Part shown: one piece after another, positions 1 to 64,000 of the stretch
Layout of the letters: each line of letters starts with the position of its first letter
Position numbering within the stretch: position 1 is the first letter of the stretch
Source of the DNA: Lachnospiraceae bacterium
GTDB taxonomy: Bacteria > Bacillota > Clostridia > Lachnospirales > Bianqueaceae
Reading direction: 5' to 3'
DNA: 64,000 nucleotides
Assembly: GCA_022794035.1 (NCBI GenBank)
Contig: JAAWDX010000010.1
Span: 1-64,000, forward strand
Position numbers and translations under genes: made by a program
Notes under the pieces: generated by a model
Database searches by the model: none
Told to the model about the DNA's origin: nothing
The model's input: only the letters and a program-made list of their open reading frames with translations

Positions 1-131
1 AGCAATTCGCAACCTTCGTCGAACAGACCGACAAATCAAAATATTACAGCTCTTTGAGCCTTAGATACTGCCAAGCGGCAGCGAATACATATAGACAGGA
101 GTGGATGACATGTCGAACTTCGGATTTTTAA
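1..131 (+). CDS. hsdS: C-terminal end of type I restriction specificity subunit HsdS (partial)
   Basis: An open frame enters from the left edge and stops at the TAA at 129-131, overlapping the hsdR start by about 22 bases. Its first residues, QFATFVEQTDKSKYY, match the motif found near the C-terminus of HsdS specificity subunits, which choose the DNA target for the type I methylase and nuclease. The tail after this motif does not look like the usual last helix of HsdS, so the end may be divergent or rearranged. The position directly before hsdR fits an hsdM-hsdS-hsdR operon. The call rests on one short motif. Confidence 0.5.
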   Translation, partial: QFATFVEQTDKSKYYSSLSLRYCQAAANTYRQEWMTCRTSDF

Positions 132-3100
132 AAGATAAAAAGGAGTATGCACTATTTGCCTTGGCTGCGATCGAGGCAGAGAAGGTGTATATTTCCGCAC
201 CTGCAATGTGCGCCGTAGGCAGCAGAAAAGCATTGGAATTAGCGGTCAAATGGGTGTACTCGGCTGATAAGACGATGCAGATGCCTTATAAAGATAATTT
301 GCAGGCACTCGTTCATGAGCCGACCTTCCGTTTTGCGGTGGACTACAACACATGGGGCAAGCTGCCGTTTATTATTAAGCTGGGCAATCTGGCCGTTCAC
401 ACAGAGCGAAGCGTGCAGGCTAGTGACGCCCTCGCTTCCCTGCAGGGACTTTTTGAGTTCATTCAGTGGGTGGATTATTGCTATGGTGCTGATTACAAAG
501 AGCGGCAATTTGATGAGGCTTTGATTCCAACTGAGAAAGTTGTCGTCGACACCAAGAAAATAAAAGAACAAGAGAGTCTGCTCGGTGAGAAAGACGCAGA
601 GATTGAGGTTTTGCGTAAAAAGATCGAGCAGATGTCCGAGCAGATCACTGCAGCAAAGGAACAGCACCAACAAGAACGCACCTTTGTTGCCACAGATCTT
701 TCTGAGTTTAAGACTCGTAAAATATATATCGATGTGGACATGAAGCAGATGGGCTGGAAGTTCTCTGGAGCAGATGCTGACGTTCAGGAAGAGTATCCCG
801 TCGAAGGTATGGCAGGTGTGCTGGGGCAGTTGGGATATGTGGACTATGTGTTGTTCGGAAAAGACGGTTTACCGCTCGCGGTTGTGGAGGCTAAGAGATT
901 CAGCAAAGACCCGAACATAGGCCGTAAACAGGCTGTACTGTATGTTGACTGTCTGGAGAGAAAATTTGGACGTCGCCCCATGATGTTCACGACCAATGGT
1001 TTTGAAACCTACTTCTGGGATGATCAGAGCAGCCCGCAGCGTAAAGTCAGTGGTATATTCAGCAAAGACGATTTGCAGAAGCTGATGAACCGTCGTACCG
1101 AACGGAAGGATCTGATGACCATCCCGATTGATGACAAAATCACAGACCGTTACTACCAAAAGGAAGCCATCCGTGCAGTATGCGAGCAGATTGGACAAGG
1201 GTTTAGAAAGCACCTGCTGGTCATGGCAACAGGAACGGGAAAAACCAGAACAGCATCCAGCCTCACAGATGTACTCAGCCGCGGCAAATACGTCACCAAT
1301 ATTCTGTTCTTGGCAGATCGCACGGCGCTGGTAAAACAGGCAAAGGACGATTTCAAGAACTACCTGCCAGACATGTCTTTATGTAATTTGTGCTCCAATA
1401 AGGACGATCGGAGCGCACGGATCGTATTCTCGACATATCCGACAATGCTGAACGCCATAGATGATATGAAAACGAAGGATGGGCAGCGTATGTTTACACC
1501 CGCCCATTTCGATCTCATTATCATCGATGAAAGCCATCGTAGTATATTCAAAAAATACCGCGCGATTTTCGAATACTTCGATGCGATTATGGTCGGACTG
1601 ACTGCAACTCCCAAGACGGACGTTGATCGCAATACTTATGATTTCTTCGAAATGGAGCACGGCGTACCGACGTATGCATATGACTACGAGACAGCAGTAT
1701 ATCAGGATCACGTGCTCGTGCCCTACTATAACTATGAGGTAAAGACAAAGTTCTTGGAAGAGGGTATCACATACGACGATCTTTCCGATGAGGATAAGGA
1801 ACGGTATGAAGAGGACTTTATCGAGGACGGTTTAATGCCCGACTTCATTCCGTCGGCACAACTGAATAATTTTGTTTTCAATGAGACAACCGTTGACACT
1901 GTGCTTCAGGATTTAATGGAGCGTGGTATCCGTGTCGCTGGCGGTGACAGACTGGGTAAAACCATCATTTTCGCACAGAACAAGCGTCACGCGGAGTTTA
2001 TTTTGGAGCGGTTTAATAAGCTGTACCCTAAATACCATGGCACCTTTGCACAACGCGTTATCTGCGATGATACATACGCGCAGACGATCATCGACGATTT
2101 CAAAATGCCAGAGAAAGCCCCGATTATAGCAGTCTCCGTAGATATGATGGATACCGGCATCGATGTACCGGAGTGCGTCAACCTCGTATTTTTTAAGAAG
2201 GTGCGCTCAAAGACAAAATTCTGGCAGATGATCGGACGCGGTACTCGTCTCAGCAAGGAGATCACCTGCACCGATCAGATCGACGGAGAGTACACGGCAA
2301 AGAGACGGTTCCTTATTTTTGACTATTGCGGAAACTTTGAATACTTTCGCGCTCATAAAGAAGGCTTTGAATCCCGCGAGACGAAGACGCTGTCGGAGAA
2401 TATATTCGGAAAGCAGATCCGCATTGCGGTTGCGTTGCAGGAAAGTGCGTTTGCTGGGGACGAGTATCAGAACTGGAGATCCGAGCTTGTAGAGACATGC
2501 TATTCTCAGGTGTTGGCGCTGAATACCGATCTCATCGCCGTGCGTCTGCACATACAAAGCGTTGAAAAGTTCAAGAAGCAGGGAGCTTTCAATTACATTA
2601 GCGAAAGCGATAAAGGTGAACTGATGCAGCAAATCGCACCAATCGTTCATTTAGATGACAACGACGAATTCGCAAAACGCTTCGATAATTTCATGTACGG
2701 CCTGATGATTGCCCAGATGGAGCAGATGCCCTCGTTCAAGAATGCGCAAAAGCAGCTCCGAGATATCGGAACATTGTTGGAGCATAAAGTCAGTATCCCA
2801 CAGGTTAAAGCAAAATTGTCGATCATTAAAGAGGTTAATACCGACGCTTTCTGGGATGCAAACAACGTTCTGCTGTATGAGCGGGTGCGGAAAGAGTTGC
2901 GTGACCTGATAAAGTTCCTAAATGATGTTGACCCTCGCAAGCCGATTATTACCCGGCTATCTGATCCGATTATAGATCAGAAAGAAGGAGATCCAATGGA
3001 GCCTGGTTATGATTTCGAAGACTATCGCGCCAAGGTCAATCGCTACGTTAACGAAAATGGGAATGCGCTCGCTATCTATAAATTAACACACAACATCCCC

Positions 3101-3481
3101 CTATCTGCTGCAGATTATAGCGGGCTGGAGCATGCGCTGACGAGCGAATTGGGTAGCAGGGAAGACTATGAAAGAGAGTATGGTGATACACCCTTTGGCT
3201 TGCTGATCCGTAAAATCGCCAAGTTAGATCACGAAGCAGCGATGCAGGCTTTTTCACAGTTTATAAACGATCAGTCGCTGAATCAGAAGCAGATTGCTTT
3301 TGTGCATAAGATCATTAACCACATCGAGCAGAATGGGTATATGGACAATGTTACTGAATTGCAAAATCCGCCTTTTGACAAGCCTATTAGCTTTGTAAAG
3401 CTCTTTGATGCCCGTACACGTGCAGCGTTATTAGCCGCGATCAACAAAGTGAAAGAAAACGCGGTCGTCATTGCTGCTTAA
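110..3481 (+). CDS. hsdR: Type I restriction enzyme R subunit (HsdR)
   Basis: The motor and nuclease subunit of a type I restriction-modification complex; it translocates DNA using ATP and cuts unmodified DNA. Residues 1-135 form a DUF4145-like N-terminal domain, followed by a charged coiled coil at about 150-190. The nuclease site is visible as D245, E260 and K262 (VVEAKR). Helicase motifs follow: Walker A ATGTGKT at about 373-379, DESH at 473-476, GLTATP near 495 and GRGTR near 708. The last 200 residues resemble the EcoEI-type R C-terminal domain. ATG at 110 is chosen because AGGA lies nine bases upstream; the GTG at 101 is too close to it. All catalytic motifs are intact, so the protein should work if hsdM and hsdS lie upstream. 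Confidence 0.95.
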   Translation: MSNFGFLKDKKEYALFALAAIEAEKVYISAPAMCAVGSRKALELAVKWVYSADKTMQMPYKDNLQALVHEPTFRFAVDYNTWGKLPFIIKLGNLAVHTERSVQASDALASLQGLFEFIQWVDYCYGADYKERQFDEALIPTEKVVVDTKKIKEQESLLGEKDAEIEVLRKKIEQMSEQITAAKEQHQQERTFVATDLSEFKTRKIYIDVDMKQMGWKFSGADADVQEEYPVEGMAGVLGQLGYVDYVLFGKDGLPLAVVEAKRFSKDPNIGRKQAVLYVDCLERKFGRRPMMFTTNGFETYFWDDQSSPQRKVSGIFSKDDLQKLMNRRTERKDLMTIPIDDKITDRYYQKEAIRAVCEQIGQGFRKHLLVMATGTGKTRTASSLTDVLSRGKYVTNILFLADRTALVKQAKDDFKNYLPDMSLCNLCSNKDDRSARIVFSTYPTMLNAIDDMKTKDGQRMFTPAHFDLIIIDESHRSIFKKYRAIFEYFDAIMVGLTATPKTDVDRNTYDFFEMEHGVPTYAYDYETAVYQDHVLVPYYNYEVKTKFLEEGITYDDLSDEDKERYEEDFIEDGLMPDFIPSAQLNNFVFNETTVDTVLQDLMERGIRVAGGDRLGKTIIFAQNKRHAEFILERFNKLYPKYHGTFAQRVICDDTYAQTIIDDFKMPEKAPIIAVSVDMMDTGIDVPECVNLVFFKKVRSKTKFWQMIGRGTRLSKEITCTDQIDGEYTAKRRFLIFDYCGNFEYFRAHKEGFESRETKTLSENIFGKQIRIAVALQESAFAGDEYQNWRSELVETCYSQVLALNTDLIAVRLHIQSVEKFKKQGAFNYISESDKGELMQQIAPIVHLDDNDEFAKRFDNFMYGLMIAQMEQMPSFKNAQKQLRDIGTLLEHKVSIPQVKAKLSIIKEVNTDAFWDANNVLLYERVRKELRDLIKFLNDVDPRKPIITRLSDPIIDQKEGDPMEPGYDFEDYRAKVNRYVNENGNALAIYKLTHNIPLSAADYSGLEHALTSELGSREDYEREYGDTPFGLLIRKIAKLDHEAAMQAFSQFINDQSLNQKQIAFVHKIINHIEQNGYMDNVTELQNPPFDKPISFVKLFDARTRAALLAAINKVKENAVVIAA

Positions 3482-3590
3482 TGGCAGCACAAAATATGAA
3501 AAATTAAAGATAAGATTTTTCAAAATGTGTTTTGATAACAGGAAAAATATACAGCTGGGAAACAGGCAAAATCTCACTTACTGCTGCACC

Positions 3591-4040
3591 TCATTTTGGC
3601 AGCGTTTCATTCATTTTTTTAACAGTGTGCCAGGCGATCGTATATTGTACAATCCATATAATGATAAAAATGAAAACAAAGATGCCGAAATAACGGAGAA
3701 TGCCCGCTAGGCTGTGCTCCATCCAGTAGGTGATATAGGCGATGGGCATCATGATCACCGAAATGACCAGAAAATAGATACCGGTCTGTTTTACGAGACC
3801 CCAATGCTCAATTTCCCAGATGACAGAGCTGGCGCCGAAGCTTGCGCCTAAGACGCCGCATAAAAGTGTCTGCAGCACGACAGCATATAGCTCATTTCCC
3901 AGTCTAAGCGTTAACTCGGGAACACATGGAGAGTAGTGGCCGTCCGCCCATAGGAAAGAAATAAAAATGGTAATTAAATATCCAAGGCAAATGCCGAGCG
4001 GGATCCCAAGCAGGCTGCGCAGTAATATCTTTTTTTTCAT
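3591..4040 (-). CDS. DUF3021 family membrane protein
   Basis: A protein of about 149 residues with four predicted membrane helices (about 8-28, 50-75, 85-110 and 118-140), matching DUF3021 proteins. These are usually encoded directly after a LytTR DNA-binding protein and are thought to restrain or sense for it; the mechanism is not established. The ATG at 4040 follows GAGGTGAT, which lies across the stop codon of the LytTR gene, so the two are translationally coupled. A GTG at 4049 is possible but overlaps the ribosome site. The gene has no hydrolase or transporter motifs. Confidence 0.8.
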   Translation of the reverse strand: MKKKILLRSLLGIPLGICLGYLITIFISFLWADGHYSPCVPELTLRLGNELYAVVLQTLLCGVLGASFGASSVIWEIEHWGLVKQTGIYFLVISVIMMPIAYITYWMEHSLAGILRYFGIFVFIFIIIWIVQYTIAWHTVKKMNETLPK

Positions 4041-4050
4041 CGTGATCACC

Positions 4051-4491
4051 TCATATTCCTAATAATTTTTTTATCTTGGGAACATTACGTCTGGAAACAT
4101 AGGTTTTGCTGCCATTGGCCAGCATAACGCAAATGGTGCCGGTGAAGCTTAGATCAAAATGCTTTACCTTTTTGATGTTAATAATTTCTGAATTTGAAAT
4201 GCGAATGAATTGATGAGGGTTCAGCTGTGCTTCGATTTCATATAGCCGCCTCTGCAAAAGATATTCACCTTGGCCGGTCACAGCTAATACTTTGTGATTG
4301 CTGGCGTAAATAGTGATGAGCTCATCCGGCTCCAGTATCTCGATGCGGCCTTCTTTGCGGCCGGAAAGAAGATGAGGAGTCTCTTCTGATAATTTCTGAA
4401 TGATTTGATTTACCTCTTCTGACATGGACGCAGTCAGAATGATGACAGTAGGTTCTATACAGGAGTCATCTATCTTGATTTCAAGCTGCAT
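4051..4491 (-). CDS. LytTR family DNA-binding regulator
   Basis: A 146-residue transcription regulator with a LytTR DNA-binding domain in its C-terminal two thirds (about 45-145). The typical pattern EAQLNPHQFIRISNSEIIN, then a strand with SFTG and VSRRNVPKIKK at the end, is present. There is no receiver domain at the N-terminus, so it is not a classical response regulator. It is first in a two-gene operon with the DUF3021 membrane protein, an arrangement common in Firmicutes where the membrane partner probably controls the regulator. ATG at 4491 is chosen from GGGAGGTG just upstream. A promoter lies at 4518-4546. Confidence 0.88.
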   Translation of the reverse strand: MQLEIKIDDSCIEPTVIILTASMSEEVNQIIQKLSEETPHLLSGRKEGRIEILEPDELITIYASNHKVLAVTGQGEYLLQRRLYEIEAQLNPHQFIRISNSEIINIKKVKHFDLSFTGTICVMLANGSKTYVSRRNVPKIKKLLGI

Positions 4492-4517
4492 GATCAACAC
4501 CTCCCTTATGAAGCAGT

Positions 4518-4546
4518 AGTATAGAAAAAAGAAAAGGGATTTTCAA
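4518..4546 (-). promoter_or_regulatory. Promoter of the LytTR/DUF3021 operon
   Basis: On the minus strand TTGAAA (4541-4546) is followed after 17 bases by TATACT (4518-4523), about 25 bases before the LytTR start codon. Spacing and sequence are close to the sigma-A consensus. Confidence 0.6.
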
Positions 4547-4642
4547 TGGATTTGTGATAGATGGTCGATTAGCGTATATAAGTGGTATTCTGCATTTTAT
4601 GAGGTTAGTTTTTAGATACTAATGATTCAGTATGCATTCATA

Positions 4643-4671
4643 TTGAAAACTTACCGGATAGCGGATATAAT
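4643..4671 (+). promoter_or_regulatory. Promoter of the Fic/Nudix/GNAT genes
   Basis: TTGAAA at 4643-4648, a 17-base spacer and TATAAT at 4666-4671, placed 37 bases before the Fic start codon. It diverges from the LytTR promoter. Confidence 0.7.
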
Positions 4672-4707
4672 AGGGAATAAGTCAATGAAAGATTGAGGTG
4701 AGTCAAT

Positions 4708-5451
4708 ATGGATTATGGAAAATTGCTGCAGATGAAGGAAAAGCTAAGCAGGAAGCGTGACCTGCTTCCTAAAGAGGCGCTGGCCAGTTTTGAACAGAGT
4801 TTCAATATTGAATATGCACATAATTCCACGGCCATTGAAGGCAATACCCTGACCTTGATTCAGACAAAGGCGATTATTGAAGACGGTTTATCCGTGGGCG
4901 GAAAAACATTGCGTGAAGTTTATGAAGTGGTGAACCATGCAAAAGCGTTTGCTTACGTAAAAAAGTGCACTGCTGAGGGCAGGCTGCTAGATGAGAAAAT
5001 CGTTAAGGATATCCATGCTCTGCTCATGGAGAATATATTGATCGGAGGCATTTATCGAAATGTAGAGGTACGCATTTCAGGTGCAGGGCATAAGCCGCCG
5101 GCACCCAGTGAAATGTACCGGCAGGTTAAAGATTTTTTTGCCGATATACCCTATAAGGCACAATTAAATGCTATTGAACTGGCTGCTTGGACACATGCAG
5201 AGTTTGTAAAAATTCATCCCTTTGTGGATGGCAACGGCAGAACCTCTCGTATGATAATGAATTACCAGCTTATGTTACACGGATTTCTTCCAGTTTCTAT
5301 TGCCAAGGAAGCGAGACTTGAATATTTTACAGCGTTGGAGGCTTATGCGGTGAACAAAGATCTTCAGCCATTTACAGAGATGATTGCACTACTGGAGGAA
5401 CAGCGGCTGAAAGAATATCTGCGGATTGATCCCTCACCGGAAACGATGTAA
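4708..5451 (+). CDS. Fic domain protein
   Basis: A 247-residue Fic enzyme, a family that transfers AMP or another nucleotide group onto protein hydroxyls. The active-site loop at residues 170-181 reads HPFVDGNGRTSR, with the catalytic His170. An inhibitory motif of the S/T-x-x-x-E-G type is visible at residues 40-45 (STAIEG), placing it before the Fic core so that Glu44 can block ATP binding; this is a self-inhibited class of Fic. No fused DNA-binding domain or antitoxin gene is visible nearby, so the target is unknown. The start follows GAGGTGAG at good spacing. A Nudix gene follows 52 bases later. Confidence 0.92.
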   Translation: MDYGKLLQMKEKLSRKRDLLPKEALASFEQSFNIEYAHNSTAIEGNTLTLIQTKAIIEDGLSVGGKTLREVYEVVNHAKAFAYVKKCTAEGRLLDEKIVKDIHALLMENILIGGIYRNVEVRISGAGHKPPAPSEMYRQVKDFFADIPYKAQLNAIELAAWTHAEFVKIHPFVDGNGRTSRMIMNYQLMLHGFLPVSIAKEARLEYFTALEAYAVNKDLQPFTEMIALLEEQRLKEYLRIDPSPETM

Positions 5452-5503
5452 AAGCATCAGGCGAGCGGCAGAAATGAAACAGTATTTTAAGGAGGATGCA
5501 ATT

Positions 5504-5992
5504 ATGAACGTAGAAAATACAAACCAAAGCGTTGCAGGAGTTGTCATTAAGGATAATAGGGTATTACTTGCCCGTCATACATATGGCAATGGCAAAGGAA
5601 TGCTGATTATTCCGGGCGGCTATGTGAATTTAGGGGAGGCGCCGCAGGATGCCCTCAGACGTGAATTTATGGAGGAAACTCATATACTGGTTGAGCCAAA
5701 GAGTATTATCGGCATCCGATTTAATATACAGGATTGGTATATTGTATTTGCTGCAGAATATGTATCAGGACAAGCGCTGTCGGATCATGATGAGAATAGC
5801 GAGGTATTATGGATGGATGTTCAGCAGGCGCTGGCAAGGGACGATGTGCCGGAGCTGACCAAAAAAATGATTGAAAGTGCGGTTTCACAATCCTGCGGTT
5901 TACAGTATATGGATTATCAGGGAAATCCAAAACAGGCGCCATATTCCCTTTATGCAGTATCTGATTTTGATAAAAAGAGTGCTGCTCTATAA
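5504..5992 (+). CDS. Nudix hydrolase
   Basis: A 162-residue Nudix hydrolase that should cleave a nucleoside diphosphate linked to another group; the substrate cannot be told from sequence. The Nudix box runs from G39 to I61, with the metal-binding REFMEE at 53-58. The usual glycine near the end of the box is replaced by His60, a mild departure. The start at 5504 has AAGGAGG upstream; the longer open frame from 5426 overlaps the fic gene and lacks a ribosome site. It lies between fic and an acetyltransferase, probably cotranscribed with both. Confidence 0.88.
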   Translation: MNVENTNQSVAGVVIKDNRVLLARHTYGNGKGMLIIPGGYVNLGEAPQDALRREFMEETHILVEPKSIIGIRFNIQDWYIVFAAEYVSGQALSDHDENSEVLWMDVQQALARDDVPELTKKMIESAVSQSCGLQYMDYQGNPKQAPYSLYAVSDFDKKSAAL

Positions 5993-6008
5993 AGAGGGAG
6001 AAAATAAA

Positions 6009-6515
6009 ATGATCAAATTGATGCCATATACCGCGGAATTTAAAAGCGACATGATTAAAAGAATAGCAGATTTTTATCATCATCATGCTGCTCTTTTAAA
6101 TGAAAAAGCTGAATTAACAGAAAGTGCTTATGCAGAGGCAGAAGAGACCTTGGAAAAGTGGCAGAAACCCTCGCATGAATTGTACCTGATTCAGTGGCAG
6201 CAGTGTATGGTCGGCTTTTTGCATATTGGATATCGCGGCGGAAATGTAGCTTGGATCGAGGATATTTATGTAGATAGAGATTATCGCAGCAGAGGGATTG
6301 CTACAGAGTCCATTCATGTGGCCGAAGAGATTATAAAATCTCATGCAGGATATACATCGATTTGTTTTGAAGTAGCAGCGCGAAATAAGGAAGCCCTGCA
6401 TTTGTATCATAAATTGGGCTATGACAATCTGAGTATCCTTACAGTAAGGAAAGAGCTGTATGAAAACAAGAGAGATAAAACAGAAAGGCTTATGGGCTTA
6501 GATTTTAAATACTAA
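6009..6515 (+). CDS. GNAT family N-acetyltransferase
   Basis: A 168-residue GNAT acetyltransferase. The acetyl-CoA loop is seen as DRDYRSRGIATESI at about residues 92-105, followed by the typical helix and the strand-helix pattern FEVAARNKEALHLYHKLGY that ends the fold. Substrate is not predictable. ATG at 6009 follows GGGAG and lies 16 bases after the Nudix stop, so the genes are likely one unit. A strong hairpin follows at 6533-6565. Earlier in-frame starts inside the Nudix gene lack ribosome sites. Confidence 0.88.
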   Translation: MIKLMPYTAEFKSDMIKRIADFYHHHAALLNEKAELTESAYAEAEETLEKWQKPSHELYLIQWQQCMVGFLHIGYRGGNVAWIEDIYVDRDYRSRGIATESIHVAEEIIKSHAGYTSICFEVAARNKEALHLYHKLGYDNLSILTVRKELYENKRDKTERLMGLDFKY

Positions 6516-6532
6516 TTCAAAGTGATCGATGA

Positions 6533-6568
6533 AGTATAGATATGCTTATTAAGCATATCTATACTTTT
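6533..6568 (+). terminator. Hairpin terminator after the GNAT gene
   Basis: A perfect 15-base stem (6533-6547 with 6551-6565) with a three-base loop, followed by TTT. The stem is AT-rich, and its symmetry could also make it an operator; its position after a stop codon favours termination. Confidence 0.6.
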
Positions 6569-6578
6569 AAACTAGGTA

Positions 6579-6608
6579 TTGGTTATTTTCTGTTAATACA
6601 GGTACAAT
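6579..6608 (+). promoter_or_regulatory. Possible promoter of the DUF362 gene
   Basis: TTGGTT (6579-6584) and TACAAT (6603-6608) with an 18-base spacer, 65 bases before the DUF362 start. The match is moderate. Confidence 0.4.
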
Positions 6609-6673
6609 AGAAGCAGATAAAATTTGGCGGCGGTAGATGTTAGGCCGCCAATACCAATACGGAGGAAAGAGTG

Positions 6674-7675
6674 ATGAATCAAAAGGTGATTTTGCCCGGT
6701 ACGGATGGACAGCACTATGTACCTTATGAGGAGCGCAGCGGTAATGAGTCTATTGTTTATTTTACCCGTGATCTGTCCGCGGCAGGGCTGCAGAAAATTT
6801 ATCAGAGAATAAGCGGCAATATAACCGGAAAGGTAGGTATCAAGCTTCATACCGGTGAGAAAAACGGCCCCAATATTATTCCCAGAGATTGGGTAAGACA
6901 GCTAATTCAAAAGGAGCTGCCAGAAGCGGCCATCATTGAAACCAATACGTATTATGAAGGCGACCGCTATACTACAGAGCAGCACAGAGAAACGCTGCGT
7001 GTGAACGGCTGGACCTTCTGTCCGGTGGACATTATGGATGCAGACGGAGCGCTCATGCTGCCGGTAAATGGCGGTAAATGGTATACAGAAATGTCTGTCG
7101 GCAAGAATCTGATTCAGTATGATTCAATGCTGGCGCTTACGCATTTCAAAGGGCATACCAAGGGAGGCTTTGGCGGATCCAACAAAAATATTGGCATTGG
7201 CTGTGCGGATGGACGGATCGGTAAAGGCATGATCCACACAACGCCGGGCTCTAAAGATATGTGGGATATCAGCAACGAGGAGTTTATGGAGAGAATGACA
7301 GAATCCACCAAGGCGGCGATAGACCATTTTGGGCGGCATGTTGCCTATGTCAATGTGATGCGCAATATGTCCGTTTCCTGTGACTGTGAGGGGGTGGGCG
7401 CAGAGCCGGTGGTTACACCCGACATCGGCATCATAGCTTCCACTGATATTCTGGCGGCAGATCAGGCCAGTGTCGATCTGATCTATGCCCTCTCTCCAAG
7501 CGACCGGCATGCACTAGTCGAGCGCATGGAAACGCGCCATGGCCTGCGCCAGCTAAGCTATATGAAGGAGCTGGGGATGGGCAATGACCGCTATCTTCTG
7601 ATAGATATTGATCATGCAGATGCTGTGATTGGTCCCCAAGAAGCCGTAGCAGGCGTAAAGCCCTTTGGACAGTAA
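6674..7675 (+). CDS. DUF362 domain protein
   Basis: A 333-residue DUF362 protein. Visible family features are the early IKLHTGEKNGPN segment, the central LTHFKGHTKGGFGGSNKNIG stretch rich in Gly and His, and the ending ASTDILAADQASVDLI. DUF362 proteins are often linked to iron-sulfur or anaerobic redox functions and many carry two ferredoxin-type clusters at the C-terminus; this one has no CxxCxxC cluster motifs, so it is the cluster-free form. The biochemical role is unknown. ATG at 6674 has GGAGG eight bases upstream. The gene stands alone between two terminators. Confidence 0.85.
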   Translation: MNQKVILPGTDGQHYVPYEERSGNESIVYFTRDLSAAGLQKIYQRISGNITGKVGIKLHTGEKNGPNIIPRDWVRQLIQKELPEAAIIETNTYYEGDRYTTEQHRETLRVNGWTFCPVDIMDADGALMLPVNGGKWYTEMSVGKNLIQYDSMLALTHFKGHTKGGFGGSNKNIGIGCADGRIGKGMIHTTPGSKDMWDISNEEFMERMTESTKAAIDHFGRHVAYVNVMRNMSVSCDCEGVGAEPVVTPDIGIIASTDILAADQASVDLIYALSPSDRHALVERMETRHGLRQLSYMKELGMGNDRYLLIDIDHADAVIGPQEAVAGVKPFGQ

Positions 7676-7726
7676 ATAAAGAGAGAAGGCCTTTTATGGC
7701 TTTGAAGTTATAAGTCATAAACAAAT

Positions 7727-7753
7727 AAAACCCGCTGTCTAAGCGGGTTTTTA
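7727..7753 (+). terminator. Terminator after the DUF362 gene
   Basis: AAACCCGC pairs with GCGGGTTT around a short loop and runs into a T tract, 52 bases after the stop codon. Confidence 0.85.
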
Positions 7754-7795
7754 TGATGTCAATATTGACTATATCCAATTTTGATGAATAAATGC

Positions 7796-7825
7796 TTGAC
7801 GATTTTTGATAAATAAGTATATACT
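7796..7825 (+). promoter_or_regulatory. Promoter of gntR and the sugar cassette
   Basis: TTGACG (7796-7801), an 18-base spacer and TATACT (7820-7825), 35 bases before the gntR start. AT-rich partial symmetry overlaps the -10 box and may serve as a GntR site, but no clear dyad was found. Confidence 0.65.
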
Positions 7826-7860
7826 AATGTCAGAACAATAGAACAAAAGGAGAAGTGAGT

Positions 7861-8616
7861 ATGGAAGAGTTTTGGAAAGATTATGCGGCTCTTGATAAAG
7901 ATACGCCAATACCGTTATATTTTCAGGTGAAAAACATGGTTAAGAGTAAAATCGAAAATGGGTTGTTAAAAGAGGGGGACAGCATTCCATCAGAAGCAGA
8001 ATTTTGTGAATATTTGGGGATTAGCCGTGCAACAGTGAGACAGGCTATTACAGAATTAGTGGCAGAAGGATATCTTTATCGAAAGAGAGCGAAGGGAACC
8101 TATGTTGCCATTCCTAAGATTTCAGCAGGTTTTTTTAATCGATTAGAAAGTTTCAATACAGAAATGAAAGAAAAAGGGATGAAGCCTAGTACAAAGGTAA
8201 TTTCTATTAGTAAAATAGAGGCATCAGAAGATATCTGTAACAAATTAGGACTTAATGAGCAAAGTCCTTTGATTTATTTAGAGCGTTTACGTTATGCAGA
8301 CGGTCAACCGGTTGTTTATGTGGAGACTTATTTGCCTTATCATGGGATGGAGCTGCTTTTAGAGCAGGATTTTGAAAATCAATCTTTATATCAGCTGCTG
8401 GAGGAACTGTATGCATATCGCATTACACGGGCTACACGAAAAATCGAAGCGGTTATAGCAAATTCTAAAGAGGCATTACTTTTACAAATGCCAGATCAAG
8501 GGGCTATATGCTTGGTACGGACAATCGCTTATACGGCGGAAGGGATACCGATTGAATACTCTAACGCACGCTATCGGGGTGATAGAAATGAGTTTATGGT
8601 AGAATTGATTCGTTAA
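7861..8616 (+). CDS. GntR/HutC family transcription regulator
   Basis: A 251-residue repressor-type regulator. Residues 15-85 form the winged helix of GntR proteins (IPLYFQVKN, then SEAEFCEYLGISRATVRQAI and the KGTYV wing). Residues 95-245 are a UTRA ligand domain (LNEQSPLIYLERLRYADGQP, ending in IPIEYSNARYRGDRNEF), which places it in the HutC subfamily; such domains bind small sugars or acids. It starts the sugar cassette and probably senses its substrate. ATG at 7861 is used because AAGGAG lies eight bases upstream. The gene is AT-rich compared with the region after 16 kb. Confidence 0.92.
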   Translation: MEEFWKDYAALDKDTPIPLYFQVKNMVKSKIENGLLKEGDSIPSEAEFCEYLGISRATVRQAITELVAEGYLYRKRAKGTYVAIPKISAGFFNRLESFNTEMKEKGMKPSTKVISISKIEASEDICNKLGLNEQSPLIYLERLRYADGQPVVYVETYLPYHGMELLLEQDFENQSLYQLLEELYAYRITRATRKIEAVIANSKEALLLQMPDQGAICLVRTIAYTAEGIPIEYSNARYRGDRNEFMVELIR

Positions 8617-8635
8617 ACTTGGAAAGGAGATATTT

Positions 8636-9310
8636 GTGCAGGTTAAAAGAAATGCTATAGATAAAGCCATTATCATGGAAGCAGAGCTTTTATGTGATTT
8701 TTTTACAGCTTCTGATAGGAGAAATCGTGATCTTCTGCGTGAAGCAGAAAAAAGGATTTATGAGGCATTACAACTTGATATTTTTGAGGAAATTGATTTT
8801 CGCCGTATTTATTCTATATTAATGTATCGGATAGAGATACAAGAGCGGGAGATATATGATAAAGAAGGAATAGCAAGGAAGGTTTATATGAAAGTATGTA
8901 ATTTTCATACTCTTGGGGAATTTCATGAAGCATTTGTGAAAAGAATTGACTGTATGGAGCATTTGCATCAGAGCATTTATTCAAGGGCAGTATCTAATAC
9001 CATATATCATATTCAAAATGAACTTGACAATGAAAATCTGAGTATTCAAATGCTAGCTCGTTATGTACATTTGACGCCAAACTATTTAGCAGCTATATTC
9101 AAGAAAGAAACAGGCATCACAATTGGACAGTATTGTTTGAAAGAGAGGATAGAGAAGGCCAAGGCACTTTTAATGAATAGACAGTTCAAATTAAATGAGA
9201 TTGCTCATCTTATAGGATATTGTGATGCAGGTTATTTTTCAAAAATTTTTAAACGGGAAGTAGGATGCTCTCCTTCTGAGTATCAAAGAGGTAAAATGTC
9301 TAATTTATAA
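8636..9310 (+). CDS. AraC family transcription regulator
   Basis: A 224-residue regulator with two AraC-type helix-turn-helix motifs in the last 100 residues: LSIQMLARYVHLTPNYLAAI near 137-156 and IAHLIGYCDAGYFSKIFKRE near 190-209, ending in the usual P-SEYQR. The N-terminal 120 residues are helical and do not match a cupin sensor, so the signal is unknown. It starts with GTG at 8636, preceded by AAAGGAG at normal spacing, 20 bases after gntR. Two regulators in tandem suggest layered control of the catabolic genes downstream. Confidence 0.9.
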   Translation: MQVKRNAIDKAIIMEAELLCDFFTASDRRNRDLLREAEKRIYEALQLDIFEEIDFRRIYSILMYRIEIQEREIYDKEGIARKVYMKVCNFHTLGEFHEAFVKRIDCMEHLHQSIYSRAVSNTIYHIQNELDNENLSIQMLARYVHLTPNYLAAIFKKETGITIGQYCLKERIEKAKALLMNRQFKLNEIAHLIGYCDAGYFSKIFKREVGCSPSEYQRGKMSNL

Positions 9311-9380
9311 TGTACGGACAATATAACGTAATATTATACGTATAATCGTAAGAATGACAGATTTTATAATCAATGCAAAC

Positions 9381-9566
9381 ATGATATAATACAGGCACAG
9401 AACGACCGCAAGAATCCCGAAGGGATTTCTTGCCAAGTTCGGTGAGGGACGAGCCGAACTTGGGGTATAATAAGCGCAGCCAGATATATTTTGGCTATTC
9501 ATGTATTTGCGCTGCGCTCCAAGTTTGCCAGAGGCAAACTCCGATGTCACTGTGGTATAATTTCAA
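9381..9566 (+). repeat. Hairpin-rich dispersed element with TGnTATAAT boxes, copy 1
   Basis: A mosaic element between araC and the RidA-like gene. In order: TGATATAAT (9383-9391), a CACAGAACGACC segment, hairpin A (AAGAATCCC with GGGATTTCTT, 9410-9431), hairpin B (CCAAGTTCGG with CCGAACTTGG, 9433-9463), TATAAT, an imperfect stem around AGCGCA/TGCGCT, hairpin D (AGTTTGCC/GGCAAACT, 9521-9540), and TGGTATAAT (9553-9561). The first part recurs almost unchanged at 22171-22250. The last box lies 31 bases before the next gene and may be its extended -10 promoter. Confidence 0.75.
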
Positions 9567-9591
9567 AATGAAAATCATGGAGGTACAGAAA

Positions 9592-10347
9592 ATGCAAATT
9601 AAGAGATTGGATCCTTCTAATGATCCGGTTACGTATGTGAGAGTTGTGGTTACTCAGGGAATTGCTTATTTTACGGATCATATTGCGAGACCTGAATATA
9701 AGACAGTACAAGAACAAACTAGGGGAATCCTTGCACGTTATGAAGAACTATTTGAACAATTTGGTTTAAAAAAAGAAAATATAGTTTTTGCTATTAATTA
9801 TCTGGATAAAAAGTATCAACCGAAAGAGTGTCAGGATATTTTTCAAAAATGGATGGGGGATATTGAAGCGGAAGCTATGTGGATTCCATCCACCTTTTCA
9901 ATGGATCGCCAGGTAGCCATTACATTTTTTGTAGCAGAGGATGAGGAACATGCTAAACAAGCGCGCGCTGATAAGGAATGGAGATTGACGATGGATGATA
10001 TGCATCTTGTCAATGGTACATCGATTAGAGTTGCAAAACATAATGGTGTATGCTATTTGGTAGGAGGTGCTTGTTTAGATGGCAGCTCTGAGGCTGAACA
10101 AACAAAGAGCTTGTTGAAAGAAATGGAATTGTTATTTAAAATACATGGCTTAAAAAAAGAAAATATGATTTTCCAGTTTTCTTATTTATCAGATAGGCCG
10201 GAAGTGGATTTGGATGCGTATGAGGAAATATGGCAAGGATGGGTAGGAAGAGGAACGCCGTATCCGCCATCAGGAATCCGTATGCAGCTTGATACGCCGA
10301 AAGACCATGATGTAGATATATCGATTTTAGTAGCAATGGATGATTAA
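9592..10347 (+). CDS. Double-domain RidA-like (YjgF/UK114) protein
   Basis: A 251-residue protein made of two consecutive RidA-like domains (about 1-120 and 130-251); each shows the family order of a start strand, a helix with EEL and a late VAxF/ILVAM strand. Family members are normally about 125 residues, form trimers and hydrolyse reactive imines. The arginine needed for imine hydrolysis (usually P-A-R) is not present at either expected place: the segments read PPSTFSMD and PPSGIRMQ. A non-deaminase Rid role is therefore likely. ATG at 9592 has GGAGG eight bases upstream. It heads the catabolic genes, so it probably handles or binds a pathway intermediate. Confidence 0.75.
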   Translation: MQIKRLDPSNDPVTYVRVVVTQGIAYFTDHIARPEYKTVQEQTRGILARYEELFEQFGLKKENIVFAINYLDKKYQPKECQDIFQKWMGDIEAEAMWIPSTFSMDRQVAITFFVAEDEEHAKQARADKEWRLTMDDMHLVNGTSIRVAKHNGVCYLVGGACLDGSSEAEQTKSLLKEMELLFKIHGLKKENMIFQFSYLSDRPEVDLDAYEEIWQGWVGRGTPYPPSGIRMQLDTPKDHDVDISILVAMDD

Positions 10348-10401
10348 GGGAGAAAGTAAACAGAAGCGTCACAGAGAAGAGGAAAAAAAGGAAGGAATAA
10401 A

Positions 10402-11091
10402 TTGAATTTAAAACAAGCATTAACGCCATTATCGTTAGCCCAGTATTTTGATCATACATTACTGAAGGCATATGCAACATCAGCAGACTTTCAAAAACTT
10501 TGTGCAGAAAGCGCTGCATATCATTTTAGAATGGTAGCAATCAACCCGGCTGCAGTGACTATATGTAAAGAATATTTAAAAGGGACCGATGTTCATGTCG
10601 GAGCGGCTGTTGGGTTTCCCTTGGGGCAAAACATTATTGCAATCAAAAATAGGGAAACGCTAAGTTCTATCGAAGATGGGGCAGATGAAATTGATTATGT
10701 TATTAATATTGGTGCGCTGAAAGAAAAAAAGTACGAGTATATCAGCCGTGAAATGGACAGCATAGTGAGTCTCTGCCGTAAGCATAAGGTAATTAGTAAA
10801 GTTATTTTTGAAAATTGTTATCTGACAGATGAAGAAAAGCGTACATTATGTAAAATTGCTATGGAAATAAAGCCTGACTATATCAAGACTTCTACTGGTT
10901 TTGGAGAGGCAGGCGCAACGTTAAAAGACGTACAATTGATGCTGGATGAAGTGCAGGGCAGTATCAAGGTGAAAGCAGCTGGAGGAATCAGAGATTTGGA
11001 AACAGCCATGCGACTGATCGACATGGGCGTGAGTCGCATTGGTTCTACAGCAAGTGTTTCTATTGTAGAAGAATTAAAACATACCATGTAA
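10402..11091 (+). CDS. deoC: Deoxyribose-phosphate aldolase (DeoC family)
   Basis: A 229-residue class I aldolase. DeoC normally splits 2-deoxyribose 5-phosphate into glyceraldehyde 3-phosphate and acetaldehyde. The Schiff-base lysine is K162 in YIKTSTGF, with D98 (EIDYVIN) and K191 (VKAAGGIRD) as the other catalytic residues, all present. It starts with TTG at 10402, preceded by GGAAGGA; no ATG fits. Its location with a dehydrogenase, lactonase, kinase and GH105 rather than with deoA/deoD suggests a sugar-specific paralog that cleaves a phosphorylated deoxy-sugar or sugar acid, which is inference. Confidence 0.9.
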   Translation: MNLKQALTPLSLAQYFDHTLLKAYATSADFQKLCAESAAYHFRMVAINPAAVTICKEYLKGTDVHVGAAVGFPLGQNIIAIKNRETLSSIEDGADEIDYVINIGALKEKKYEYISREMDSIVSLCRKHKVISKVIFENCYLTDEEKRTLCKIAMEIKPDYIKTSTGFGEAGATLKDVQLMLDEVQGSIKVKAAGGIRDLETAMRLIDMGVSRIGSTASVSIVEELKHTM

Positions 11092-11122
11092 TCAAGACTA
11101 ATCGAGGAAAGGGGAGAAGAGA

Positions 11123-12202
11123 ATGAATGTAGATCTGGCAAGACGGCTTGCGGATACGATTATGAAAAGGTATCCGAAGGCAGATGATTATCCGTATCGC
11201 TCATGGAGTTACCCGCAAGGATATCTTTTAATTGGTATGAAAAAATTGTGGGAAGCAACAGGAGATAGCAGGTATAGAGATTATATTTATGAATTCTGTG
11301 AAGCGCATGTAGGAATGGATGGGAGTATATCTGGATTTACCGGGAACAGTATGGATGATATGATGGCAGGTGCTGTTTTGGTGTGGATGTATGAACAGAA
11401 GGGCGAGGAGCGATATGCAAAGGCTTGCCATCATATTTATAAGACCTTTTTAGACTATCCCCGTACACGCGAAGGCGGTTTTTTGCATAACCGTTTTGTG
11501 TATCCAGGAGAGATGTGGGTAGACGGCGTATTTATGGGTCAAATGTTTTACAGCCGGTATGGCAGAGCCTTTCAAAAACCAGAATGCTTTGATGAAACAA
11601 AGCGTCAATTAGAGCTGATTTTTCAGTATTGTCATGCGCATGATGGGCTGTTAAGGCATGCGTATAGTGAAGATAACCTAGCTTCTTGGGCCGGAATGAA
11701 TGGGCAAAGCGGATATGTGTGGAGCGAGGGGCTGGGCTGGTATGCCCTCATTTTATCTGAGGTTCTTGATATTGTACCGAAAGAGCATATGGCTTGGGAA
11801 ACGGCCCGGAAGCAGTTAAAAATGCTGCTCGATGGCTTGTTAAAGCTGCAGGATCCGGCAAGCGGCCTTTGGTATCAGGTGGTGGATCGGATATATGAAG
11901 ATGGAAATTGGTGCGATGTATCTGGTAGCGCTATGTTTACCTATGCGTTTCAGTATGCATTGAAGCATCAACTGGTACAGGGAGAAGAATATGAGCAGGC
12001 AGCTGCCCGAGGATATGAGGGCATAGTGCAGCGGGCGGTGACAAATGAACAGGGACTTTTGGATATATATGGTGCTTGTGAAGGACTGTGTGTACAAAAT
12101 AGTTATGAAGACTATATTCATTATCCTCAGACTGTCAACGGGCAAGAGGCAGTATGCGGATGCCTATGGGCAGCAACGATATCAGAGTGGGGGATTGCAT
12201 AG
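11123..12202 (+). CDS. Glycoside hydrolase family 105 (unsaturated glucuronyl/rhamnogalacturonyl hydrolase)
   Basis: A 359-residue alpha6/alpha6-barrel enzyme like YteR/YesR, which removes 4,5-unsaturated uronic acid from the end of polysaccharide-lyase products. The acidic residues expected in the site are seen as D78/D79 (GNSMDDMM) and D134 (EMWVDGVFMG), followed by YVWSEGLGWYA and SGSAMFTYAF. There is no signal peptide, so it acts in the cytoplasm on imported oligosaccharides. The start follows GGGGAG. Its product would feed the oxidation and cleavage enzymes that follow. Confidence 0.9.
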   Translation: MNVDLARRLADTIMKRYPKADDYPYRSWSYPQGYLLIGMKKLWEATGDSRYRDYIYEFCEAHVGMDGSISGFTGNSMDDMMAGAVLVWMYEQKGEERYAKACHHIYKTFLDYPRTREGGFLHNRFVYPGEMWVDGVFMGQMFYSRYGRAFQKPECFDETKRQLELIFQYCHAHDGLLRHAYSEDNLASWAGMNGQSGYVWSEGLGWYALILSEVLDIVPKEHMAWETARKQLKMLLDGLLKLQDPASGLWYQVVDRIYEDGNWCDVSGSAMFTYAFQYALKHQLVQGEEYEQAAARGYEGIVQRAVTNEQGLLDIYGACEGLCVQNSYEDYIHYPQTVNGQEAVCGCLWAATISEWGIA

Positions 12203-12216
12203 GAGGAGCTAACAAG

Positions 12217-13266
12217 ATGAAAGCCTTGACAGTAGATGCAGATGGAGTACTGACAATTAAGGAAATGCCAATGCCTAGTTACGGACGTTGTCAAGCCCTA
12301 GTAAAAATGCGCAGCTGCGGTATCTGTAATGGTACGGATACAAAGCTTATCCATCGCACCTTTAAAAATTTTCATACGTATCCAGCTATTCTTGGCCATG
12401 AAGGAGTGGGAGAGGTGGTGGAAATAGGAGCTGATGTAAAGAATCTAAAAATAGGAGATATTGTCCTGTTGCCATTTTTAGAATCCCCTATGGATGGATA
12501 TACTCCGGGCTGGGGAGCCTTTAGTGAATATGCGGTAGTGGGAGATGCGAAAGCATATATAGAGAATGGTATGGGACCGGGAACAGAGGCCTGGAATGAA
12601 GGATATTTAGCGCAAACCGTGCTGCATTCAGAAGACAAGGTGAATACGACAGAAGCGGTAATGATTATCACGTTTCGAGAAGTTTTAAGTGCGATTCGGC
12701 GTTTTGGATTTGCGCCTAATGAGAATGTGCTCATTTTTGGCGCCGGACCGGTAGGGCTATGCTTCACACAATTTTGCAAATTGCTGGGAATGAGAACGGT
12801 AATCAGTACAGATATATTAGATGCTAAAGTAAAAGAAGCGAAGCGGCTGGGAGCAGATTATGCGTTGAATTCGCGTAATTGCGATGTCAATGCCGAAGTC
12901 CAGCGTTTGATCCCTGAGGGATTAGACAATGTAGTGGATGCCGTAGGGATCAATTCTTTGTTAAATCAGGCTATGGGGCTCATTCGATACAATGGCAAAA
13001 TTTGCGGTTATGGGATTTCACCTAAGCTAGGGATGGAGCTTGATTGGAGCTGTGCTCCCTATAATTGGAATTTGAGTTTTGTTCAGTGGCCGAGTAAACG
13101 TGAGGAAGCAGAAGCGCATGCACAAATTATGGCATGGATTAATGCGGATGTACTGAAACCAAAGGATTTCATTTCACATACATTTCAGTTTGAAGATGTC
13201 GTAGAAGCTTTTGCATTAGTAGAAAGGCATGAACCGGAAACAAAGAAAATTGTTATTGAATTTTAA
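12217..13266 (+). CDS. Zinc-dependent alcohol dehydrogenase (MDR family)
   Basis: A 349-residue medium-chain dehydrogenase. The catalytic zinc site is visible as C37 (SCGICNGTD) and H61-E62 (GHEGVGEV); the NAD-binding loop GAGPVG is at 175-180. The four-cysteine lobe that binds a structural zinc in many relatives is absent. The enzyme probably oxidises a sugar or polyol in this pathway, perhaps giving the lactone used by the next gene product. ATG at 12217 is preceded by GGAGGAG, 14 bases after the GH105 stop. The substrate is not deducible. Confidence 0.88.
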   Translation: MKALTVDADGVLTIKEMPMPSYGRCQALVKMRSCGICNGTDTKLIHRTFKNFHTYPAILGHEGVGEVVEIGADVKNLKIGDIVLLPFLESPMDGYTPGWGAFSEYAVVGDAKAYIENGMGPGTEAWNEGYLAQTVLHSEDKVNTTEAVMIITFREVLSAIRRFGFAPNENVLIFGAGPVGLCFTQFCKLLGMRTVISTDILDAKVKEAKRLGADYALNSRNCDVNAEVQRLIPEGLDNVVDAVGINSLLNQAMGLIRYNGKICGYGISPKLGMELDWSCAPYNWNLSFVQWPSKREEAEAHAQIMAWINADVLKPKDFISHTFQFEDVVEAFALVERHEPETKKIVIEF

Positions 13267-13276
13267 GGAGAGTAGT

Positions 13277-14263
13277 ATGCGCGAGACAAAATTATTTAGT
13301 GTTTTGCCGGAATATATCTGCACACCTGATGGTATGGCCGTAGATAGCAAGGGGAATCTGGTGCTGTCTTGTCCCAATTATGCGGAAGATGCTATGTCTG
13401 GTGTAGTGGTGCGCCTGGATAGAGAAGGCAATGTGACGAAATGGTTTGATGTGCCAGTACATCCTGAGACAGGTGTTGCACGAAATATGGGTATTGCTTT
13501 CGATGATGAATGGAATATCTATTTGTGCGATAATCAGGGATGGAGCGAGAAGCCCGAATTACTTTATAAGGGGCGGATTTTGAAGTTTACCGTGACAGAG
13601 GAAGGAGAGATTCTTAAGACGACCGTCGTTGCTGACGGAATGGAGCATCCTAATGGCATTCGAATTAAAAATGGATATATGTATGTGACGCAGAGCTATC
13701 TGCATCCAGTAAAGCGAGAGGATGGAAAGCTTACCAGTTGCGTGTATCGATTTGCTCTAAATGAAGAAAATGTACATGTAACCAATACGCTGGATGATAA
13801 AAACATTTTTGCCACCTTTGTAACAGAAAATCCAGCGTGTCAGTATGGTGCAGATGGAATCGCATTTGGACCGGACGGAGCGTTATATGTAGGAAATTTT
13901 GGAGATGGAGCCGTATATCGCTTGACCTTTGAAGAGGATGGCAGTCTGAAGGAGAATGCTGTATTTGCACAGGATAGTGCTCAGCTGCAGAGCACGGATG
14001 GTATGATTTTTGATGACAAAGGAAATCTATATATCGCCGATTTTTCTGCGAATGCTATTGCAAAAGTTACAGCAGATGGAAAGGTAGAAAGAATTGCACA
14101 GAGTCCAGATTGCACGGGCATAGATGGCGGGTTAGATCAACCTGGCGAGCCAATTGTTTGGGATGGACGCGTGATCGTCTCTTGCTTTGATTTAGTTACG
14201 GGCCCGGACAAGGTCAATACAAAGCATGAGATGCCCGCAACCCTGGTACAGCTGGCGCTTTAA
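13277..14263 (+). CDS. SMP-30/gluconolactonase family protein
   Basis: A 328-residue beta-propeller of the SMP-30 family, calcium- or zinc-dependent lactonases. Repeated blade motifs are seen: CTPDGMAVDSKGNLVLS, GIAFDDEWNIYLCDN, HPNGIRIKNGYMYV, ADGIAFGPDGALYVGN and STDGMIFDDKGNLYIAD. There is no signal peptide. Its partner dehydrogenase lies 10 bases upstream; together they would convert an aldose or cyclic hemiacetal to a lactone and then to the free sugar acid. ATG at 13277 has AAGGAG upstream; the longer frame from 13229 overlaps the dehydrogenase. Confidence 0.88.
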   Translation: MRETKLFSVLPEYICTPDGMAVDSKGNLVLSCPNYAEDAMSGVVVRLDREGNVTKWFDVPVHPETGVARNMGIAFDDEWNIYLCDNQGWSEKPELLYKGRILKFTVTEEGEILKTTVVADGMEHPNGIRIKNGYMYVTQSYLHPVKREDGKLTSCVYRFALNEENVHVTNTLDDKNIFATFVTENPACQYGADGIAFGPDGALYVGNFGDGAVYRLTFEEDGSLKENAVFAQDSAQLQSTDGMIFDDKGNLYIADFSANAIAKVTADGKVERIAQSPDCTGIDGGLDQPGEPIVWDGRVIVSCFDLVTGPDKVNTKHEMPATLVQLAL

Positions 14264-14275
14264 AAAGGGGGGCTT

Positions 14276-15817
14276 ATGGAGCAATATATTCTTGCTCATG
14301 ATCTGGGCACTAGCGGAAATAAAGCAACGTTATATCATATAGATGGAACTCTCGCAGCCAGCATGGTAGTGGAATACGAAACATATTACCCGCATTCCGG
14401 CTGGGTAGAACAGGACCCTGAGGATTGGTGGAGAGCAGTATGTATATCCACAAAGCGCTTACTGGAGCAGGTTGGGGGCAGGCCCGAAAGCATACTGTGC
14501 GTATGCTTCAGTGGGCAGATGATGGGATGCCTGATAGTTGATAAATTGGGGAAGCCCCTGCGGCCGATGATTACTTGGGCAGATATTCGATCTGCCAAGC
14601 AAGAAGCTGAAATGATAGAAATAGTAGGGATGGAGAAAGTCTATCAGATTACAGGACATAGAGCGAGCGCCTCATATTCTGCTGCAAAGCTGCTATGGAT
14701 TCGGGAGAATGAATTTGAGGTATATCAAAGAGCCTATAAAATGATCCATGCAAAGGATTTTATTATCTATTGCCTAACAGGTCGCTTTGTGACCGATTAT
14801 TCAGATGCCAGCAGCACAAATTTATTTGATCTTAAAAGAAAGGAATGGTCTCAGGAGATTTGTGAGGCTCTTAATATTCCGATGGATTTGTTGCCGGAGG
14901 TGCACGCTTCAGCAGATATTGCCGGCAGGGTAACAGCTTCGGCGGCAGCTGATTGCGGGCTTCTCGAGGGAACGCCCGTAGTCATTGGAGGAGGCGATGG
15001 AAGCTGCGCATGCGTAGGAGCCGGTGTAGTATCGGATGCCGATGCCTACTGTGTGTTGGGAACATCCTCATGGATTTCCACTGCATCAAAACAGCCGATA
15101 TATGATCGGAAAATGAGAACCTTTAACTGGATACATTTAGATCCTAATTTATATACGCCATGCGGCACCATGCAGGCAGCAGGAATGTCTTACAGATGGT
15201 ACAGAGATCAGCTGTGTGAGGCGGAGAGGCGTATGGCAGAAAAAACAGGAGAAAATGTATATGACCTCATGAATACAGCGGCAGAGAACACCTGTCCGGG
15301 ATCAGGCGGCGTATTATTTTTGCCGTATTTGTTAGGAGAGAGAAGTCCTAGGTGGAACCATGAGGCCAGAGGAGCATTTCTCGGTATGGGAGTAACGACT
15401 AGAAAATCAGAGCTTACCCGTGCTGTTATGGAGGGCATAGGATATAACCTGAAAGTGATTCTCGATATTTTGGACAAGCAACACCCGATAGAAGCATTAA
15501 AACTCATTGGCGGGGGAGCAAAAGGAAAGCTCTGGAGCCAGATTCTTGCAGATATCTGGCAAAGGCCCCTGATGATTCCTATGTACTTAGAAGAAGCTAC
15601 GAGTTTAGGAGCCGCCGTATGCGGCGGTGTAGGGATTGGCCTATTTTCAGATTACACGGTAGTGCAGAAATTTAATCGCACCATGGAGATAATCCAGCCT
15701 AATCCCATGAATAAAGACTGCTACGCCATGCTTTACAAAGCCTTCAATCAGGCATATCAAGCCTTGATACCCGTGTATAGCAGCTTAGCAGAATTTAGAA
15801 GAAAAATCGGCGGATAA
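14276..15817 (+). CDS. FGGY family carbohydrate kinase (xylulokinase-like)
   Basis: A 513-residue sugar kinase. The N-terminal phosphate loop DLGTSGNKATL is at 9-19; GWVEQDPEDWW and SGQMMG follow as in xylulokinases, with a GGGDG segment near 240 and the C-terminal signature LIGGGAKGKLWSQILADIW near 408. It uses ATP to phosphorylate a ketose, polyol or sugar acid. Its place at the end of the cassette suggests it phosphorylates the product that DeoC then cleaves. The start has AAAAGGGGGG upstream, 12 bases after the lactonase. Confidence 0.92.
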   Translation: MEQYILAHDLGTSGNKATLYHIDGTLAASMVVEYETYYPHSGWVEQDPEDWWRAVCISTKRLLEQVGGRPESILCVCFSGQMMGCLIVDKLGKPLRPMITWADIRSAKQEAEMIEIVGMEKVYQITGHRASASYSAAKLLWIRENEFEVYQRAYKMIHAKDFIIYCLTGRFVTDYSDASSTNLFDLKRKEWSQEICEALNIPMDLLPEVHASADIAGRVTASAAADCGLLEGTPVVIGGGDGSCACVGAGVVSDADAYCVLGTSSWISTASKQPIYDRKMRTFNWIHLDPNLYTPCGTMQAAGMSYRWYRDQLCEAERRMAEKTGENVYDLMNTAAENTCPGSGGVLFLPYLLGERSPRWNHEARGAFLGMGVTTRKSELTRAVMEGIGYNLKVILDILDKQHPIEALKLIGGGAKGKLWSQILADIWQRPLMIPMYLEEATSLGAAVCGGVGIGLFSDYTVVQKFNRTMEIIQPNPMNKDCYAMLYKAFNQAYQALIPVYSSLAEFRRKIGG

Positions 15818-15825
15818 AATTAAAA

Positions 15826-15853
15826 AGGCTCTTCTCTTATGAGAGAAGAGCCT
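15826..15853 (-). terminator. Terminator between converging genes
   Basis: A 12-base stem (15826-15837 with 15842-15853) and four-base loop. Read on the minus strand it runs into TTTTTAATTTT, so it mainly ends the minus-strand nuclease gene; on the plus strand the following TTTT is four bases off the stem and weaker. Confidence 0.8.
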
Positions 15854-15861
15854 GATCGCTT

Positions 15862-16695
15862 TTATAACTCAAGCAAAGCCGTATGCGGACGATGGTCGCT
15901 CACAACCAGCGCCGGGATCTCCGCCTTCAGGATGCGGACAGGACCGGCCGTCATCACATAATCGATCTTCTGATCTGGCGCATCCGAAGGAAACGACAGA
16001 TCGCCGCCAGGCGGCAAAAGGCTGCCGGCATCCTCAAAGACGGCGCGTAGCGGAGTCAGTGTAGGACTGTCCGGTGTCAGATTAAAATCACCCATGAGCA
16101 GGGTCGGCATGCCGGGCGTTACCTCTTGCAGCACGCTCTGCACTGCATTTTTGGCTTCGGTACTGGCAAGCCCCATATGGGTGACGAGCACCGTCAAAAT
16201 TGGCGGCTCGCCGCCGTTTTCGGCAGGAAGCTCGATCTCAGCTTTGATGATGCAGCGGGATTCATACCAGGTGGGCTCGTCCTTTACCTCCGGATCGGGG
16301 ATGGCGATGGTCTGGACGGAGCGGAAGGGGTATTTGGAGACAAGGGCGTTGCCGTAGGGCCCCTTGCCCTCAATGTCGATGGCCTTTCCGAAATGATAAT
16401 AGTGATAGCCAAGGCCTTCGGCGATGATGCGCGCCTGCGGCAGGAAGCAGGGGTCATGCGCGTCGGATTCGTCGCGGACCTCGTTGATGCCGATGATCTC
16501 GGCACCGCAGGTCTGGATGGCCTTTATGGTGAGGGAAAGATCGATCAGAGCAGGATCCTCGCCGCGGGGCGCTTTCTTTTTGAGCGCTTCGAGAAGCTCG
16601 GGCTTCATCTCTAAAAAGTCTTTCAGCTCCTGATGATTGCGGCGGTTATAGTCCAGACCGTGCTGGATATTGAATGTCATAACAGGAATTTGCAT
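15862..16695 (-). CDS. Endonuclease/exonuclease/phosphatase family protein
   Basis: A 277-residue metal-dependent phosphodiesterase of the EEP fold. The order of motifs is clear: VMTFNIQHG at the start, GINEVRDE near 75 (metal-binding Glu), THMGLASTEAK near 178, LMGDFNL near 204 and VVSDHRPHTALL at the end (catalytic Asp-His). Members cut DNA, phosphoinositides or sphingomyelin; there is no signal peptide, so the substrate is intracellular and unknown. The start has GGAGG upstream. It is a single gene facing the sugar cassette. Confidence 0.88.
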   Translation of the reverse strand: MQIPVMTFNIQHGLDYNRRNHQELKDFLEMKPELLEALKKKAPRGEDPALIDLSLTIKAIQTCGAEIIGINEVRDESDAHDPCFLPQARIIAEGLGYHYYHFGKAIDIEGKGPYGNALVSKYPFRSVQTIAIPDPEVKDEPTWYESRCIIKAEIELPAENGGEPPILTVLVTHMGLASTEAKNAVQSVLQEVTPGMPTLLMGDFNLTPDSPTLTPLRAVFEDAGSLLPPGGDLSFPSDAPDQKIDYVMTAGPVRILKAEIPALVVSDHRPHTALLEL

Positions 16696-16808
16696 GTTGG
16701 TAGTACCTCCGTAAATTAAGATAGCTTTATTATGCCTCTTTTTGGCGGAAAAAGGAAGAGAGAATTTAAAACAAAAGGAAGATTTTTCTTAAGAAAATCT
16801 GAAGTCAA

Positions 16809-16837
16809 TTGACAAGGCGGCAGAGTTCTTGTATAGT
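16809..16837 (+). promoter_or_regulatory. Promoter of the pgsA-like operon
   Basis: TTGACA (16809-16814), 17 bases, TATAGT (16832-16837); 30 bases before the start codon. Confidence 0.8.
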
Positions 16838-16867
16838 GAGGGACAGGATATTTAAAGGAGTAAACGG

Positions 16868-17410
16868 ATGAATAGACGAGAGCTATGGACCATTCCTAAT
16901 ATTCTGGGATATATACGGCTGCTGCTGATTCCGGTTTTTGCCGTTCTGTATCTGAAAGAATATTATCTGGGAGCCAGCATCGCGCTGGCGGTTTCTATTT
17001 TAAGTGATTTTTTGGATGGCATTATTGCCAGAAGGTTTAATCAGATTACGGAGCTGGGCAAGTTTTTAGATCCGGTGGCGGACAAGCTGACGCAGGCTAC
17101 GATCGTGGTATGCTTGGCATTTCGTTATCCGCTGCTGTGGGCGATCTTTGCTGTGGAAGTGCTGAAGGAGGGCTTCATGCTGGTGGCAGGAGCCATTATG
17201 CTGAAGGTCAAAGGAAGAAAGCTGAACGGAGCGAAATGGTATGGCAAGGTGACTACTGCCGTCATGGATTTTACATTATTGTTTCTGCTGATTTTTCCGC
17301 ATATGCCCGGCAGTGTGCGCACGGGCCTGATTTTATTTTGCGGCGCCTGCATGGGGCTGACGCTGGCGCTATACATACCTGAATTCTGCCGCATGGCGCG
17401 CAGTCATTGA
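16868..17410 (+). CDS. pgsA: CDP-alcohol phosphatidyltransferase (PgsA-like)
   Basis: A 180-residue integral membrane enzyme that joins a CDP-diacylglycerol to an alcohol, most likely glycerol 3-phosphate to give phosphatidylglycerol phosphate. The full family motif is visible: D50-G51, A54-R55, G64, D68 and D72, which bind metal and substrate. About five hydrophobic helices surround it. It has AAGGAG upstream and its own promoter. The name pgsA is by resemblance; a cardiolipin-synthase-type relative cannot be excluded. Three bases separate it from the next gene. Confidence 0.85.
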   Translation: MNRRELWTIPNILGYIRLLLIPVFAVLYLKEYYLGASIALAVSILSDFLDGIIARRFNQITELGKFLDPVADKLTQATIVVCLAFRYPLLWAIFAVEVLKEGFMLVAGAIMLKVKGRKLNGAKWYGKVTTAVMDFTLLFLLIFPHMPGSVRTGLILFCGACMGLTLALYIPEFCRMARSH

Positions 17411-17413
17411 CGG

Positions 17414-19165
17414 ATGGATAAAACCTTTTTTTATACGGTGGGGCAAGGCGAGGACGGGCTGACGCTGGGGCAGGTTCTGCGCTCAGGGCTCGGCCTGACG
17501 GCCCGGCAGATCCGGCAGGTCAAGTTTTTGCCGGACGGCCTTTGGATCAATGAACAGAGAGAGCAGAGCGGCCGGCTTGTGACGACGCGCACGCAGGTAA
17601 AGGCGGGAGATGCGATCAAGGTATGCTTTCGGGAACGGATGCAGAATGTAGAGGCTACGCCGGGAGAGCTGAGCGTTATTTATGAGGATGAAGATCTGAT
17701 CTTTGTGGATAAGCCGGCCGGAATGGCGGTGCACCCGGCACACGGGCATTTTACCGATACGCTGGCTAATCTTCTGGCCGCCAGGTATCATGAGCCGGTA
17801 AGGCTGATCGGCAGGCTGGATAAGGATACCTCCGGCCTGATCGGCGCCGCCAGAAATAGCGTAGCAGTGACGCGCATGGAGGCGCAGAGAAGGACGCATC
17901 GTCTGACCCGTGAATATCTGGCGCTGGTAGAAGGCCGGATGGAAGGAGAGGGCCGCATCTGCCACCCCCTCAAAGAGCAAAGAGGCGCGCTCATGCAGAT
18001 GTGCGTCGATCCGCAGGGAAAGCCGGCCGAGACCGAGTACCGCGTGTGGCATAGCTGGCGGGATTGCTCACTGGTCTGGCTGCGGCTGCGTACAGGACGG
18101 ACCCACCAGATCCGGGTGCATATGGCCCATGAGGGGCATCCGCTGCTAGGGGACCCGCTTTACGGAAAGGCAGACAGGCTGCTAAACAGGGCGGCGCTGC
18201 ATTCGTGGCGCATCCGGGCCGAGCAGCCCTTTACGCAGGTGCCGCTGGAGCTTACATCGCTGCCGCCGGACGATTTCAGATGCAGATGGGAGATTGAAAT
18301 GAAGAACGAATATAAAGAGTACATGGAGCGTCTCACGTTTCCGCCCGCAGCGGTCGAGGCGCTGCTGCAAAAGGCCGATGCACGCCTTGACGTGCTGTGC
18401 CAGCGCTATATGGCAGGGGAGATCACGCTTCAGGAGGCGCAGGAGGCGATCGGCGAGGACTACGGCGCGTATATGGCGTTTCTGGTCGGGTGCCTGCCGG
18501 AGCTGCGCCGGTGCTATGCGGCCGCGGGGCTGCCCGAGGAGCTGTTTTGGCATACGATGATGGATCTGAAATATAAGCTGATGGAATGTCACACGGTCAA
18601 GGGGCTGTGGGGCAATTTTGCGTTTTGGTGGTATGACCGCTTTTATAAAATGACGCGCTTTACGCTGGGGCGCCTGCAATTTGAAACTGTGACGTATGAA
18701 TGGCCGGCGTATACCTGCGGCGGCATCACGGTGCAGCCGGGCGATCCGGTAGTGAATATCCATATTCCTTCGGCCGGGCCGCTCACTGAGGAGCTGCGGC
18801 GGGAGGCGTATCAGAAGGCGTATGAGTTTTTCCCGGCATGCCGGAAAAAGGACGCGCTGCCCCTGGTTTGTCATTCGTGGCTGCTGGATCCGGAGTACCG
18901 GACATTTTTGCCGGCATCGTCCAATCTGATCGGATTTCAGAAGGATTTTGAGATCATTGCCTGCGAGAAGCAGGAGGAATTTAAAGATGCCTGGCGTGTC
19001 TTTGGGGCTGACGGCGGCAAGAAGCCGCAGGAGCTGCCACGGGATACGTCGATGCGGCGGGGCTTTGCCGATTTTTTGAGCGCCGGCGGCAGAACGGGCA
19101 TTGGCAGCGGCATTATGCTGTGGGGACCTGAGGGAAGGATCACAGACGAAAAGGAGGAGCTATGA
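17414..19165 (+). CDS. RluA-type pseudouridine synthase fused to GNAT-like acyltransferase
   Basis: A continuous 583-residue frame with two unrelated halves. Residues 1-290 are an RluA pseudouridine synthase: an S4-like N-terminus, FVDKPAGMAVHP at about 97-108, the catalytic D136 in GRLDKDTSGL (the usual first His is Gly133), and GRTHQIRVHMAHEGHPLLGD near 226. Residues 296-583 resemble the two-part acyltransferase proteins (NAT_N and GNAT_C): LPEELFWHTMMDLK, then WWYDRFYKMTRFTLGRLQFE and VNIHIPSAGPL. Met296 (18299) has GGGAG upstream, so the second half may also be made alone. Such a joint is unusual; sequencing error removing a stop is possible. Confidence 0.8.
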   Translation: MDKTFFYTVGQGEDGLTLGQVLRSGLGLTARQIRQVKFLPDGLWINEQREQSGRLVTTRTQVKAGDAIKVCFRERMQNVEATPGELSVIYEDEDLIFVDKPAGMAVHPAHGHFTDTLANLLAARYHEPVRLIGRLDKDTSGLIGAARNSVAVTRMEAQRRTHRLTREYLALVEGRMEGEGRICHPLKEQRGALMQMCVDPQGKPAETEYRVWHSWRDCSLVWLRLRTGRTHQIRVHMAHEGHPLLGDPLYGKADRLLNRAALHSWRIRAEQPFTQVPLELTSLPPDDFRCRWEIEMKNEYKEYMERLTFPPAAVEALLQKADARLDVLCQRYMAGEITLQEAQEAIGEDYGAYMAFLVGCLPELRRCYAAAGLPEELFWHTMMDLKYKLMECHTVKGLWGNFAFWWYDRFYKMTRFTLGRLQFETVTYEWPAYTCGGITVQPGDPVVNIHIPSAGPLTEELRREAYQKAYEFFPACRKKDALPLVCHSWLLDPEYRTFLPASSNLIGFQKDFEIIACEKQEEFKDAWRVFGADGGKKPQELPRDTSMRRGFADFLSAGGRTGIGSGIMLWGPEGRITDEKEEL

Positions 19166-19464
19166 TTTATTCGATTACGTTGATGGTGGTAGGCGCGGTG
19201 CTGGCAGTGACCGGGTTTCATTTGATGAAGCCAAAGGATGGGGATATTTCAATTGGCGGCGGCGCCTATGTGCAGGCGGATCCGGAGGAAAGACCGCCGT
19301 TTGTGCAGCAGGTAGGCAAAATCCTGCTGGGGATCGGCGTGATTTTATTTGTCGGCGGCTTGGTCTGGATTCTGAGCACTTTATTTATGGCGCTGGCAGG
19401 GATCGTGCTGGTGGCAGCAATTGTCGGCATCATTTGGTATGTAGTGCGCAGCTTTGTGCAATGA
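19162..19464 (+). CDS. Small membrane protein
   Basis: A 100-residue protein of unknown function with three hydrophobic segments (about 3-22, 49-70 and 72-95) and a short soluble loop rich in Gly and Pro between the first two. The start overlaps the stop of the fusion gene in ATGA, with AAGGAGG upstream, so it is translationally coupled to it. A strong terminator follows. No family is recognised. Confidence 0.75.
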   Translation: MIYSITLMVVGAVLAVTGFHLMKPKDGDISIGGGAYVQADPEERPPFVQQVGKILLGIGVILFVGGLVWILSTLFMALAGIVLVAAIVGIIWYVVRSFVQ

Positions 19465-19482
19465 GAGAGCAGATAGGCAATC

Positions 19483-19525
19483 AAAAACAGACAGAGAGGG
19501 TTCGGGTCTCTCTGTCTGTTTTTTG
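19483..19525 (+). terminator. Terminator after the pgsA-fusion operon
   Basis: AACAGACAGAGAG pairs with CTCTCTGTCTGTT around a nine- to ten-base loop and runs into six T residues. Confidence 0.92.
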
Positions 19526-19537
19526 CTGTGAAATGGT

Positions 19538-19870
19538 TTATTCTTTGATAAAGGCCTTGTCCTGAACAGGGATGCCGCCTTCATCCGATATATATCGTTC
19601 AACCTTCATGTGAAGATCATATTTTTCACGCAGCCTTGCGATTTGGTCCATCATAGGCGATTTGTGGTGCAGGTCAATCGATGCCTGATCCTGCCAGCTG
19701 TCGATTAAAAGGACGGTTTCTGCATCCTCCAGCGGAAAAAAGTATTCATACCGGAGGTTCCCGGCTTCACGGCGAATATCGTTTACGATCCCGGTAGAGA
19801 TCATCTCTTGAGCAAATTTTTGGGCGTTTCCATTTTGACCGCTATAATAAATGTTTATGGTAATGGGCAT
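19538..19870 (-). CDS. Antibiotic biosynthesis monooxygenase (ABM) domain protein
   Basis: A 110-residue ferredoxin-like fold protein of the ABM/YgiN type. Hallmarks are the first strand ITINIYYSGQNGNAQKF, then NLRYEYFFPLEDAETVLLIDSW and the helix SPMMDQIARLREKY. Such proteins act on quinols or haem-like compounds or are simply small detoxifying oxygenases; in an anaerobe a redox or binding role is plausible. AAGGAGG precedes the start. It lies 23 bases before the end of mgtE's region and may be cotranscribed with mgtE. Confidence 0.82.
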   Translation of the reverse strand: MPITINIYYSGQNGNAQKFAQEMISTGIVNDIRREAGNLRYEYFFPLEDAETVLLIDSWQDQASIDLHHKSPMMDQIARLREKYDLHMKVERYISDEGGIPVQDKAFIKE

Positions 19871-19893
19871 GGTGCCGACCTCCTTTAAAGTTT

Positions 19894-21297
19894 TTACAGG
19901 TGTAAGGTGTGAATGAGCAAAAGCCAGGCCAGGCCGTAATAGGTGACAACGGCTACGAGGTCGTTGATGGTCGTGATCAGCGGCCCGGAGGCAACGGCCG
20001 GATCAATATGCAGCCGCTTGAGCGCTAAAGGAATCACAGTGCCGGATACGCTGGAGATGAGCAGTGCAAGCAGCAGCGCAGTGCCGGTGCAGAAGGATAC
20101 GGAGAAGGCAAAGACGGGCGTTTGGTTCTTGAATATCAGCAGGTATAGACCGATCAGCAGAAAAGAGAGGAGCCCAAGCACAAGGCCATTGGTGAGACCG
20201 ATGCGGGCCTCCTTGCCGACGAGATAAAGCTTCTGCCTGCTGCTGATTTTTTCATCCATCAGTACACGGATGGTAACAGCAAGGGACTGCGTGCCTACAT
20301 TTCCAGCCATGTCGAGGACAAGGGATTGGAAGCTGATGATGAGGGTCAAATGGGCGACTACGGTCTCAAACATGCCGACAACACTGGAGACAACAAGTCC
20401 AAGCCCCAGCAGAATCATAAGCCATGGAAGGCGCTTGCCAATGCTTTTGCGGAGGGGCTCATGCAGATCCTCCTCAGAGGAGAGACCGGCCAGCTTGGCG
20501 TAATCATCGCCCATCTCATCATCGACAAGCTGTGTGATGTCCTGTGATGTCAGGACGCCGATCAGGCGGTTATCCGCATCGAGCACAGGAATGGAATCCT
20601 CGGAGTAGTCTTTGATCTCTTCAATACAGTCTTCAATCTGCTCGCTGGCATACACATATGGATAAGATGTCATGATGATGGCGCTTAGCTCCGTGTTTTC
20701 GCGCGCAATGATCAGATCCTTCAGATCGATGGCGCCAAGCAGCGTTTCATCGGGCGTCACGACGTAGATCGTTGAGATATTGTCATTATCGGCGGCCTGA
20801 TCGATGAGCTGGCGCATGGCCTGCCGCACGCTGATATCGGCATGAATGGAGATATAGTTGGTCGTCATCTTGCTTCCGATTTCATCCTCGTCGAAGGAGC
20901 TGAGCAGGGCAATCTCATGCTTTACCTCATCGTCCATGAGCTCGATGAACATGCGGCGGCTATCCTTTTCAAGCTGGCGCAGATAGTCAAGGGTGGTAGT
21001 GATCTCAAATTGGGAAAGGAGCTGGATGCGCCTGCGGATGCCAAGCTCATCCAAATAGGCATTGAGCTTTTCTGAATATTCTAATACACGCGCCAGCGTG
21101 GGAGTATCTAAAACGCGGTATAGCTTGGCGCGTTCTTCATGGGTGAGAAGCTCTAGGGAAGCGGCGATATCATTTTCATGATATACGATGATCTTCTCCT
21201 TTAAAAGGGCTGGTGTGAGATTGCTGCGCAGAATCTGCGCAATTTCGCTTTTATAATCGGGATGCTGTGCGAGCGCTAAGGTTTCATTGGTGTTCAT
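19894..21297 (-). CDS. mgtE: Magnesium transporter MgtE
   Basis: A 467-residue MgtE channel for magnesium. An N-terminal helical domain with the repeated LLxxLxxxERAKLYRVL pattern (about 20-130) is followed by two CBS domains (about 135-255; ILTSQDITQLVDDE near the end) that sense magnesium, a linker helix, and five membrane helices from about 290. The conserved pore segment DMAGNVGTQSLAV is present, as is ISSVSGTVIPLALKRLHIDPA. ATG at 21297 follows AAGGAGG; the longer frame to 21363 has no ribosome site. Upstream is an unusually long leader (21298-21592). Confidence 0.95.
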   Translation of the reverse strand: MNTNETLALAQHPDYKSEIAQILRSNLTPALLKEKIIVYHENDIAASLELLTHEERAKLYRVLDTPTLARVLEYSEKLNAYLDELGIRRRIQLLSQFEITTTLDYLRQLEKDSRRMFIELMDDEVKHEIALLSSFDEDEIGSKMTTNYISIHADISVRQAMRQLIDQAADNDNISTIYVVTPDETLLGAIDLKDLIIARENTELSAIIMTSYPYVYASEQIEDCIEEIKDYSEDSIPVLDADNRLIGVLTSQDITQLVDDEMGDDYAKLAGLSSEEDLHEPLRKSIGKRLPWLMILLGLGLVVSSVVGMFETVVAHLTLIISFQSLVLDMAGNVGTQSLAVTIRVLMDEKISSRQKLYLVGKEARIGLTNGLVLGLLSFLLIGLYLLIFKNQTPVFAFSVSFCTGTALLLALLISSVSGTVIPLALKRLHIDPAVASGPLITTINDLVAVVTYYGLAWLLLIHTLHL

Positions 21298-21592
21298 TGT
21301 CCTGTTTACCTCCTTGAATGAGTATGGGATCAGATGGCCGCATACTTTTGGGCATACAGGCAAAAGGGCATAAAAATACCATTGCCGTTAAACCTAAGTA
21401 TGCATAAAATCCATCTTTTGATGCGATGGTGCAGCGTGAGAAACAGGCAATGGTGTTAATATATTAAATGTTAGGCATGTACGGACAGTATCTGAACCGA
21501 TTTTAGCGCCGTTATATGATATAAAAACACCCTGCCGCTACTTCGACTACTACTGCCGTCCATGATTTCACCTCACTTTTAATTTATGATGA
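21298..21592 (-). promoter_or_regulatory. Structured leader of mgtE
   Basis: About 295 bases between the promoter start point and the mgtE start codon. It contains a small open frame (21471-21563) and then a long hairpin: ACCATTGCC (21446-21454 on the minus strand) pairs with GGCAATGGT (21378-21386), enclosing a smaller CCATC/GATGG hairpin, and is followed by ATTTTTA. This looks like an attenuator for magnesium or translation of the small frame. The conserved core of the known M-box riboswitch was looked for and not seen. Confidence 0.55.
21471..21563 (-). CDS. Possible 30-residue leader peptide before mgtE
   Basis: ATG at 21563 with GTGAGGTG six bases upstream opens a 30-codon frame that starts with a Ser/Arg/Gly-rich run (MDGSSSRSSGR) and ends with ITALKSVQILSVHA. 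It lies wholly inside the mgtE leader, just before the attenuator-like hairpin, as expected for a control peptide. No homolog is recognised; length is short and chance cannot be excluded. Confidence 0.45.
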   Translation of the reverse strand: MDGSSSRSSGRVFLYHITALKSVQILSVHA

Positions 21593-21598
21593 TACGTC

Positions 21599-21627
21599 AG
21601 TATATCATATTCTCATGGATTTGGCAA
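21599..21627 (-). promoter_or_regulatory. Promoter of mgtE
   Basis: On the minus strand TTGCCA (21622-21627), 17 bases, TATACT (21599-21604). Confidence 0.65.
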
Positions 21628-21674
21628 TGCAGGAATACAGAACGCCTGTATTTGGGGTGAATGGCGAATGAACA

Positions 21675-21748
21675 GGGGATCTGAAGGACGACTTGAATGG
21701 GGATTTGAAGGACGACTTGAATGGGCGACTTGAATGGGCGGCTTGAAT
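21675..21748. repeat. Short tandem repeats
   Basis: Two 24-base copies of GGGGATYTGAAGGACGACTTGAAT-type sequence (21675-21698, 21699-21722; one mismatch) followed by two 13-base shortened copies ending in CTTGAAT (21723-21735, 21736-21748). No gene is supported here; the minus-strand frame across it is a Pro/Ser/His-rich by-product of the repeat. Confidence 0.8.
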
Positions 21749-21870
21749 GGGGGGCGCTGCGCCGGGAGTGGCTGAAATTTGCGATATGGCGGAATTCTGG
21801 TCAGCTTTTTTTGAGCAGGTCCGTCCCTTGAGGAGTGCCGTAGCCCGTTGTCTTTTTCTGATATCTGTTT

Positions 21871-22060
21871 TTTAACGTACCTTAGTCCCATTTAGTAAGT
21901 TATCTATCTACTGTTTTTGTTAATATAACTGGGTAAATTACCGTCTTTCCCAGTTGCATTGATTTTGAGTCTCTATGATAACGTATGATTTAATACGTTA
22001 ATTGGTTGTAAAACCGCTATGGTTAACGGTCTTAAAGGCCCCTTTGCACGTTAAAATGAT
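21871..22060. repeat. AT-rich intergenic stretch with TAACGTA inverted repeats
   Basis: Two inverted repeats are seen: AACTGGG/CCCAGTT (21927-21955) and TAACGTAT/ATACGTTA (21979-22000, six-base loop). Further single AACGTA or ACGTTAA words lie at 21873 and 22048. The same words make the nested repeat at 48378-48518. No coding frame with a ribosome site is present. Confidence 0.5.
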
Positions 22061-22124
22061 CTCAAATTCTTTCTCTAAACTACCTAAGCATGTGACTGAG
22101 AATTTTCTGCCATGAATCGCTGGA

Positions 22125-22157
22125 TTTTTTCAGCTAATTTCAAGTTTTCCACCATAC
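22125..22157. repeat. Dispersed AT-rich repeat, copy 1
   Basis: Contains the words TTTTTTCAGCTAATTTC (22125-22141) and TTTTCCACCATAC (22145-22157), both found again between 37134 and 37233. The function is unknown. Confidence 0.6.
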
Positions 22158-22169
22158 ACAGCTGAATTT

Positions 22170-22396
22170 ATGATATAATATAGACACAGAACGACCGCAA
22201 GAATCCCGAAGGGATTTCTTGCCAAGTTCAGCGAGGAATGAGCTGAACTTATGATATAATAAAGGCGGCAAGGCAATTTAGGCTAATCGAGCCCCTGAGC
22301 CGCCTTCCAAGTTTGCCTTTGGCAAACTTGTGATATCGCCATGATATAATACAGACACAGGACGACCCAAGTTCAGCGAGGAACGAGCTGAACTTT
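22170..22396 (+). repeat. Hairpin-rich dispersed element with TGnTATAAT boxes, copies 2 and 3
   Basis: 22170-22250 repeats the first part of the element at 9381 nearly exactly: TGATATAAT, the CACAGAACGACCGCAAG segment, hairpin A and hairpin B (AAGTTCAGC/GCTGAACTT). It is followed by TGATATAAT (22252-22260), a different stem (AAGGCGGC/GCCGCCTT, 22262-22306), hairpin D (CAAGTTTGCC/GGCAAACTTG, 22308-22330), another TGATATAAT (22342-22350) and a shortened unit lacking hairpin A but with hairpin B (22368-22395). The changes in hairpin B preserve pairing relative to copy 1. Confidence 0.75.
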
Positions 22397-22525
22397 TACC
22401 GCCGGGTAAGATGCAATGCGTCAAGTTTTCTATCGTTAGGCCTTTGAAGATAGAAAGCATTGGCGCTATTTTTATGATTCAAACAGAAGACGGCCATTTA
22501 TACCGCTTCAGAATGGAGGAGCAGA

Positions 22526-23854
22526 ATGAAACAACAATCTTGCAAGCCAATCTTTTTAAAATATACGATATTAAGCATATTGGGAACACTTGGTGTTTCG
22601 TGTTATATATTGGCGGATACCTTTTTTGTGTCAAAGGGGCTGGGCAGTCAAGGGCTTACAGCGCTTAACCTAGCGATACCCATTTATAATTTCATTCATG
22701 GTACAGGACTGATGCTGGGGATGGGCGGTGCCACAAAGTTTTCCATTTATCAAAGTCAGCATAGAAAAGAAGAGATGGATGAGATATATACCAACACCCT
22801 CTATCTTGCCCTTATATTTTCTGCGGTATTTGTCTTCACGGGGCTGTTTTTCTCCGAGCACTTGGCCAAAATGCTGGGAGCGGATCATTACACAGCAGGC
22901 ATGACCGTTACGTATTTGAGATGGCTTTTGATTTTTGCGCCGGCGTTTATTCTGAATGATATTTTGCTTTGTTTTGTGAGAAATGATGACGGACCGCAGC
23001 TTTCCATGATGGCCATGCTGATTGGCAGCTTTTCCAATATAGGCCTAGACTATCTTTTCATTTTTCCCTGTCAGATGGGCATCTTTGGAGCCGTTTTTGC
23101 CACAGGACTTTCACCGATCATTAGTATGGCCATGATGCTGCCGCATTGGACAAAAAAGAAAAATACATTTCACCTTATGCGCAGCAGAATGAATACGCTG
23201 ATGCTTAAGCATAGTATGTCGCTGGGGCTTCCCTCTTTAATCGCACAGCTTTCTTCCGGAGCGGTGATGATTGTTTTTAATAGATTGATTTTGAGGCTGG
23301 AGGGAAATATCGGGGTCGCAGCGTATGGCGTGATTGCCAATCTTTCGCTCGTGATTGTGGCGATATATACGGGGATCGCGCAGGGCGTTCAGCCCCTTCT
23401 CAGCCGTTTTTACGGGCAGAACGATACAAAACAGCTGCAAACCGTACAGGGATATGCGATGATTCTCATGTTGATAGTTTCGGTCATCTTATATGCGGCC
23501 AGTTTCATTTTTGCCGGCCCCATCGCCGCCGTCTTTAACAGCGAGAGGCAGGCGGCACTGCAGCAAATGGCGGAGATGGGCTTAAAGCTGTATTTTATTT
23601 CAAATGGATTTGCTGGCTATAACATTATTTTAGCCACCTATTTCACCTCCATCGAAAAGGCAAGGCCTGCACAGATTCTTTCAGTTCTGAGAGGATTTGT
23701 TGTGATACTTCCACTGGCTTTTTTAATGGCCGCGGTATGGAAAATGACAGGTATATGGCTTACCTACCCAGTGACAGAGGGAGTCGTGGCATTGGCGGGG
23801 ATTATCGTATATAAACGGATAAAAAGAAAAGCTGACGCAGAGCACATGGCTTGA
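22526..23854 (+). CDS. MATE family efflux transporter
   Basis: A 442-residue multidrug/oligosaccharidyl-lipid/polysaccharide exporter with about twelve membrane helices in two halves. The first half shows the usual early pattern of a D in helix 1 (YILADTFFVSKGLG) and GMGGATKFSIYQS; the second begins at GLPSLIAQLSSGAVMIVFNR. It should expel cationic compounds using a sodium or proton gradient. The start follows GGAGGAG. An earlier frame from 22411 in another phase has no support. A terminator hairpin follows at 23990. Confidence 0.92.
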   Translation: MKQQSCKPIFLKYTILSILGTLGVSCYILADTFFVSKGLGSQGLTALNLAIPIYNFIHGTGLMLGMGGATKFSIYQSQHRKEEMDEIYTNTLYLALIFSAVFVFTGLFFSEHLAKMLGADHYTAGMTVTYLRWLLIFAPAFILNDILLCFVRNDDGPQLSMMAMLIGSFSNIGLDYLFIFPCQMGIFGAVFATGLSPIISMAMMLPHWTKKKNTFHLMRSRMNTLMLKHSMSLGLPSLIAQLSSGAVMIVFNRLILRLEGNIGVAAYGVIANLSLVIVAIYTGIAQGVQPLLSRFYGQNDTKQLQTVQGYAMILMLIVSVILYAASFIFAGPIAAVFNSERQAALQQMAEMGLKLYFISNGFAGYNIILATYFTSIEKARPAQILSVLRGFVVILPLAFLMAAVWKMTGIWLTYPVTEGVVALAGIIVYKRIKRKADAEHMA

Positions 23855-23989
23855 CGATGGCCGTGCGACGGTTTTGATAGGCGCTCAGCGCCCAAAAGAT
23901 CACGGCTCCCGGGGTCTATTCGGCGGTGCTGCGAGAACTTACAGAAGGAGCCGCCTTGCGGAACGATAAATTGGCACTACTATGATAAG

Positions 23990-24042
23990 AGAGAGGGAGT
24001 TTGGACGACTACGGTGGTATGTCATCTAAACTCCCTTTCTCT
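23990..24042. terminator. Bidirectional terminator with a conserved loop, copy 1
   Basis: AGAGAGGGAGTTT pairs with AAACTCCCTTTCTCT, between the MATE gene and the converging XRE gene. The loop contains CTACGGTGGTATG (24009-24021), which recurs reversed in the hairpin at 27220-27275. The inner closing pairs are GAC/GTC here. Confidence 0.75.
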
Positions 24043-24545
24043 TATTTACGGATTAATAAAATACCGGCGAGTGCCCCTGTAAAAATGATGGGCGCTAAGC
24101 GGACAAACAGATATTCAAATGTGTGAAAGGCGGCGCCGAAAACGGCGGTTTCAGGATCATGATAATCCCAGCCTAGATAAGGGCTGTTTAATACAATCAG
24201 GGCTGAAAAAATTATGACGATAGCGGCACATAGCGCGATAAGCATCCAGTGAAGCGCATTTCTTTTGGCAGCCCTTTCTCGGGCAAGCTGCAGGTTGATC
24301 ACTTCCAGTTTTTCAGAAATTGTTCTTACGTCATCCGCCTGCGGCACAGCAACTGTTTCACCAAGCAGTGTGCTGACAGGCGTTTCCAGCACCTCAGACA
24401 GGGAGATTAGCATATCCGAATCGGGAACCGACAATCCATTCTCCCACTTGGAGACGGTTTGCCGCACCACATTTAATTTGATAGCCAGTTCTTCCTGCGA
24501 AAGCCCTTTGGATTTTCGGATGGTCTTGATGTTTTGATTTAGCAT
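24042..24545 (-). CDS. XRE family regulator with membrane anchor
   Basis: A 167-residue protein with a helix-turn-helix domain at 1-60 (IRKSKGLSQEELAIKLNVVRQTVSKWENG), a short charged linker, and two membrane helices at about 97-118 and 140-164. This layout of an XRE domain and C-terminal helices is common in Clostridia and suggests a regulator held at the membrane. AGAGG precedes the start. Target genes are unknown; the FMN reductase and TetR genes lie just upstream on the same strand. Confidence 0.88.
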   Translation of the reverse strand: MLNQNIKTIRKSKGLSQEELAIKLNVVRQTVSKWENGLSVPDSDMLISLSEVLETPVSTLLGETVAVPQADDVRTISEKLEVINLQLARERAAKRNALHWMLIALCAAIVIIFSALIVLNSPYLGWDYHDPETAVFGAAFHTFEYLFVRLAPIIFTGALAGILLIRK

Positions 24546-24639
24546 TAGAATAACCTCTTTTCTTCAAATGTTACCGCCATTATAGGAAGAGTGAACCGTT
24601 GCGGCAAGCAACGCATAATAACATATGAAGTTTATCTGC

Positions 24640-25359
24640 CTATGGCCGCCATGGTCTGGCCTTGCCAAGCCAGCCCTGCTCCGCCCAATACCTTCCGTCG
24701 AGATAGGCTGGGTCATTTTTATGGAGTTTTTGCTGCATCAGACGGCCGACGAGGAACTTCGCTTTTGTAATCCCATTGGTGCGCGCAGGCTTGGCATAGT
24801 CTATCTGGGTAAATTTTTGAGACAGCTTTTGTATTTTTCTTGTCAGCGCTGTCCGCTTTTTTTCGGAAAGCTTTTCCCAGACAATATCGCTCATGAGGGC
24901 ACCGGTGAAGACTACGATTTTAGAAATGCCCCACCAAGATAAGCTGTGCCTGATATCCTTGGCCGCAGATTTTGCTCCTGCGCCTAAACACTGCGTAATG
25001 ATGATGGCTCGTTTTCCAAACATCTCAGGAGCAGGGCGGTGTGGTATCCAGCGGTAGGCAAAATGGTCGAGAAATGCTTTCATGGCTCCCGTAGTATGAA
25101 ATACATAGGCAGGAGAGGTCATGACAATCAAGTCCGCCTCCAAAAGGGATTGTTCTATTTCTGCGATGTATGCGGCGCCCTTGCAGCTATGTTCACCGTT
25201 TATGATACAGCTTACACAGCCGCTGCAAAAATGAGGGCAATCCCTTGGTAGATCGTATTCCGTAATGGTCGCTTTATCCCTAAACGCTGCTAAAAATATC
25301 TCTTTCAGCTGATAGGTCACGCCGCGTTTTTCCGTTCCGTTTATAACCGTTATGTTCAT
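24640..25359 (-). CDS. NAD(P)H-dependent flavin oxidoreductase (flavodoxin-like)
   Basis: A 239-residue flavodoxin-fold reductase. It starts with a strand and phosphate loop ITVINGTEKRGVTYQL, has a cluster of cysteines (CPHFCSGCVSC at about 41-51) typical of the iron-sulfur flavoprotein group, then the TSPAYVFHTTGAMKAFLDHF segment that binds FMN. It probably reduces quinones, nitro compounds or a redox partner. The start overlaps the TetR stop region, with GGAGGTG as ribosome site, so it is controlled by the TetR promoter upstream. Confidence 0.85.
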   Translation of the reverse strand: MNITVINGTEKRGVTYQLKEIFLAAFRDKATITEYDLPRDCPHFCSGCVSCIINGEHSCKGAAYIAEIEQSLLEADLIVMTSPAYVFHTTGAMKAFLDHFAYRWIPHRPAPEMFGKRAIIITQCLGAGAKSAAKDIRHSLSWWGISKIVVFTGALMSDIVWEKLSEKKRTALTRKIQKLSQKFTQIDYAKPARTNGITKAKFLVGRLMQQKLHKNDPAYLDGRYWAEQGWLGKARPWRP

Positions 25360-25361
25360 CC

Positions 25362-25934
25362 TTACACCTCCAAAAGATCATGCAGGAACTCGGCATGCCA
25401 TAGCCTGCGGGCTTCCTTCTGTCTTAAATCGATCGCAAGCATCACCGATGCTGCATGGCAGCGAAGAAATGTCTGCTGCATAACTGAGATCAGGTAAAAG
25501 GTTTTTCTTTTTACAGTGTCTTCGTTCCAGTCGGGACGGCAGGCGGCAACAAGCGGAAGATAGGCAGCGTAGGTTCTGTACGTATTGTCATTTGGCTTTG
25601 GCTGCTTCATATCGGTCAGCATTGAAATTTTGGAAATGGTATAATGCGCAAACAGATAATCAAGAGTCATATTGCCGAGATATTCCAATTTCTTAAAAGG
25701 GGTAAAACATTCTGTTTCTTCTTGGATCTCCTGAAACTGTAAAACAATCTTATTGACTATACGCTCAACGCATACTTCAAGGAGCCTGTCCTTATTTCCA
25801 AAATGATAATTCACAAGGCCTAAGCCGACACCGGCATTTTTGCATATCTCGCGGACGGTAATGGTTTCCAGCGCCTCGCCTCTTTCCTCAATGAGTGCAA
25901 TCGTTGCCTGTATAATGCTTTCTTTATGATCCAT
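25362..25934 (-). CDS. TetR family regulator
   Basis: A 190-residue TetR-type repressor. The helix-turn-helix is at about 20-45 (ITVREICKNAGVGLGLVNYHFGNKDRLL), followed by an all-helical ligand domain with no recognised relatives. ATG at 25934 has AGGAGG upstream; the frame could begin at 25979, but that lies inside the operator region. It precedes the flavin reductase gene in one operon, and two palindromes overlap their shared promoter, so it represses itself and the reductase. Confidence 0.9.
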   Translation of the reverse strand: MDHKESIIQATIALIEERGEALETITVREICKNAGVGLGLVNYHFGNKDRLLEVCVERIVNKIVLQFQEIQEETECFTPFKKLEYLGNMTLDYLFAHYTISKISMLTDMKQPKPNDNTYRTYAAYLPLVAACRPDWNEDTVKRKTFYLISVMQQTFLRCHAASVMLAIDLRQKEARRLWHAEFLHDLLEV

Positions 25935-25947
25935 ATATACATCCTCC

Positions 25948-25994
25948 TGAACAATGTTCAAATCCATTATATTGAACAATGTTCAAAGAGTCAA
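25948..25994 (-). promoter_or_regulatory. TetR-regulated promoter with two operators
   Basis: On the minus strand TTGACT (25989-25994), 17 bases, TATAAT (25966-25971). A perfect palindrome TTGAACA-A/T-TGTTCAA fills the spacer (25972-25986) and a second copy lies just after the -10 box (25948-25961), before the tetR start. Binding to either site would block RNA polymerase. Confidence 0.85.
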
Positions 25995-26006
25995 GGAAGT
26001 AGTGAA

Positions 26007-27098
26007 TCATTCTTGGGGATTTAATCGATATAGGTTTGCTTTTCTCTGCATTTCCTTTGAACTTTCCAGTCCATTGATTTGTGTGGTACCAATATCTGTA
26101 AGAAAAGTTTGAAGAGAGAATGTTTCTTTTACTTCTCCTTGATGATTATACTCTGTAACATTAAGGGTGCAGGCATATAGTAGATCATCCTGAATCGTAA
26201 AATTGATATCAAGACCATAAGTTCCATAACAAAATTCTTCATAAAAATCTTCGAGTTCATCTGAACTTAGTATAGGTGATATACAGGTAATAAATTGAGG
26301 CCAGAAGTCACTATATCGGTCAATGCTAAACAAAACCTGTTCTATGTTTTCTTTTTCCACGATGCGGGATTTGCAGGCGTTTTCTATAAATTCCTTGTTT
26401 TGAAACAGTTCTTGAAGATGTTCTATTACTTCTGCAATATCTGTATTAGAATGGCTGAACTTTTTCTCTTCTGTAATGATAGTCTCTATATCATCTAAAT
26501 AAGATCGATCATCTAAAATAAATTTTCCAATAGCATTGATTAAGTAATACTCTCTGAAATAATGATACCACATCCATTCTTGATCGTTTTCCCATTGGTT
26601 GTCATAGTAATCCTCCCCAAATAATGCTTCAGAATGCTTGGGATTTGAGGAGCTTAGGAAGAAACTATACTCATTTGTATAGTCTAAATAGACGAGGTAT
26701 GTATCATAGTCGAACGCAAAATGATCGTCAGGAGTATAGTCTACGGAAAACTTCTTTGAATTGATATTATAACCATCTGCAATATCCATAAAAACGGTGA
26801 AGTCATTTTCTTCTAATGTGTTTTGTATTGCAGATATAACACGGTTAAGGGGAGTATTTCTTTCAATTGCGTTTATAATGCAAAAACTGGTGGCTACAAT
26901 TACTACAGGTAGAATAAGGGTTAATAATAAAGGAATGATTTTTCGGTGTTTTTTGCCGGCAGGCGCAGCTGTAGCAATGGATGAAGCAGACCGAGTTTTT
27001 TCAGGAATTGGTGAAGCAGTCGATAAAACTGCCTGTCCACATACGTTGCAGAATTTCGCATTATCCAGCAGCTGAGTGCCGCAATGTTGGCAAAACAT
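26007..27098 (-). CDS. Zinc-ribbon membrane protein
   Basis: A 363-residue protein with an N-terminal zinc ribbon (CQHCG and CNVCG, about residues 3-22), a Ser/Ala-rich linker, one membrane helix at about 54-77 and a large acidic extracellular domain of unknown fold. No enzyme motif is recognised. ATG at 27098 is preceded by AGGAGG; the frame could begin 21 bases earlier without a better site. The gene is AT-rich compared with the ABC genes next to it. It lies between tetR and a terminator. Confidence 0.75.
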   Translation of the reverse strand: MFCQHCGTQLLDNAKFCNVCGQAVLSTASPIPEKTRSASSIATAAPAGKKHRKIIPLLLTLILPVVIVATSFCIINAIERNTPLNRVISAIQNTLEENDFTVFMDIADGYNINSKKFSVDYTPDDHFAFDYDTYLVYLDYTNEYSFFLSSSNPKHSEALFGEDYYDNQWENDQEWMWYHYFREYYLINAIGKFILDDRSYLDDIETIITEEKKFSHSNTDIAEVIEHLQELFQNKEFIENACKSRIVEKENIEQVLFSIDRYSDFWPQFITCISPILSSDELEDFYEEFCYGTYGLDINFTIQDDLLYACTLNVTEYNHQGEVKETFSLQTFLTDIGTTQINGLESSKEMQRKANLYRLNPQE

Positions 27099-27219
27099 AG
27101 GTTTGTTCCTCCTATTCAAATACTAATTATATATAATTCAGTATATATAATCCAGTTTCTACAGCAAGAGAAAAGTTCCTTAAAGATAGAGTTAGTATAA
27201 AAGAGAGCCATATAAAATA

Positions 27220-27275
27220 AATCCCCCGCCTCACTGATCAGCATACCACCGTAGCTGTCAGTGAGGCGGGGGATT
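27220..27275. terminator. Strong terminator hairpin with conserved loop, copy 2
   Basis: An 18-base stem (27220-27237 with 27258-27275) around a 20-base loop. On the minus strand the loop reads CTACGGTGGTATG (27242-27254), as in the terminator at 23990. The inner closing pairs are AGC/GCT here rather than GAC/GTC. It ends the ABC operon on the minus strand. Confidence 0.8.
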
Positions 27276-27295
27276 ATCTCAGTGGGGCGTATTAT

Positions 27296-29113
27296 TTAAA
27301 AACTATTTAAGCTCTCTTCCTGGAACTGCCGCGTGTACAGGTTATAATAGTATCCATGCGCGCGGAGCAGGTCTTCATGCTTACCGGATTCAATGATTTT
27401 ACCATCTTTTACAACAAGGATTACATCGGCCTGGCGGATCGTAGAAAGGCGGTGGGCAATCACAAAGGAAGTGCGCCCCTTCATCAGGTGCTCGATGGCA
27501 TCCTGAATCAGCTTTTCCGTCACCGTGTCGATGGACGAGGTGGCCTCATCGAGTACGAAAATCCGTGGATCAGCCAAAATAGCCCGGGCGAACGACAGCA
27601 GCTGTTTTTCTCCTGTGGAGAGAAGATCACCGCCTTCGCCCACATTGCTGTCGTAGCCGTTTTCCATACGGGCGATCACGCCGTCCGCCGATACGCTCTT
27701 GACAGCGGCCTCGATCTCCTCCATGGTCGCATCGGGGCGGCCGTAAAGCAGGTTTTCCTTCACCGTGCCGGAGAACAGATGGGGCGACTGCAGCACATAT
27801 CCGATGTTGCTGTGCAGCCACAGCTGTGAACGCTCGCGGGCGTCGCGGCCGTCGATCAGGATCTGGCCGGAGGTGGGCTCGAAGAAGCGGCACACCAGAT
27901 TGACCAAAGTGGACTTGCCCGCGCCGGTCTCGCCGACGATGGCCACATTGGTGCCCTGCGGAACCTTCAGATTGAAGTGCTCCAGCACATATTCGTCGCC
28001 GTCCGGATATTTAAACGAAACATCCTTAAATTCAATATCGCCGTGCAGCGGCTCCCAGTTTTCGCGCTTCGGCTCAAAGCTGTCGCCGTATTTTTCCAGC
28101 ACCTCCGGCGTGTCCGCCACATCGGATTCCGTCTCCATCAGGCGGGTAAAGCGCTCTACATTGACCTGCACGGTAATCAGATCAGAGATCGCACGTACGA
28201 TCCACTGAATCGGATCCATCAGATTCAGCGCATAGGACATGAACACCGAGAGCGTACCCAGCTCCATCACGCCCTCCATGGTGATGATACCGCCGCGCCA
28301 CAGCACGAGCGCCAGCGCCAAAAAGGATGAGAAAGAAATCATGGTTACAAACAGCGCGCGGAATCTGGCAGCGCGCACCGAAGTGTGCGTCATCTGGCGG
28401 CTGGTTTCGTTAAAGCCATCTTCCATCTTGCTTTCAACAACCAGCGTTTTGGTAGTTTTAGCACCGGTAATGCCCTCATTGAAGTTACCGGTAATGCGCG
28501 AATTGATCTCGCGGATCTTACGGTTGAGGGCTACTAGCTTTTTCTGGAAAAAGGCCGCCGCCAAGGCGGTAAGAGGGACGATGACCAGCACCATGAGGGC
28601 CAGCTTGACATTGATCGAAAGCATGACCACAATGGCGCCGATAATGTAAGAGAGGTTCCATACGCCGTCCATCAGGCTCCAGGATACCAGACCGCCGATG
28701 CGGGAGGTATCGCTCATCACGCGGGCATGGATATAGCCTACGCTGTTCTGATTAAAATAGGAAAAGGATAGCGTCTGCAGATGATTAAAGCTCTCGCGGC
28801 GCATATCGCGCGAGACATACATCTCGATCTGACCGGCCTGATAGCTGGAGACCGTATTGCCGGCTACCTGCATCAGCAGGATGAAAACATAGGCGATGAT
28901 AAAGCCAGGTAAGCTGTCCAGCGTGCCTAAAGCGATGAAATGATTCAGGGAGTAGCGCTGAAACAATGGAATGACAATATCGATAATGCCAGCCAGCAGG
29001 CAAAGCAGCACCATACTGATGATAATACGGCGGTAGGGCTTTAAGTAGGGAAATAACTTATTAATGCCAAAATAGGGTAAGGAGACATACTCTTGCTTCT
29101 GTGTTTCTTTCAT
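27296..29113 (-). CDS. ABC exporter subunit (heterodimer, catalytic half)
   Basis: A 605-residue half-transporter: six membrane helices (about 25-330) and an ATPase domain (about 350-600). Walker A is GETGAGKST, the signature is LSTGEKQLL (departing from LSGGQ), Walker B is FVLDEATSS with the catalytic Glu, and the switch histidine is in VIAHRLS. It pairs with the gene directly upstream (29117), whose Walker B lacks the Glu: the usual split of a heterodimeric multidrug exporter with one degenerate ATP site. A three-base gap separates them, and MerR at 31163 probably controls both. Confidence 0.92.
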   Translation of the reverse strand: MKETQKQEYVSLPYFGINKLFPYLKPYRRIIISMVLLCLLAGIIDIVIPLFQRYSLNHFIALGTLDSLPGFIIAYVFILLMQVAGNTVSSYQAGQIEMYVSRDMRRESFNHLQTLSFSYFNQNSVGYIHARVMSDTSRIGGLVSWSLMDGVWNLSYIIGAIVVMLSINVKLALMVLVIVPLTALAAAFFQKKLVALNRKIREINSRITGNFNEGITGAKTTKTLVVESKMEDGFNETSRQMTHTSVRAARFRALFVTMISFSSFLALALVLWRGGIITMEGVMELGTLSVFMSYALNLMDPIQWIVRAISDLITVQVNVERFTRLMETESDVADTPEVLEKYGDSFEPKRENWEPLHGDIEFKDVSFKYPDGDEYVLEHFNLKVPQGTNVAIVGETGAGKSTLVNLVCRFFEPTSGQILIDGRDARERSQLWLHSNIGYVLQSPHLFSGTVKENLLYGRPDATMEEIEAAVKSVSADGVIARMENGYDSNVGEGGDLLSTGEKQLLSFARAILADPRIFVLDEATSSIDTVTEKLIQDAIEHLMKGRTSFVIAHRLSTIRQADVILVVKDGKIIESGKHEDLLRAHGYYYNLYTRQFQEESLNSF

Positions 29114-29116
29114 ATA

Positions 29117-30967
29117 TTACACCTCCTTGCGAGAGTCGGTTGAAGAAGCCAAAATGGCCTCGTCAATCTGCATTTGCATATCATAGATGCGGCGGTAGAT
29201 TCCGTTTTTCTCCATGAGCTCCTGATGGGAGCCCATTTCGGCAATGCGGCCCTGATCCATGACCATAATGCATTCCGCCTGCATCAGCGTAGTTACGCGG
29301 TGGGAAATTAAAATGACAGTGGAATCGCCCAGATTGCTCCGCAGCGCCTGACGGATCTTGGCATCTGTTTCAGAATCCACAGCCGATAAAGAATCATCAA
29401 ATACCATGATGGGTGCCTTCTGCGTGAGCATGCGCGCGATCGCGGTACGCTGCTTCTGGCCGCCGGAGAGGGTAACGCCTCGCTCGCCGACAATGGTATC
29501 GTATCCATTGGTAAATTCTTCGATGGCATCATCCACGCAGGCGATCTGTGCGGCGCGGTGAATTTCCTCCATTGACATATCACGATGAGTGATGCCGATA
29601 TTTTCCGCAATCGTGCGTGAAAACAGGAAGGGCTCCTGCAGCACCATACCGATATTTTTACGCAGATGCTTCGCCTGAATATCGGTGATATTGATGCCGT
29701 TAACCGTGATCTTTCCGCCGTTTTCAGGCAGTTCATAAAGACGGTTGAGCAGGTGCATCAGGGTGGATTTACCAGATCCGGTAGAGCCTAAAATACCAAA
29801 GGTTGTGCCCTGCGGGATGGAAAAGCTGACATCGTCGATGATCTTAACATTTGAATCGTAGCCAAAGCTGACATGGTCAAATACGATGTCGCCGTGCATA
29901 TCCGGCGTGCCGGCCGTAGGCTTATCTTCCTCAGCGGGGGAGTTCATAATGTATAGGATACGTTCCACTGAAACGCCTGCTTTACTCATCTCGGAGATCA
30001 CACGCCCTAGCTGGCGCACCGGCCAGATGAGCATGGAATTATACGATAGGAAGGCGATGAACTCGCCTGTGCTGAGCGTGCCCTGCACGCAGAAAACGGA
30101 ACCTAACACCAAAATCAGCATGACCTGCAGGCCGGAGATCAGATCGCCGGCGCCCCAGAAGGCGGACATGAGCTTCATCAGGGAAACCCATAGATTGGTG
30201 TAATAATGGTTCTGCTTTTCAAAGCGGTCCTTTTCAAATTTCTCCCGGCCGAAGGCATGCACGACGCGTACGCCGGTCAGGTTTTCCTGTGCAATGGTGG
30301 ACAGGATGCCTTCGTTTTCGTCGCATTCCAAAAAGTGATTTCCGATTTTAGAATGGAAAAATGCAGAGTAGCTGACGATGATCGGAATGCTGACGACGGC
30401 GATGACAGACAGCCGGACGTCCATGGAGAACATAAAGAACAGGGAAAGCGCCATCAGAATGACGATACGAATAATGGATATGAGCTGCTCAGCGACAAAG
30501 ATTTTGACGCGCTCGACGTCGGAGGTGCAGCGCTGGATGATGTCGCCGGTCTGATTGTTCATATGCCAGGAGAACGGCAGCTTCTGAATGTGTGCAAAGA
30601 GCTGCTCTCTCATGGACTGCATGAGCATTTCAGAGCCCTTGGAGTTCATCAGGTTGTTCGCGTAGCGGCACAGCACAGCCAGCAGCGCGATGCCGACGAT
30701 GACGAGGGCGATGATGCCCAGATGCTCTCTGAAATAGGGGGCGCCGCCCCAATCCTCTAACAGGCGGGTGATGGGCGCCGGAAACGAAAAGGGTTCGCTG
30801 CCGATGACAGAATCCACGGTAGAACGAATGATCTGCGGCAGAATCATTTCCAGAAGCGTTACGCCGAATGCCGCCAGAATACTGAATATGAAAAAGTGCA
30901 GATTGCCGTGCAAAAAGTGGATAATCAAAGAAGATTTGGTGTATCTTTGATCGATAGTTTTTTTCAT
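29117..30967 (-). CDS. ABC exporter subunit (heterodimer, degenerate half)
   Basis: A 616-residue half-transporter with six membrane helices and an ATPase domain. Walker A is GSTGSGKST, the signature LSGGQKQR is canonical, but Walker B reads MVFDDSLSAVD, with Asp in place of the catalytic Glu; the partner encoded at 27296 has the reverse. Together they form an asymmetric exporter. ATG at 30967 follows GAGGAGG. The promoter just upstream has the 19-base spacer of MerR-activated genes, implying that an exported toxic compound also induces it. Confidence 0.92.
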   Translation of the reverse strand: MKKTIDQRYTKSSLIIHFLHGNLHFFIFSILAAFGVTLLEMILPQIIRSTVDSVIGSEPFSFPAPITRLLEDWGGAPYFREHLGIIALVIVGIALLAVLCRYANNLMNSKGSEMLMQSMREQLFAHIQKLPFSWHMNNQTGDIIQRCTSDVERVKIFVAEQLISIIRIVILMALSLFFMFSMDVRLSVIAVVSIPIIVSYSAFFHSKIGNHFLECDENEGILSTIAQENLTGVRVVHAFGREKFEKDRFEKQNHYYTNLWVSLMKLMSAFWGAGDLISGLQVMLILVLGSVFCVQGTLSTGEFIAFLSYNSMLIWPVRQLGRVISEMSKAGVSVERILYIMNSPAEEDKPTAGTPDMHGDIVFDHVSFGYDSNVKIIDDVSFSIPQGTTFGILGSTGSGKSTLMHLLNRLYELPENGGKITVNGINITDIQAKHLRKNIGMVLQEPFLFSRTIAENIGITHRDMSMEEIHRAAQIACVDDAIEEFTNGYDTIVGERGVTLSGGQKQRTAIARMLTQKAPIMVFDDSLSAVDSETDAKIRQALRSNLGDSTVILISHRVTTLMQAECIMVMDQGRIAEMGSHQELMEKNGIYRRIYDMQMQIDEAILASSTDSRKEV

Positions 30968-31054
30968 GTTTTTAAACCTCCTCATTGATTATTTTCATGT
31001 TACAAGCTATAATAAATAGCGGAGTCATAAGCGCAGAAGTCATCCCAAAACGAT

Positions 31055-31085
31055 ATTTTAAACTATTGGGTAACCCCATAGTCAA
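31055..31085 (-). promoter_or_regulatory. MerR-type promoter of the ABC exporter operon
   Basis: On the minus strand TTGACT (31080-31085), a 19-base spacer and TAAAAT (31055-31060). The spacer is filled by a near-perfect dyad CTATTGGG/CCCCATAG (31063-31081). This overlong spacer with a central dyad is characteristic of MerR-family activated promoters, which untwist the DNA on binding inducer. Confidence 0.88.
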
Positions 31086-31162
31086 GCTAGAGCTAAAAAT
31101 GGTTGGGATAATACTGGAAAATCCGAAAGCTTTGAGAAATCGCACAGTCAGCAGGAGGCATA

Positions 31163-31987
31163 ATGGACGAGAAGAAATATTATACCAGCGGAGAATTTGC
31201 CAAGATGTGCCTTACAACGAAGGAGACGCTGCGGCATTATGATGAAATTGGCATTCTGCATCCGGCTTATATTGGCGAGAATGGATACCGGTATTATACG
31301 ACCGGTCAGTTTTTTGATTATGATTTAATTATTACGCTGCAGGAAGCGGGCTGTTCTCTGGCGGAAATCAAGAGCTACATGGAGCATTATGAGGCTCAGG
31401 ATTTTCTGGCGATGATGAAGGAAAAGGCCAAACAGCTGGAAAAAGAAAAGCGTAAAATTGAAAGTATGCAAAAACTTATTCAAAACTCAATCAAATCCAC
31501 GGAATACGCGCTTACTGAGGAGTATTATAAACCGCGGCTTGTGAGTTGTGAAGAGGAATATTTGATTACAATTAAAGTCGAACATGGTGAAACGCTTACG
31601 CTTACCGAAGAGGTGGAGCGGATCCGGGATCATTTCCTGCATCTGGAAAAGCGGGATCTGTGGGAGGAGTATTCGATCGGCTCTATCATTCTGCAGGAGA
31701 CGCTGGAGCAGGGAAAGTGCTATGAGAGCTATTATTATACGAGGATTCACAGCCGGAAGGAGGATGAGCGCCTCTGGATTAAGCCGGCGGGGCAGTATGT
31801 GACGATGCTGCACAAGGGCTCTTATAGCCAGCTGATTGAATCGTATAAAATCATGAAGGAATTTATCAGAGAAAACGGACTGCGCATTTGCGGCAATTCG
31901 TATGAGTATGATATGGTCAGTTATCTGGCGACGCAGAAGATGAAGGATTATGTCATCCAAATCTCAATCGAGGTCTGTCCGCAGTAA
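31163..31987 (+). CDS. MerR family activator with effector-binding domain (BmrR-like)
   Basis: A 274-residue regulator. Residues 6-75 form the MerR winged helix (YTSGEFAKMCLTTKETLRHYDEIGIL), a coiled dimer helix follows to about 115, and the rest resembles the GyrI-like/BmrR effector domain. It is divergent from the ABC exporter genes, and the promoter between them has a MerR dyad, so it probably activates the pump when it binds the drug. AGGAGG precedes the start. No other gene on the plus strand follows in the same operon with certainty. Confidence 0.92.
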   Translation: MDEKKYYTSGEFAKMCLTTKETLRHYDEIGILHPAYIGENGYRYYTTGQFFDYDLIITLQEAGCSLAEIKSYMEHYEAQDFLAMMKEKAKQLEKEKRKIESMQKLIQNSIKSTEYALTEEYYKPRLVSCEEEYLITIKVEHGETLTLTEEVERIRDHFLHLEKRDLWEEYSIGSIILQETLEQGKCYESYYYTRIHSRKEDERLWIKPAGQYVTMLHKGSYSQLIESYKIMKEFIRENGLRICGNSYEYDMVSYLATQKMKDYVIQISIEVCPQ

Positions 31988-32038
31988 GACGGAAATTTTT
32001 TGCCTGCCTGGCAGGCGCGATGTTAAATGGAGGAAGCT

Positions 32039-32908
32039 ATGAAATTAAATCCAAATGATGTGTGCTGGTGCGGAAGCGGCCGCAAGTATAAAAAGTGCCA
32101 TATGGCGATGGATGAGCAGATGGCGATTTATCGGGACCGGGGCTGCCTGGTGCCGGATCGCCGGCTTTTGAAGACGCCGGAGCAGCTGGAGGGGCTGCGC
32201 GCGAGCGCGAAGGTGAACGTGGCGGTGCTGGACGCTGTCGCGGCGGAGATCCATGCGGGCATGAGCACGGAGGAGATCGACCGGCTGGTGTACCGGGTGA
32301 CGACGGAGATGGGCGGCGTGCCGGCGCCGCTGGGATATGAGGGCTTTCCGAAGAGTGTGTGCACCTCGGTGAATGAAGAGGTGTGCCACGGGATTCCGGC
32401 GGAGGACCGGATCCTGCAGGAGGGCGACATTGTGAATGTGGATGTGTCTACGATTCTGGACGGGTACTATTCGGATTCGTCACGGATGTTCTGCATTGGC
32501 GAGGTGGATGAGAAGAAGCGCCGGCTGGTGGATGTGACGAAGGAGTGCGTGGAGCTTGGACTGGCACAGGTAAAGCCTTGGGGATTTCTGGGTGATGTGG
32601 GTGCGGCAGTGCATGCGCATGCGAAGAAAAATGGCTATAGTGTGGTGCGGGAGATTGGCGGTCATGGGATCGGGCTGGAGTTTCATGAGGATCCTTGGGT
32701 GAGCTTTGTGACGAAGGAAAACACGGGGATGCTGCTGGTGCCGGGACTGACCTTTACGATTGAGCCGATGGTGAATATGGGCCGGTCAGCGATCTACTGC
32801 GATGAGGAGAATGGCTGGACGATCTATACGAAGGATCACAAGCCGTCTGCGCAGTGGGAGATCATGGTGACTGTGACGGAGACGGGATACGAAGTGCTGG
32901 CCTGGTAA
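32039..32908 (+). CDS. map: Type I methionine aminopeptidase with SEC-C zinc motif
   Basis: A 289-residue enzyme that removes the N-terminal Met of new proteins. The first 25 residues are a SEC-C motif (CWCGSGRKYKKCH), which binds zinc and probably the ribosome or SecA-like partners, as is common in Clostridia. The peptidase core follows with its metal ligands in VNVDVSTILDGYYSDSS, GHGIGLEFHEDP and FTIEPMVN. ATG at 32039 has GGAGG five bases upstream. The gene is GC-rich relative to the DNA after it, and a terminator follows. Confidence 0.95.
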   Translation: MKLNPNDVCWCGSGRKYKKCHMAMDEQMAIYRDRGCLVPDRRLLKTPEQLEGLRASAKVNVAVLDAVAAEIHAGMSTEEIDRLVYRVTTEMGGVPAPLGYEGFPKSVCTSVNEEVCHGIPAEDRILQEGDIVNVDVSTILDGYYSDSSRMFCIGEVDEKKRRLVDVTKECVELGLAQVKPWGFLGDVGAAVHAHAKKNGYSVVREIGGHGIGLEFHEDPWVSFVTKENTGMLLVPGLTFTIEPMVNMGRSAIYCDEENGWTIYTKDHKPSAQWEIMVTVTETGYEVLAW

Positions 32909-32949
32909 GGCGGGTATGCACTGCCTGCAATATAATGCTAAGAAGAAAA

Positions 32950-33002
32950 GAACCCCCAAAAGTCTGGCGGACGGGAAGGTCCGGGCTTTTGGGGGTTTTG
33001 TG
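32950..33002 (+). terminator. Terminator after map
   Basis: AACCCCCAAAAG pairs with CTTTTGGGGGTT, followed by TT; the loop contains a second small hairpin (CGGAC/GTCCGG). Confidence 0.88.
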
Positions 33003-33013
33003 TATGGGCTTTT

Positions 33014-33333
33014 GCATGTCGGTGGGAGCCCAAGAACTGCCGTCACCAGCATGCACACTAGTGCATTGCATGTCAGTAGGAGCCTAAATATCGCGGCCAT
33101 CAGCATGTAAACTGGCACATTGCATGCCGGTAGGAACCCAAGCATCGCCGTCACCGGCATGTAAACCAGCACATTGCATGCCGATAGGAGCCTAAGTATC
33201 GCCGCCATCAGCATGCAAACTGGCACATTGCATGCCGGTAGGAGGGCAAGCATCGCCGCCATCAGCATGCAAACCAGCACATTGCATGCCGATAGGAGCC
33301 TAAGCATCGCCGTCATCGGCATGCAGACCAGCA
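33014..33333. repeat. 54-base tandem repeat, six copies
   Basis: Copies begin at 33014, 33068, 33122, 33176, 33230 and 33284, each starting GCATG(C/T)C; the last is cut short near 33333. Copies alternate between two kinds (GATAGGAGCCTAA with ACTGG, and GGTAGGAACCCAA with ACCAG), so the real unit may be 108 bases. The period is a multiple of three, so frames stay open on both strands, but there is no ribosome site. It fills the space between two converging genes. Confidence 0.9.
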
Positions 33334-33349
33334 AGTATGAAAATTTGTA

Positions 33350-34093
33350 TCAAATATACGACGAAATATCGGTGACAAAGGCATACGGCTCGCAGCGCAT
33401 TTTATACACGGCCGCGGCAAGGAGCGCCCGCGTATCGATCAGATAGGCGTTAGCCGCCAGCAATTTGCCCTTGCGCAGGTCCGGCTCCTCCAGCAACTCC
33501 TCGATGCGCTGAAATTCAGCGCCCCAGCCAAAATCATGGCCGCCGATGTATTCACGCTTTTCACCGTCCACCATATAGGTAGCAGGGAATTCGGGACGGA
33601 TATAAGGAGGTTTTACTAAATCCTCAATGCCGTGCATGAAGGTGCATTTGTCCAGAATGTCGCCGATGAAAAGCAGCTTTCCTTTATAAAGAGGCAGCAG
33701 CATAAAGGGCGAGCGTGGGCCCACTGCTGTTTGGTCCATGGCGTGCCGCACGGTTAGCGTATGGGCAAGGCGGCCTTTGGCGCATACGGAATGCGTGGGG
33801 TGAAGGCTGCGCTCTGTGCCGGGGCGCTGCATAAACACAGTTGGCAGCAGACCGATGCAGGGCAGCGTTTTAGCACTTTCAAATACCGGATGCTCTGTAT
33901 TTACCGTTTCATAGGTCAGTGCCGGCATCAGCAGGGTACCGTCTTCACCTAAAACCTCTTCTAAGGCATCGATGATGGCATCGGGCGTAGCGTTGGTGCC
34001 AAGCGCTTTCATAGAAGAATGTACCAACAAAGTGTCTCCGGCACATACGCCAAGCTGGCGCAGATCCTTTTTAAATTGTGTGATGTCTGTCAT
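33350..34093 (-). CDS. AAC(3) family N-acetyltransferase
   Basis: A 247-residue enzyme of the aminoglycoside 3-N-acetyltransferase fold (Antibiotic_NAT). Family landmarks are LLVHSSMKALG at the start, GTLLMPALTYE, then the HPTHSVCAKG stretch and the GxxxTFMHGIED segment with the catalytic His. Many chromosomal members in Clostridia do not confer resistance and may act on other amines or peptides, so no antibiotic target is claimed. ATG at 34093 is used; AGGAGG lies 10 bases upstream. It follows a MerR regulator in the same direction and is probably cotranscribed. Confidence 0.85.
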   Translation of the reverse strand: MTDITQFKKDLRQLGVCAGDTLLVHSSMKALGTNATPDAIIDALEEVLGEDGTLLMPALTYETVNTEHPVFESAKTLPCIGLLPTVFMQRPGTERSLHPTHSVCAKGRLAHTLTVRHAMDQTAVGPRSPFMLLPLYKGKLLFIGDILDKCTFMHGIEDLVKPPYIRPEFPATYMVDGEKREYIGGHDFGWGAEFQRIEELLEEPDLRKGKLLAANAYLIDTRALLAAAVYKMRCEPYAFVTDISSYI

Positions 34094-34144
34094 TTCAGTC
34101 AATCCTCCTAAAATTTGAAAACTAGGAAGAAAGGCAGTAAAGGC

Positions 34145-35059
34145 TTATCTTGGCTGAATGGGCAGCAGAAGATCGATTTTTCCATCGATTCCATCGGGGG
34201 GCCATCCCTTATGCGAGGCATATACCCAGTTCAGATGCTCCTCCAGAAACTGACCGACATGGTCGATCTGGTATCTTGGATGACGCTCAGCCCATGCCTT
34301 CAGAAATTCCCATTCATGAAAATCAGGAAAGTCAATGGTATAGGCAGCATACAGGCCGCCGGCAAAATATTTTTTAGAAAAGGACGAAGGCACACATAGA
34401 TTCTCCGGAATACTGACCCAGTTCGCATAGGTATGAAGGTCGTTATGATCGCCGGAAGAAGGCGAAATGCCAAAGAGCCGGGCATCCGGCTTTTTTTCAT
34501 AGAGCCTCTCATGGCAGATAAACTGATCCATCACGTTACCGACGCTTTCCTCCGGACTTTCGCTGGTTTCCTGATAGGAAGCGACCCAAAGAGGGGGCAG
34601 CAGTATCATGCGGATATGCTGTTCTTTTTCAGACAGAATCAAAGGAGAAGCCGCTGCCAGATGATGCTTTTCCAGCGGGAGAGATCCTGCCAGGGCGCTT
34701 ACTGCCTCCGGCAGCCAGTCATCCCCGCTTTCCCTCTGCAGAGCCAGGCTGTGCAGCGCCTTTTCTATCAGCTGCAGGAGCGCAATGTTCTGCCGGACTT
34801 CTAGCAGATGTTCCTGCAAAAGTGCCGTAGCCGCCGCCCGGTCTCCATCTAGTATGCCCTTAATCTTTTTTAATGGAATTCGTAGCTTGCGCAGTAAAAT
34901 AATTTGCCGAATCCGCCGAACCGTATCTTCATCATACACACGATAGGCATAGTTTTCCCGGTGCATACTCTGAATCAATCCCATCTGCTCATAATAGCGG
35001 AGCATGCGCGGTGAGATGTGCTGCTCTTTGGAAACCTCACTGATCGTGCGATAAGCCAT
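34145..35059 (-). CDS. MerR family regulator with effector domain
   Basis: A 304-residue regulator with a MerR winged helix at residues 3-75 (ISEVSKEQHISPRMLRYYEQMGLI), a coiled segment to about 120, and a GyrI/AraC-effector-like domain over the rest. AAGGAGG precedes the start. The promoter directly upstream has the MerR-type 19-base spacer, so the gene likely activates its own transcription together with the acetyltransferase gene downstream. The ABC gene upstream has no terminator in between and could read through. Confidence 0.9.
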   Translation of the reverse strand: MAYRTISEVSKEQHISPRMLRYYEQMGLIQSMHRENYAYRVYDEDTVRRIRQIILLRKLRIPLKKIKGILDGDRAAATALLQEHLLEVRQNIALLQLIEKALHSLALQRESGDDWLPEAVSALAGSLPLEKHHLAAASPLILSEKEQHIRMILLPPLWVASYQETSESPEESVGNVMDQFICHERLYEKKPDARLFGISPSSGDHNDLHTYANWVSIPENLCVPSSFSKKYFAGGLYAAYTIDFPDFHEWEFLKAWAERHPRYQIDHVGQFLEEHLNWVYASHKGWPPDGIDGKIDLLLPIQPR

Positions 35060-35081
35060 TACCTTACCTCCTTGCAGTCAG

Positions 35082-35112
35082 ATCATAGAGGACGACATCG
35101 TGTCAGAGTCAA
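35082..35112 (-). promoter_or_regulatory. MerR-type promoter of merR and the AAC(3) gene
   Basis: On the minus strand TTGACT (35107-35112), a 19-base spacer and TATGAT (35082-35087). The spacer contains the small dyad GACA-CGA-TGTC. This is the second MerR-type promoter of the window. Confidence 0.75.
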
Positions 35113-35125
35113 GAGGTATTTCTAA

Positions 35126-36874
35126 TTATTCTCTAAACTGGTACTGATACAAATTGGCGTACATGCCGTTAGCCGCCAGCAGCTCATCATGCGTACCGCG
35201 CTCCTGGATGCCCTCCGGCGTAATCACAATGATTTCATCGGCATTCTTAATCGTCGAAAGGCGGTGCGCCACCACTAGACTGGTCCGTCCCTTCGCCAGC
35301 TGCTCCAAAGAAGCCTGAATCAGCATCTCCGTTGCATTATCCAGCGCGCTGGTGGCCTCATCCAGAATCAGAATCGACGGGTTTTTCAGGAATACGCGCG
35401 CGATCGAGATCCGCTGCTTCTGGCCGCCCGAAAGTTTAATGCCGCGCTCGCCCACATTTGTATCATAGCCATCCTCCATCGTCATGATATAATCATGAAT
35501 GTTGGCCTTCTTCGCCGCCTCGACGATCTCCTCATCGCTGGCATCCAGATTGCCATAAGCAATATTTTCGCGGATAGTACCGTTAAACAAAAATACATCC
35601 TGCGCCACCATGCCAATATTGCGGCGGAGGCTTTCACGCGAAAGCGTGGTAATATCCTGCTCATCAATGAAAATGCTGCCGGCATTCAGCTCATAAAAAC
35701 GCGGGATCAAATGGCAGAGCGTGGTTTTTCCGCCGCCCGAGGGGCCAACCAGGGCCACGGTTTTGCCCTTCTCAATATTCATGGAGAGGTGATCAATCAC
35801 CATGTGGTTCCCATCGTCCGGAGCGTCGCTGTCTTCTGTATAGCTGAAGCTTACATCTTTAAATTCGATATGCCCCTCAAGGCGGTCGACAGTATGAGCC
35901 TGGGGCGCATCCTCTTCCTCTTGAACGCTCATGATTTCTTCAAAGCGCTGCAGGCCCGTCATGCCGTTTTGCAGCTGCTCAAACAGGGCGATCAGCTGGT
36001 TGATGGGCTTGAGGAAAATGTTAATATAGAGCAAAAAGGCAGCATATTCACCGGCATTGATTTTACCGTAAAACAGGAACAGGCCGCCGGACACCAGCGC
36101 AACCAGATATAAAAGATCGGTGAGCAGACCGGTGCCGGAATGGAAAAAGGCCATCATCTTATAGGAGCGGCCGCGTGCCTTCTTAAAGCGTTCATTGGCT
36201 ACGGCAAATTTGTCGTTTTCATGACTCTCCGCAGTATAGGCGCGGCTGACGCGGATACCGGCCAGACTGGTTTCGAGGTTGGAGTTCACCTCACCGATCT
36301 CAACGCGCGACTGCAAAAAGGCGTCGTTCATATGGCGCTGCATTTTTACGGCATAAAATACAATAAAAGGAATTACAATGAAAATGATCAGCGTCAGCCA
36401 TAAATTGATGGAGGCCAGCATAATGAAGGAGCCAGTCAGCATAATCGAGGACAGAAGCAGGCCCTCAGGACCATGATGTGCGAGCTCAGCAATCTCCATA
36501 AGGTCGTTGACAAGGCGGGACATGACAGTACCGGTTTTGTTTTCATCATAAAAAGAAAAAGGAAGCTTTTGTAGATGCCGGAACATATCGCGGCGCATAT
36601 CGCCCTGAATGCGGACGCCCACCACATGCCCCCAATACTGTATGTAAAAGTTGAGCAGGCATTTGAGCACATAGATGCCCAGCAGCGCGCCGGCCCAGAT
36701 TAAAATAAACCGCAGCGAATCGCGGTAGACATAATCATTGATAATATTTTTAGCAATCATTGGATAAAACAGATCGCACACCGCTACGATGAGCGAGCAC
36801 AGCATATCGATGTAAAAGAGCCTGCGGTGCGGCTTGTAATAGGAGATTAGTTTTTTAAAGACATTTCGTTTCAT
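35126..36874 (-). CDS. ABC exporter (single, homodimer type)
   Basis: A 582-residue half-transporter with six membrane helices to about 315 and an ATPase domain after about 340. All ATPase motifs are canonical: Walker A GPSGGGKTT, signature LSGGQKQR, Walker B LILDEATSALD with the catalytic Glu and switch His in VVAHRLS, so it likely works as a homodimer, unlike the other four half-exporters in the window. AAAGGA precedes the start. Substrate is unknown; lipids or drugs are typical. It lies directly upstream of a MerR gene. Confidence 0.92.
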   Translation of the reverse strand: MKRNVFKKLISYYKPHRRLFYIDMLCSLIVAVCDLFYPMIAKNIINDYVYRDSLRFILIWAGALLGIYVLKCLLNFYIQYWGHVVGVRIQGDMRRDMFRHLQKLPFSFYDENKTGTVMSRLVNDLMEIAELAHHGPEGLLLSSIMLTGSFIMLASINLWLTLIIFIVIPFIVFYAVKMQRHMNDAFLQSRVEIGEVNSNLETSLAGIRVSRAYTAESHENDKFAVANERFKKARGRSYKMMAFFHSGTGLLTDLLYLVALVSGGLFLFYGKINAGEYAAFLLYINIFLKPINQLIALFEQLQNGMTGLQRFEEIMSVQEEEDAPQAHTVDRLEGHIEFKDVSFSYTEDSDAPDDGNHMVIDHLSMNIEKGKTVALVGPSGGGKTTLCHLIPRFYELNAGSIFIDEQDITTLSRESLRRNIGMVAQDVFLFNGTIRENIAYGNLDASDEEIVEAAKKANIHDYIMTMEDGYDTNVGERGIKLSGGQKQRISIARVFLKNPSILILDEATSALDNATEMLIQASLEQLAKGRTSLVVAHRLSTIKNADEIIVITPEGIQERGTHDELLAANGMYANLYQYQFRE

Positions 36875-37408
36875 GGAGTATGATCCTTTCTGATTTTCTT
36901 CCCAAATATTTTAAAATAGTTTTGAAAAGTTGTCAAGCAAGGAGAAAGATAAAAGAAGCTTTGAGATTGGGAGTTGGTTTTCTGTGCCGGGCCTGATGGC
37001 TGGCGCTGGTTTCCCCTTCTTGCGTCGCCGATGCTTAGCGATTGTTTGCACTTGCACCGTCAATGGCTGAAATTGAAAATATAGCTGAAGCTTTTCCGCT
37101 ATTCTGATTTTTTCCTCCATACCCAGTAGAATTTTTTCCACCATACGACTGCTTAGAGGCTGCTCATGACGGGCAATTTTCCACCATTTTCCTTTCTTCC
37201 ACCACGGCCAGCTGAATTTTTTCAGCTAATTTCTATTTTGCGCTATAGGCAGCTGAACAGCACAAGATAAAACAACCCAAAATAAAAACCGCCCAACACA
37301 AAATAGGACGCAAGCGCGTAATCAATTGCTATAACGCAGCATCTATTTCACTATCCAGAGTAGCATATAAAGGCAACAAACAGCAGAAAATACAGCATGA
37401 GGAAAAGC
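36875..37408. repeat. Non-coding stretch with the dispersed AT-rich repeat, copy 2
   Basis: Between two divergent ABC genes. It holds TTTTCCACCATAC (37134-37146), related TTTTCCACCA words near 37180, and TTTTTTCAGCTAATTTC (37217-37233), shared with 22125-22157, plus several GCTGAA/CAGCTGAA words. No gene with a ribosome site is present; the short minus frame at 36911-37144 is not supported. Confidence 0.55.
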
Positions 37409-37462
37409 TTGATAAAAATATTACTATATGCTATAATCTGAACTAAAATATTCTTTTTAGTT
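37409..37462 (+). promoter_or_regulatory. Promoter and operator of the second ABC pair
   Basis: TTGATA (37409-37414), 17 bases, TATAAT (37432-37437). An inverted repeat AACTAAAA/TTTTAGTT (37441-37462) lies on the start point, as for a repressor site; no regulator gene is adjacent on this side. Confidence 0.7.
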
Positions 37463-37479
37463 ATAATATGGAGACAGAT

Positions 37480-39210
37480 ATGGTTAGATTGATTCGGTAT
37501 TTAAAGCATTACAAAAAAGAAAGTGTAATTGGCCCTTTATTTAAACTGTTAGAAGCCTCCTTTGAGCTGATTGTGCCGCTCATCATGGCACAGATCATGG
37601 ATATAGGCATCCGAAATGGCGATGCCGCCTATATCCTAAGACAAGGAGGCATGCTAGTGCTGCTCGGCGTGCTCGGTCTTAGCTGCTCACTCATTGCCCA
37701 GTACTTTGCCGCCAAAGCCTCCTTTGGCTTCGGGACGGAGCTGCGCAGCGATCTGTTTCGGCATATCAACAGCCTCTCCTATGCCGAGATCGATCAGCTC
37801 GGAACCTCTACGCTCATGACAAGAGTAACCAGCGATATCAATCAGGCGCAGAGCGGAGTCAATCTGGTGCTGCGGCTCTTTTTGCGTTCCCCCTTTATCG
37901 TAGCCGGAGCCGTGATCATGGCCTTTACAATCAACATAAAGCTGGCGCTGATCTTTGCCGTCGCCGTGCCGGTACTGGCTCTGGTGATCTACTGCGTGAT
38001 GCTCAAAGGCATCCCGCACTATAAAAAAGCGCAGCGGCAGCTAGATCAAATTTCACAGATCACAAGAGAAAATCTGACCGGCGTGCGCGTAATCCGGGCC
38101 TTCTCTAAGCAGGAGGAAGAGCAGAGCCGGTTTGAACAGGCCAATGGAGCACTGCGCAAAACGCAGCTTTTTGTCGGCAAAATTTCAGCGCTTCTCAATC
38201 CGCTTACGTATGTAATTGTCAACCTAGCGACTGTGCTGATTGTCTGGCAGGGTGGCCATCAGGTGCATGACAGCGTAATCACGCAAGGCGAGGTAGTCGC
38301 GCTCGTAAACTACATGACGCAGATTCTGATCGCGCTGGTCGCGCTCGCCAACCTAATTGTAACCTTTACCAAAGCCTCCGCCTCAGCCAGCCGGATCAAT
38401 GAAATTTTTGCCGTGCATTCCCAGTTAAGCGATGAAGGAAACGAGCCGCAGCAGGCGGCAAGCCAGACGCCCCATATCGAGCTGCAAAAGGTCAGCTTTG
38501 CGTATGCGGCAGGAGAAAACGCGCTTACGGATATCACGCTGCAAGTGGAAAGGGGACAGACCGTTGGGATTATTGGCGGTACGGGATCCGGCAAGACAAC
38601 GCTGATCAACCTGATTCCGCGCTTTTACGATGTGACAGCCGGAAGCATAAAAATAGACGGTGTTGATGTAAAAAGCTATCCATTTCAGCAGCTGCGCTCC
38701 AAAATCGGCATCGTGCCTCAGAAAGCCCAGCTTTTCAAAGGAACGATCCGCGAAAATATGCGCTGGGGAAATCCGCAGGCAAGCGACGCAGAGATCGAAA
38801 GGGCACTCGTCATTGCACAGGCCGATGAAGTAGTTCATTCTAAAGAAAAGGGACTGGATGAAATGCTCGAGCAGGGCGGCGCGAATCTTTCGGGCGGGCA
38901 GCGGCAGCGGCTTACGATTGCCAGGGCTCTTGCAGCAAGCCCCGAAATTCTGATTCTGGACGACAGCGCTTCAGCACTGGATTTCATGACGGATTTCCGC
39001 CTGCGGCGGGCGCTGAAGGAAAATACGGACGGCATGACGGTGCTGATCGTGTCGCAGCGGGCGTCGGCGGTGAAGGATGCGGATCAGATTGTGGTGCTGG
39101 AGGATGGCCGGATGGTGGGCTGCGGCACGCATGCGGCGCTTTTGGCGGGCTGCGAGGTGTACCGCGAGATCTGCTCATCGCAGCTTTCGGAGGAGGTGCA
39201 GGCAAGATGA
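37480..39210 (+). CDS. ABC exporter subunit (second heterodimer, degenerate half)
   Basis: A 576-residue half-transporter with six membrane helices and an ATPase domain. Walker A GGTGSGKTT and signature LSGGQRQR are canonical, but Walker B ends ILDDSASALD with Asp for Glu, and the switch histidine is replaced (IVSQRAS instead of the usual AHR). The site is thus clearly degenerate, as in the LmrCD/TM287-288 type. ATG at 37480 is used because GGAG lies six bases upstream; 37468 is also in frame. The next gene overlaps by four bases. Confidence 0.92.
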   Translation: MVRLIRYLKHYKKESVIGPLFKLLEASFELIVPLIMAQIMDIGIRNGDAAYILRQGGMLVLLGVLGLSCSLIAQYFAAKASFGFGTELRSDLFRHINSLSYAEIDQLGTSTLMTRVTSDINQAQSGVNLVLRLFLRSPFIVAGAVIMAFTINIKLALIFAVAVPVLALVIYCVMLKGIPHYKKAQRQLDQISQITRENLTGVRVIRAFSKQEEEQSRFEQANGALRKTQLFVGKISALLNPLTYVIVNLATVLIVWQGGHQVHDSVITQGEVVALVNYMTQILIALVALANLIVTFTKASASASRINEIFAVHSQLSDEGNEPQQAASQTPHIELQKVSFAYAAGENALTDITLQVERGQTVGIIGGTGSGKTTLINLIPRFYDVTAGSIKIDGVDVKSYPFQQLRSKIGIVPQKAQLFKGTIRENMRWGNPQASDAEIERALVIAQADEVVHSKEKGLDEMLEQGGANLSGGQRQRLTIARALAASPEILILDDSASALDFMTDFRLRRALKENTDGMTVLIVSQRASAVKDADQIVVLEDGRMVGCGTHAALLAGCEVYREICSSQLSEEVQAR

Positions 39211-40952
39211 AGCAAAAAGAAACGATGCGGCAGGTGCTGGCGCTGATCCGTCCCTACAGTTTATACCTGGTATTGTCGCTGGCATTTGCGGTGCTGAGCA
39301 CGGCGCTTACGCTTTATGTGCCCATTTTGGTGGGAGATGCGATTGATTATGTGGTGGGTCCGCAGCAGGTGGATTTTGCGGCGGTCTGGCGCCTGCTGGT
39401 GCAGATCCTGCTGCTCACAGGCGTGACGGCGCTGGCGCAGTGGCTGATGAATCTGTGCAATAATAAGATCACCTATCATGTGGTGACAGATCTGCGGATC
39501 CGTGCATTTGAGAGGCTGCAGATTTTGCCGCTGCGCTATCTGGACGCACAGGCGCATGGCGACATGATCAGCCGCATGATCACGGACGTGGATCAGTTTT
39601 CGGAGGGGCTTTTGATGGGCTTTTCGCAGTTTTTTACCGGTATGGTGACGATCATCGGCACGATTGCCTTTATGCTGACGGTGAATGTGAAAATCACGCT
39701 GGTGGTCGTGCTGGTCACGCCGGTTTCGCTGCTGGTCGCGCGCTTTATCGCCCGGCGGACCTATTCGATGTTTCAGCAGCAGTCGCAGGTGCGCGGCCGC
39801 ATGACGGCTCTGGTCGAAGAGATGGTGGGCGGCCAGAAGGTGGTGAAGGCCTTTGGCTATGAGCAGGAGGCGCAGCGGCGCTTTGACGAGGTCAATGAGG
39901 AGCTCAGAGCCTGCGGACAGAAAGCGATTTTTTACTCGTCCATCACCAATCCCTGTACGCGCTTTGTCAACGGACTGGTGTATGCGGCGGTCGGCATCGT
40001 AGGCGCGGTGTTTGCTGTCAGAGGCCTGCTTTCGGTGGGGCAGCTTTCCTGCTTTCTCACCTATGCCAATCAGTATACGAAGCCTTTTAACGAAATCTCC
40101 GGTGTGGTGACGGAGCTGCAAAATGCACTGGCCTGCGCGGCGCGCGTGCTGCAGCTCATTCAGGAGAGGGCGCAGGAGCCCGATGCGCCGGATGCCAAGG
40201 TGCTCACGCCCGCAGAGATCGACGGCCGCGTATCGCTCGAAAACGTGTCATTTTCTTATACGCCGGAGCGGCCGCTGATCGAGAACCTAAATCTCAGCGT
40301 ACAGCCGGGGCAGCGCATTGCCATTGTAGGGCCCACGGGCTGCGGCAAAACAACGATGATCAACCTGCTCATGCGCTTTTACGATGTGCAGCAGGGACGC
40401 ATCTGCGTCAGCGGATACCCGATCCGGCATCTCACACGCAGCAGTCTGCGCGCGGGATACGGCATGGTGCTGCAGGACACATGGCTGAAGGCGGGCACGA
40501 TCCGCGACAATATTGCCTATGGCTATCCGCAGGCGAGCGATGAAGAGGTGCGCCGCGCGGCGGCAGCTGCTCATGCGGACAGCTTTATCCGGCGTCTGCC
40601 GCAGGGGTATGACACGGTCATTGCCGAGGATGGCGGCAATCTTTCTCAGGGGCAGAAGCAGCTGCTCTGTATTGCCCGTGTGATGCTCTGCCTGCCGCCG
40701 ATGCTGATTTTGGATGAAGCCACTTCGTCGATCGACACGCGCACCGAGCTGCAGATTCAGAAGGCATTTGCCCGGATGATGCAGGGGCGCACGAGCTTTA
40801 TTGTGGCGCACCGCCTATCAACGATTAAAGAGGCGGATATCATTCTTGTGATGAAGGACGGCCATGTCATTGAACAGGGCAGCCACGAAGAATTGCTGAG
40901 GCAGAATGGGTTCTATGCAGAGCTCTATAACAGCCAGTTTGCGCAGGCATGA
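39207..40952 (+). CDS. ABC exporter subunit (second heterodimer, catalytic half)
   Basis: A 581-residue half-transporter partnered with the preceding gene, which it overlaps in ATGA. Walker A GPTGCGKTT, Walker B LILDEATSSID with the catalytic Glu and switch His in VAHRLS are intact, while the signature reads LSQGQKQLL. The reciprocal changes fit an asymmetric pair with one working and one degenerate ATP site. A GGAGG-rich stretch inside the preceding gene (GGAGGTGCAGG) gives the ribosome site. A strong terminator follows. Confidence 0.92.
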   Translation: MKQKETMRQVLALIRPYSLYLVLSLAFAVLSTALTLYVPILVGDAIDYVVGPQQVDFAAVWRLLVQILLLTGVTALAQWLMNLCNNKITYHVVTDLRIRAFERLQILPLRYLDAQAHGDMISRMITDVDQFSEGLLMGFSQFFTGMVTIIGTIAFMLTVNVKITLVVVLVTPVSLLVARFIARRTYSMFQQQSQVRGRMTALVEEMVGGQKVVKAFGYEQEAQRRFDEVNEELRACGQKAIFYSSITNPCTRFVNGLVYAAVGIVGAVFAVRGLLSVGQLSCFLTYANQYTKPFNEISGVVTELQNALACAARVLQLIQERAQEPDAPDAKVLTPAEIDGRVSLENVSFSYTPERPLIENLNLSVQPGQRIAIVGPTGCGKTTMINLLMRFYDVQQGRICVSGYPIRHLTRSSLRAGYGMVLQDTWLKAGTIRDNIAYGYPQASDEEVRRAAAAAHADSFIRRLPQGYDTVIAEDGGNLSQGQKQLLCIARVMLCLPPMLILDEATSSIDTRTELQIQKAFARMMQGRTSFIVAHRLSTIKEADIILVMKDGHVIEQGSHEELLRQNGFYAELYNSQFAQA

Positions 40953-40997
40953 AAAAAACGCTAAAGTCTTGTTTATCAGACTTTAGCGTTTTTTTAT
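40952..40997. terminator. Bidirectional terminator between the ABC pair and bioY
   Basis: AACGCTAAAGTCT (40957-40969) pairs with AGACTTTAGCGTT (40978-40990), flanked by runs of A and T on both sides, so it can end transcription from both directions. Confidence 0.92.
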
Positions 40998-41551
40998 GAA
41001 AGCCTCTCAGTCACGGGCCGCAGCCGCAGGGCCAGAAGCGCCGCTATCACGCACAGCACCGTATCCGGAATCACGGTCACCAAAAAGCAATTGATCCAGA
41101 CAAGTCCCCATGTCACAGGCATATGAATCACATAATTACTGATCACATAAAAATACAGCATGCCGCACAGATAGTAGGCCAGCATGCCCAGCAGCGCCGC
41201 GATCAAAAAGGAAAGAAACCGCTGTTTTTTAGCCAGCATGCCAGTAAGAAAGGCCGTAAGAGCAAAGCCAATTAGAAATCCAAAGGTCGGCCGCAGCAGA
41301 TAAGCAGGGCCGCCGCCAGCGGCAAATACCGGCATGCCCAGCAGTCCCAAGAGCAGATATATAAGAACGCTGCCAGATCCCAGCTTTGGGCCCAGCAAAA
41401 ACCCGGCCAGCAGCGCAAATAAAAGCTGGAGTGTAAAATGCATGGGAAAGGGCTGAAGGGGAAGTGAGATTTTAATGAAAGCGCCGGCCGTCAGCAGAGC
41501 GGCAAAGAGACCGCACAGAGCGAGGCTACGGATATTATGCCTTTGCTTCAT
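40994..41551 (-). CDS. bioY: Biotin transporter BioY
   Basis: A 185-residue membrane protein of the BioY family, the substrate-binding part of an ECF biotin importer. Family signs are ITLPLQPFP-like KISLPLQPFPMHFTLQLLFALLAG near residues 27-50, GLLGMPVFAAGGGPAYLLRPTFGFLIGF near 70-97, and six helices in all. The energising EcfA/EcfT genes are not in the window. Its start lies inside the end of the LysR gene upstream (17-base overlap) with GGGAG as ribosome site, so it is cotranscribed with that regulator. Confidence 0.92.
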   Translation of the reverse strand: MKQRHNIRSLALCGLFAALLTAGAFIKISLPLQPFPMHFTLQLLFALLAGFLLGPKLGSGSVLIYLLLGLLGMPVFAAGGGPAYLLRPTFGFLIGFALTAFLTGMLAKKQRFLSFLIAALLGMLAYYLCGMLYFYVISNYVIHMPVTWGLVWINCFLVTVIPDTVLCVIAALLALRLRPVTERLS

Positions 41552-42422
41552 GCAGCTCTCCCTTCTGCCAATAGGTCAAAAAATGCTGCGCAGCTAAGGA
41601 AAGAGGCGCATTTTTGAGATGGACGGCGGCCATACAGGTGACCAGATCAGAGCATGCAATGGGCTGTGCGATTAAAGAAGCAGCAAATAAAGCGCTGATA
41701 GAGCGCGGCACAAGCGCGACGCCAAGGCCGGCAGAAGCCCACATGAGCGCGGTGCGCGCATCATCGCTTTTGCAAAGACAGGTATGAGAAAGTCCCTCAC
41801 CGCGGAAGGCCAGATAGATCATCTGTTCAAAGCGCCGGTAATACAGCAGCGGCAAAGAGGAAAGCTCCGTCAGAGAGATCGAGGGCGCATCTGGATGAGG
41901 CAGTAAGGAGGGTCTGGCAACGGCCACTAAGGATTCAGCCTCTTTAGAAAAGCAGGTGAGCCCTTTGGTATTAAAGGGCGTACGCACAACGGCAACTTCG
42001 ATTTGCCCCGTTTTGAGCTTTTCCAAGAGCTCATACGTGTTTCCCTCTGAAATTTCAAACTGAAGATCAGGAAAATCATGGCAAAAATCAAACAGGCAGC
42101 TCTGCAGCAGGGCGCTGCCGCAGGACGAGATCGTGCCCAGACGCAGGATGGCTGGTGCGCCGGATTCAAAACGCCGCAGATCCTCCGCAGTGCTTGCCAT
42201 CATGGAGGTGATGTTTTTAGCGCGCTGATATAAGAAGTAGCCGGCATCTGTGAGCAGCGTGCGCCTTGCGCCGCGCTCGATGAGCTGAAGCCCCAATTCA
42301 TTTTCTAATTCGGCGAGCTGCTTGCTGAGAGAAGGCTGGGACATACCCAGTCTTTTCGCGGCAGCGGAAATATTGTCGGCTTCTGCAATCTGTGTAAAAT
42401 AATATAGCTGTCTATCGTTCAT
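41535..42422 (-). CDS. LysR family regulator
   Basis: A 295-residue LysR-type regulator: helix-turn-helix at about 2-60 (YYFTQIAEADNISAAAKRLGMSQPSLSKQLAELE), then the periplasmic-binding-like ligand domain (RLGTISSCGSALL near 95). TAGGAG precedes the start. It overlaps bioY, which suggests control of biotin uptake or of the neighbouring MATE gene, but LysR proteins usually act on divergent genes and none is divergent here. A biotin link is therefore only an inference from position. Confidence 0.9.
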   Translation of the reverse strand: MNDRQLYYFTQIAEADNISAAAKRLGMSQPSLSKQLAELENELGLQLIERGARRTLLTDAGYFLYQRAKNITSMMASTAEDLRRFESGAPAILRLGTISSCGSALLQSCLFDFCHDFPDLQFEISEGNTYELLEKLKTGQIEVAVVRTPFNTKGLTCFSKEAESLVAVARPSLLPHPDAPSISLTELSSLPLLYYRRFEQMIYLAFRGEGLSHTCLCKSDDARTALMWASAGLGVALVPRSISALFAASLIAQPIACSDLVTCMAAVHLKNAPLSLAAQHFLTYWQKGELHEAKA

Positions 42423-42435
42423 GGTTTTCTCCTAA

Positions 42436-43788
42436 TTAAAAAGTGAGGGCTTTGAGCGTGCGGCGCAAAAAGAAGAAGCAGAGAAGGAAAGAGGCGACTT
42501 CGGAAATGGGGAAGGCGAGCCAGACCAGATCGAGGACGCCGGAGAGCGAGAGCAGCAGCGCAACGGGCAGGAGCACAAGGAGCTGGCGGGCGATGGATAC
42601 AATCAGGCTGTAAATGCTGCGGCCGAGGGCCTGAAATACAGTGGAGGCAATGATGTCAAAGCCGGCGAGCAGAAAATGCGGCGCAATGATGCGCAGGGCG
42701 GCGCGGCCCATATCCAGCATCGTATCGGAGGCGTTGAAAAGCCGGAGCAGGGCATCCGGAAAGCCTTCAAATAGGATAAAACCAAAAAGCATCAGCAGCG
42801 TAGCATAGAGGATGCTGTAGCGGATGGTCTGATGGATGCGGTCCTTTTTTTGCGCGCCGAAGTTATAGGAGATGATGGGCACCATACCGTTGTTGAGGCC
42901 GAAAACCGGCATGAAGATAAAGCTCTGCAGCTTGAAATATACGCCGAATACGGCAGTGGCGGTGGTGGAAAATACAATGAGAATTTTATTCATGCAAAAG
43001 GTCATCACCGAGCCGATCGAGGACATTAAGATGGAAGGAATGCCAATGGCGTAGATCTCGCGGATGAGCCTGCGCGTGGGTCTGTATTTTTTGAAATGCA
43101 CCTGGATCTCCAGATTGACGCGGTGATTTAAGTAAAAGCCCAAGGCAGCTGCGATGATCTGGCCGGTGATGGTGGCCAGAGCGGCGCCGGCTACGCCCAT
43201 GGCCGGCAGTCCTAAGTAGCCGAAGATGAAGATAGGATCGAGAATGATGTTGATGATGGCGCCGAGCCCCTGCGTAATCATGGTATAGAAGGTGCGGCCG
43301 GTGGCCTGCAGCAGGCGTTCGCCGATGATTTGGCCGAAAAGTCCAAAGGACAGGCTGGTGACGATGGTCATATAGGTGGTGCCATATTCGATGATCTGCG
43401 CATCAGAGGTCTGTACGCGGAAGAAAAATTCAGAGAGTGTGAGGCCCAGCACGGCGAATACCAGAAAACTGGCCAGAGCCAGCAGGATGCCGGTGACGGC
43501 CGTGCGATTGGCGCGCTCCTGGTCCTTAGCGCCGAGGCTGCGGGACAGGATGGCATTTACGCCGACGCCGGTACCGGTCGACACGGCAATCATCAGATTT
43601 TGCACCGGAAAAGCAAGTGATACAGCGGTGAGAGCGTTTTCATTGATCTGCGCGACAAAAATACTGTCGACGATGTTATAGAGTGCCTGTACCATCATGG
43701 AGATCATGATCGGTAGCGACATAGTAATTAAAAGGCGGTTAATCGGCATAACGCCCATTTTGTTTTCTTTTGGAGAAACGACTTGCAT
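42436..43788 (-). CDS. MATE family efflux transporter
   Basis: A 450-residue exporter with about twelve helices. Early motifs VQALYNIVDSIFVAQINENALTA and the mid-protein ATGRTFYTMITQGLGAI and GVYFKLQSFIFMPVFGLNNG are typical of the NorM/MepA-like MATE group. ATG at 43788 is chosen from GAGG six bases upstream. It has a promoter with a terminator-like hairpin between promoter and gene (43826-43902), so it may be regulated by attenuation. It lies 13 bases before the LysR gene on the same strand. Confidence 0.92.
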   Translation of the reverse strand: MQVVSPKENKMGVMPINRLLITMSLPIMISMMVQALYNIVDSIFVAQINENALTAVSLAFPVQNLMIAVSTGTGVGVNAILSRSLGAKDQERANRTAVTGILLALASFLVFAVLGLTLSEFFFRVQTSDAQIIEYGTTYMTIVTSLSFGLFGQIIGERLLQATGRTFYTMITQGLGAIINIILDPIFIFGYLGLPAMGVAGAALATITGQIIAAALGFYLNHRVNLEIQVHFKKYRPTRRLIREIYAIGIPSILMSSIGSVMTFCMNKILIVFSTTATAVFGVYFKLQSFIFMPVFGLNNGMVPIISYNFGAQKKDRIHQTIRYSILYATLLMLFGFILFEGFPDALLRLFNASDTMLDMGRAALRIIAPHFLLAGFDIIASTVFQALGRSIYSLIVSIARQLLVLLPVALLLSLSGVLDLVWLAFPISEVASFLLCFFFLRRTLKALTF

Positions 43789-43825
43789 AGAAATCCTCAC
43801 TTTCAGTTCATCGCATCAATAACAT

Positions 43826-43902
43826 AAAAAGAGCCTGTGATATCAGCACAGGTTCCTACTAGAGCTATATACTAGTATAGAAAATTTTGCCGAAAAAGTC
43901 AA
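43826..43902 (-). promoter_or_regulatory. Promoter and leader hairpin (possible attenuator) of the MATE gene
   Basis: On the minus strand TTGACT (43897-43902), 17 bases, TATACT (43874-43879). A hairpin AACCTGTG/CACAGGCT (43832-43854) followed by CTTTTT lies between the promoter and the gene: a terminator that must be bypassed for expression. ATACTAGTAT near the -10 box is a palindrome and could be an operator. Confidence 0.7.
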
Positions 43903-43907
43903 GATGA

Positions 43908-43936
43908 TTGTCAAAAAGAGGCGGGCGTGATACAAT
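43908..43936 (+). promoter_or_regulatory. Promoter of the SPFH/TIR cassette
   Basis: TTGTCA (43908-43913), 17 bases, TACAAT (43931-43936); 64 bases before the SPFH start codon. It overlaps back to back with the MATE promoter. Confidence 0.7.
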
Positions 43937-43999
43937 CCTAATATAGAACAACAAGAAGGAGGCGCCTCGGTGTCAAAGCGCTTTGGAATGGAGGATACT

Positions 44000-45166
44000 A
44001 TGAAAAATGTAACACAGATCATTCAATATGAGGGTGACAACAGCACATTTATATGGAAGCACCCTACAGAGGATTTTAACAGCCTGACCCAGCTCATTGT
44101 GCATGAGAGTCAGGAAGCCATTTTCTTTATGAACGGGCAGGCATTGGATCTTTTTACGGCCGGGCGCTACACGCTGGAAACGCAGAACATTCCCCAGATC
44201 GGAAAGCTGCTGAACCGGACGACCGGCGATCAGACGCCCTTTCACTGCGAGGTGTATTTTATCAACAAAACCGAGCAGATGGCAATCAAATGGGGAACCG
44301 ACAGCAAGGTGCAGTATATCGAGCCCACCTATGGATTCCCAATTTCAATTGGCGCCTCTGGAGAGATGAGCCTGCGGGCGGCCGACAGCCGCAAGCTGCT
44401 CCTGAAGCTGGTGGGGACGGAGAGTACACTGGGACGGGAGAAGCTAGTTGGATTTTTTAAGGCGTTTCTGATGACAAGGGTAAAAAGCTATATTGCGCAG
44501 GTCATGAAGGCAAACGCGATCAACATATTTGAGATTGACGAACAGCTGCTCACTTTTTCAGAGGCGATCAAAAGCTTGCTGATAGAAGATTTTGCCGGTT
44601 ATGGAGTGGCATTAGAGCAATTTTTTGTCACCAATATTGTAAAGCCCGACGGGGAGCGGCAGTATGAAAAATTTAAAGAGCTGCATTTCCGTCAGTATGC
44701 CGATATTGCAGAGGCAAAGCTGCATCAGCAGACGGATTTGATTCAGGCACAGACACAGGCGCAAAAAACGGTGATTGCTTCGCAGGCTATGGCGACCAAA
44801 CGCGCACAGGAGGGATATACCTATCAGCAGGAGCGCGGCTATGATGTAGCGGAAAAGGTGGCTCAGAATGAGGCCGTGGGCGAATTTACCAATATGGGCG
44901 TTGGACTTGGCACGATGGCAGGCGTTGGCGGCGCAGTCGGCGGTATGGTTGGCGGCATGATGAAGGAAAGCCTTGGCGCAGCCCAAAAGCCGGTGGCCGC
45001 ACAGGGCTTTTGCGAAAGCTGCGGCGCCAAACTAGCAGAGGGAGCTGCGTTTTGTGAAGAATGCGGCGCGGCAGTGGCCCCTTTGGGCGTTTGTAAAAAT
45101 TGCGGATATTCATTTGAGCGCGCAGGCAAATTCTGCCCGCAGTGCGGTACAAAGAGGGAGGGATAA
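44000..45166 (+). CDS. SPFH domain protein with C-terminal zinc ribbons
   Basis: A 388-residue protein. Residues 5-230 match the SPFH group named after a virion-core-like protein (YdjI-like), starting IIQYEGDNSTFIWKHPTEDF; SPFH proteins assemble into large membrane-associated rings or scaffolds. A Gln/Ala-rich helix (about 235-280) and a Gly-rich hydrophobic segment (about 295-325) follow, then two zinc ribbons: CESCG...CEECG and CKNCG...CPQCG at the end. ATG at 44000 has GGAGG five bases upstream; GTG at 43970 is an alternative. It is first of three genes ending in a TIR protein, so it likely recruits or scaffolds that protein. Confidence 0.85.
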   Translation: MKNVTQIIQYEGDNSTFIWKHPTEDFNSLTQLIVHESQEAIFFMNGQALDLFTAGRYTLETQNIPQIGKLLNRTTGDQTPFHCEVYFINKTEQMAIKWGTDSKVQYIEPTYGFPISIGASGEMSLRAADSRKLLLKLVGTESTLGREKLVGFFKAFLMTRVKSYIAQVMKANAINIFEIDEQLLTFSEAIKSLLIEDFAGYGVALEQFFVTNIVKPDGERQYEKFKELHFRQYADIAEAKLHQQTDLIQAQTQAQKTVIASQAMATKRAQEGYTYQQERGYDVAEKVAQNEAVGEFTNMGVGLGTMAGVGGAVGGMVGGMMKESLGAAQKPVAAQGFCESCGAKLAEGAAFCEECGAAVAPLGVCKNCGYSFERAGKFCPQCGTKREG

Positions 45167-45169
45167 AAA

Positions 45170-45850
45170 ATGAAGAGAAATTTTAAATATTATGGGATGG
45201 CATGGGCAGTTTTAACCGTTCTTTTTCATGTGTTTGCCTTTGTCTTGCCGCATGCCTATACGGCTTCTTTTTGGATTGGCTACGGGACAATTTTGATAGC
45301 GCTGATCGGACAGCTTATATGTGCCTACGTTGTTTTTAAAAAGGAGAATCCACAGGCTCGTTTTTATCATATTCCGCTGATTACCATCAGCTTTGGCGGA
45401 CTGATTGCTTCTTTTGCTATAGGGAGCCTGTGCATGCTGATTTCGGTACTGCCGTACTGGATAGGCACTATTTTATGTGCCCTTGTACTGGCTTTTACCG
45501 CCATCTCTGTGATCAAGGCACAGGCAGCGGCAGAGATGGTCTCAGCGATGGATCAAAAGATCAAAGAACAGACCTTTTTAATGCGCGCTCTCACGATGGA
45601 AGCCGAGGGCCTAATGGCAGCTGCTGCTTCAGAGGCAGGCCGCAAGGCTTGTCAGAAGGTATACGAGGCTTTTCGGTATGCGGATCCAAAAAGCTGTGAG
45701 GAGCTGGCGCCTTTGGAGGACGAAATTAAACAGCGGTTTGCAGAGTTTAAGCTGGCGGCAGGTACGTCAGAGGAGAAAACGGAAGAGGCTGCAGCTGTGC
45801 TGCTGAGGGCGGTGGCGCTTAGAAATGAAAAGTGTAAATTATATAAATAG
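45170..45850 (+). CDS. Membrane protein of the SPFH/TIR cassette
   Basis: A 226-residue protein with four hydrophobic segments in the first 125 residues (about 8-30, 35-58, 72-92 and 96-116) and a helical, charged cytoplasmic C-terminal half rich in Ala and Glu. No known domain is recognised. It begins 3 bases after the SPFH stop, with GGAGGG as ribosome site, and lies 20 bases before the TIR gene. Its role may be to anchor the complex in the membrane; this is inference from position only. Confidence 0.8.
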   Translation: MKRNFKYYGMAWAVLTVLFHVFAFVLPHAYTASFWIGYGTILIALIGQLICAYVVFKKENPQARFYHIPLITISFGGLIASFAIGSLCMLISVLPYWIGTILCALVLAFTAISVIKAQAAAEMVSAMDQKIKEQTFLMRALTMEAEGLMAAAASEAGRKACQKVYEAFRYADPKSCEELAPLEDEIKQRFAEFKLAAGTSEEKTEEAAAVLLRAVALRNEKCKLYK

Positions 45851-45870
45851 GCAGAGGAAAGAAGGACTAC

Positions 45871-48309
45871 ATGGCGATATTTAAGTGCAAGATGTGCGGC
45901 GGCGCGCTGGAGGTAGCGGAGAATGAGACGACAGCGGTGTGTGAATATTGCGGGACCAGGCAGACGCTGCCAAGGTTAAATGATGAGGGTAAGGCGAATT
46001 TGTATGACCGGGCCAATCATTTTCGGCGGAATAATGAATTTGATAGGGCCATGGGGATTTATGAGCAGATTCTGAATGCGGACCCGGAGGACGCGGAGGC
46101 GTATTGGTCGCTGGTGCTGTGCCGCTATGGCATTGAATATGTGGAGGATCCGGATACGCATAAGAGAATCCCTACGGTGAACCGGACGCAGCTTACGTCG
46201 ATTTTTGCGGATCCGGATTATAAGCAGGCGCTGCAGCATGCGGATGGGATGCAGCGCGAGATGTATGAGGAAGAGGCGAAGGCGATCGATCAGCTGGAAA
46301 AGAACATTTTGGCTATCTCAGAGCAGGAGGATTCGTTTGATGTCTTTATTTGTTATAAAGAGACGGATGCGCTGGGCAGTCGTACGCCGGATTCGGTGCT
46401 GGCGAATGAGCTGTATCATGAGCTGACCGAGGAAGGCTTCAAAGTGTTTTTTGCCCGCATCACGCTGGAGAATAAGCTGGGGTATGCCTATGAGCCCTAT
46501 ATTTTTGCAGCGCTTAATTCGGCGAAGGTGATGGTAGTCATCGGCACAAAGCCGGAGTATTTTAATGCGCCTTGGGTGAAAAATGAGTGGAGCCGGTATC
46601 TGGCGCTGATTAAAAACGGCGCGTCAAAGATGCTGATTCCGGCGTACCGGGATATGGATCCCTATGATCTGCCAGAGGAGTTTGCTCATCTGCAGGCGCA
46701 GGATATGGCAAAGCTGGGCTTTATGCAGGATTTGATTCATGGCATTAAAAAGCTGGCGGCAGAGCCGCAAAAAGGGGATGTTAGAAAGCCGGACGCAGTC
46801 AGTGCGGCGCCGGGGGCCGCCCCGCTTTTGCGCAGAGCTTTTTTGTTTCTGGAGGATGGGGATTTTGCGAGCGCCGATGAATACTGTGAGAAGGTGCTGG
46901 ATCTGGAGCCGGAGAATGCGCAGGCTTATTTAGGAAAGCTGCTGTCACGCCTGGAGCTGAGAAAAAAAGAAGAGCTTTCGGGGTGCTGGGAGCCTTTTGA
47001 TGAGGAGCCAGAGTATCAAAAAATCGTTCGCTTTGGAGACAGTGAGCTACTTGCGATTCTGCAGGGATATATCAATGAGATCACCAAGCGCAATGAAGCG
47101 GCTCGGATTGAAAGCATGTATCAGGAGGCAGTCCTTTTGATGAGCAAAGCGAGATGGGAGGATGCCTATCAGGAGGCGGCTCGCAAATTCTCGGAGCTTT
47201 CCGGATATAAGGATTCGGAGGCGCGTATACAGGAATGTCTGGATATGGCAGAGATTATGCGCAAGGACAGCATCTATGCGGATGCAATCAGAACGATGAA
47301 AGATCGGAGTGTGAGAGCCTGTGATTCGGCCATCCGAAAGCTTGAACTGATCCCAGGATGGAAGGATGCAGATGAAAAGCTTTCGGAATGCCGGATTTTA
47401 TTGGAAGAGCTGAAAATAAAGGCTGAAGAAGAGCGAAAGGAGCAAGAGCTGAGAAGAGAGCAAATGCGCCGGAGGGAGCTGGAGAAGGCCAAACGGGCTA
47501 GGATATTTAAGTGGATCAAGATGGGGGCAGCGATTGCGGTAGGTATAGGAGTGATTTTAAAAATTGTATTATCCTCACAGGCAGTGCAGTACAGCAGGGC
47601 GCGGAGCCTGCAGGAAGATGGCCGATATGAAGAGGCAGCGGAGAAATATCTGGCGCTCACGGGCTATAAGGATGCGGCCGATCAAGCGGAAAACTGCTAT
47701 AAAGAGCTGTATGGAGCAGCCTATGATAAACTGAGAAAGCTAGTCCCGGGCGCCACCTATCGGTTTGGAACGTATAACCAGCTGAATGACGCCAATGAAA
47801 AACAAAAAATTGAGTGGATTGTGCTGGAAAAGGAAGGGCGCAATCTGTTGCTGGTAAGCAAATATGCATTAGATGTACAGCCGTATCATACAGAAAGGAC
47901 GGAGGAGCCGATATCGTGGGAGGAGTGCTCTTTGCGGCAGTGGCTGAATACGGTTTTTATCGAAACGGCTTTTGATGAAAAGGAGCGCGAATTTATTTTA
48001 GGCACTAAAGTCGTGCAGGAACGCGAACGGAATACATTTGATTGGATCTTTTTATTGAGCGAAAGTGAAGTTCAGCAGTACTGGAAGGAAAAAATATTGA
48101 AAGGGAGCCTAGAAACGCCTTATACGGAAGCGCTGAATATCTACTGCATAGGACGGCATGTGGAGTGGTGGCTTCGTACGCCGGGCAAGGACCGGGGCTG
48201 TAAGATGCTGGCCTATAATGATATAGACATTTTAGAGAGAGGACAGCCGGTTGATTATAGCCGAGGCGGCGTTCGCCCAGCTATGTGGGTTACGTTTAGC
48301 GCCGAATAA
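45871..48309 (+). CDS. TIR domain protein with zinc ribbon, TPR, membrane helix and DUF6273
   Basis: An 812-residue multidomain protein. Residues 6-27 hold a zinc ribbon (C6, C9, C24, C27); 40-115 a TPR-like helical pair; 153-295 a TIR domain (FDVFICYKETD, ARITLENKLGYAYEPYIFAALNSAKV, WVKNEW). Glu208 lies where NADase TIR domains carry their catalytic Glu. A second TPR-like block covers 318-370, further helices reach 545 with a highly charged coil, and one membrane helix spans about 547-568. The C-terminal 630-812 resembles DUF6273. TIR domains cleave NAD or signal; the zinc ribbon mirrors those of the SPFH partner. Whether it acts in defence is not known. Confidence 0.85.
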   Translation: MAIFKCKMCGGALEVAENETTAVCEYCGTRQTLPRLNDEGKANLYDRANHFRRNNEFDRAMGIYEQILNADPEDAEAYWSLVLCRYGIEYVEDPDTHKRIPTVNRTQLTSIFADPDYKQALQHADGMQREMYEEEAKAIDQLEKNILAISEQEDSFDVFICYKETDALGSRTPDSVLANELYHELTEEGFKVFFARITLENKLGYAYEPYIFAALNSAKVMVVIGTKPEYFNAPWVKNEWSRYLALIKNGASKMLIPAYRDMDPYDLPEEFAHLQAQDMAKLGFMQDLIHGIKKLAAEPQKGDVRKPDAVSAAPGAAPLLRRAFLFLEDGDFASADEYCEKVLDLEPENAQAYLGKLLSRLELRKKEELSGCWEPFDEEPEYQKIVRFGDSELLAILQGYINEITKRNEAARIESMYQEAVLLMSKARWEDAYQEAARKFSELSGYKDSEARIQECLDMAEIMRKDSIYADAIRTMKDRSVRACDSAIRKLELIPGWKDADEKLSECRILLEELKIKAEEERKEQELRREQMRRRELEKAKRARIFKWIKMGAAIAVGIGVILKIVLSSQAVQYSRARSLQEDGRYEEAAEKYLALTGYKDAADQAENCYKELYGAAYDKLRKLVPGATYRFGTYNQLNDANEKQKIEWIVLEKEGRNLLLVSKYALDVQPYHTERTEEPISWEECSLRQWLNTVFIETAFDEKEREFILGTKVVQERERNTFDWIFLLSESEVQQYWKEKILKGSLETPYTEALNIYCIGRHVEWWLRTPGKDRGCKMLAYNDIDILERGQPVDYSRGGVRPAMWVTFSAE

Positions 48310-48377
48310 ACCGTATTTTATAGCATTTCCGCGAGCGGCGGCTAAAGGGGGAGTTAGCTTTACGAGCTGCTTAGAAA

Positions 48378-48518
48378 TTAACGTATCTAGGCAGCTTGTA
48401 AGCCCGTTATGCGGGTAAGAAAAGGGCACTTTTAACGGGGCAGATGGATAATTTTACCCGTTATGGTAGGCTGCTTCAGCTGCTCATAACGGGTAAAATA
48501 GCAGATTAGATACGTTAA
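48378..48518. repeat. Nested inverted repeats
   Basis: Outer arms TTAACGTATCTA (48378-48389) and TAGATACGTTAA (48507-48518) are perfect complements; inner arms ATTTTACCCGTTATG (48451-48465) and CATAACGGGTAAAAT (48485-48499) are also perfect. A further CCCGTTATGCGGG copy lies at 48403-48415. The structure fits a small non-coding mobile remnant or a large regulatory fold. No coding frame is visible from 48310 to 48660. Confidence 0.75.
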
Positions 48519-48684
48519 AAGCAGCGCCGCGAGCAGGTGATAACGTTGAAAAACAGACAAAGAGCAGTTAATTTTCGAGCTGCATGGAATGAGTAACTGA
48601 TGATTGTTCAAAAGGGACGGATCTGAATTAGAATTAGAGTCAGAATCAGAATTTGAATTTAAACTGTTCTCTCATTTTCACCTC

Positions 48685-48957
48685 TTGCATTTTTGAAAAG
48701 GCTGGGCTATAATAAATAGCATAACTGCGATGATGAAAGCTGCGGTCTGATGAGCCTTGCAGAGAGCCGGCGGAGGGTGCGAGCCGGCAGGCGGCAGGAT
48801 CTTTCCACTTTCGGAGCAGCCGGTGAAAGCCGGAGGGTCGTATCCTCTAGCATACGAAATGAAGAGGCTGCCTGCAAAGCAATGAGGCAGCAACTTGGGT
48901 GGCAACGCGGAATCCTTTCGTCCCATGGGTACATTGGCTTGGGACGGAGGATTTTTT
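48685..48957 (+). promoter_or_regulatory. Promoter and T-box leader of serS
   Basis: Promoter TTGCAT (48685-48690), 17 bases, TATAAT (48708-48713). The transcript then folds into a T-box leader: the conserved T-box core GGGTGGCAACGCGG is at 48897-48910 and is followed by the terminator ATCCTTTCGTCCC (48912-48924) with GGGACGGAGGAT (48941-48952) and six T. Uncharged serine tRNA should bind and favour the antiterminator. The specifier codon was not assigned with confidence. Confidence 0.9.
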
Positions 48958-49033
48958 ATATTCTCGCAGGGATGTCCCAAACCAAAGACAACAACATTTG
49001 CCGCTGTGCGGCGCTGTAGAATGGAGGAGCATG

Positions 49034-50314
49034 ATGTTAGATTTAAAGTTTGTCAGAGAAAATCCGGAGGCTGTGAAGCAGAATATCCGCAATAAATTTC
49101 AGGATCGGAAGCTGCCTCTGGTGGATGAGGTGATTGAGCTGGATGCGACGAGCCGCAGGGTGAAGCAGGAGGCGGATACGCTGCGGGCAAACCGCAATAA
49201 GATCTCTAAGCAGATTGGTGGGCTGATGGCCAAGGGCCAGCGCGAAGAGGCAGAGCAGGTGAAGAAGCAGGTGACGGAGGCCTCGGCGCATCTGGAGGAA
49301 CTGGAGAAGCAGGAAGCGGAGCTTGCCGAGAAGATCCGCAGCATTATGCTGACGATTCCTAATATTATTGATCCGAGCGTGCCGATTGGCAAGGATGACA
49401 GTGAAAATGTGGAGCTGGAGCGCTTCGGCGAGCCGGCGGTGCCGGATTTTGAGATTCCCTATCATACGGAGATCATGGAGCGCCTGCATGGGATCGATCT
49501 GGACAGCGCCCGCAAAGTGGCCGGCAATGGCTTCTATTATCTGATGGGCGATATCGCGCGGCTGCAGTCGGCGGTGCTGACCTATGCGCGTGATTTTATG
49601 ATTGACCGCGGGTTTACGTACTGCATTCCGCCGTTTATGATCCGCAGCAATGTGGTGACGGGCGTCATGAGCTTTGATGAGATGGAAGCGATGATGTATA
49701 AGATCGAAGGCGAGGATCTGTATCTGATCGGAACCAGCGAGCATTCGATGATCGGCAAATTTATTGATACGATTCTGCCGGAGGAGGAGCTGCCGAAGAC
49801 GCTGACCAGCTATTCGCCGTGCTTTCGCAAGGAAAAGGGCGCGCACGGGCTGGAGGAGCGCGGCGTATACCGCATCCATCAGTTTGAAAAGCAGGAGATG
49901 ATCGTGGTCTGCAAACCCGAGGATAGCATGCTCTGGTATGAGAAGCTCTGGAAGAACACGGTGGATTTGTTCCGCAGCCTCGATATACCGGTGCGCACGC
50001 TGGAGTGCTGCTCGGGCGACTTGGCAGATCTGAAGGTGAAATCGGTGGATGTGGAGGCGTGGTCGCCGCGGCAGAAGAAATATTTTGAGGTGGGCAGCTG
50101 CTCCAATCTGGGCGATGCGCAGGCGCGCCGCCTGAAAATCCGCGTCGTAGGAGAAGAGGGCAAATATTTTGCTCATACGCTGAATAACACCGTGGTAGCG
50201 CCGCCGCGTATGCTGATCGCATTTTTGGAAAATAATCTGCAGGCCGACGGCAGCGTGAAGATCCCGGAGGTACTGCGTCCGTATATGGGCGGCAAGAGCG
50301 AGATCCGCGCCTAA
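49034..50314 (+). CDS. serS: Seryl-tRNA synthetase
   Basis: A 426-residue class II synthetase that attaches serine to its tRNA. The N-terminal antiparallel coiled coil covers about 25-105 (repeated K/E/Q heptads), followed by the catalytic core with motif 2 in CFRKEKGAHGLEERGVYRIH near 262-281 and motif 3 in VAPPRMLIAFLENN near 388-401, in the form usual for Clostridia. MLD at 49034 is taken as start; GGAGG lies six bases upstream, and the ATG three bases earlier is too close. Expression is controlled by the T-box leader. Confidence 0.96.
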   Translation: MLDLKFVRENPEAVKQNIRNKFQDRKLPLVDEVIELDATSRRVKQEADTLRANRNKISKQIGGLMAKGQREEAEQVKKQVTEASAHLEELEKQEAELAEKIRSIMLTIPNIIDPSVPIGKDDSENVELERFGEPAVPDFEIPYHTEIMERLHGIDLDSARKVAGNGFYYLMGDIARLQSAVLTYARDFMIDRGFTYCIPPFMIRSNVVTGVMSFDEMEAMMYKIEGEDLYLIGTSEHSMIGKFIDTILPEEELPKTLTSYSPCFRKEKGAHGLEERGVYRIHQFEKQEMIVVCKPEDSMLWYEKLWKNTVDLFRSLDIPVRTLECCSGDLADLKVKSVDVEAWSPRQKKYFEVGSCSNLGDAQARRLKIRVVGEEGKYFAHTLNNTVVAPPRMLIAFLENNLQADGSVKIPEVLRPYMGGKSEIRA

Positions 50315-50326
50315 GGGAGGTAGCCG

Positions 50327-51010
50327 ATGCGAACAAGAACCAAATTAAAAGACCGCAAGCTCCCCGACTACACGCGGGGCGAAGAGATTTTCAATATGAC
50401 GAGTCACATCGTAGGCAGCGCCATTGCCATTGTAGTGCTGGTGACCTGCGTGGTCATGGGCGCGCTGCGCGGCACCGCCTGGTCCGTGGTCGGCGGCGCG
50501 ATCTACGGCGCCTCGATGATCCTTTTATATACCATGTCCAGTATCTATCACGGGCTGCGGCCGGTCAAAGCCAAAAAGGTCATGCAGGTGATCGATCACT
50601 GCACGATCTATCTGCTGATTGCCGGAACCTATACGCCCATTATGCTGGCCGCCGTGCGGCAAGTATATCCCGCGATTGCATGGACGGTGTTTGGCGTGGT
50701 TTGGGCCTGCGCGATCGTAGCCATTGTGCTGACGGCGATTGATCTGAAGAAGTTTAAAATATTCTCCATGATTTGCTATCTGGGGATGGGCTGGTGCATC
50801 ATCTTTTTTGTCAAGCAGACTGCAGAGGTGCTGGGAGGTCCGGCGATGTGGCTGCTGGTGCTCGGAGGCGTGGCCTATACGGTGGGAGCCGTGCTGTATG
50901 GTCTTGGCAAGAAAAAGCATTATATTCATTCTGTGTTTCATATTTTCTGTATTATCGGCAGTCTGTTTCATTACTTTTTGATTCTGTTTTATGTGATGCC
51001 GATTCGTTAA
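50327..51010 (+). CDS. Hemolysin III family membrane protein
   Basis: A 227-residue seven-helix protein of the hemolysin III/YqfA (TrhA, adiponectin-receptor-like) family. Family residues are visible: NMTSHIVGSAIAI at the start, SSIYHGL near 72, DHCTIYLLIAGTYTPI near 90, GW and the closing HSVFHIFCIIGSLFHYFLI; the His and Asp residues bind zinc in relatives. It probably acts in membrane lipid or energetics control rather than lysis. GGGAGG precedes the start, 12 bases after serS. Confidence 0.92.
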   Translation: MRTRTKLKDRKLPDYTRGEEIFNMTSHIVGSAIAIVVLVTCVVMGALRGTAWSVVGGAIYGASMILLYTMSSIYHGLRPVKAKKVMQVIDHCTIYLLIAGTYTPIMLAAVRQVYPAIAWTVFGVVWACAIVAIVLTAIDLKKFKIFSMICYLGMGWCIIFFVKQTAEVLGGPAMWLLVLGGVAYTVGAVLYGLGKKKHYIHSVFHIFCIIGSLFHYFLILFYVMPIR

Positions 51011-51023
51011 AATGGAGGTTCGT

Positions 51024-52373
51024 GTGGAAGACGTTAGTAAAAAACCAATGTTCACTAGAAAAATGATTGTTGCACTGATCGTGCCGCTCATTTTGGAACA
51101 GATTTTAAATGTATTTGTCGGCATGGCTGACTCGCTCATGGTATCCAGCGTGGGCGAGGCGGCCGTCTCCGGCATCAGTCTGGTGGATTCCGTTAATTTT
51201 CTGCTGATACAGCTTTTTGCAGCGCTGGCAACAGGAGGTGCCGTCATTTGCTCGCAGTATATAGGAAAAGGAGAGCCCGACAGCGCAGGAAAGGCAGCGA
51301 AGCAGCTGCTGTATTTCAGCGTATTATTCGCTGCAATTTTAGGCGTGATTGCGATCGTGTTTAACCGGCCGCTGCTGCAGCTGATCTTTGGACAGGTCGA
51401 GGACAGCGTCATGCAAAACGCCGTAACGTATTTTTGGCTCAGCGCTCTGTCCTATCCGTTTCTGGCACTCTATAATGCCGGTGCGGCGCTGTTCCGTTCT
51501 ATGAATAAAAGCCGGGTGACTTTATACATATCGCTGATGGTTAATATCATCAATATCATTGGCAATGCCATTTTAATCTATGGGTTTAAAATGGGCGTGG
51601 CCGGCGCAGCTACGGCAACGCTGTTTGCCAGAGCTGCCGGAGGAATTGTTGTCTTTACGCTGCTTTGCAAACCCAAACAGACGATTCATATCAGCAGTCC
51701 AATGCAGTACCGTCCGGATGGGAGGATGCTCGGCCGGATTTTAAAAATCGGAATTCCCACAGGGATGGAAAACAGTCTGTTCCAGCTGGGCAAGCTGATG
51801 CTCAGCCATCTGGTGGCCACGTTTGGCACGGCCGCCATTTCTGCAAATGCCATCAGCAATACGCTGGTGAGTCTTTCTAATATTCCGGGATCTGCCATTG
51901 GACTGGGGCTGGTGACCATCGTGGGACAGTGCATGGGAGCGAGAGAAACAAAGCAGGCAGTTCAGTATACGAAAAAGATGCTGCTGCTTACTTTTGTGTT
52001 GATGAATACCATGAATGTGATTATGTATGTGGGCGCTGGCTGGCTGGCTGGGCTTTATAATCTGAGCGAGGAGGCCACGTCGACGGCCGTAGAGCTGATT
52101 CGCAGCTTTGCCCTCTTTGCTGCTGTATTCTGGCCCCTTTCCTTTACGATCCCCAATGCGCTCAGAGCGGCTGGCGATGCCAAGTTTACGATGGTTACAT
52201 CGGTCAGCAGTATGTTTGCATTTCGTGTAGGGCTGGCTTATCTGCTGGCTTACACAACGGATATCGGCGTAATGTGCGTGTGGCTCGGCATGTATGCCGA
52301 CTGGATCGTCAGAGGCCTGGTATACGTTACGCGCTTTTTACGCGGAAAATGGAAAAATATTCGGCTTGTATAA
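51024..52373 (+). CDS. MATE family efflux transporter
   Basis: A 449-residue twelve-helix exporter. Typical features are ILEQILNVFVGMADSLMVSSVGEAAVSG in the first helices, ALYNAGAALFRSMNKSRVTLYISL after helix six-seven and IPTGMENSLFQLGKLM at the start of the second half. The start is GTG at 51024, five bases after GGAGG; ATG at 51012 overlaps the ribosome site. It lies 13 bases after the hemolysin III gene in the same direction. Substrate is unknown; it is the third MATE pump of the window. Confidence 0.92.
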   Translation: MEDVSKKPMFTRKMIVALIVPLILEQILNVFVGMADSLMVSSVGEAAVSGISLVDSVNFLLIQLFAALATGGAVICSQYIGKGEPDSAGKAAKQLLYFSVLFAAILGVIAIVFNRPLLQLIFGQVEDSVMQNAVTYFWLSALSYPFLALYNAGAALFRSMNKSRVTLYISLMVNIINIIGNAILIYGFKMGVAGAATATLFARAAGGIVVFTLLCKPKQTIHISSPMQYRPDGRMLGRILKIGIPTGMENSLFQLGKLMLSHLVATFGTAAISANAISNTLVSLSNIPGSAIGLGLVTIVGQCMGARETKQAVQYTKKMLLLTFVLMNTMNVIMYVGAGWLAGLYNLSEEATSTAVELIRSFALFAAVFWPLSFTIPNALRAAGDAKFTMVTSVSSMFAFRVGLAYLLAYTTDIGVMCVWLGMYADWIVRGLVYVTRFLRGKWKNIRLV

Positions 52374-52408
52374 TTTGGCAGCCGCAAATCTGACATTTGC
52401 GCCGCAGC

Positions 52409-52559
52409 TCTCGCGCTAACGCGCTCGAAATGGAGGAAGTATGAAAAACTAGCTCGAATAGCTAGTTTTTCATACCAGTATTTGTTGCCTGCGGCACAAA
52501 TAACTTTTTTGCAGGCGCAAATCTCGCGCTGACGCGCTCGATATGGAGGAAGTATGAAA
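52409..52559 (+). repeat. Duplicated translation-start region around a perfect hairpin
   Basis: A 38-base sequence with ribosome site and start codon occurs twice (52409-52446 and 52522-52559), 36 of 38 bases identical. The first copy opens a frame of three codons (ATG AAA AAC TAG); the second is the real start of the phosphatase gene. Between them a 16-base perfect inverted repeat (52439-52454 with 52460-52475, loop CGAAT) begins inside the first copy and includes its GTATGAAA. The hairpin could block or mimic ribosome entry. Confidence 0.85.
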
Positions 52560-53267
52560 CTCTTATTCATTCGTCATGGCGATCCGGATTATGCCGCGGA
52601 CTCCTTGACAGAAAAAGGCTGGCGCGAAGCGAAGGCGCTGGCTGACCGCATGGAAAAGCTGGATATCGCTAAATTTTACTGCTCGCCGCTGGGCAGGGCG
52701 CGTGATACGGCCGGCGTAACGCTGCGCCGAATGGCGCGTAATGCAGAGGTCTTTGATTTTCTGCAGGAATTTCGTTATCGGATCGAAGATCCGCGCACAG
52801 GAAAGCCGCGCGGCGCATGGGATCTGTATCCCAGCGACTGGACAAAGCAGGAGGCGCTCTTTGACAAGGACCTTTGGTGGCAGTCGCCGATGATGCAGAC
52901 CGGGACAGAAATTAAGCCCCGCTACGACGAGGTATGCGCGGGGCTGGACAGTCTGCTAGAGAAGCATGGCTATCGACGGGACGGGTATCTGTATCAAGTG
53001 CAGAAAGCCAATACCGATACCATTGCCGTGTTTTGTCACCTGGGCGTAATGTGCATCCTGCTTTCGCATCTTCTAAACTGCGCGCCAACCATCTTTTGGC
53101 AGGGGAGCTTTGTAGCGCCAACCTCGATCACGATGCTGGAGACCGAGGAGCGCGACAAAGGTACCGCCGTTTTTAGAATGCGCTGTCTGGGCGATACGGG
53201 GCACCTGTATATGGCAGGCGAGCCGGTATCCGATTCCGGATTTTATGAAGAGGTGCATGTGCACTAG
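52554..53267 (+). CDS. Histidine phosphatase family protein
   Basis: A 237-residue phosphatase of the phosphoglycerate mutase-like superfamily. The phosphate-accepting His is in FIRHGDPDY at residues 5-13, the conserved Arg in SPLGRARDT near 44-52, and a second His in VFCHLGVM near 160. No lipoprotein or signal sequence. Substrate unknown; small phosphate esters are typical. Its start lies in the second of two near-identical start regions; the first is followed by a stop after three codons. Its stop overlaps that of the converging ydcF gene in the shared tetramer CTAG. Confidence 0.88.
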   Translation: MKLLFIRHGDPDYAADSLTEKGWREAKALADRMEKLDIAKFYCSPLGRARDTAGVTLRRMARNAEVFDFLQEFRYRIEDPRTGKPRGAWDLYPSDWTKQEALFDKDLWWQSPMMQTGTEIKPRYDEVCAGLDSLLEKHGYRRDGYLYQVQKANTDTIAVFCHLGVMCILLSHLLNCAPTIFWQGSFVAPTSITMLETEERDKGTAVFRMRCLGDTGHLYMAGEPVSDSGFYEEVHVH

Positions 53268-53947
53268 AAAAGCCAGACCTTGAGCACGGCAAGCGCTTCC
53301 CGCAGGAAATAATTGATTTTCAAAAGAAAGCTGGACGTGGGAGCGGCAAGTCCGGTTGGATCATACCCTAGTTTACGGGCAATCCACTTGGCTCTGTACA
53401 AATGATATTCGCTAGAGACGATGGCAACGGAAGGCGCCGCCGTCTCTTTTTGTATGATGGCATAAGAAAAGGCAATATTCTGCTCAGTATTTTCAGCCTG
53501 ATCCTCCTTTAAAATGCGCGCAGCGCTAATATGCTGCTGCAATAGATAATTCTCCATGGCCTGCGCCTCGGAGATGTCTTCGCCGGGACCCTGTCCGCCG
53601 GTCACGACGACCTTGCAGTCAGGATGCGATTTTAAATAAGAGGCGGCCGCCTCCAGACGGTCTAACAAAGACAGCGACGGGCTTGTGCCATTCACGCCGG
53701 CGCCCAGAAGAATCAGGTAATCCACATCATCCGGCGCATCCGTGCGGGACCCTTGAAGGATAGGAATTTCTATGATCAAAAGCGCAGAGAAAAAAAGAAT
53801 CAGCAAGCTAATGACCAGCTTACGATAATGCGATAGCAGACAGAGCGCAGCAGCAAAGATAAACAGAAGGCCGATCATCTGATAGCCAAAGGGCAGCAAA
53901 AGGATGATCATGCCGAGTAATGCGCAAATTACAGATGCAAGCTTCAT
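53264..53947 (-). CDS. YdcF-like (DUF218) membrane protein
   Basis: A 227-residue protein with two or three N-terminal membrane helices (about 5-60) and a DUF218 domain after about 75. The domain has the usual LILLGAGVNGTSPS, VVVTGGQGPGEDISEAQAMENYL and VAIVSSEYHLYRAKWIARKLGY motifs. Members include SanA and ElyC, linked to cell envelope and possibly undecaprenyl metabolism; the exact reaction is unknown. AAGGAGG precedes the start. The leader upstream (53948-54157) is long and hairpin-rich, suggesting regulation before translation. Confidence 0.9.
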   Translation of the reverse strand: MKLASVICALLGMIILLLPFGYQMIGLLFIFAAALCLLSHYRKLVISLLILFFSALLIIEIPILQGSRTDAPDDVDYLILLGAGVNGTSPSLSLLDRLEAAASYLKSHPDCKVVVTGGQGPGEDISEAQAMENYLLQQHISAARILKEDQAENTEQNIAFSYAIIQKETAAPSVAIVSSEYHLYRAKWIARKLGYDPTGLAAPTSSFLLKINYFLREALAVLKVWLF

Positions 53948-54192
53948 GCGTACCTCCTTAGAATAAAAAAGAAGGGTAATTTCACATGGAAATTACCCGA
54001 ATCACTGAATCCTGCGATTCAGTGTTGTGATAGACGGTAATCACGAGACCGTCACCACAAAAGAGGACTAATGAGAAAAATGTTACAAAGACGGGCGAGG
54101 ATGCACCCCCGCCCGTGATAGGTGCAAAAAATTAAATGAACCAAAATATGATTCAGTATCATGATTATAACAGCTACGAAGAGGGTTGTCAA
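53948..54192 (-). promoter_or_regulatory. Consensus promoter and four-hairpin leader of the YdcF-like gene
   Basis: On the minus strand TTGACA (54187-54192), 17 bases, TATAAT (54164-54169): a perfect sigma-A promoter. The roughly 210-base leader then carries four hairpins: ACGGGCG/CGCCCGT (54088-54117), GACGGT/ACCGTC (54033-54053), ACTGAATC/GATTCAGT (54003-54022) and GGGTAATTT/AAATTACCC (53974-53999), the last followed by a T-rich tract just before the ribosome site, as a terminator would be. No known riboswitch core was recognised. Confidence 0.75.
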
Positions 54193-54261
54193 GAAAAATA
54201 TCGGAAGCACAGGGAGAGATTTTTGCATATAGTAAAATAAATCAAAAAGGAGTCAGTCTGC

Positions 54262-55050
54262 ATGAATATTTTATATCCGTGTTTCTTAGCCCTGTTGGGG
54301 ACGGGATTCACATATGCTATGACGACCTTAGGGTCAGCCGCTGTGTTTTTGGTCAAGGGAGGAGGCTCTAAAAAAACAGAGCAGCTGTTTCTTGGCTTTG
54401 CCTCCGGGGTGATGATGGCGGCCTCGGTATGGTCGCTTTTGCTGCCGGCCTTAGAGCAGGCCGAGGGACTCAGTATGATCCCCTGGATCCCGACTGCCTG
54501 CGGATTTTTAATCGGCGGAATCTTCTTCTATGTGTTAGACGTCACGCTTCCGCATCTGAATGCGGCGCATAACCGTCCAAGCAGCCTAAAGGGGACAACC
54601 AAATTGCTTACAGCCATTACACTGCATAATATACCGGAGGGCATGGCGGTGGGTCTTGCCTTCGCTTTAGCAGTGCAGGGGCAGGTGAGCGGCGCCAGCA
54701 TGGCGGCGGCCATTGCGCTGGCAATGGGTATCGGCATTCAGAATTTCCCGGAGGGCGCCGCCGTAGCGCTGCCCCTGTGTCAGGAAGGAATGCCGAAGAG
54801 AAAGGCCTTTTGGTACGGCAGCCTTTCCGGCATTGTAGAGCCAATTGGCGGAGTCTTGACGGTTTTGATTGCCGGCACTGTGCAGGTGCTGATGCCATGG
54901 CTGCTGTCCTTTGCAGCCGGCGCCATGATTTATGTGATCGTGGATGAGCTCATTCCGGATGCGCATATGAACGGCTCTTCTAATATGGGGACGCTGGGCG
55001 CCATGGCCGGCTTTTTAGTGATGATGGTTCTGGATGTAGCTCTGGGATAA
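54262..55050 (+). CDS. ZIP family metal transporter
   Basis: A 262-residue eight-helix metal importer of the ZIP/ZupT family. The metal-binding helices are visible as HNIPEGMAVGLAFA near residues 118-131 and QNFPEGAAVALPL near 156-168, each with the paired His/Asn-x-x-Pro-Glu pattern. Zinc is the usual substrate, with iron and manganese possible. The central loop is short and has one His cluster only. AAAGGAG lies nine bases before the start. It stands alone, 67 bases before the HAD gene. Confidence 0.92.
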   Translation: MNILYPCFLALLGTGFTYAMTTLGSAAVFLVKGGGSKKTEQLFLGFASGVMMAASVWSLLLPALEQAEGLSMIPWIPTACGFLIGGIFFYVLDVTLPHLNAAHNRPSSLKGTTKLLTAITLHNIPEGMAVGLAFALAVQGQVSGASMAAAIALAMGIGIQNFPEGAAVALPLCQEGMPKRKAFWYGSLSGIVEPIGGVLTVLIAGTVQVLMPWLLSFAAGAMIYVIVDELIPDAHMNGSSNMGTLGAMAGFLVMMVLDVALG

Positions 55051-55117
55051 GGGAGTAGCAAGTGCGTCTTGACGTTTGGGCAGTAGTTTGGCATAATAAC
55101 CTAAAACGGAGGTTAGT

Positions 55118-55903
55118 GTGTATATGGATTTACAAGAGCTAAAAAAGAAAAAAGGATTTATCTGTGATATGGACGGCGTCATTTATCATGGAAATAAGCT
55201 GCTGCCCGGCGTCAAAGAATTTGTAGCATGGCTATATCAGGAAAAAAAGGAGTTTTTATTTTTAACAAACTCCAGTGAGCGTTCGCCCAAGGAGCTGCAG
55301 CAAAAGCTGGAGAGAATGGGGCTGACTGTACCGGAGCAGCATTTTTATACGAGTGCGCTGGCTACCGCTAAATTTATTGACAGTCAGGCGCCAGGCTGCA
55401 CGGCGTACGTGATCGGTGCGCCCGGTCTCGTGAATGCGCTGTATGAAGCAGGGATTACCATGAACGATACGGATCCGGATTATGTGATTGTGGGAGAGAC
55501 AAGCTCCTATAACTATGACGTGCTGCTGAAAGCAGTCAAATATGTGCAGCGGGGCGCAAGGCTGGTGGCCACCAATTCCGATCTGACAGGGCCGTCCGAG
55601 CAGGGGATCATCCCGGCCTGCCGGGCGCTGGTAGCCCCCATCGAGCTGGCAACAGGAAAGCCCGCATATTTTGTGGGTAAGCCCAATCCGCTGATGATGA
55701 GAACAGGTCTTAAGCTGCTGGGAGTGCATTCGCATGAAGCCGTTATGATTGGAGATCGCATGGACACCGATATTGTGGCCGGCATGGAGACCGGACTCGA
55801 TACAGTGCTGGTTCTGTCAGGATGCACTAAAAAAGAGGAAGTGGAGCAATACTCCTATCGACCCAAATATATTTTGGATGGCGTGGGCGATATTGCAAAA
55901 TGA
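55118..55903 (+). CDS. HAD family phosphatase (NagD/HAD-IIA type)
   Basis: A 261-residue HAD hydrolase. The nucleophile lies in the first motif ICDMDGVIYHGNKLLPG at about 15-31, motif II is LTNSSERSPKEL near 50, and motif III with metal ligands is KPNPLMM and MIGDRMDTDIVAG near 190-220, the IIA cap arrangement of NagD-like phosphatases. It probably hydrolyses small nucleotide or sugar phosphates. The start could be GTG at 55118, five bases after GGAGG, or ATG at 55124 with longer spacing. The M14 peptidase gene follows after its own promoter. Confidence 0.9.
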   Translation: MYMDLQELKKKKGFICDMDGVIYHGNKLLPGVKEFVAWLYQEKKEFLFLTNSSERSPKELQQKLERMGLTVPEQHFYTSALATAKFIDSQAPGCTAYVIGAPGLVNALYEAGITMNDTDPDYVIVGETSSYNYDVLLKAVKYVQRGARLVATNSDLTGPSEQGIIPACRALVAPIELATGKPAYFVGKPNPLMMRTGLKLLGVHSHEAVMIGDRMDTDIVAGMETGLDTVLVLSGCTKKEEVEQYSYRPKYILDGVGDIAK

Positions 55904-55913
55904 AAGATTTTCA

Positions 55914-55942
55914 TTGACAAGATGCAAACTGCGTTTTATAAT
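55914..55942 (+). promoter_or_regulatory. Consensus promoter of the M14 peptidase gene
   Basis: TTGACA (55914-55919), 17 bases, TATAAT (55937-55942); 43 bases before the start codon. Confidence 0.85.
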
Positions 55943-55984
55943 AATTCAAAAAGATTTTAAAAATACTTTAGAAAGGGTAATAAG

Positions 55985-57679
55985 ATGAAAACAACGTATA
56001 CGTACGATCATTTCTATCTGTACGGTGAGATCACAGAGATTTTGCAAAAATACGCGCAGGAGCATCCAGAGCTTTGCCGTATGTATTCTCTGACCAAAAC
56101 GCCGGAAGGACGCGACGTTTGGGCAATAGATGTGACCAATACCAAAACAGGAAGCTATGAGGACAAGCCTGCTTACTGCATAGATGCCAATATCCATGCC
56201 GGAGAGGTAACAGGCTCGATGGTGGCCATGCATTTTCTGGATACGATTTTCTCTAATCTGGAGGATGCCGAGATCCAAAAGCTGCTGGATCGCTATACCT
56301 TTTATGTGATTCCCAGAATCACGCCGGATGCAGGTGAATGCTACCTGACAACACCGGAGATGGTGCGCTCCTCCACCAAGCTGTATCCCTATGAAAGTCT
56401 GATGCCAGGCCTGCAGCCAAAGGATATGGACGGAGACGGCCTGATCCTGAAAATGAGAGTGAAATCGCCCTATGGCGTGTGGAAAATCAGCGATCGGGAT
56501 CCGCGCCTGATGACAAAGAGAAAGCCGGACGATGTGGACGGCGAGTTCTACAATGTCTATTCAGAGGGGTATATCGAGGATTTTGACGGGCATACAATTA
56601 AAACGGCTCCGGGAAGATGGGGCAACGATTATAACCGTAACTTCCCGCTGTCCTGGACGCCCGAGTACAGTCAGCGCGGCGCCGGCGCTTATCCGCTGGC
56701 AAATGATGAGACCCGTGCGATCGCAGAGTTTGTCACCAGCCATAAAAATATATGTAGCATCATCAATCTGCATACGATGACGGGCGTATATTTATATCCG
56801 CCGGGAGCCAAACATGTAAATGAAGCACCGGCTGAGGATATCAGACGGTATAAAGAGATTGGCAAAATAGCAACCGAAGAGACAAGCTATCCGGCTGTCA
56901 GCATTATTGAAGAATATATGCCAAAAGGTGCTAAGCCGCTGACCGGCTCCTTTGATGATTTTCTGTACAGCCTGATGGGACTGCACAGCTATGCCATCGA
57001 GTGCTGGGATCTGAATCCGCGCGCCGGCATTCCGCTGGTATTCCCGCAGCCTAAGGATACAGATCTGACTGATGAAGAAAAGGAAGAGCAGCATTACAAA
57101 TACATCAAATGGATCGACGAGCATAATGACGGTGAAGGCTTTAAGCCGTGGACCAAGTTCCAGCATCCGCAGCTGGGCGAGGTAGAGATCGGCGGTATCG
57201 ATTATAAGCATATCGTGCAGAATCCTCCGGTCAAGTATCTGCCTCAGGAAGTGGAAAAGCATACCCGCTTCTTCCTGCGCGCCGTAAAGACACTGCCCCT
57301 CATTCGCTTTACCAACGTAACGGCCGAAAGAATTGACGGCGATGTGTACAAGGTAAAGGCAACGCTGGCGAATCAGGGCTATCTGCCGACCTATATCACA
57401 GCAGAAGCTCAAAATGCCAAGATCGTCCGCGATCTGACCGTAAGCATTGAAGGCGAAGGCATCGAGCTCGTGCAGGGCAAGCAGACAGAGACCATCGGTC
57501 AGCTGGGCGGCTTCTCCACGCTGGGCGCCTCCATGTCTACGCTGGGTGCCGCAACCGGAAACGGAGACAGCTGTGAGAAGGTCATCACATGGGTGATCAA
57601 AGCAAAAGCCGGCACTACGCTTACCTTTACAGGCGGCAATGCCAAGGTGGGCAAGACAAGCACACAGTTTACAGTATAA
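55985..57679 (+). CDS. M14 family zinc carboxypeptidase
   Basis: A 564-residue metallopeptidase. Zinc ligands are H71 and E74 (NIHAGE) and the His in INLHTMTG near residue 263; the catalytic Glu is in YAIECWDL near 339, so the site is complete. The C-terminal 120 residues form an extra beta-rich domain. There is no signal peptide, so it acts in the cytoplasm, perhaps on imported peptides or cell-wall fragments. AAAGGG precedes the start and a consensus promoter lies just before, with a clear terminator after, so it is a single-gene unit. Confidence 0.92.
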   Translation: MKTTYTYDHFYLYGEITEILQKYAQEHPELCRMYSLTKTPEGRDVWAIDVTNTKTGSYEDKPAYCIDANIHAGEVTGSMVAMHFLDTIFSNLEDAEIQKLLDRYTFYVIPRITPDAGECYLTTPEMVRSSTKLYPYESLMPGLQPKDMDGDGLILKMRVKSPYGVWKISDRDPRLMTKRKPDDVDGEFYNVYSEGYIEDFDGHTIKTAPGRWGNDYNRNFPLSWTPEYSQRGAGAYPLANDETRAIAEFVTSHKNICSIINLHTMTGVYLYPPGAKHVNEAPAEDIRRYKEIGKIATEETSYPAVSIIEEYMPKGAKPLTGSFDDFLYSLMGLHSYAIECWDLNPRAGIPLVFPQPKDTDLTDEEKEEQHYKYIKWIDEHNDGEGFKPWTKFQHPQLGEVEIGGIDYKHIVQNPPVKYLPQEVEKHTRFFLRAVKTLPLIRFTNVTAERIDGDVYKVKATLANQGYLPTYITAEAQNAKIVRDLTVSIEGEGIELVQGKQTETIGQLGGFSTLGASMSTLGAATGNGDSCEKVITWVIKAKAGTTLTFTGGNAKVGKTSTQFTV

Positions 57680-57689
57680 AATCCAAATG

Positions 57690-57725
57690 CAAAGAGCGTT
57701 CCAAAATCAGGAACGCTCTTTTATT
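57690..57725 (+). terminator. Terminator after the M14 peptidase gene
   Basis: AAAGAGCGTTCC pairs with GGAACGCTCTTT, followed by T residues; it also lies 40 bases past the end of the converging patatin gene. Confidence 0.92.
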
Positions 57726-57760
57726 GTAATCAAAGTCATCGGTATAGCCGATGGCTTTAA

Positions 57761-58612
57761 TTATGCCTGCAAATAGGCCTGCAGAGCAGGAAACCGTTCA
57801 TAAAAAACCTGATAGCCGAGCTCGTACAGATGCGCCAAAACCACCGGGTCGCTTTCAGTGCGGTGAATTGCCAGCGGCTCCTTAGGAGCCAGCACAAAAA
57901 GACGGCCCTCCTGTTCAAGCTGCGCAATGCGGGCCAGCTCCTGATTGTAAGTAAGGTAGCGGTTTTTGAGAGCCTCTGCAAAAGCAGGATAGCGGCGATA
58001 GCGGCGGGCCAGCAGCGCCATGCTGCGGCTGGGAGCCTTTTGATAATCCCGCGGCTGCGTAAGAATGACAAGGATCTTATCGCAGGCAGCCTCCAGCGCC
58101 GGCTGGATAGGAATGGAGCTGACAATGCCGCCGTCCATATAGGGTGTTCCATTTAATTGAATGGGCGGAAATAAAAGCGGCAGCGCGCAGGAGGCCTGCA
58201 GCACTTTAAAGGCCTTATCATCCCGCGGGACGGGCAGATATTGAACCTTTCCGGTATGCATATTTGTCACGGCGGCCAGCACTTCGCCCGGATATTCCTT
58301 AAAAGCCCGGAAATTAAACGGAAGATGCCGGTCCGGCAGCTCCTCAAATACAAAGGAAAGATTATAATATGAGCGGTTGGCGCGGTTTAGCATATGTTTC
58401 CAGCCCATATAGCGCGGATCCGAAAGATAGCGGGTCGCGATGATATAATTACGCCGCGCCTGACGGCTGGCGTAGGATACGCCGTTAGCGATACCAGCCG
58501 AAGTACCGATGATCATATCGGCCATGATGTTTTCGCGTTCGAGGGCTTCCAGTATGCCGCAGGAAAAATATCCTCGGCTGGCGCCGCCCTCTAAAACAAG
58601 ACCTAATTTCAT
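57761..58612 (-). CDS. Patatin-like phospholipase
   Basis: A 283-residue patatin-type lipid hydrolase (YjjU-like). The oxyanion loop GGASRG is at 9-14, the nucleophile Ser38 in GTSAG at 36-40, and the catalytic Asp in YMDGGIVSSIP near 157, so the Ser-Asp dyad is complete. There is no signal peptide; it should act on membrane lipids from the inside. ATG at 58612 has GGAGG upstream; the in-frame ATG at 58624 overlaps this site. It is divergent from the VanZ gene. Confidence 0.92.
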   Translation of the reverse strand: MKLGLVLEGGASRGYFSCGILEALERENIMADMIIGTSAGIANGVSYASRQARRNYIIATRYLSDPRYMGWKHMLNRANRSYYNLSFVFEELPDRHLPFNFRAFKEYPGEVLAAVTNMHTGKVQYLPVPRDDKAFKVLQASCALPLLFPPIQLNGTPYMDGGIVSSIPIQPALEAACDKILVILTQPRDYQKAPSRSMALLARRYRRYPAFAEALKNRYLTYNQELARIAQLEQEGRLFVLAPKEPLAIHRTESDPVVLAHLYELGYQVFYERFPALQAYLQA

Positions 58613-58729
58613 AAAAACCTCCATTTCGGAGCGTAAACGCTTCGATTAACTTGCTATTGAAACGAAAAAGGACTATACTAAAGCTATTGCGGCATAGGCC
58701 GCGATAAGGAAAGGATACCATAATTTGAA

Positions 58730-59146
58730 ATGAAAGAAAAGAAAAAATATGTTGTGCCTGCGGTTTTGCTGGTTACGACGCTGGTGATCTGGGGCAATTC
58801 GATGATGCCGCCTGCGCAGTCCTCGCAGATGAGCGGAGGGCTGACGCTGTGGCTGCAGGAGGTGCTGCATCTGCCTCTGAGCGAGCATCTGATCCGCAAG
58901 GCGGGGCATTTTTGCGAATATGCGCTGCTGGGAGCAGAGTATGCGCTTTGTCTGGAAAAAGAGCGGCAGAGCGGGCAGCGCATTTTTAATTGCCTGGCGC
59001 TGGGCCTGATGACAGCGGTTGCGGATGAGTCGATTCAGATTTTGAGCGGCCGCGGACCGATGGTGGCAGATATCCTGCTGGATTTTAGCGGGTTTGGCTG
59101 CGGCTTTATGGTGCTGCTGCTGGCGCGCAGGATTTTCAGACGGTGA
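58730..59146 (+). CDS. VanZ family membrane protein
   Basis: A 138-residue protein with four membrane segments. The VanZ pattern is clear: SEHLIRKAGHFCEYALLGAE at about 51-70 and ADESIQILSGRGPMVADILLDFSG near 97-121. VanZ proteins can lower teicoplanin sensitivity, but most, like this one far from van genes, have an unknown envelope role. The ribosome site is weak (AAAGGA, far from the start). It lies 13 bases before trkH and is probably cotranscribed with the potassium genes. Confidence 0.85.
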   Translation: MKEKKKYVVPAVLLVTTLVIWGNSMMPPAQSSQMSGGLTLWLQEVLHLPLSEHLIRKAGHFCEYALLGAEYALCLEKERQSGQRIFNCLALGLMTAVADESIQILSGRGPMVADILLDFSGFGCGFMVLLLARRIFRR

Positions 59147-59158
59147 AGGGAGTTTAAG

Positions 59159-60496
59159 GTGAAGAAGAAAACGAGACGAGGGATTCGGCCGATCCAGATT
59201 TTGCCGCTTGGATTTTTGAGTGTGATCATCATAGGGACCCTGCTTTTGATGCTACCGGCGGCAACCAGAAGCGGACATATGACGCTGTTTGATGCCCTTT
59301 TTACGGCAACCTCAGCTTCCTGCGTGACAGGACTGACGGTGGTGGATACCGTAACCTATTTTACAGGCCTTGGGCAGGGGATTTTGCTGGTGCTGATCCA
59401 GGTGGGCGGCCTTGGCTTTATGATCATGACGACCTTCCTGTTTTTGATTATGCGGCGCAAGATTTCGCTGCGTAACCGTGTGATTTTGAAGGAGGCCATG
59501 AGCGAAGAGAGCCTGATGAGCGCGCAGCAGATGATGCGCTCAGCGGTGCGCTATACCTTTGCGGTGGAAGGGGCGGGCGCGCTGCTGCTCTCGATTCGCT
59601 TTGTGCCGCGCTTCGGCTGGGCCAAAGGGCTTTGGAATAGTCTATTTCACAGCGTATCAGCATTTTGCAATGCCGGCTTTGATCTGCTGGGAGCTGAGGG
59701 GTCACTGCAGCATTACGCAGCGGATCCGCTGGTCAATCTGACGATCATGAGCCTGATTGTGCTGGGAGGGCTCGGGTTTACGGTCATTCATAATATAGTG
59801 AGCTACCGCAGGTATCATCGCCTTATGACGCAGGCCAGAGTGGTGCTGCTGACAAGTGCGGTGCTGCTTGTTATGGGAACGGTGCTTTTCTTAGCTTTGG
59901 AATATGATAATCCGCGGACACTGGGAGCACTGCCGGCACCGGATCGTATATGGGGCGCAGCGTTCCAGTCGGTCACATGCCGTACAGCCGGATTTTTCAG
60001 CGTGCCGCAGGCAGAGCTAACCGGTGCCGGCAAGCTGCTCTCCTGCATTCTGATGTTTATCGGGGCCGCGCCCGGAGGCACCGGAGGCGGCATCAAGGTC
60101 ACCACGCTGGCAGTGCTGCTGCTGACGATCCGCGCTTTGGTGCAGGGAAAAAAGGATGTGGAGGCGTATGGCCGGCGCTTTGACCTCGCTACGCTGCGGC
60201 GTGCGCTGTGCTTATTTATGTTTGCGCTTGGCGTGCTGTTTCTGGGGCTTCTCTCGGTCTCGGCAGCAGAAAAGGGCATGGATATGCTGGATCTGGCTTA
60301 TGAGCTTTGCTCGGCGCTGGGCACCGTCGGGCTCACCTGCGGTGTGACAGCAGAGGCGAGCATGTTTACGAAAGCCGTTTTATGCATTTTTATGTATTTG
60401 GGACGCGTGGGGCTGATGACATTGGTTGCCTCACTGGGACGAGAGGAAACGCAGCCCGTGGTGCAGTATCCCACAGGCAATATTATGATTGGGTAA
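59159..60496 (+). CDS. ktrB: Potassium uptake membrane subunit (TrkH/KtrB)
   Basis: A 445-residue potassium channel-like transporter of the Trk/Ktr type. Four pore loops can be read: SASCVTGLTVVDT (about 52-64), SAFCNAGFDLLG (about 167), SVTCRTAGFFSV (about 271) and SALGTVGLTCGVT (about 385), each giving the selectivity-filter glycine. It starts with GTG at 59159, six bases after GGGAG. The gating subunit follows 29 bases later. Whether it uses sodium (Ktr) cannot be told from sequence; size fits KtrB. Confidence 0.92.
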   Translation: MKKKTRRGIRPIQILPLGFLSVIIIGTLLLMLPAATRSGHMTLFDALFTATSASCVTGLTVVDTVTYFTGLGQGILLVLIQVGGLGFMIMTTFLFLIMRRKISLRNRVILKEAMSEESLMSAQQMMRSAVRYTFAVEGAGALLLSIRFVPRFGWAKGLWNSLFHSVSAFCNAGFDLLGAEGSLQHYAADPLVNLTIMSLIVLGGLGFTVIHNIVSYRRYHRLMTQARVVLLTSAVLLVMGTVLFLALEYDNPRTLGALPAPDRIWGAAFQSVTCRTAGFFSVPQAELTGAGKLLSCILMFIGAAPGGTGGGIKVTTLAVLLLTIRALVQGKKDVEAYGRRFDLATLRRALCLFMFALGVLFLGLLSVSAAEKGMDMLDLAYELCSALGTVGLTCGVTAEASMFTKAVLCIFMYLGRVGLMTLVASLGREETQPVVQYPTGNIMIG

Positions 60497-60524
60497 GGAA
60501 TGAAAGGAAAGGGCGTATCAGAAA

Positions 60525-61175
60525 ATGAAAAAAAGTTTTGCCATTATTGGCCTTGGGCGTTTTGGAACGAGCCTGGCCATTCATCTGTTTGAGATGGGGC
60601 AGGAGGTGCTGGCGGTCGATATTGAAAATACGAAGGTAGAAGCCATTAAGGATCATGTCACGGTAGCAGCTCAGGCCGATCTGCGGGATGAACGCGCGCT
60701 TTCGCAGCTGGGCGTTCAGAATTTTGACGCTGTGATTATCAGCATCGGCGGCGACGTGCAGTCCTCCATCATGGCCACCGTGCTCTGCAAAGAGCTGGGA
60801 GCGCGCATGATCATCGCCAAGGCGGCGGATGCGCTGCACGCAAAGCTCCTCAAAAAGGTAGGCGCCGATAAAATTCTGATGACAGAGCGGGAGGCCGGCG
60901 CGCGGCTGGCCCGGTCGCTGGTGAGCGAGAGCCTGATCGACTATCTGGAGCTGTCGGACCAATACAGTGTGAGCGAAATAGCAATTCCTTCAAAATGGGT
61001 GGGGCATAGCCTCAATGAGCTGCGCGTGCGCAATATCTATGACATCTCCGTCATTGCCATTCGCAGAGACGAGAGCATCCTTGTCAAAATCAATTCCAAA
61101 GAGGATCTTAGGGCCGGCGATATCTTGGTTGTGATCGGTGAAAATAAAGACATTTCCAATATCATGAAGCTATAG
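60525..61175 (+). CDS. ktrA: Potassium uptake regulatory subunit (TrkA/KtrA)
   Basis: A 216-residue cytoplasmic ring subunit that gates the potassium channel. An RCK_N domain with the nucleotide loop IIGLGRFGTSLA at 7-18 and an acidic end of the second strand (VDIEN) is followed by an RCK_C domain (about 135-216) ending in LRAGDILVVIGENKDI. It binds ATP/ADP or NAD and possibly cyclic di-AMP. Spacing to the channel gene and order match ktrBA-type operons. The Nudix gene starts 10 bases later. Confidence 0.93.
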   Translation: MKKSFAIIGLGRFGTSLAIHLFEMGQEVLAVDIENTKVEAIKDHVTVAAQADLRDERALSQLGVQNFDAVIISIGGDVQSSIMATVLCKELGARMIIAKAADALHAKLLKKVGADKILMTEREAGARLARSLVSESLIDYLELSDQYSVSEIAIPSKWVGHSLNELRVRNIYDISVIAIRRDESILVKINSKEDLRAGDILVVIGENKDISNIMKL

Positions 61176-61184
61176 GAGGCAGAC

Positions 61185-61712
61185 ATGGAGCGCTGGGATT
61201 TGTATACGGCAGACCGAGAAAAAACAGGGCGCAGCATGCTGCGCGGCGAAACAATACCAGCCGGTTGTTATCAGCTGGTCGTAGGGATCTGGACGATGAA
61301 TGCGCAGGGACAGATTTTGCTTACGCTTCGGGACCCGAAAAAAATGGTATATCCGAATACATGGGAAAACAGCGGCGGGGCCGCACAAATGGGCGAAAGC
61401 AGCCGCCAGGCCGCCGTGCGTGAGCTGCAGGAGGAAACCGGCATCGCGGCAGCAGAGCAAGAGCTTCAGTATGTGGGGACGGTTGTCAGAGAAAGCGGCG
61501 CCCGTTCGGGCGGCAGCTTCATAGATACCTATCTGCTGCACCGCGATATCGCGCTGGCGGATATACAGCTGCAGGAGGGAGAGACGGTGGACGCCCGCTG
61601 GGTGACGCCTGATGAACTGGATGCGCTGTGCCGGCAGGGCGTTGTGGCAAGGCCGGTGGCCGAGCGCTGGGCGCAGTTTAAAGAAAAAATTATGAAGGAA
61701 GGCAGACCATGA
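61185..61712 (+). CDS. Nudix hydrolase
   Basis: A 175-residue Nudix protein. The box is complete: G65, E71, R79-E80, E83-E84, G86, matching the full consensus. The N-terminal section (WDLYTADREKTGRSMLRGE) and the PNTWENSGGAAQMGES context resemble the group related to isopentenyl diphosphate isomerase, so a diphosphate-hydrolysing or isomerase-like role is possible. AGGAGG lies before the start. The stop overlaps the SGNH gene start by four bases (ATGA). Confidence 0.9.
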   Translation: MERWDLYTADREKTGRSMLRGETIPAGCYQLVVGIWTMNAQGQILLTLRDPKKMVYPNTWENSGGAAQMGESSRQAAVRELQEETGIAAAEQELQYVGTVVRESGARSGGSFIDTYLLHRDIALADIQLQEGETVDARWVTPDELDALCRQGVVARPVAERWAQFKEKIMKEGRP

Positions 61713-62776
61713 AGCCGATTGAAACCGTAGATCCTAATTTTCGGACCGTGCAGGTCGGCAGCCGAAATGATGTGATGTTTTATGATGTCCTTCAGGAGCC
61801 GTTTCAGATTTACGGCCTCTTGAGGCCGCAGGAGCCGGAGGAAGGCTTTCTGCGGATGCCGGCAGAGATGGCCGCGCAGGTGAGCGAGGGCGTTTCTTAT
61901 CTTAACACAAACACGGCAGGCGGGCGCGTACGCTTTGTTACGGATTCGCCGTATGTTGCGATTCATGCGGAGCTGCACAACATCGGCAAGATGCCGCATT
62001 TTGCCCTCAGTGGCAGCGCTGGCTTTGATCTGTATTATCAAGCAGAGGGCAAGGAGCGCTATGGCGGTACGTTTATGCCGCCGTTTGATCTGCAGACCTC
62101 GTATGAAGCGATTTTGGAGCTGCCGGACGAAGCCGCCGAGCGGGAAATAACGGTCAATTTTCCGCTTTACAGCGGTGTAAGGAGGCTGCAGATTGGTCTG
62201 AAGGCAGGCTGCCGCATCAGGAGGACGCAGGGGTACGCCCATGGGCCGGCGGTGTTTTATGGCTCCTCGATTACGCAGGGCGGATGTGCTTCGCGGCCGG
62301 GCAATGCCTATCAGAGTATTTTATCGCGCATGCTGGGGATGGATTTTTGGAATCTGGGCTTTTCGGGCAGTGCGAAGGGTGAGGAGGCGATGGGAGCGTA
62401 TCTGGCAGGGCTCCCGATGGCGGCGTTTGTGTATGACTATGATCATAATGCGCCGAGCCCCGAGCATTTGCAGAGGACGCATGCTCGGATGTTTTTGCAG
62501 ATTCGCGAGAGACAGCCGGAGCTGCCCGTGATCATGCTTTCGCGTCCTAAGCCGGAGCTGAATGAAGAGGAGCAGGCGCGGCGGGCGGTGATCTATGCGA
62601 CATATGAGGCGGCGCGGGCAAGGGGCGACCGCCATGTGTACTGGATCGACGGCAGTGAGCTGCTGCAGCGTTTTGGCGGAGACAGCGGGACGGTGGATGG
62701 CTGTCATCCGAATGATCTGGGCTTTATGTGCATGGCAGAGGGGCTCAGAGAGGTGCTGCAGAGCGTGTTGTCATAA
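61709..62776 (+). CDS. SGNH/GDSL family hydrolase
   Basis: A 355-residue esterase. An N-terminal beta-rich domain (about 1-170) of the type preceding SGNH esterases is followed by the catalytic domain: the Ser nucleophile in FYGSSITQGG near 183-192, an Asn-containing NLGFSGSAKGE block near 211, and the Asp-His pair in DGCHPNDLGF near 330-339. There is no signal peptide, so it probably removes acyl groups from small imported glycans. It overlaps the Nudix gene and ends the potassium-gene operon. Confidence 0.9.
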   Translation: MKPIETVDPNFRTVQVGSRNDVMFYDVLQEPFQIYGLLRPQEPEEGFLRMPAEMAAQVSEGVSYLNTNTAGGRVRFVTDSPYVAIHAELHNIGKMPHFALSGSAGFDLYYQAEGKERYGGTFMPPFDLQTSYEAILELPDEAAEREITVNFPLYSGVRRLQIGLKAGCRIRRTQGYAHGPAVFYGSSITQGGCASRPGNAYQSILSRMLGMDFWNLGFSGSAKGEEAMGAYLAGLPMAAFVYDYDHNAPSPEHLQRTHARMFLQIRERQPELPVIMLSRPKPELNEEEQARRAVIYATYEAARARGDRHVYWIDGSELLQRFGGDSGTVDGCHPNDLGFMCMAEGLREVLQSVLS

Positions 62777-62794
62777 GAAGATAAGAGAGGGCTG

Positions 62795-63682
62795 TCAGTG
62801 CTGGGAGAAGATACAGGAATCCAGTCTTTGCAGAAACTTTTCAGAGGCTTTGGTGAGGACCTGGTATTTTTTCCAGATGATGTGCATGCCGGCCTTGAGG
62901 GTTGGTTTTAAGGGGCGAAAGCAGAGATTGCTTTCGCCGGAAACATTGATCAGCTTGTCGAAGCTGATGGCGTAGCCCATGCCCTCGTCGACCATGAGGG
63001 AGCCGTTAAAGAGCAGGTTATAGGTTGCAACAATATGCAGCTCTTCTTGAGGGCAGGGAAAGAAATCGCGGAAGTTTTCATTTTGAAAAGCCTGCCGGGA
63101 GAGAATGAGTGGTTGATCCAGCAAGTCATCAGCAGTGATGGCTTCTTTTTTTGCTAAAGGAGCATCGCGCCGCATGATGACGCCCCAAGTGTCCTGATAG
63201 GGGACGGGCAGGACTTCATATTTGCCAGTGTCTACCTCGCCGAATACAAGTCCGAAATCAATGAGGCCCCGATCCAGATCCTCCGTGACCGTGACGCTGT
63301 CGCCGCTGACAATATGAAGGCGGACAAGCGGATATTGTTTTTGCAGGCACTGCATGGCTCTGGCCAGATAGCGGACGCTGTCGGTCTCGCCGGCGCCGAT
63401 GGTGATATCGCCGGCAATGATATCATCAGACAGCGAGATCTCATCCTCAGCCTTTTGAACCAGCTCCATGATCTCCTTGGCGCGCTTGCGCAGGATCATG
63501 CCTTCCTCGGTGAGCGTGATTTTGCGGTTTCCGCGGATAAAAAGCTCTTTTCCCAGCTCTGTTTCCAGATCCTTCAGCTGGCGGGACAGCGTGGGCTGGG
63601 AAAGGTGGAGCGAGGCGGCGGCGCCGGAGATGCTTTGCTCCCGGGCAACGGCCAGAAAATATTGCAGGACTCGGAGCTCCAT
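62795..63682 (-). CDS. LysR family regulator
   Basis: A 295-residue LysR-type regulator with a helix-turn-helix at about 2-60 (YFLAVAREQSISGAAASLHLSQPTLSRQL) and a ligand domain with ITIGAGETDSVRYLARAM near 95 and DFGLVFGEVDTGKYE near 143. AGGAGG precedes the start. It diverges from the small gene at 63834 with a promoter and AT-rich partial dyads between them, so it may control that gene and whatever follows beyond the window. Confidence 0.92.
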   Translation of the reverse strand: MELRVLQYFLAVAREQSISGAAASLHLSQPTLSRQLKDLETELGKELFIRGNRKITLTEEGMILRKRAKEIMELVQKAEDEISLSDDIIAGDITIGAGETDSVRYLARAMQCLQKQYPLVRLHIVSGDSVTVTEDLDRGLIDFGLVFGEVDTGKYEVLPVPYQDTWGVIMRRDAPLAKKEAITADDLLDQPLILSRQAFQNENFRDFFPCPQEELHIVATYNLLFNGSLMVDEGMGYAISFDKLINVSGESNLCFRPLKPTLKAGMHIIWKKYQVLTKASEKFLQRLDSCIFSQH

Positions 63683-63769
63683 GGAATTACCTCCTGTATT
63701 GAATGTTAAGATAGGTATATCAAATTATACTATAGATGTCAAGCATGGCTAGCTATGTAATATGAGTAT

Positions 63770-63798
63770 TTGCTATTTTACTTAAAATGACGTATAGT
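63770..63798 (+). promoter_or_regulatory. Promoter of the gene at the right edge
   Basis: TTGCTA (63770-63775), 17 bases, TATAGT (63793-63798), 35 bases before the start codon. AT-rich near-palindromes at 63712-63735 could be LysR sites. Confidence 0.55.
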
Positions 63799-63833
63799 GT
63801 ACATGGAAATCTAGCAGAAAGAGACGCAGAGCG

Positions 63834-64000
63834 ATGAAGGATAAAAAGGACGAGAGAGCCATCCTGCAAAATTTGGAGGATGCAGGCTGCAGCAAGGAAA
63901 TGATGCAGGCATTTATGCAGGAGCTTAGAGAAGGGCAGCTTCGGGAGGGTCTGGAAAAGCTGAGCCTTCACAGGCGCTTTTTGCTGGAGGGCATTCATAG
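63834..64000 (+). CDS. Small helical protein, cut by the window edge
   Basis: An open frame starting at 63834 and running past the end (55 codons seen). The sequence is highly charged and helical (LQNLEDAGCSKEMMQAFMQEL, then LSLHRRFLLEGIH split over the edge), resembling short uncharacterised proteins found next to LysR genes in Clostridia. No strong ribosome site was found (GACGCAGAGCG before ATG is weak). Function is unknown. Confidence 0.65.
   Translation, partial: MKDKKDERAILQNLEDAGCSKEMMQAFMQELREGQLREGLEKLSLHRRFLLEGIH

What the first reader, a model, noticed from the sequence alone, without database searches (positions are those of the whole stretch)
43908..48309. Three-gene SPFH / membrane protein / TIR cassette with matching zinc ribbons
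An SPFH scaffold protein with C-terminal zinc ribbons, a four-helix membrane protein and an 812-residue zinc-ribbon/TPR/TIR/transmembrane/DUF6273 protein are encoded back to back (gaps of 3 and 20 bases) behind one promoter. Established: TIR domains often cleave NAD or signal in immunity, and SPFH proteins form membrane rings. Inference: the SPFH ring and membrane partner anchor a TIR effector with an outward DUF6273 sensor. Glu208, in the place of the catalytic Glu, is present. I know of no standard description of this set as one system.
Basis: partly seen in the sequence, partly recalled or inferred. Interest (0 to 1): 0.78.

Follow-up and report, generated by a model that had tools for sequence, protein, structure and literature searches.

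The report
SPFH-scaffolded bacterial TIR receptor operon
Gut bacteria of the class Clostridia carry a small accessory gene set in which a predicted ring-forming scaffold protein and a membrane protein travel with a membrane-spanning TIR protein whose inside half is nearly constant and whose outside half is freely swapped, so it looks like a family of bacterial surface receptors wired to an NAD-cleaving immune domain.

Summary
The three genes are real and form a conserved operon. In 393 genomes of the class, 17 of the 20 genomes with the TIR protein also have the SPFH protein (1.3 expected). In named genome contigs the SPFH gene is always on the TIR strand (48 loci, 0 opposite). A congener lacks the cassette at the same site, so it is accessory DNA.

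The TIR protein is more than a TIR fused to DUF6273. A zinc ribbon, TPR and TIR module (about 78% identical between family members) sits inside the cell. A transmembrane helix follows, N-in in 86 of 96 cases. The ectodomain is exchangeable: 46 of 87 are DUF6273, 10 RCC1, 4 LRR, others unknown. The predicted TIR fold is closest to SPARTA, SARM1 and AbTir.

Some relatives carry SIR2, RES, FRG, DUF2971, HEPN, nuclease-like or extra TIR genes in the operon. Best explanation: a membrane immune receptor whose TIR is clustered on an SPFH scaffold and cleaves NAD+. Immune function is inferred, not shown; a YdjGHI-like envelope-stress role is the main rival. No description was found in the open-licence papers searched.

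The parts
43908..43936 (+). sigma-70-like promoter TTGTCA-17-TACAAT with extended -10, upstream of the operon
   Evidence: 8 such sites found, 6.0 expected by chance in the region: weak
44000..45166 (+). gene 1: soluble SPFH protein (Band_7_1) with C-terminal double zinc ribbon; ORF opens at GTG 43970, likely true start ATG 44000
   Evidence: hydropathy scan finds no TM
45170..45850 (+). gene 2: 226-aa membrane protein, four long N-terminal helices then a helical region with a conserved RYSDP motif; no Pfam match, no fold match
45871..48309 (+). gene 3: 812-aa ZnR-TPR-TIR-TPR-TM-DUF6273 protein
45871..45996 (+). N-terminal zinc ribbon, Cys 6, 9, 24 and 27 conserved in essentially all of 128 family members
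46333..46764 (+). TIR domain (residues 155-298), nearest solved folds SPARTA, SARM1, MyD88 and AbTir
46585..46587 (+). codon of Glu239, the residue aligned with the catalytic Glu of known TIR NADases
46492..46494 (+). codon of Glu208: invariant (128/128) but not at the catalytic position
47503..47559 (+). single transmembrane helix (residues 545-563), positive side N-terminal, so N-in/C-out
47842..48294 (+). DUF6273 ectodomain (residues 658-808)
   Evidence: 3.6e-22
42436..43800 (-). left neighbour: MatE-family transporter, directly next to serS in the cassette-free congener
48721..48928 (+). right neighbour: T-box leader of serS (the gene follows; ORF to 50314)

Best explanation
It is an accessory, horizontally exchanged membrane receptor system. 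Shown: a conserved operon of SPFH protein, helical membrane protein and ZnR-TPR-TIR-TM-ectodomain protein; a near-constant inside half with an exchanged outside half; and an intact NADase-type TIR site. Inferred: the membrane protein anchors the soluble SPFH protein, as YdjG/YdjH anchor YdjI. The SPFH oligomer and zinc ribbons gather TIR receptors. Ligand binding or membrane disturbance sensed through the ectodomain (here DUF6273) clusters the TIRs. The clustered TIRs cleave NAD+, either depleting it or making an ADPR-type signal; in some relatives the signal would be read by co-encoded SIR2, RES, HEPN or nuclease-like proteins. The outcome would be growth arrest or death of the attacked cell, most likely as defence against phages or other invaders.
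For: Gene linkage: among 393 class genomes, TIR with SPFH 17/20 (expected 1.3, p about 1e-20), SPFH with MP 20/26. In genome contigs, 22 of 27 loci with full context have same-strand SPFH within 6 kb and 18 have SPFH plus MP; no SPFH on the opposite strand in 78 loci. Accessory status: a same-genus genome has MatE and serS adjacent without the cassette. TIR: model pLDDT 91; best VIA-align Z 17.9 SPARTA, 16.1 SARM1, 15.2 AbTir, all TIR NADases by established knowledge; E239 in 127/128. Receptor logic: 86 of 96 first TMs N-in, 1 N-out; ectodomains 46 DUF6273, 10 RCC1, 4 LRR_5 of 87; 17 label changes among D6273/RCC1/LRR on the TIR tree; among 45 DUF6273 members, median identity 78% inside and 39% outside. 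DUF6273 is the diversified domain of retroelement-targeted phage proteins (PMC11792537), so it fits a ligand binder. Effector-like cargo in relatives: SIR2, RES, FRG, DUF2971 (PDC-S31, 2e-33), RiboL-PSP HEPN, DUF4365, extra TIR. Anchoring precedent: soluble SPFH YdjI needs YdjG/YdjH (PMC8581546).
Against: No direct evidence of NAD cleavage, oligomerisation or phage resistance. The window's copy has no accessory effector, and its neighbours (MatE, LysR, SerRS, HlyIII) are not defence genes. PADLOC knows gene 3 only weakly (PDC-S66, 3e-6) and genes 1 and 2 not at all. The control set of flanking genes also gave PADLOC hits, mostly single generic ones, so the cargo enrichment is only suggestive. 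A TIR-less sister operon (SPFH-MP-ZnR-DUF6591) shows the scaffold pair can serve something else. No match in plasmid or phage records.
Confidence: 0.5

Rival explanations
1. Envelope-stress module. Genes 1 and 2 plus the zinc-ribbon TM protein are a YdjGHI-like membrane surveillance complex; the TIR transmits cell-wall or membrane stress sensed by the ectodomain into a cellular response without any dedicated anti-phage role.
For: YdjI is a soluble SPFH protein with a C-terminal zinc finger, placed at the membrane by YdjG/YdjH and needed for PspA localisation (PMC8581546). YdjG has zinc ribbons and a TM (PMC11237479). Gene 1 belongs to Pfam family PF13421, which also rings in B. subtilis. The TIR-less sister operon keeps SPFH-MP-ZnR-TM.
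Against: No pspA gene was identified in the operons read. Ectodomains are exchanged too freely for a fixed stress sensor. Cassette absent from the congener. Effector-like cargo in relatives.
Confidence: 0.28
2. Non-enzymatic receptor: the TIR is a protein-protein adaptor (as in MyD88) in contact or kin recognition, and ectodomain diversity reflects self/non-self or glycan recognition in the gut.
For: MyD88 and MAL TIRs are also near in fold. Ectodomain swapping and tandem receptor arrays fit recognition of variable partners.
Against: The catalytic-position Glu is kept in 127 of 128 sequences, with SPARTA-type TIRs ranked first. No downstream adaptor was recognised in the operon.
Confidence: 0.12
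3. Host-directed TIR effector that interferes with animal TLR signalling from gut bacteria.
For: The family sits largely in gut and rumen Clostridia; TcpB-type TIRs are known effectors of that kind.
Against: The TIR is on the cytoplasmic side of a TM-anchored protein and travels with a bacterial scaffold operon; no secretion signal or secretion system was recognised in the operon.
Confidence: 0.03
4. Chance neighbours: three unrelated genes lying side by side.
For: None beyond the fact that SPFH and DUF6273 are each widespread.
Against: Linkage statistics, strand bias and repeated gene order across many families.
Confidence: 0.01

Closest known systems
Bacillus subtilis pspA-ydjGHI (YdjI SPFH module)
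   Same: Soluble SPFH protein with C-terminal zinc finger; two membrane partners, one with zinc ribbons and a TM
   Different: No PspA recognised in the operon; the zinc-ribbon partner carries TPR, TIR and an exchangeable ectodomain; gene 2 gave no Pfam match (a TPM domain, as in YdjH, was not found)
SPARTA / SARM1 / AbTir TIR NADases
   Same: TIR fold (Z 15-18) and the conserved W..E catalytic position
   Different: TM-anchored behind a zinc ribbon and TPR; no Argonaute, ARM/SAM or coiled-coil oligomeriser; scaffold supplied in trans by the SPFH protein (inferred)
Thoeris (ThsB/ThsA, type III ThcB)
   Same: TIR protein with, in some relatives, a co-encoded SIR2-like protein; weak NCBIfam hit to ThcB4 (8e-7)
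   Different: No ThsA in the window; TIR is a membrane receptor with ectodomain and SPFH/MP partners; hit far below family cut-off (28 of 220 bits)
Animal Toll-like receptors
   Same: Ectodomain, one TM helix, cytoplasmic TIR; LRR ectodomain in some members
   Different: Reverse domain order (TIR N-terminal), bacterial, extra zinc ribbon and TPR, ectodomain not fixed to LRR; analogy only
DGR-diversified DUF6273 proteins of Faecalibacterium prophages (PMC11792537)
   Same: DUF6273 as a variable domain
   Different: No reverse transcriptase found in this genome, so diversity here arises by exchange and divergence

Membership tests
Catalytic TIR NADase | TIR fold | tested here: met
Catalytic TIR NADase | Glu at the catalytic position of the W..E motif | tested here: met
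   E239, 127/128
Catalytic TIR NADase | NAD+ cleavage | not testable with these tools
   needs biochemistry
SPFH (Band 7, PF13421) family | Profile match above Pfam cut-off | tested here: met
   130.8 bits against 24; 132 bits by genome search
SPFH (Band 7, PF13421) family | Oligomeric ring at the membrane | not testable with these tools
   no complex prediction or imaging available
YdjGHI/PSP module | PspA encoded with the SPFH and membrane genes | not tested
   no PspA profile was run over the loci; none of the operon genes that were scanned was identified as PspA
YdjGHI/PSP module | Zinc-ribbon TM partner | tested here: met
   TIR protein, and ZnR-DUF6591 in the sister operon
YdjGHI/PSP module | TPM-domain membrane partner (YdjH) | tested here: not met
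   gene 2 has no Pfam match above cut-off
Thoeris | ThsB/ThcB family score above curated cut-off | tested here: not met
   ThcB4 28 of 220 bits
Thoeris | ThsA or another known Thoeris effector gene beside the TIR gene | tested here: not met
   neighbours are SPFH, MP, MatE, SerRS; SIR2-like genes only in a few relatives
DGR target protein | Reverse transcriptase in the genome | tested here: not met
   PF00078 search negative

The most novel reading that the evidence does not exclude
A bacterial surface immune-receptor family analogous to Toll-like receptors: a fixed cytoplasmic ZnR-TPR-TIR signalling half, exchangeable ectodomains (DUF6273, RCC1, LRR) held in tandem arrays, and an SPFH ring as signalling platform that triggers NAD+ cleavage, with interchangeable co-encoded effectors.
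Probability: 0.35. Interest if true: 0.9.

Novelty: new variant of a known kind. Interest (0 to 1): 0.74.

Why it matters
As far as I know, the characterised bacterial TIR immune proteins sense from inside the cell. A TIR receptor with an outward, exchangeable sensor would be a bacterial counterpart in layout to Toll-like receptors and would give SPFH proteins a role in immunity. It makes concrete tests possible: is E239 needed, does SPFH cluster the TIR, and what do the ectodomains bind.

Tried and rejected
DGR diversification of DUF6273: rejected, no reverse transcriptase in the genome. Mobile carriage on plasmids or phages: no match in either record collection and only two IMG/VR contigs, one of them with a full-length TIR half. 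Membership in PADLOC systems: only weak hits. Fold of gene 2: no PDB match at E below 0.1. HORMA/TRIP13 reading of the distant SPFH-AAA-TIR operons (L138, L139): the HORMA hit is below cut-off and has no PDB support, and the AAA is closest to p97/CDC48, so it is not used as evidence. Cargo enrichment against flanking genes: suggestive only. The literature check covers only open-licence papers, so absence there is not proof of novelty.

Full report
Observation. Gene 1 is a Band_7_1 SPFH protein with a double zinc ribbon. Gene 2 has no Pfam match. Gene 3 holds TPR, TIR_2 and DUF6273. The SPFH gene more likely starts at ATG 44000 than at GTG 43970, because a GGAGG precedes it and homologues begin there.

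Accessory DNA. In the only congener held (G001), the MatE gene and the serS gene are direct neighbours and the cassette is absent; in the window it lies between them (T-box leader of serS). A palindromic repeat with diverged copies elsewhere in the genome sits between the cassette and the T-box. A second, solitary TIR paralogue lies at C10:89528-91957: 78% identical in the inside half, 34% in DUF6273.

Linkage. In 393 class genomes the TIR family occurs in 20, the close SPFH type in 26 (both at E below 1e-70) and the membrane protein in 22. Overlaps are 17 for TIR-SPFH (1.3 expected) and 20 for SPFH-MP (1.5 expected). These genomes are related and partly fragmented, so the p-values are indicative. 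In 78 named-contig loci, 48 have SPFH near the TIR on the same strand and none has it on the opposite strand; of 27 with full context, 22 have SPFH and 18 have both partners. The order SPFH-MP-TIR recurs in many families.

Receptor anatomy. Across 109 complete, non-redundant family proteins, 81 have exactly one hydrophobic helix after the TIR. In the 96 with at least one, the first helix is N-in by charge in 86, N-out in 1 and undecided in 9 (a simple hydropathy scan, not a trained predictor). After it come DUF6273 (46 of 87), RCC1 (10), LRR_5 (4), Listeria-Bacteroides repeats (4) or unknown sequence. On a tree of the ZnR-TPR-TIR half, the D6273/RCC1/LRR labels need 17 changes; with the multi-TM class added, 26 changes against a shuffled mean of 29.7. 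The tree is quick and weakly resolved: well-supported branches alone force 5 changes for DUF6273 and 4 for RCC1. Among 45 DUF6273 members, median pairwise identity is 78% inside and 39% outside.

TIR enzyme site. The model of residues 1-300 is confident (pLDDT 91). Best structural matches are SPARTA TIRs (Z 17.9, rmsd 2.0, 134 residues), then SARM1 (16.1, 2.3, 122), MyD88 (15.8, 2.7, 131) and AbTir (15.2, 2.3, 131). The profile alignment places WVKNE over the RUN1 WCLDE motif, whose Glu is Ala in the E100A entry 7s2z. So E239, not E208, is the catalytic-position residue. E239 is conserved in 127 of 128 and E208 in 128 of 128. Activity is not shown.

Scaffold half. Gene 1 has no TM. Gene 2 is predicted as helices 3-25, 32-57, 68-90 and 96-151 plus a C-terminal helical region (pLDDT 86.5, pTM 0.60), with no PDB fold match. 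B. subtilis YdjI is a soluble SPFH protein with a C-terminal zinc finger that depends on YdjG and YdjH for membrane placement (PMC8581546). By analogy gene 2, with the TIR protein, may anchor gene 1; this is inference. In relatives without zinc ribbons the SPFH tail reads like a SHOCT motif (read by eye, not tested with a profile). A TIR-less sister operon replaces gene 3 by ZnR-TM-DUF6591.

Accessory genes. Within or just behind the operon, single relatives carry SIR2-like proteins, RES, FRG, DUF2971 (PDC-S31), RiboL-PSP HEPN, DUF4365 nuclease-like proteins or a second TIR. A PADLOC scan of 59 such genes gave more specific defence families than 60 flanking genes did, but the control also had hits. 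This supports, but does not prove, an immune role.

Verdict. A real, conserved, accessory receptor operon with swappable ectodomains and an intact NADase-type TIR. Immune function is the most likely reading (0.5); a YdjGHI-like envelope-stress role is the main rival (0.28). No paper in the searched library describes it.

Noticed in passing
genome G000 C10:89528-91957 (L103:5526-7970), outside the window: Second full-length ZnR-TPR-TIR-TM-DUF6273 gene without SPFH or MP beside it, next to a sulfatase gene.
   Followed up: partly
window 48399-48577: Palindromic sequence (15-nt perfect arms; RNA fold z-score -5.9) with diverged copies on contigs C3, C10 and C14 of the genome; sits at the 3' edge of the cassette.
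   Followed up: partly
window 48721-48928: serS T-box leader scoring 88.2 bits, just under the Rfam gathering score of 93; serS likely starts at ATG 49034, not at the GTG 48899 that opens the ORF.
   Followed up: partly
L089, L090, L092, L095, L096: TIR-less sister operon: SPFH, MP, then zinc ribbon-TM-DUF6591.
   Followed up: partly
L113, L114, L126 and L129: Membrane protein fused to DUF6273 (L113, L114, L126) and SPFH fused to RCC1 repeats (L129): the same outward domains join other operon members.
   Followed up: no
L138, L139, L142: Distant operons with SPFH, AAA ATPase (p97-like in L138) and a large TIR protein; a trypsin-like protease in L142.
   Followed up: partly
L107:2508-4211: Family member with Gly in place of the catalytic Glu and Glu in place of the conserved Trp, possibly a pseudoenzyme.
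   Followed up: no
L205, L218: Three and four tandem TIR receptor genes in one locus.
   Followed up: no
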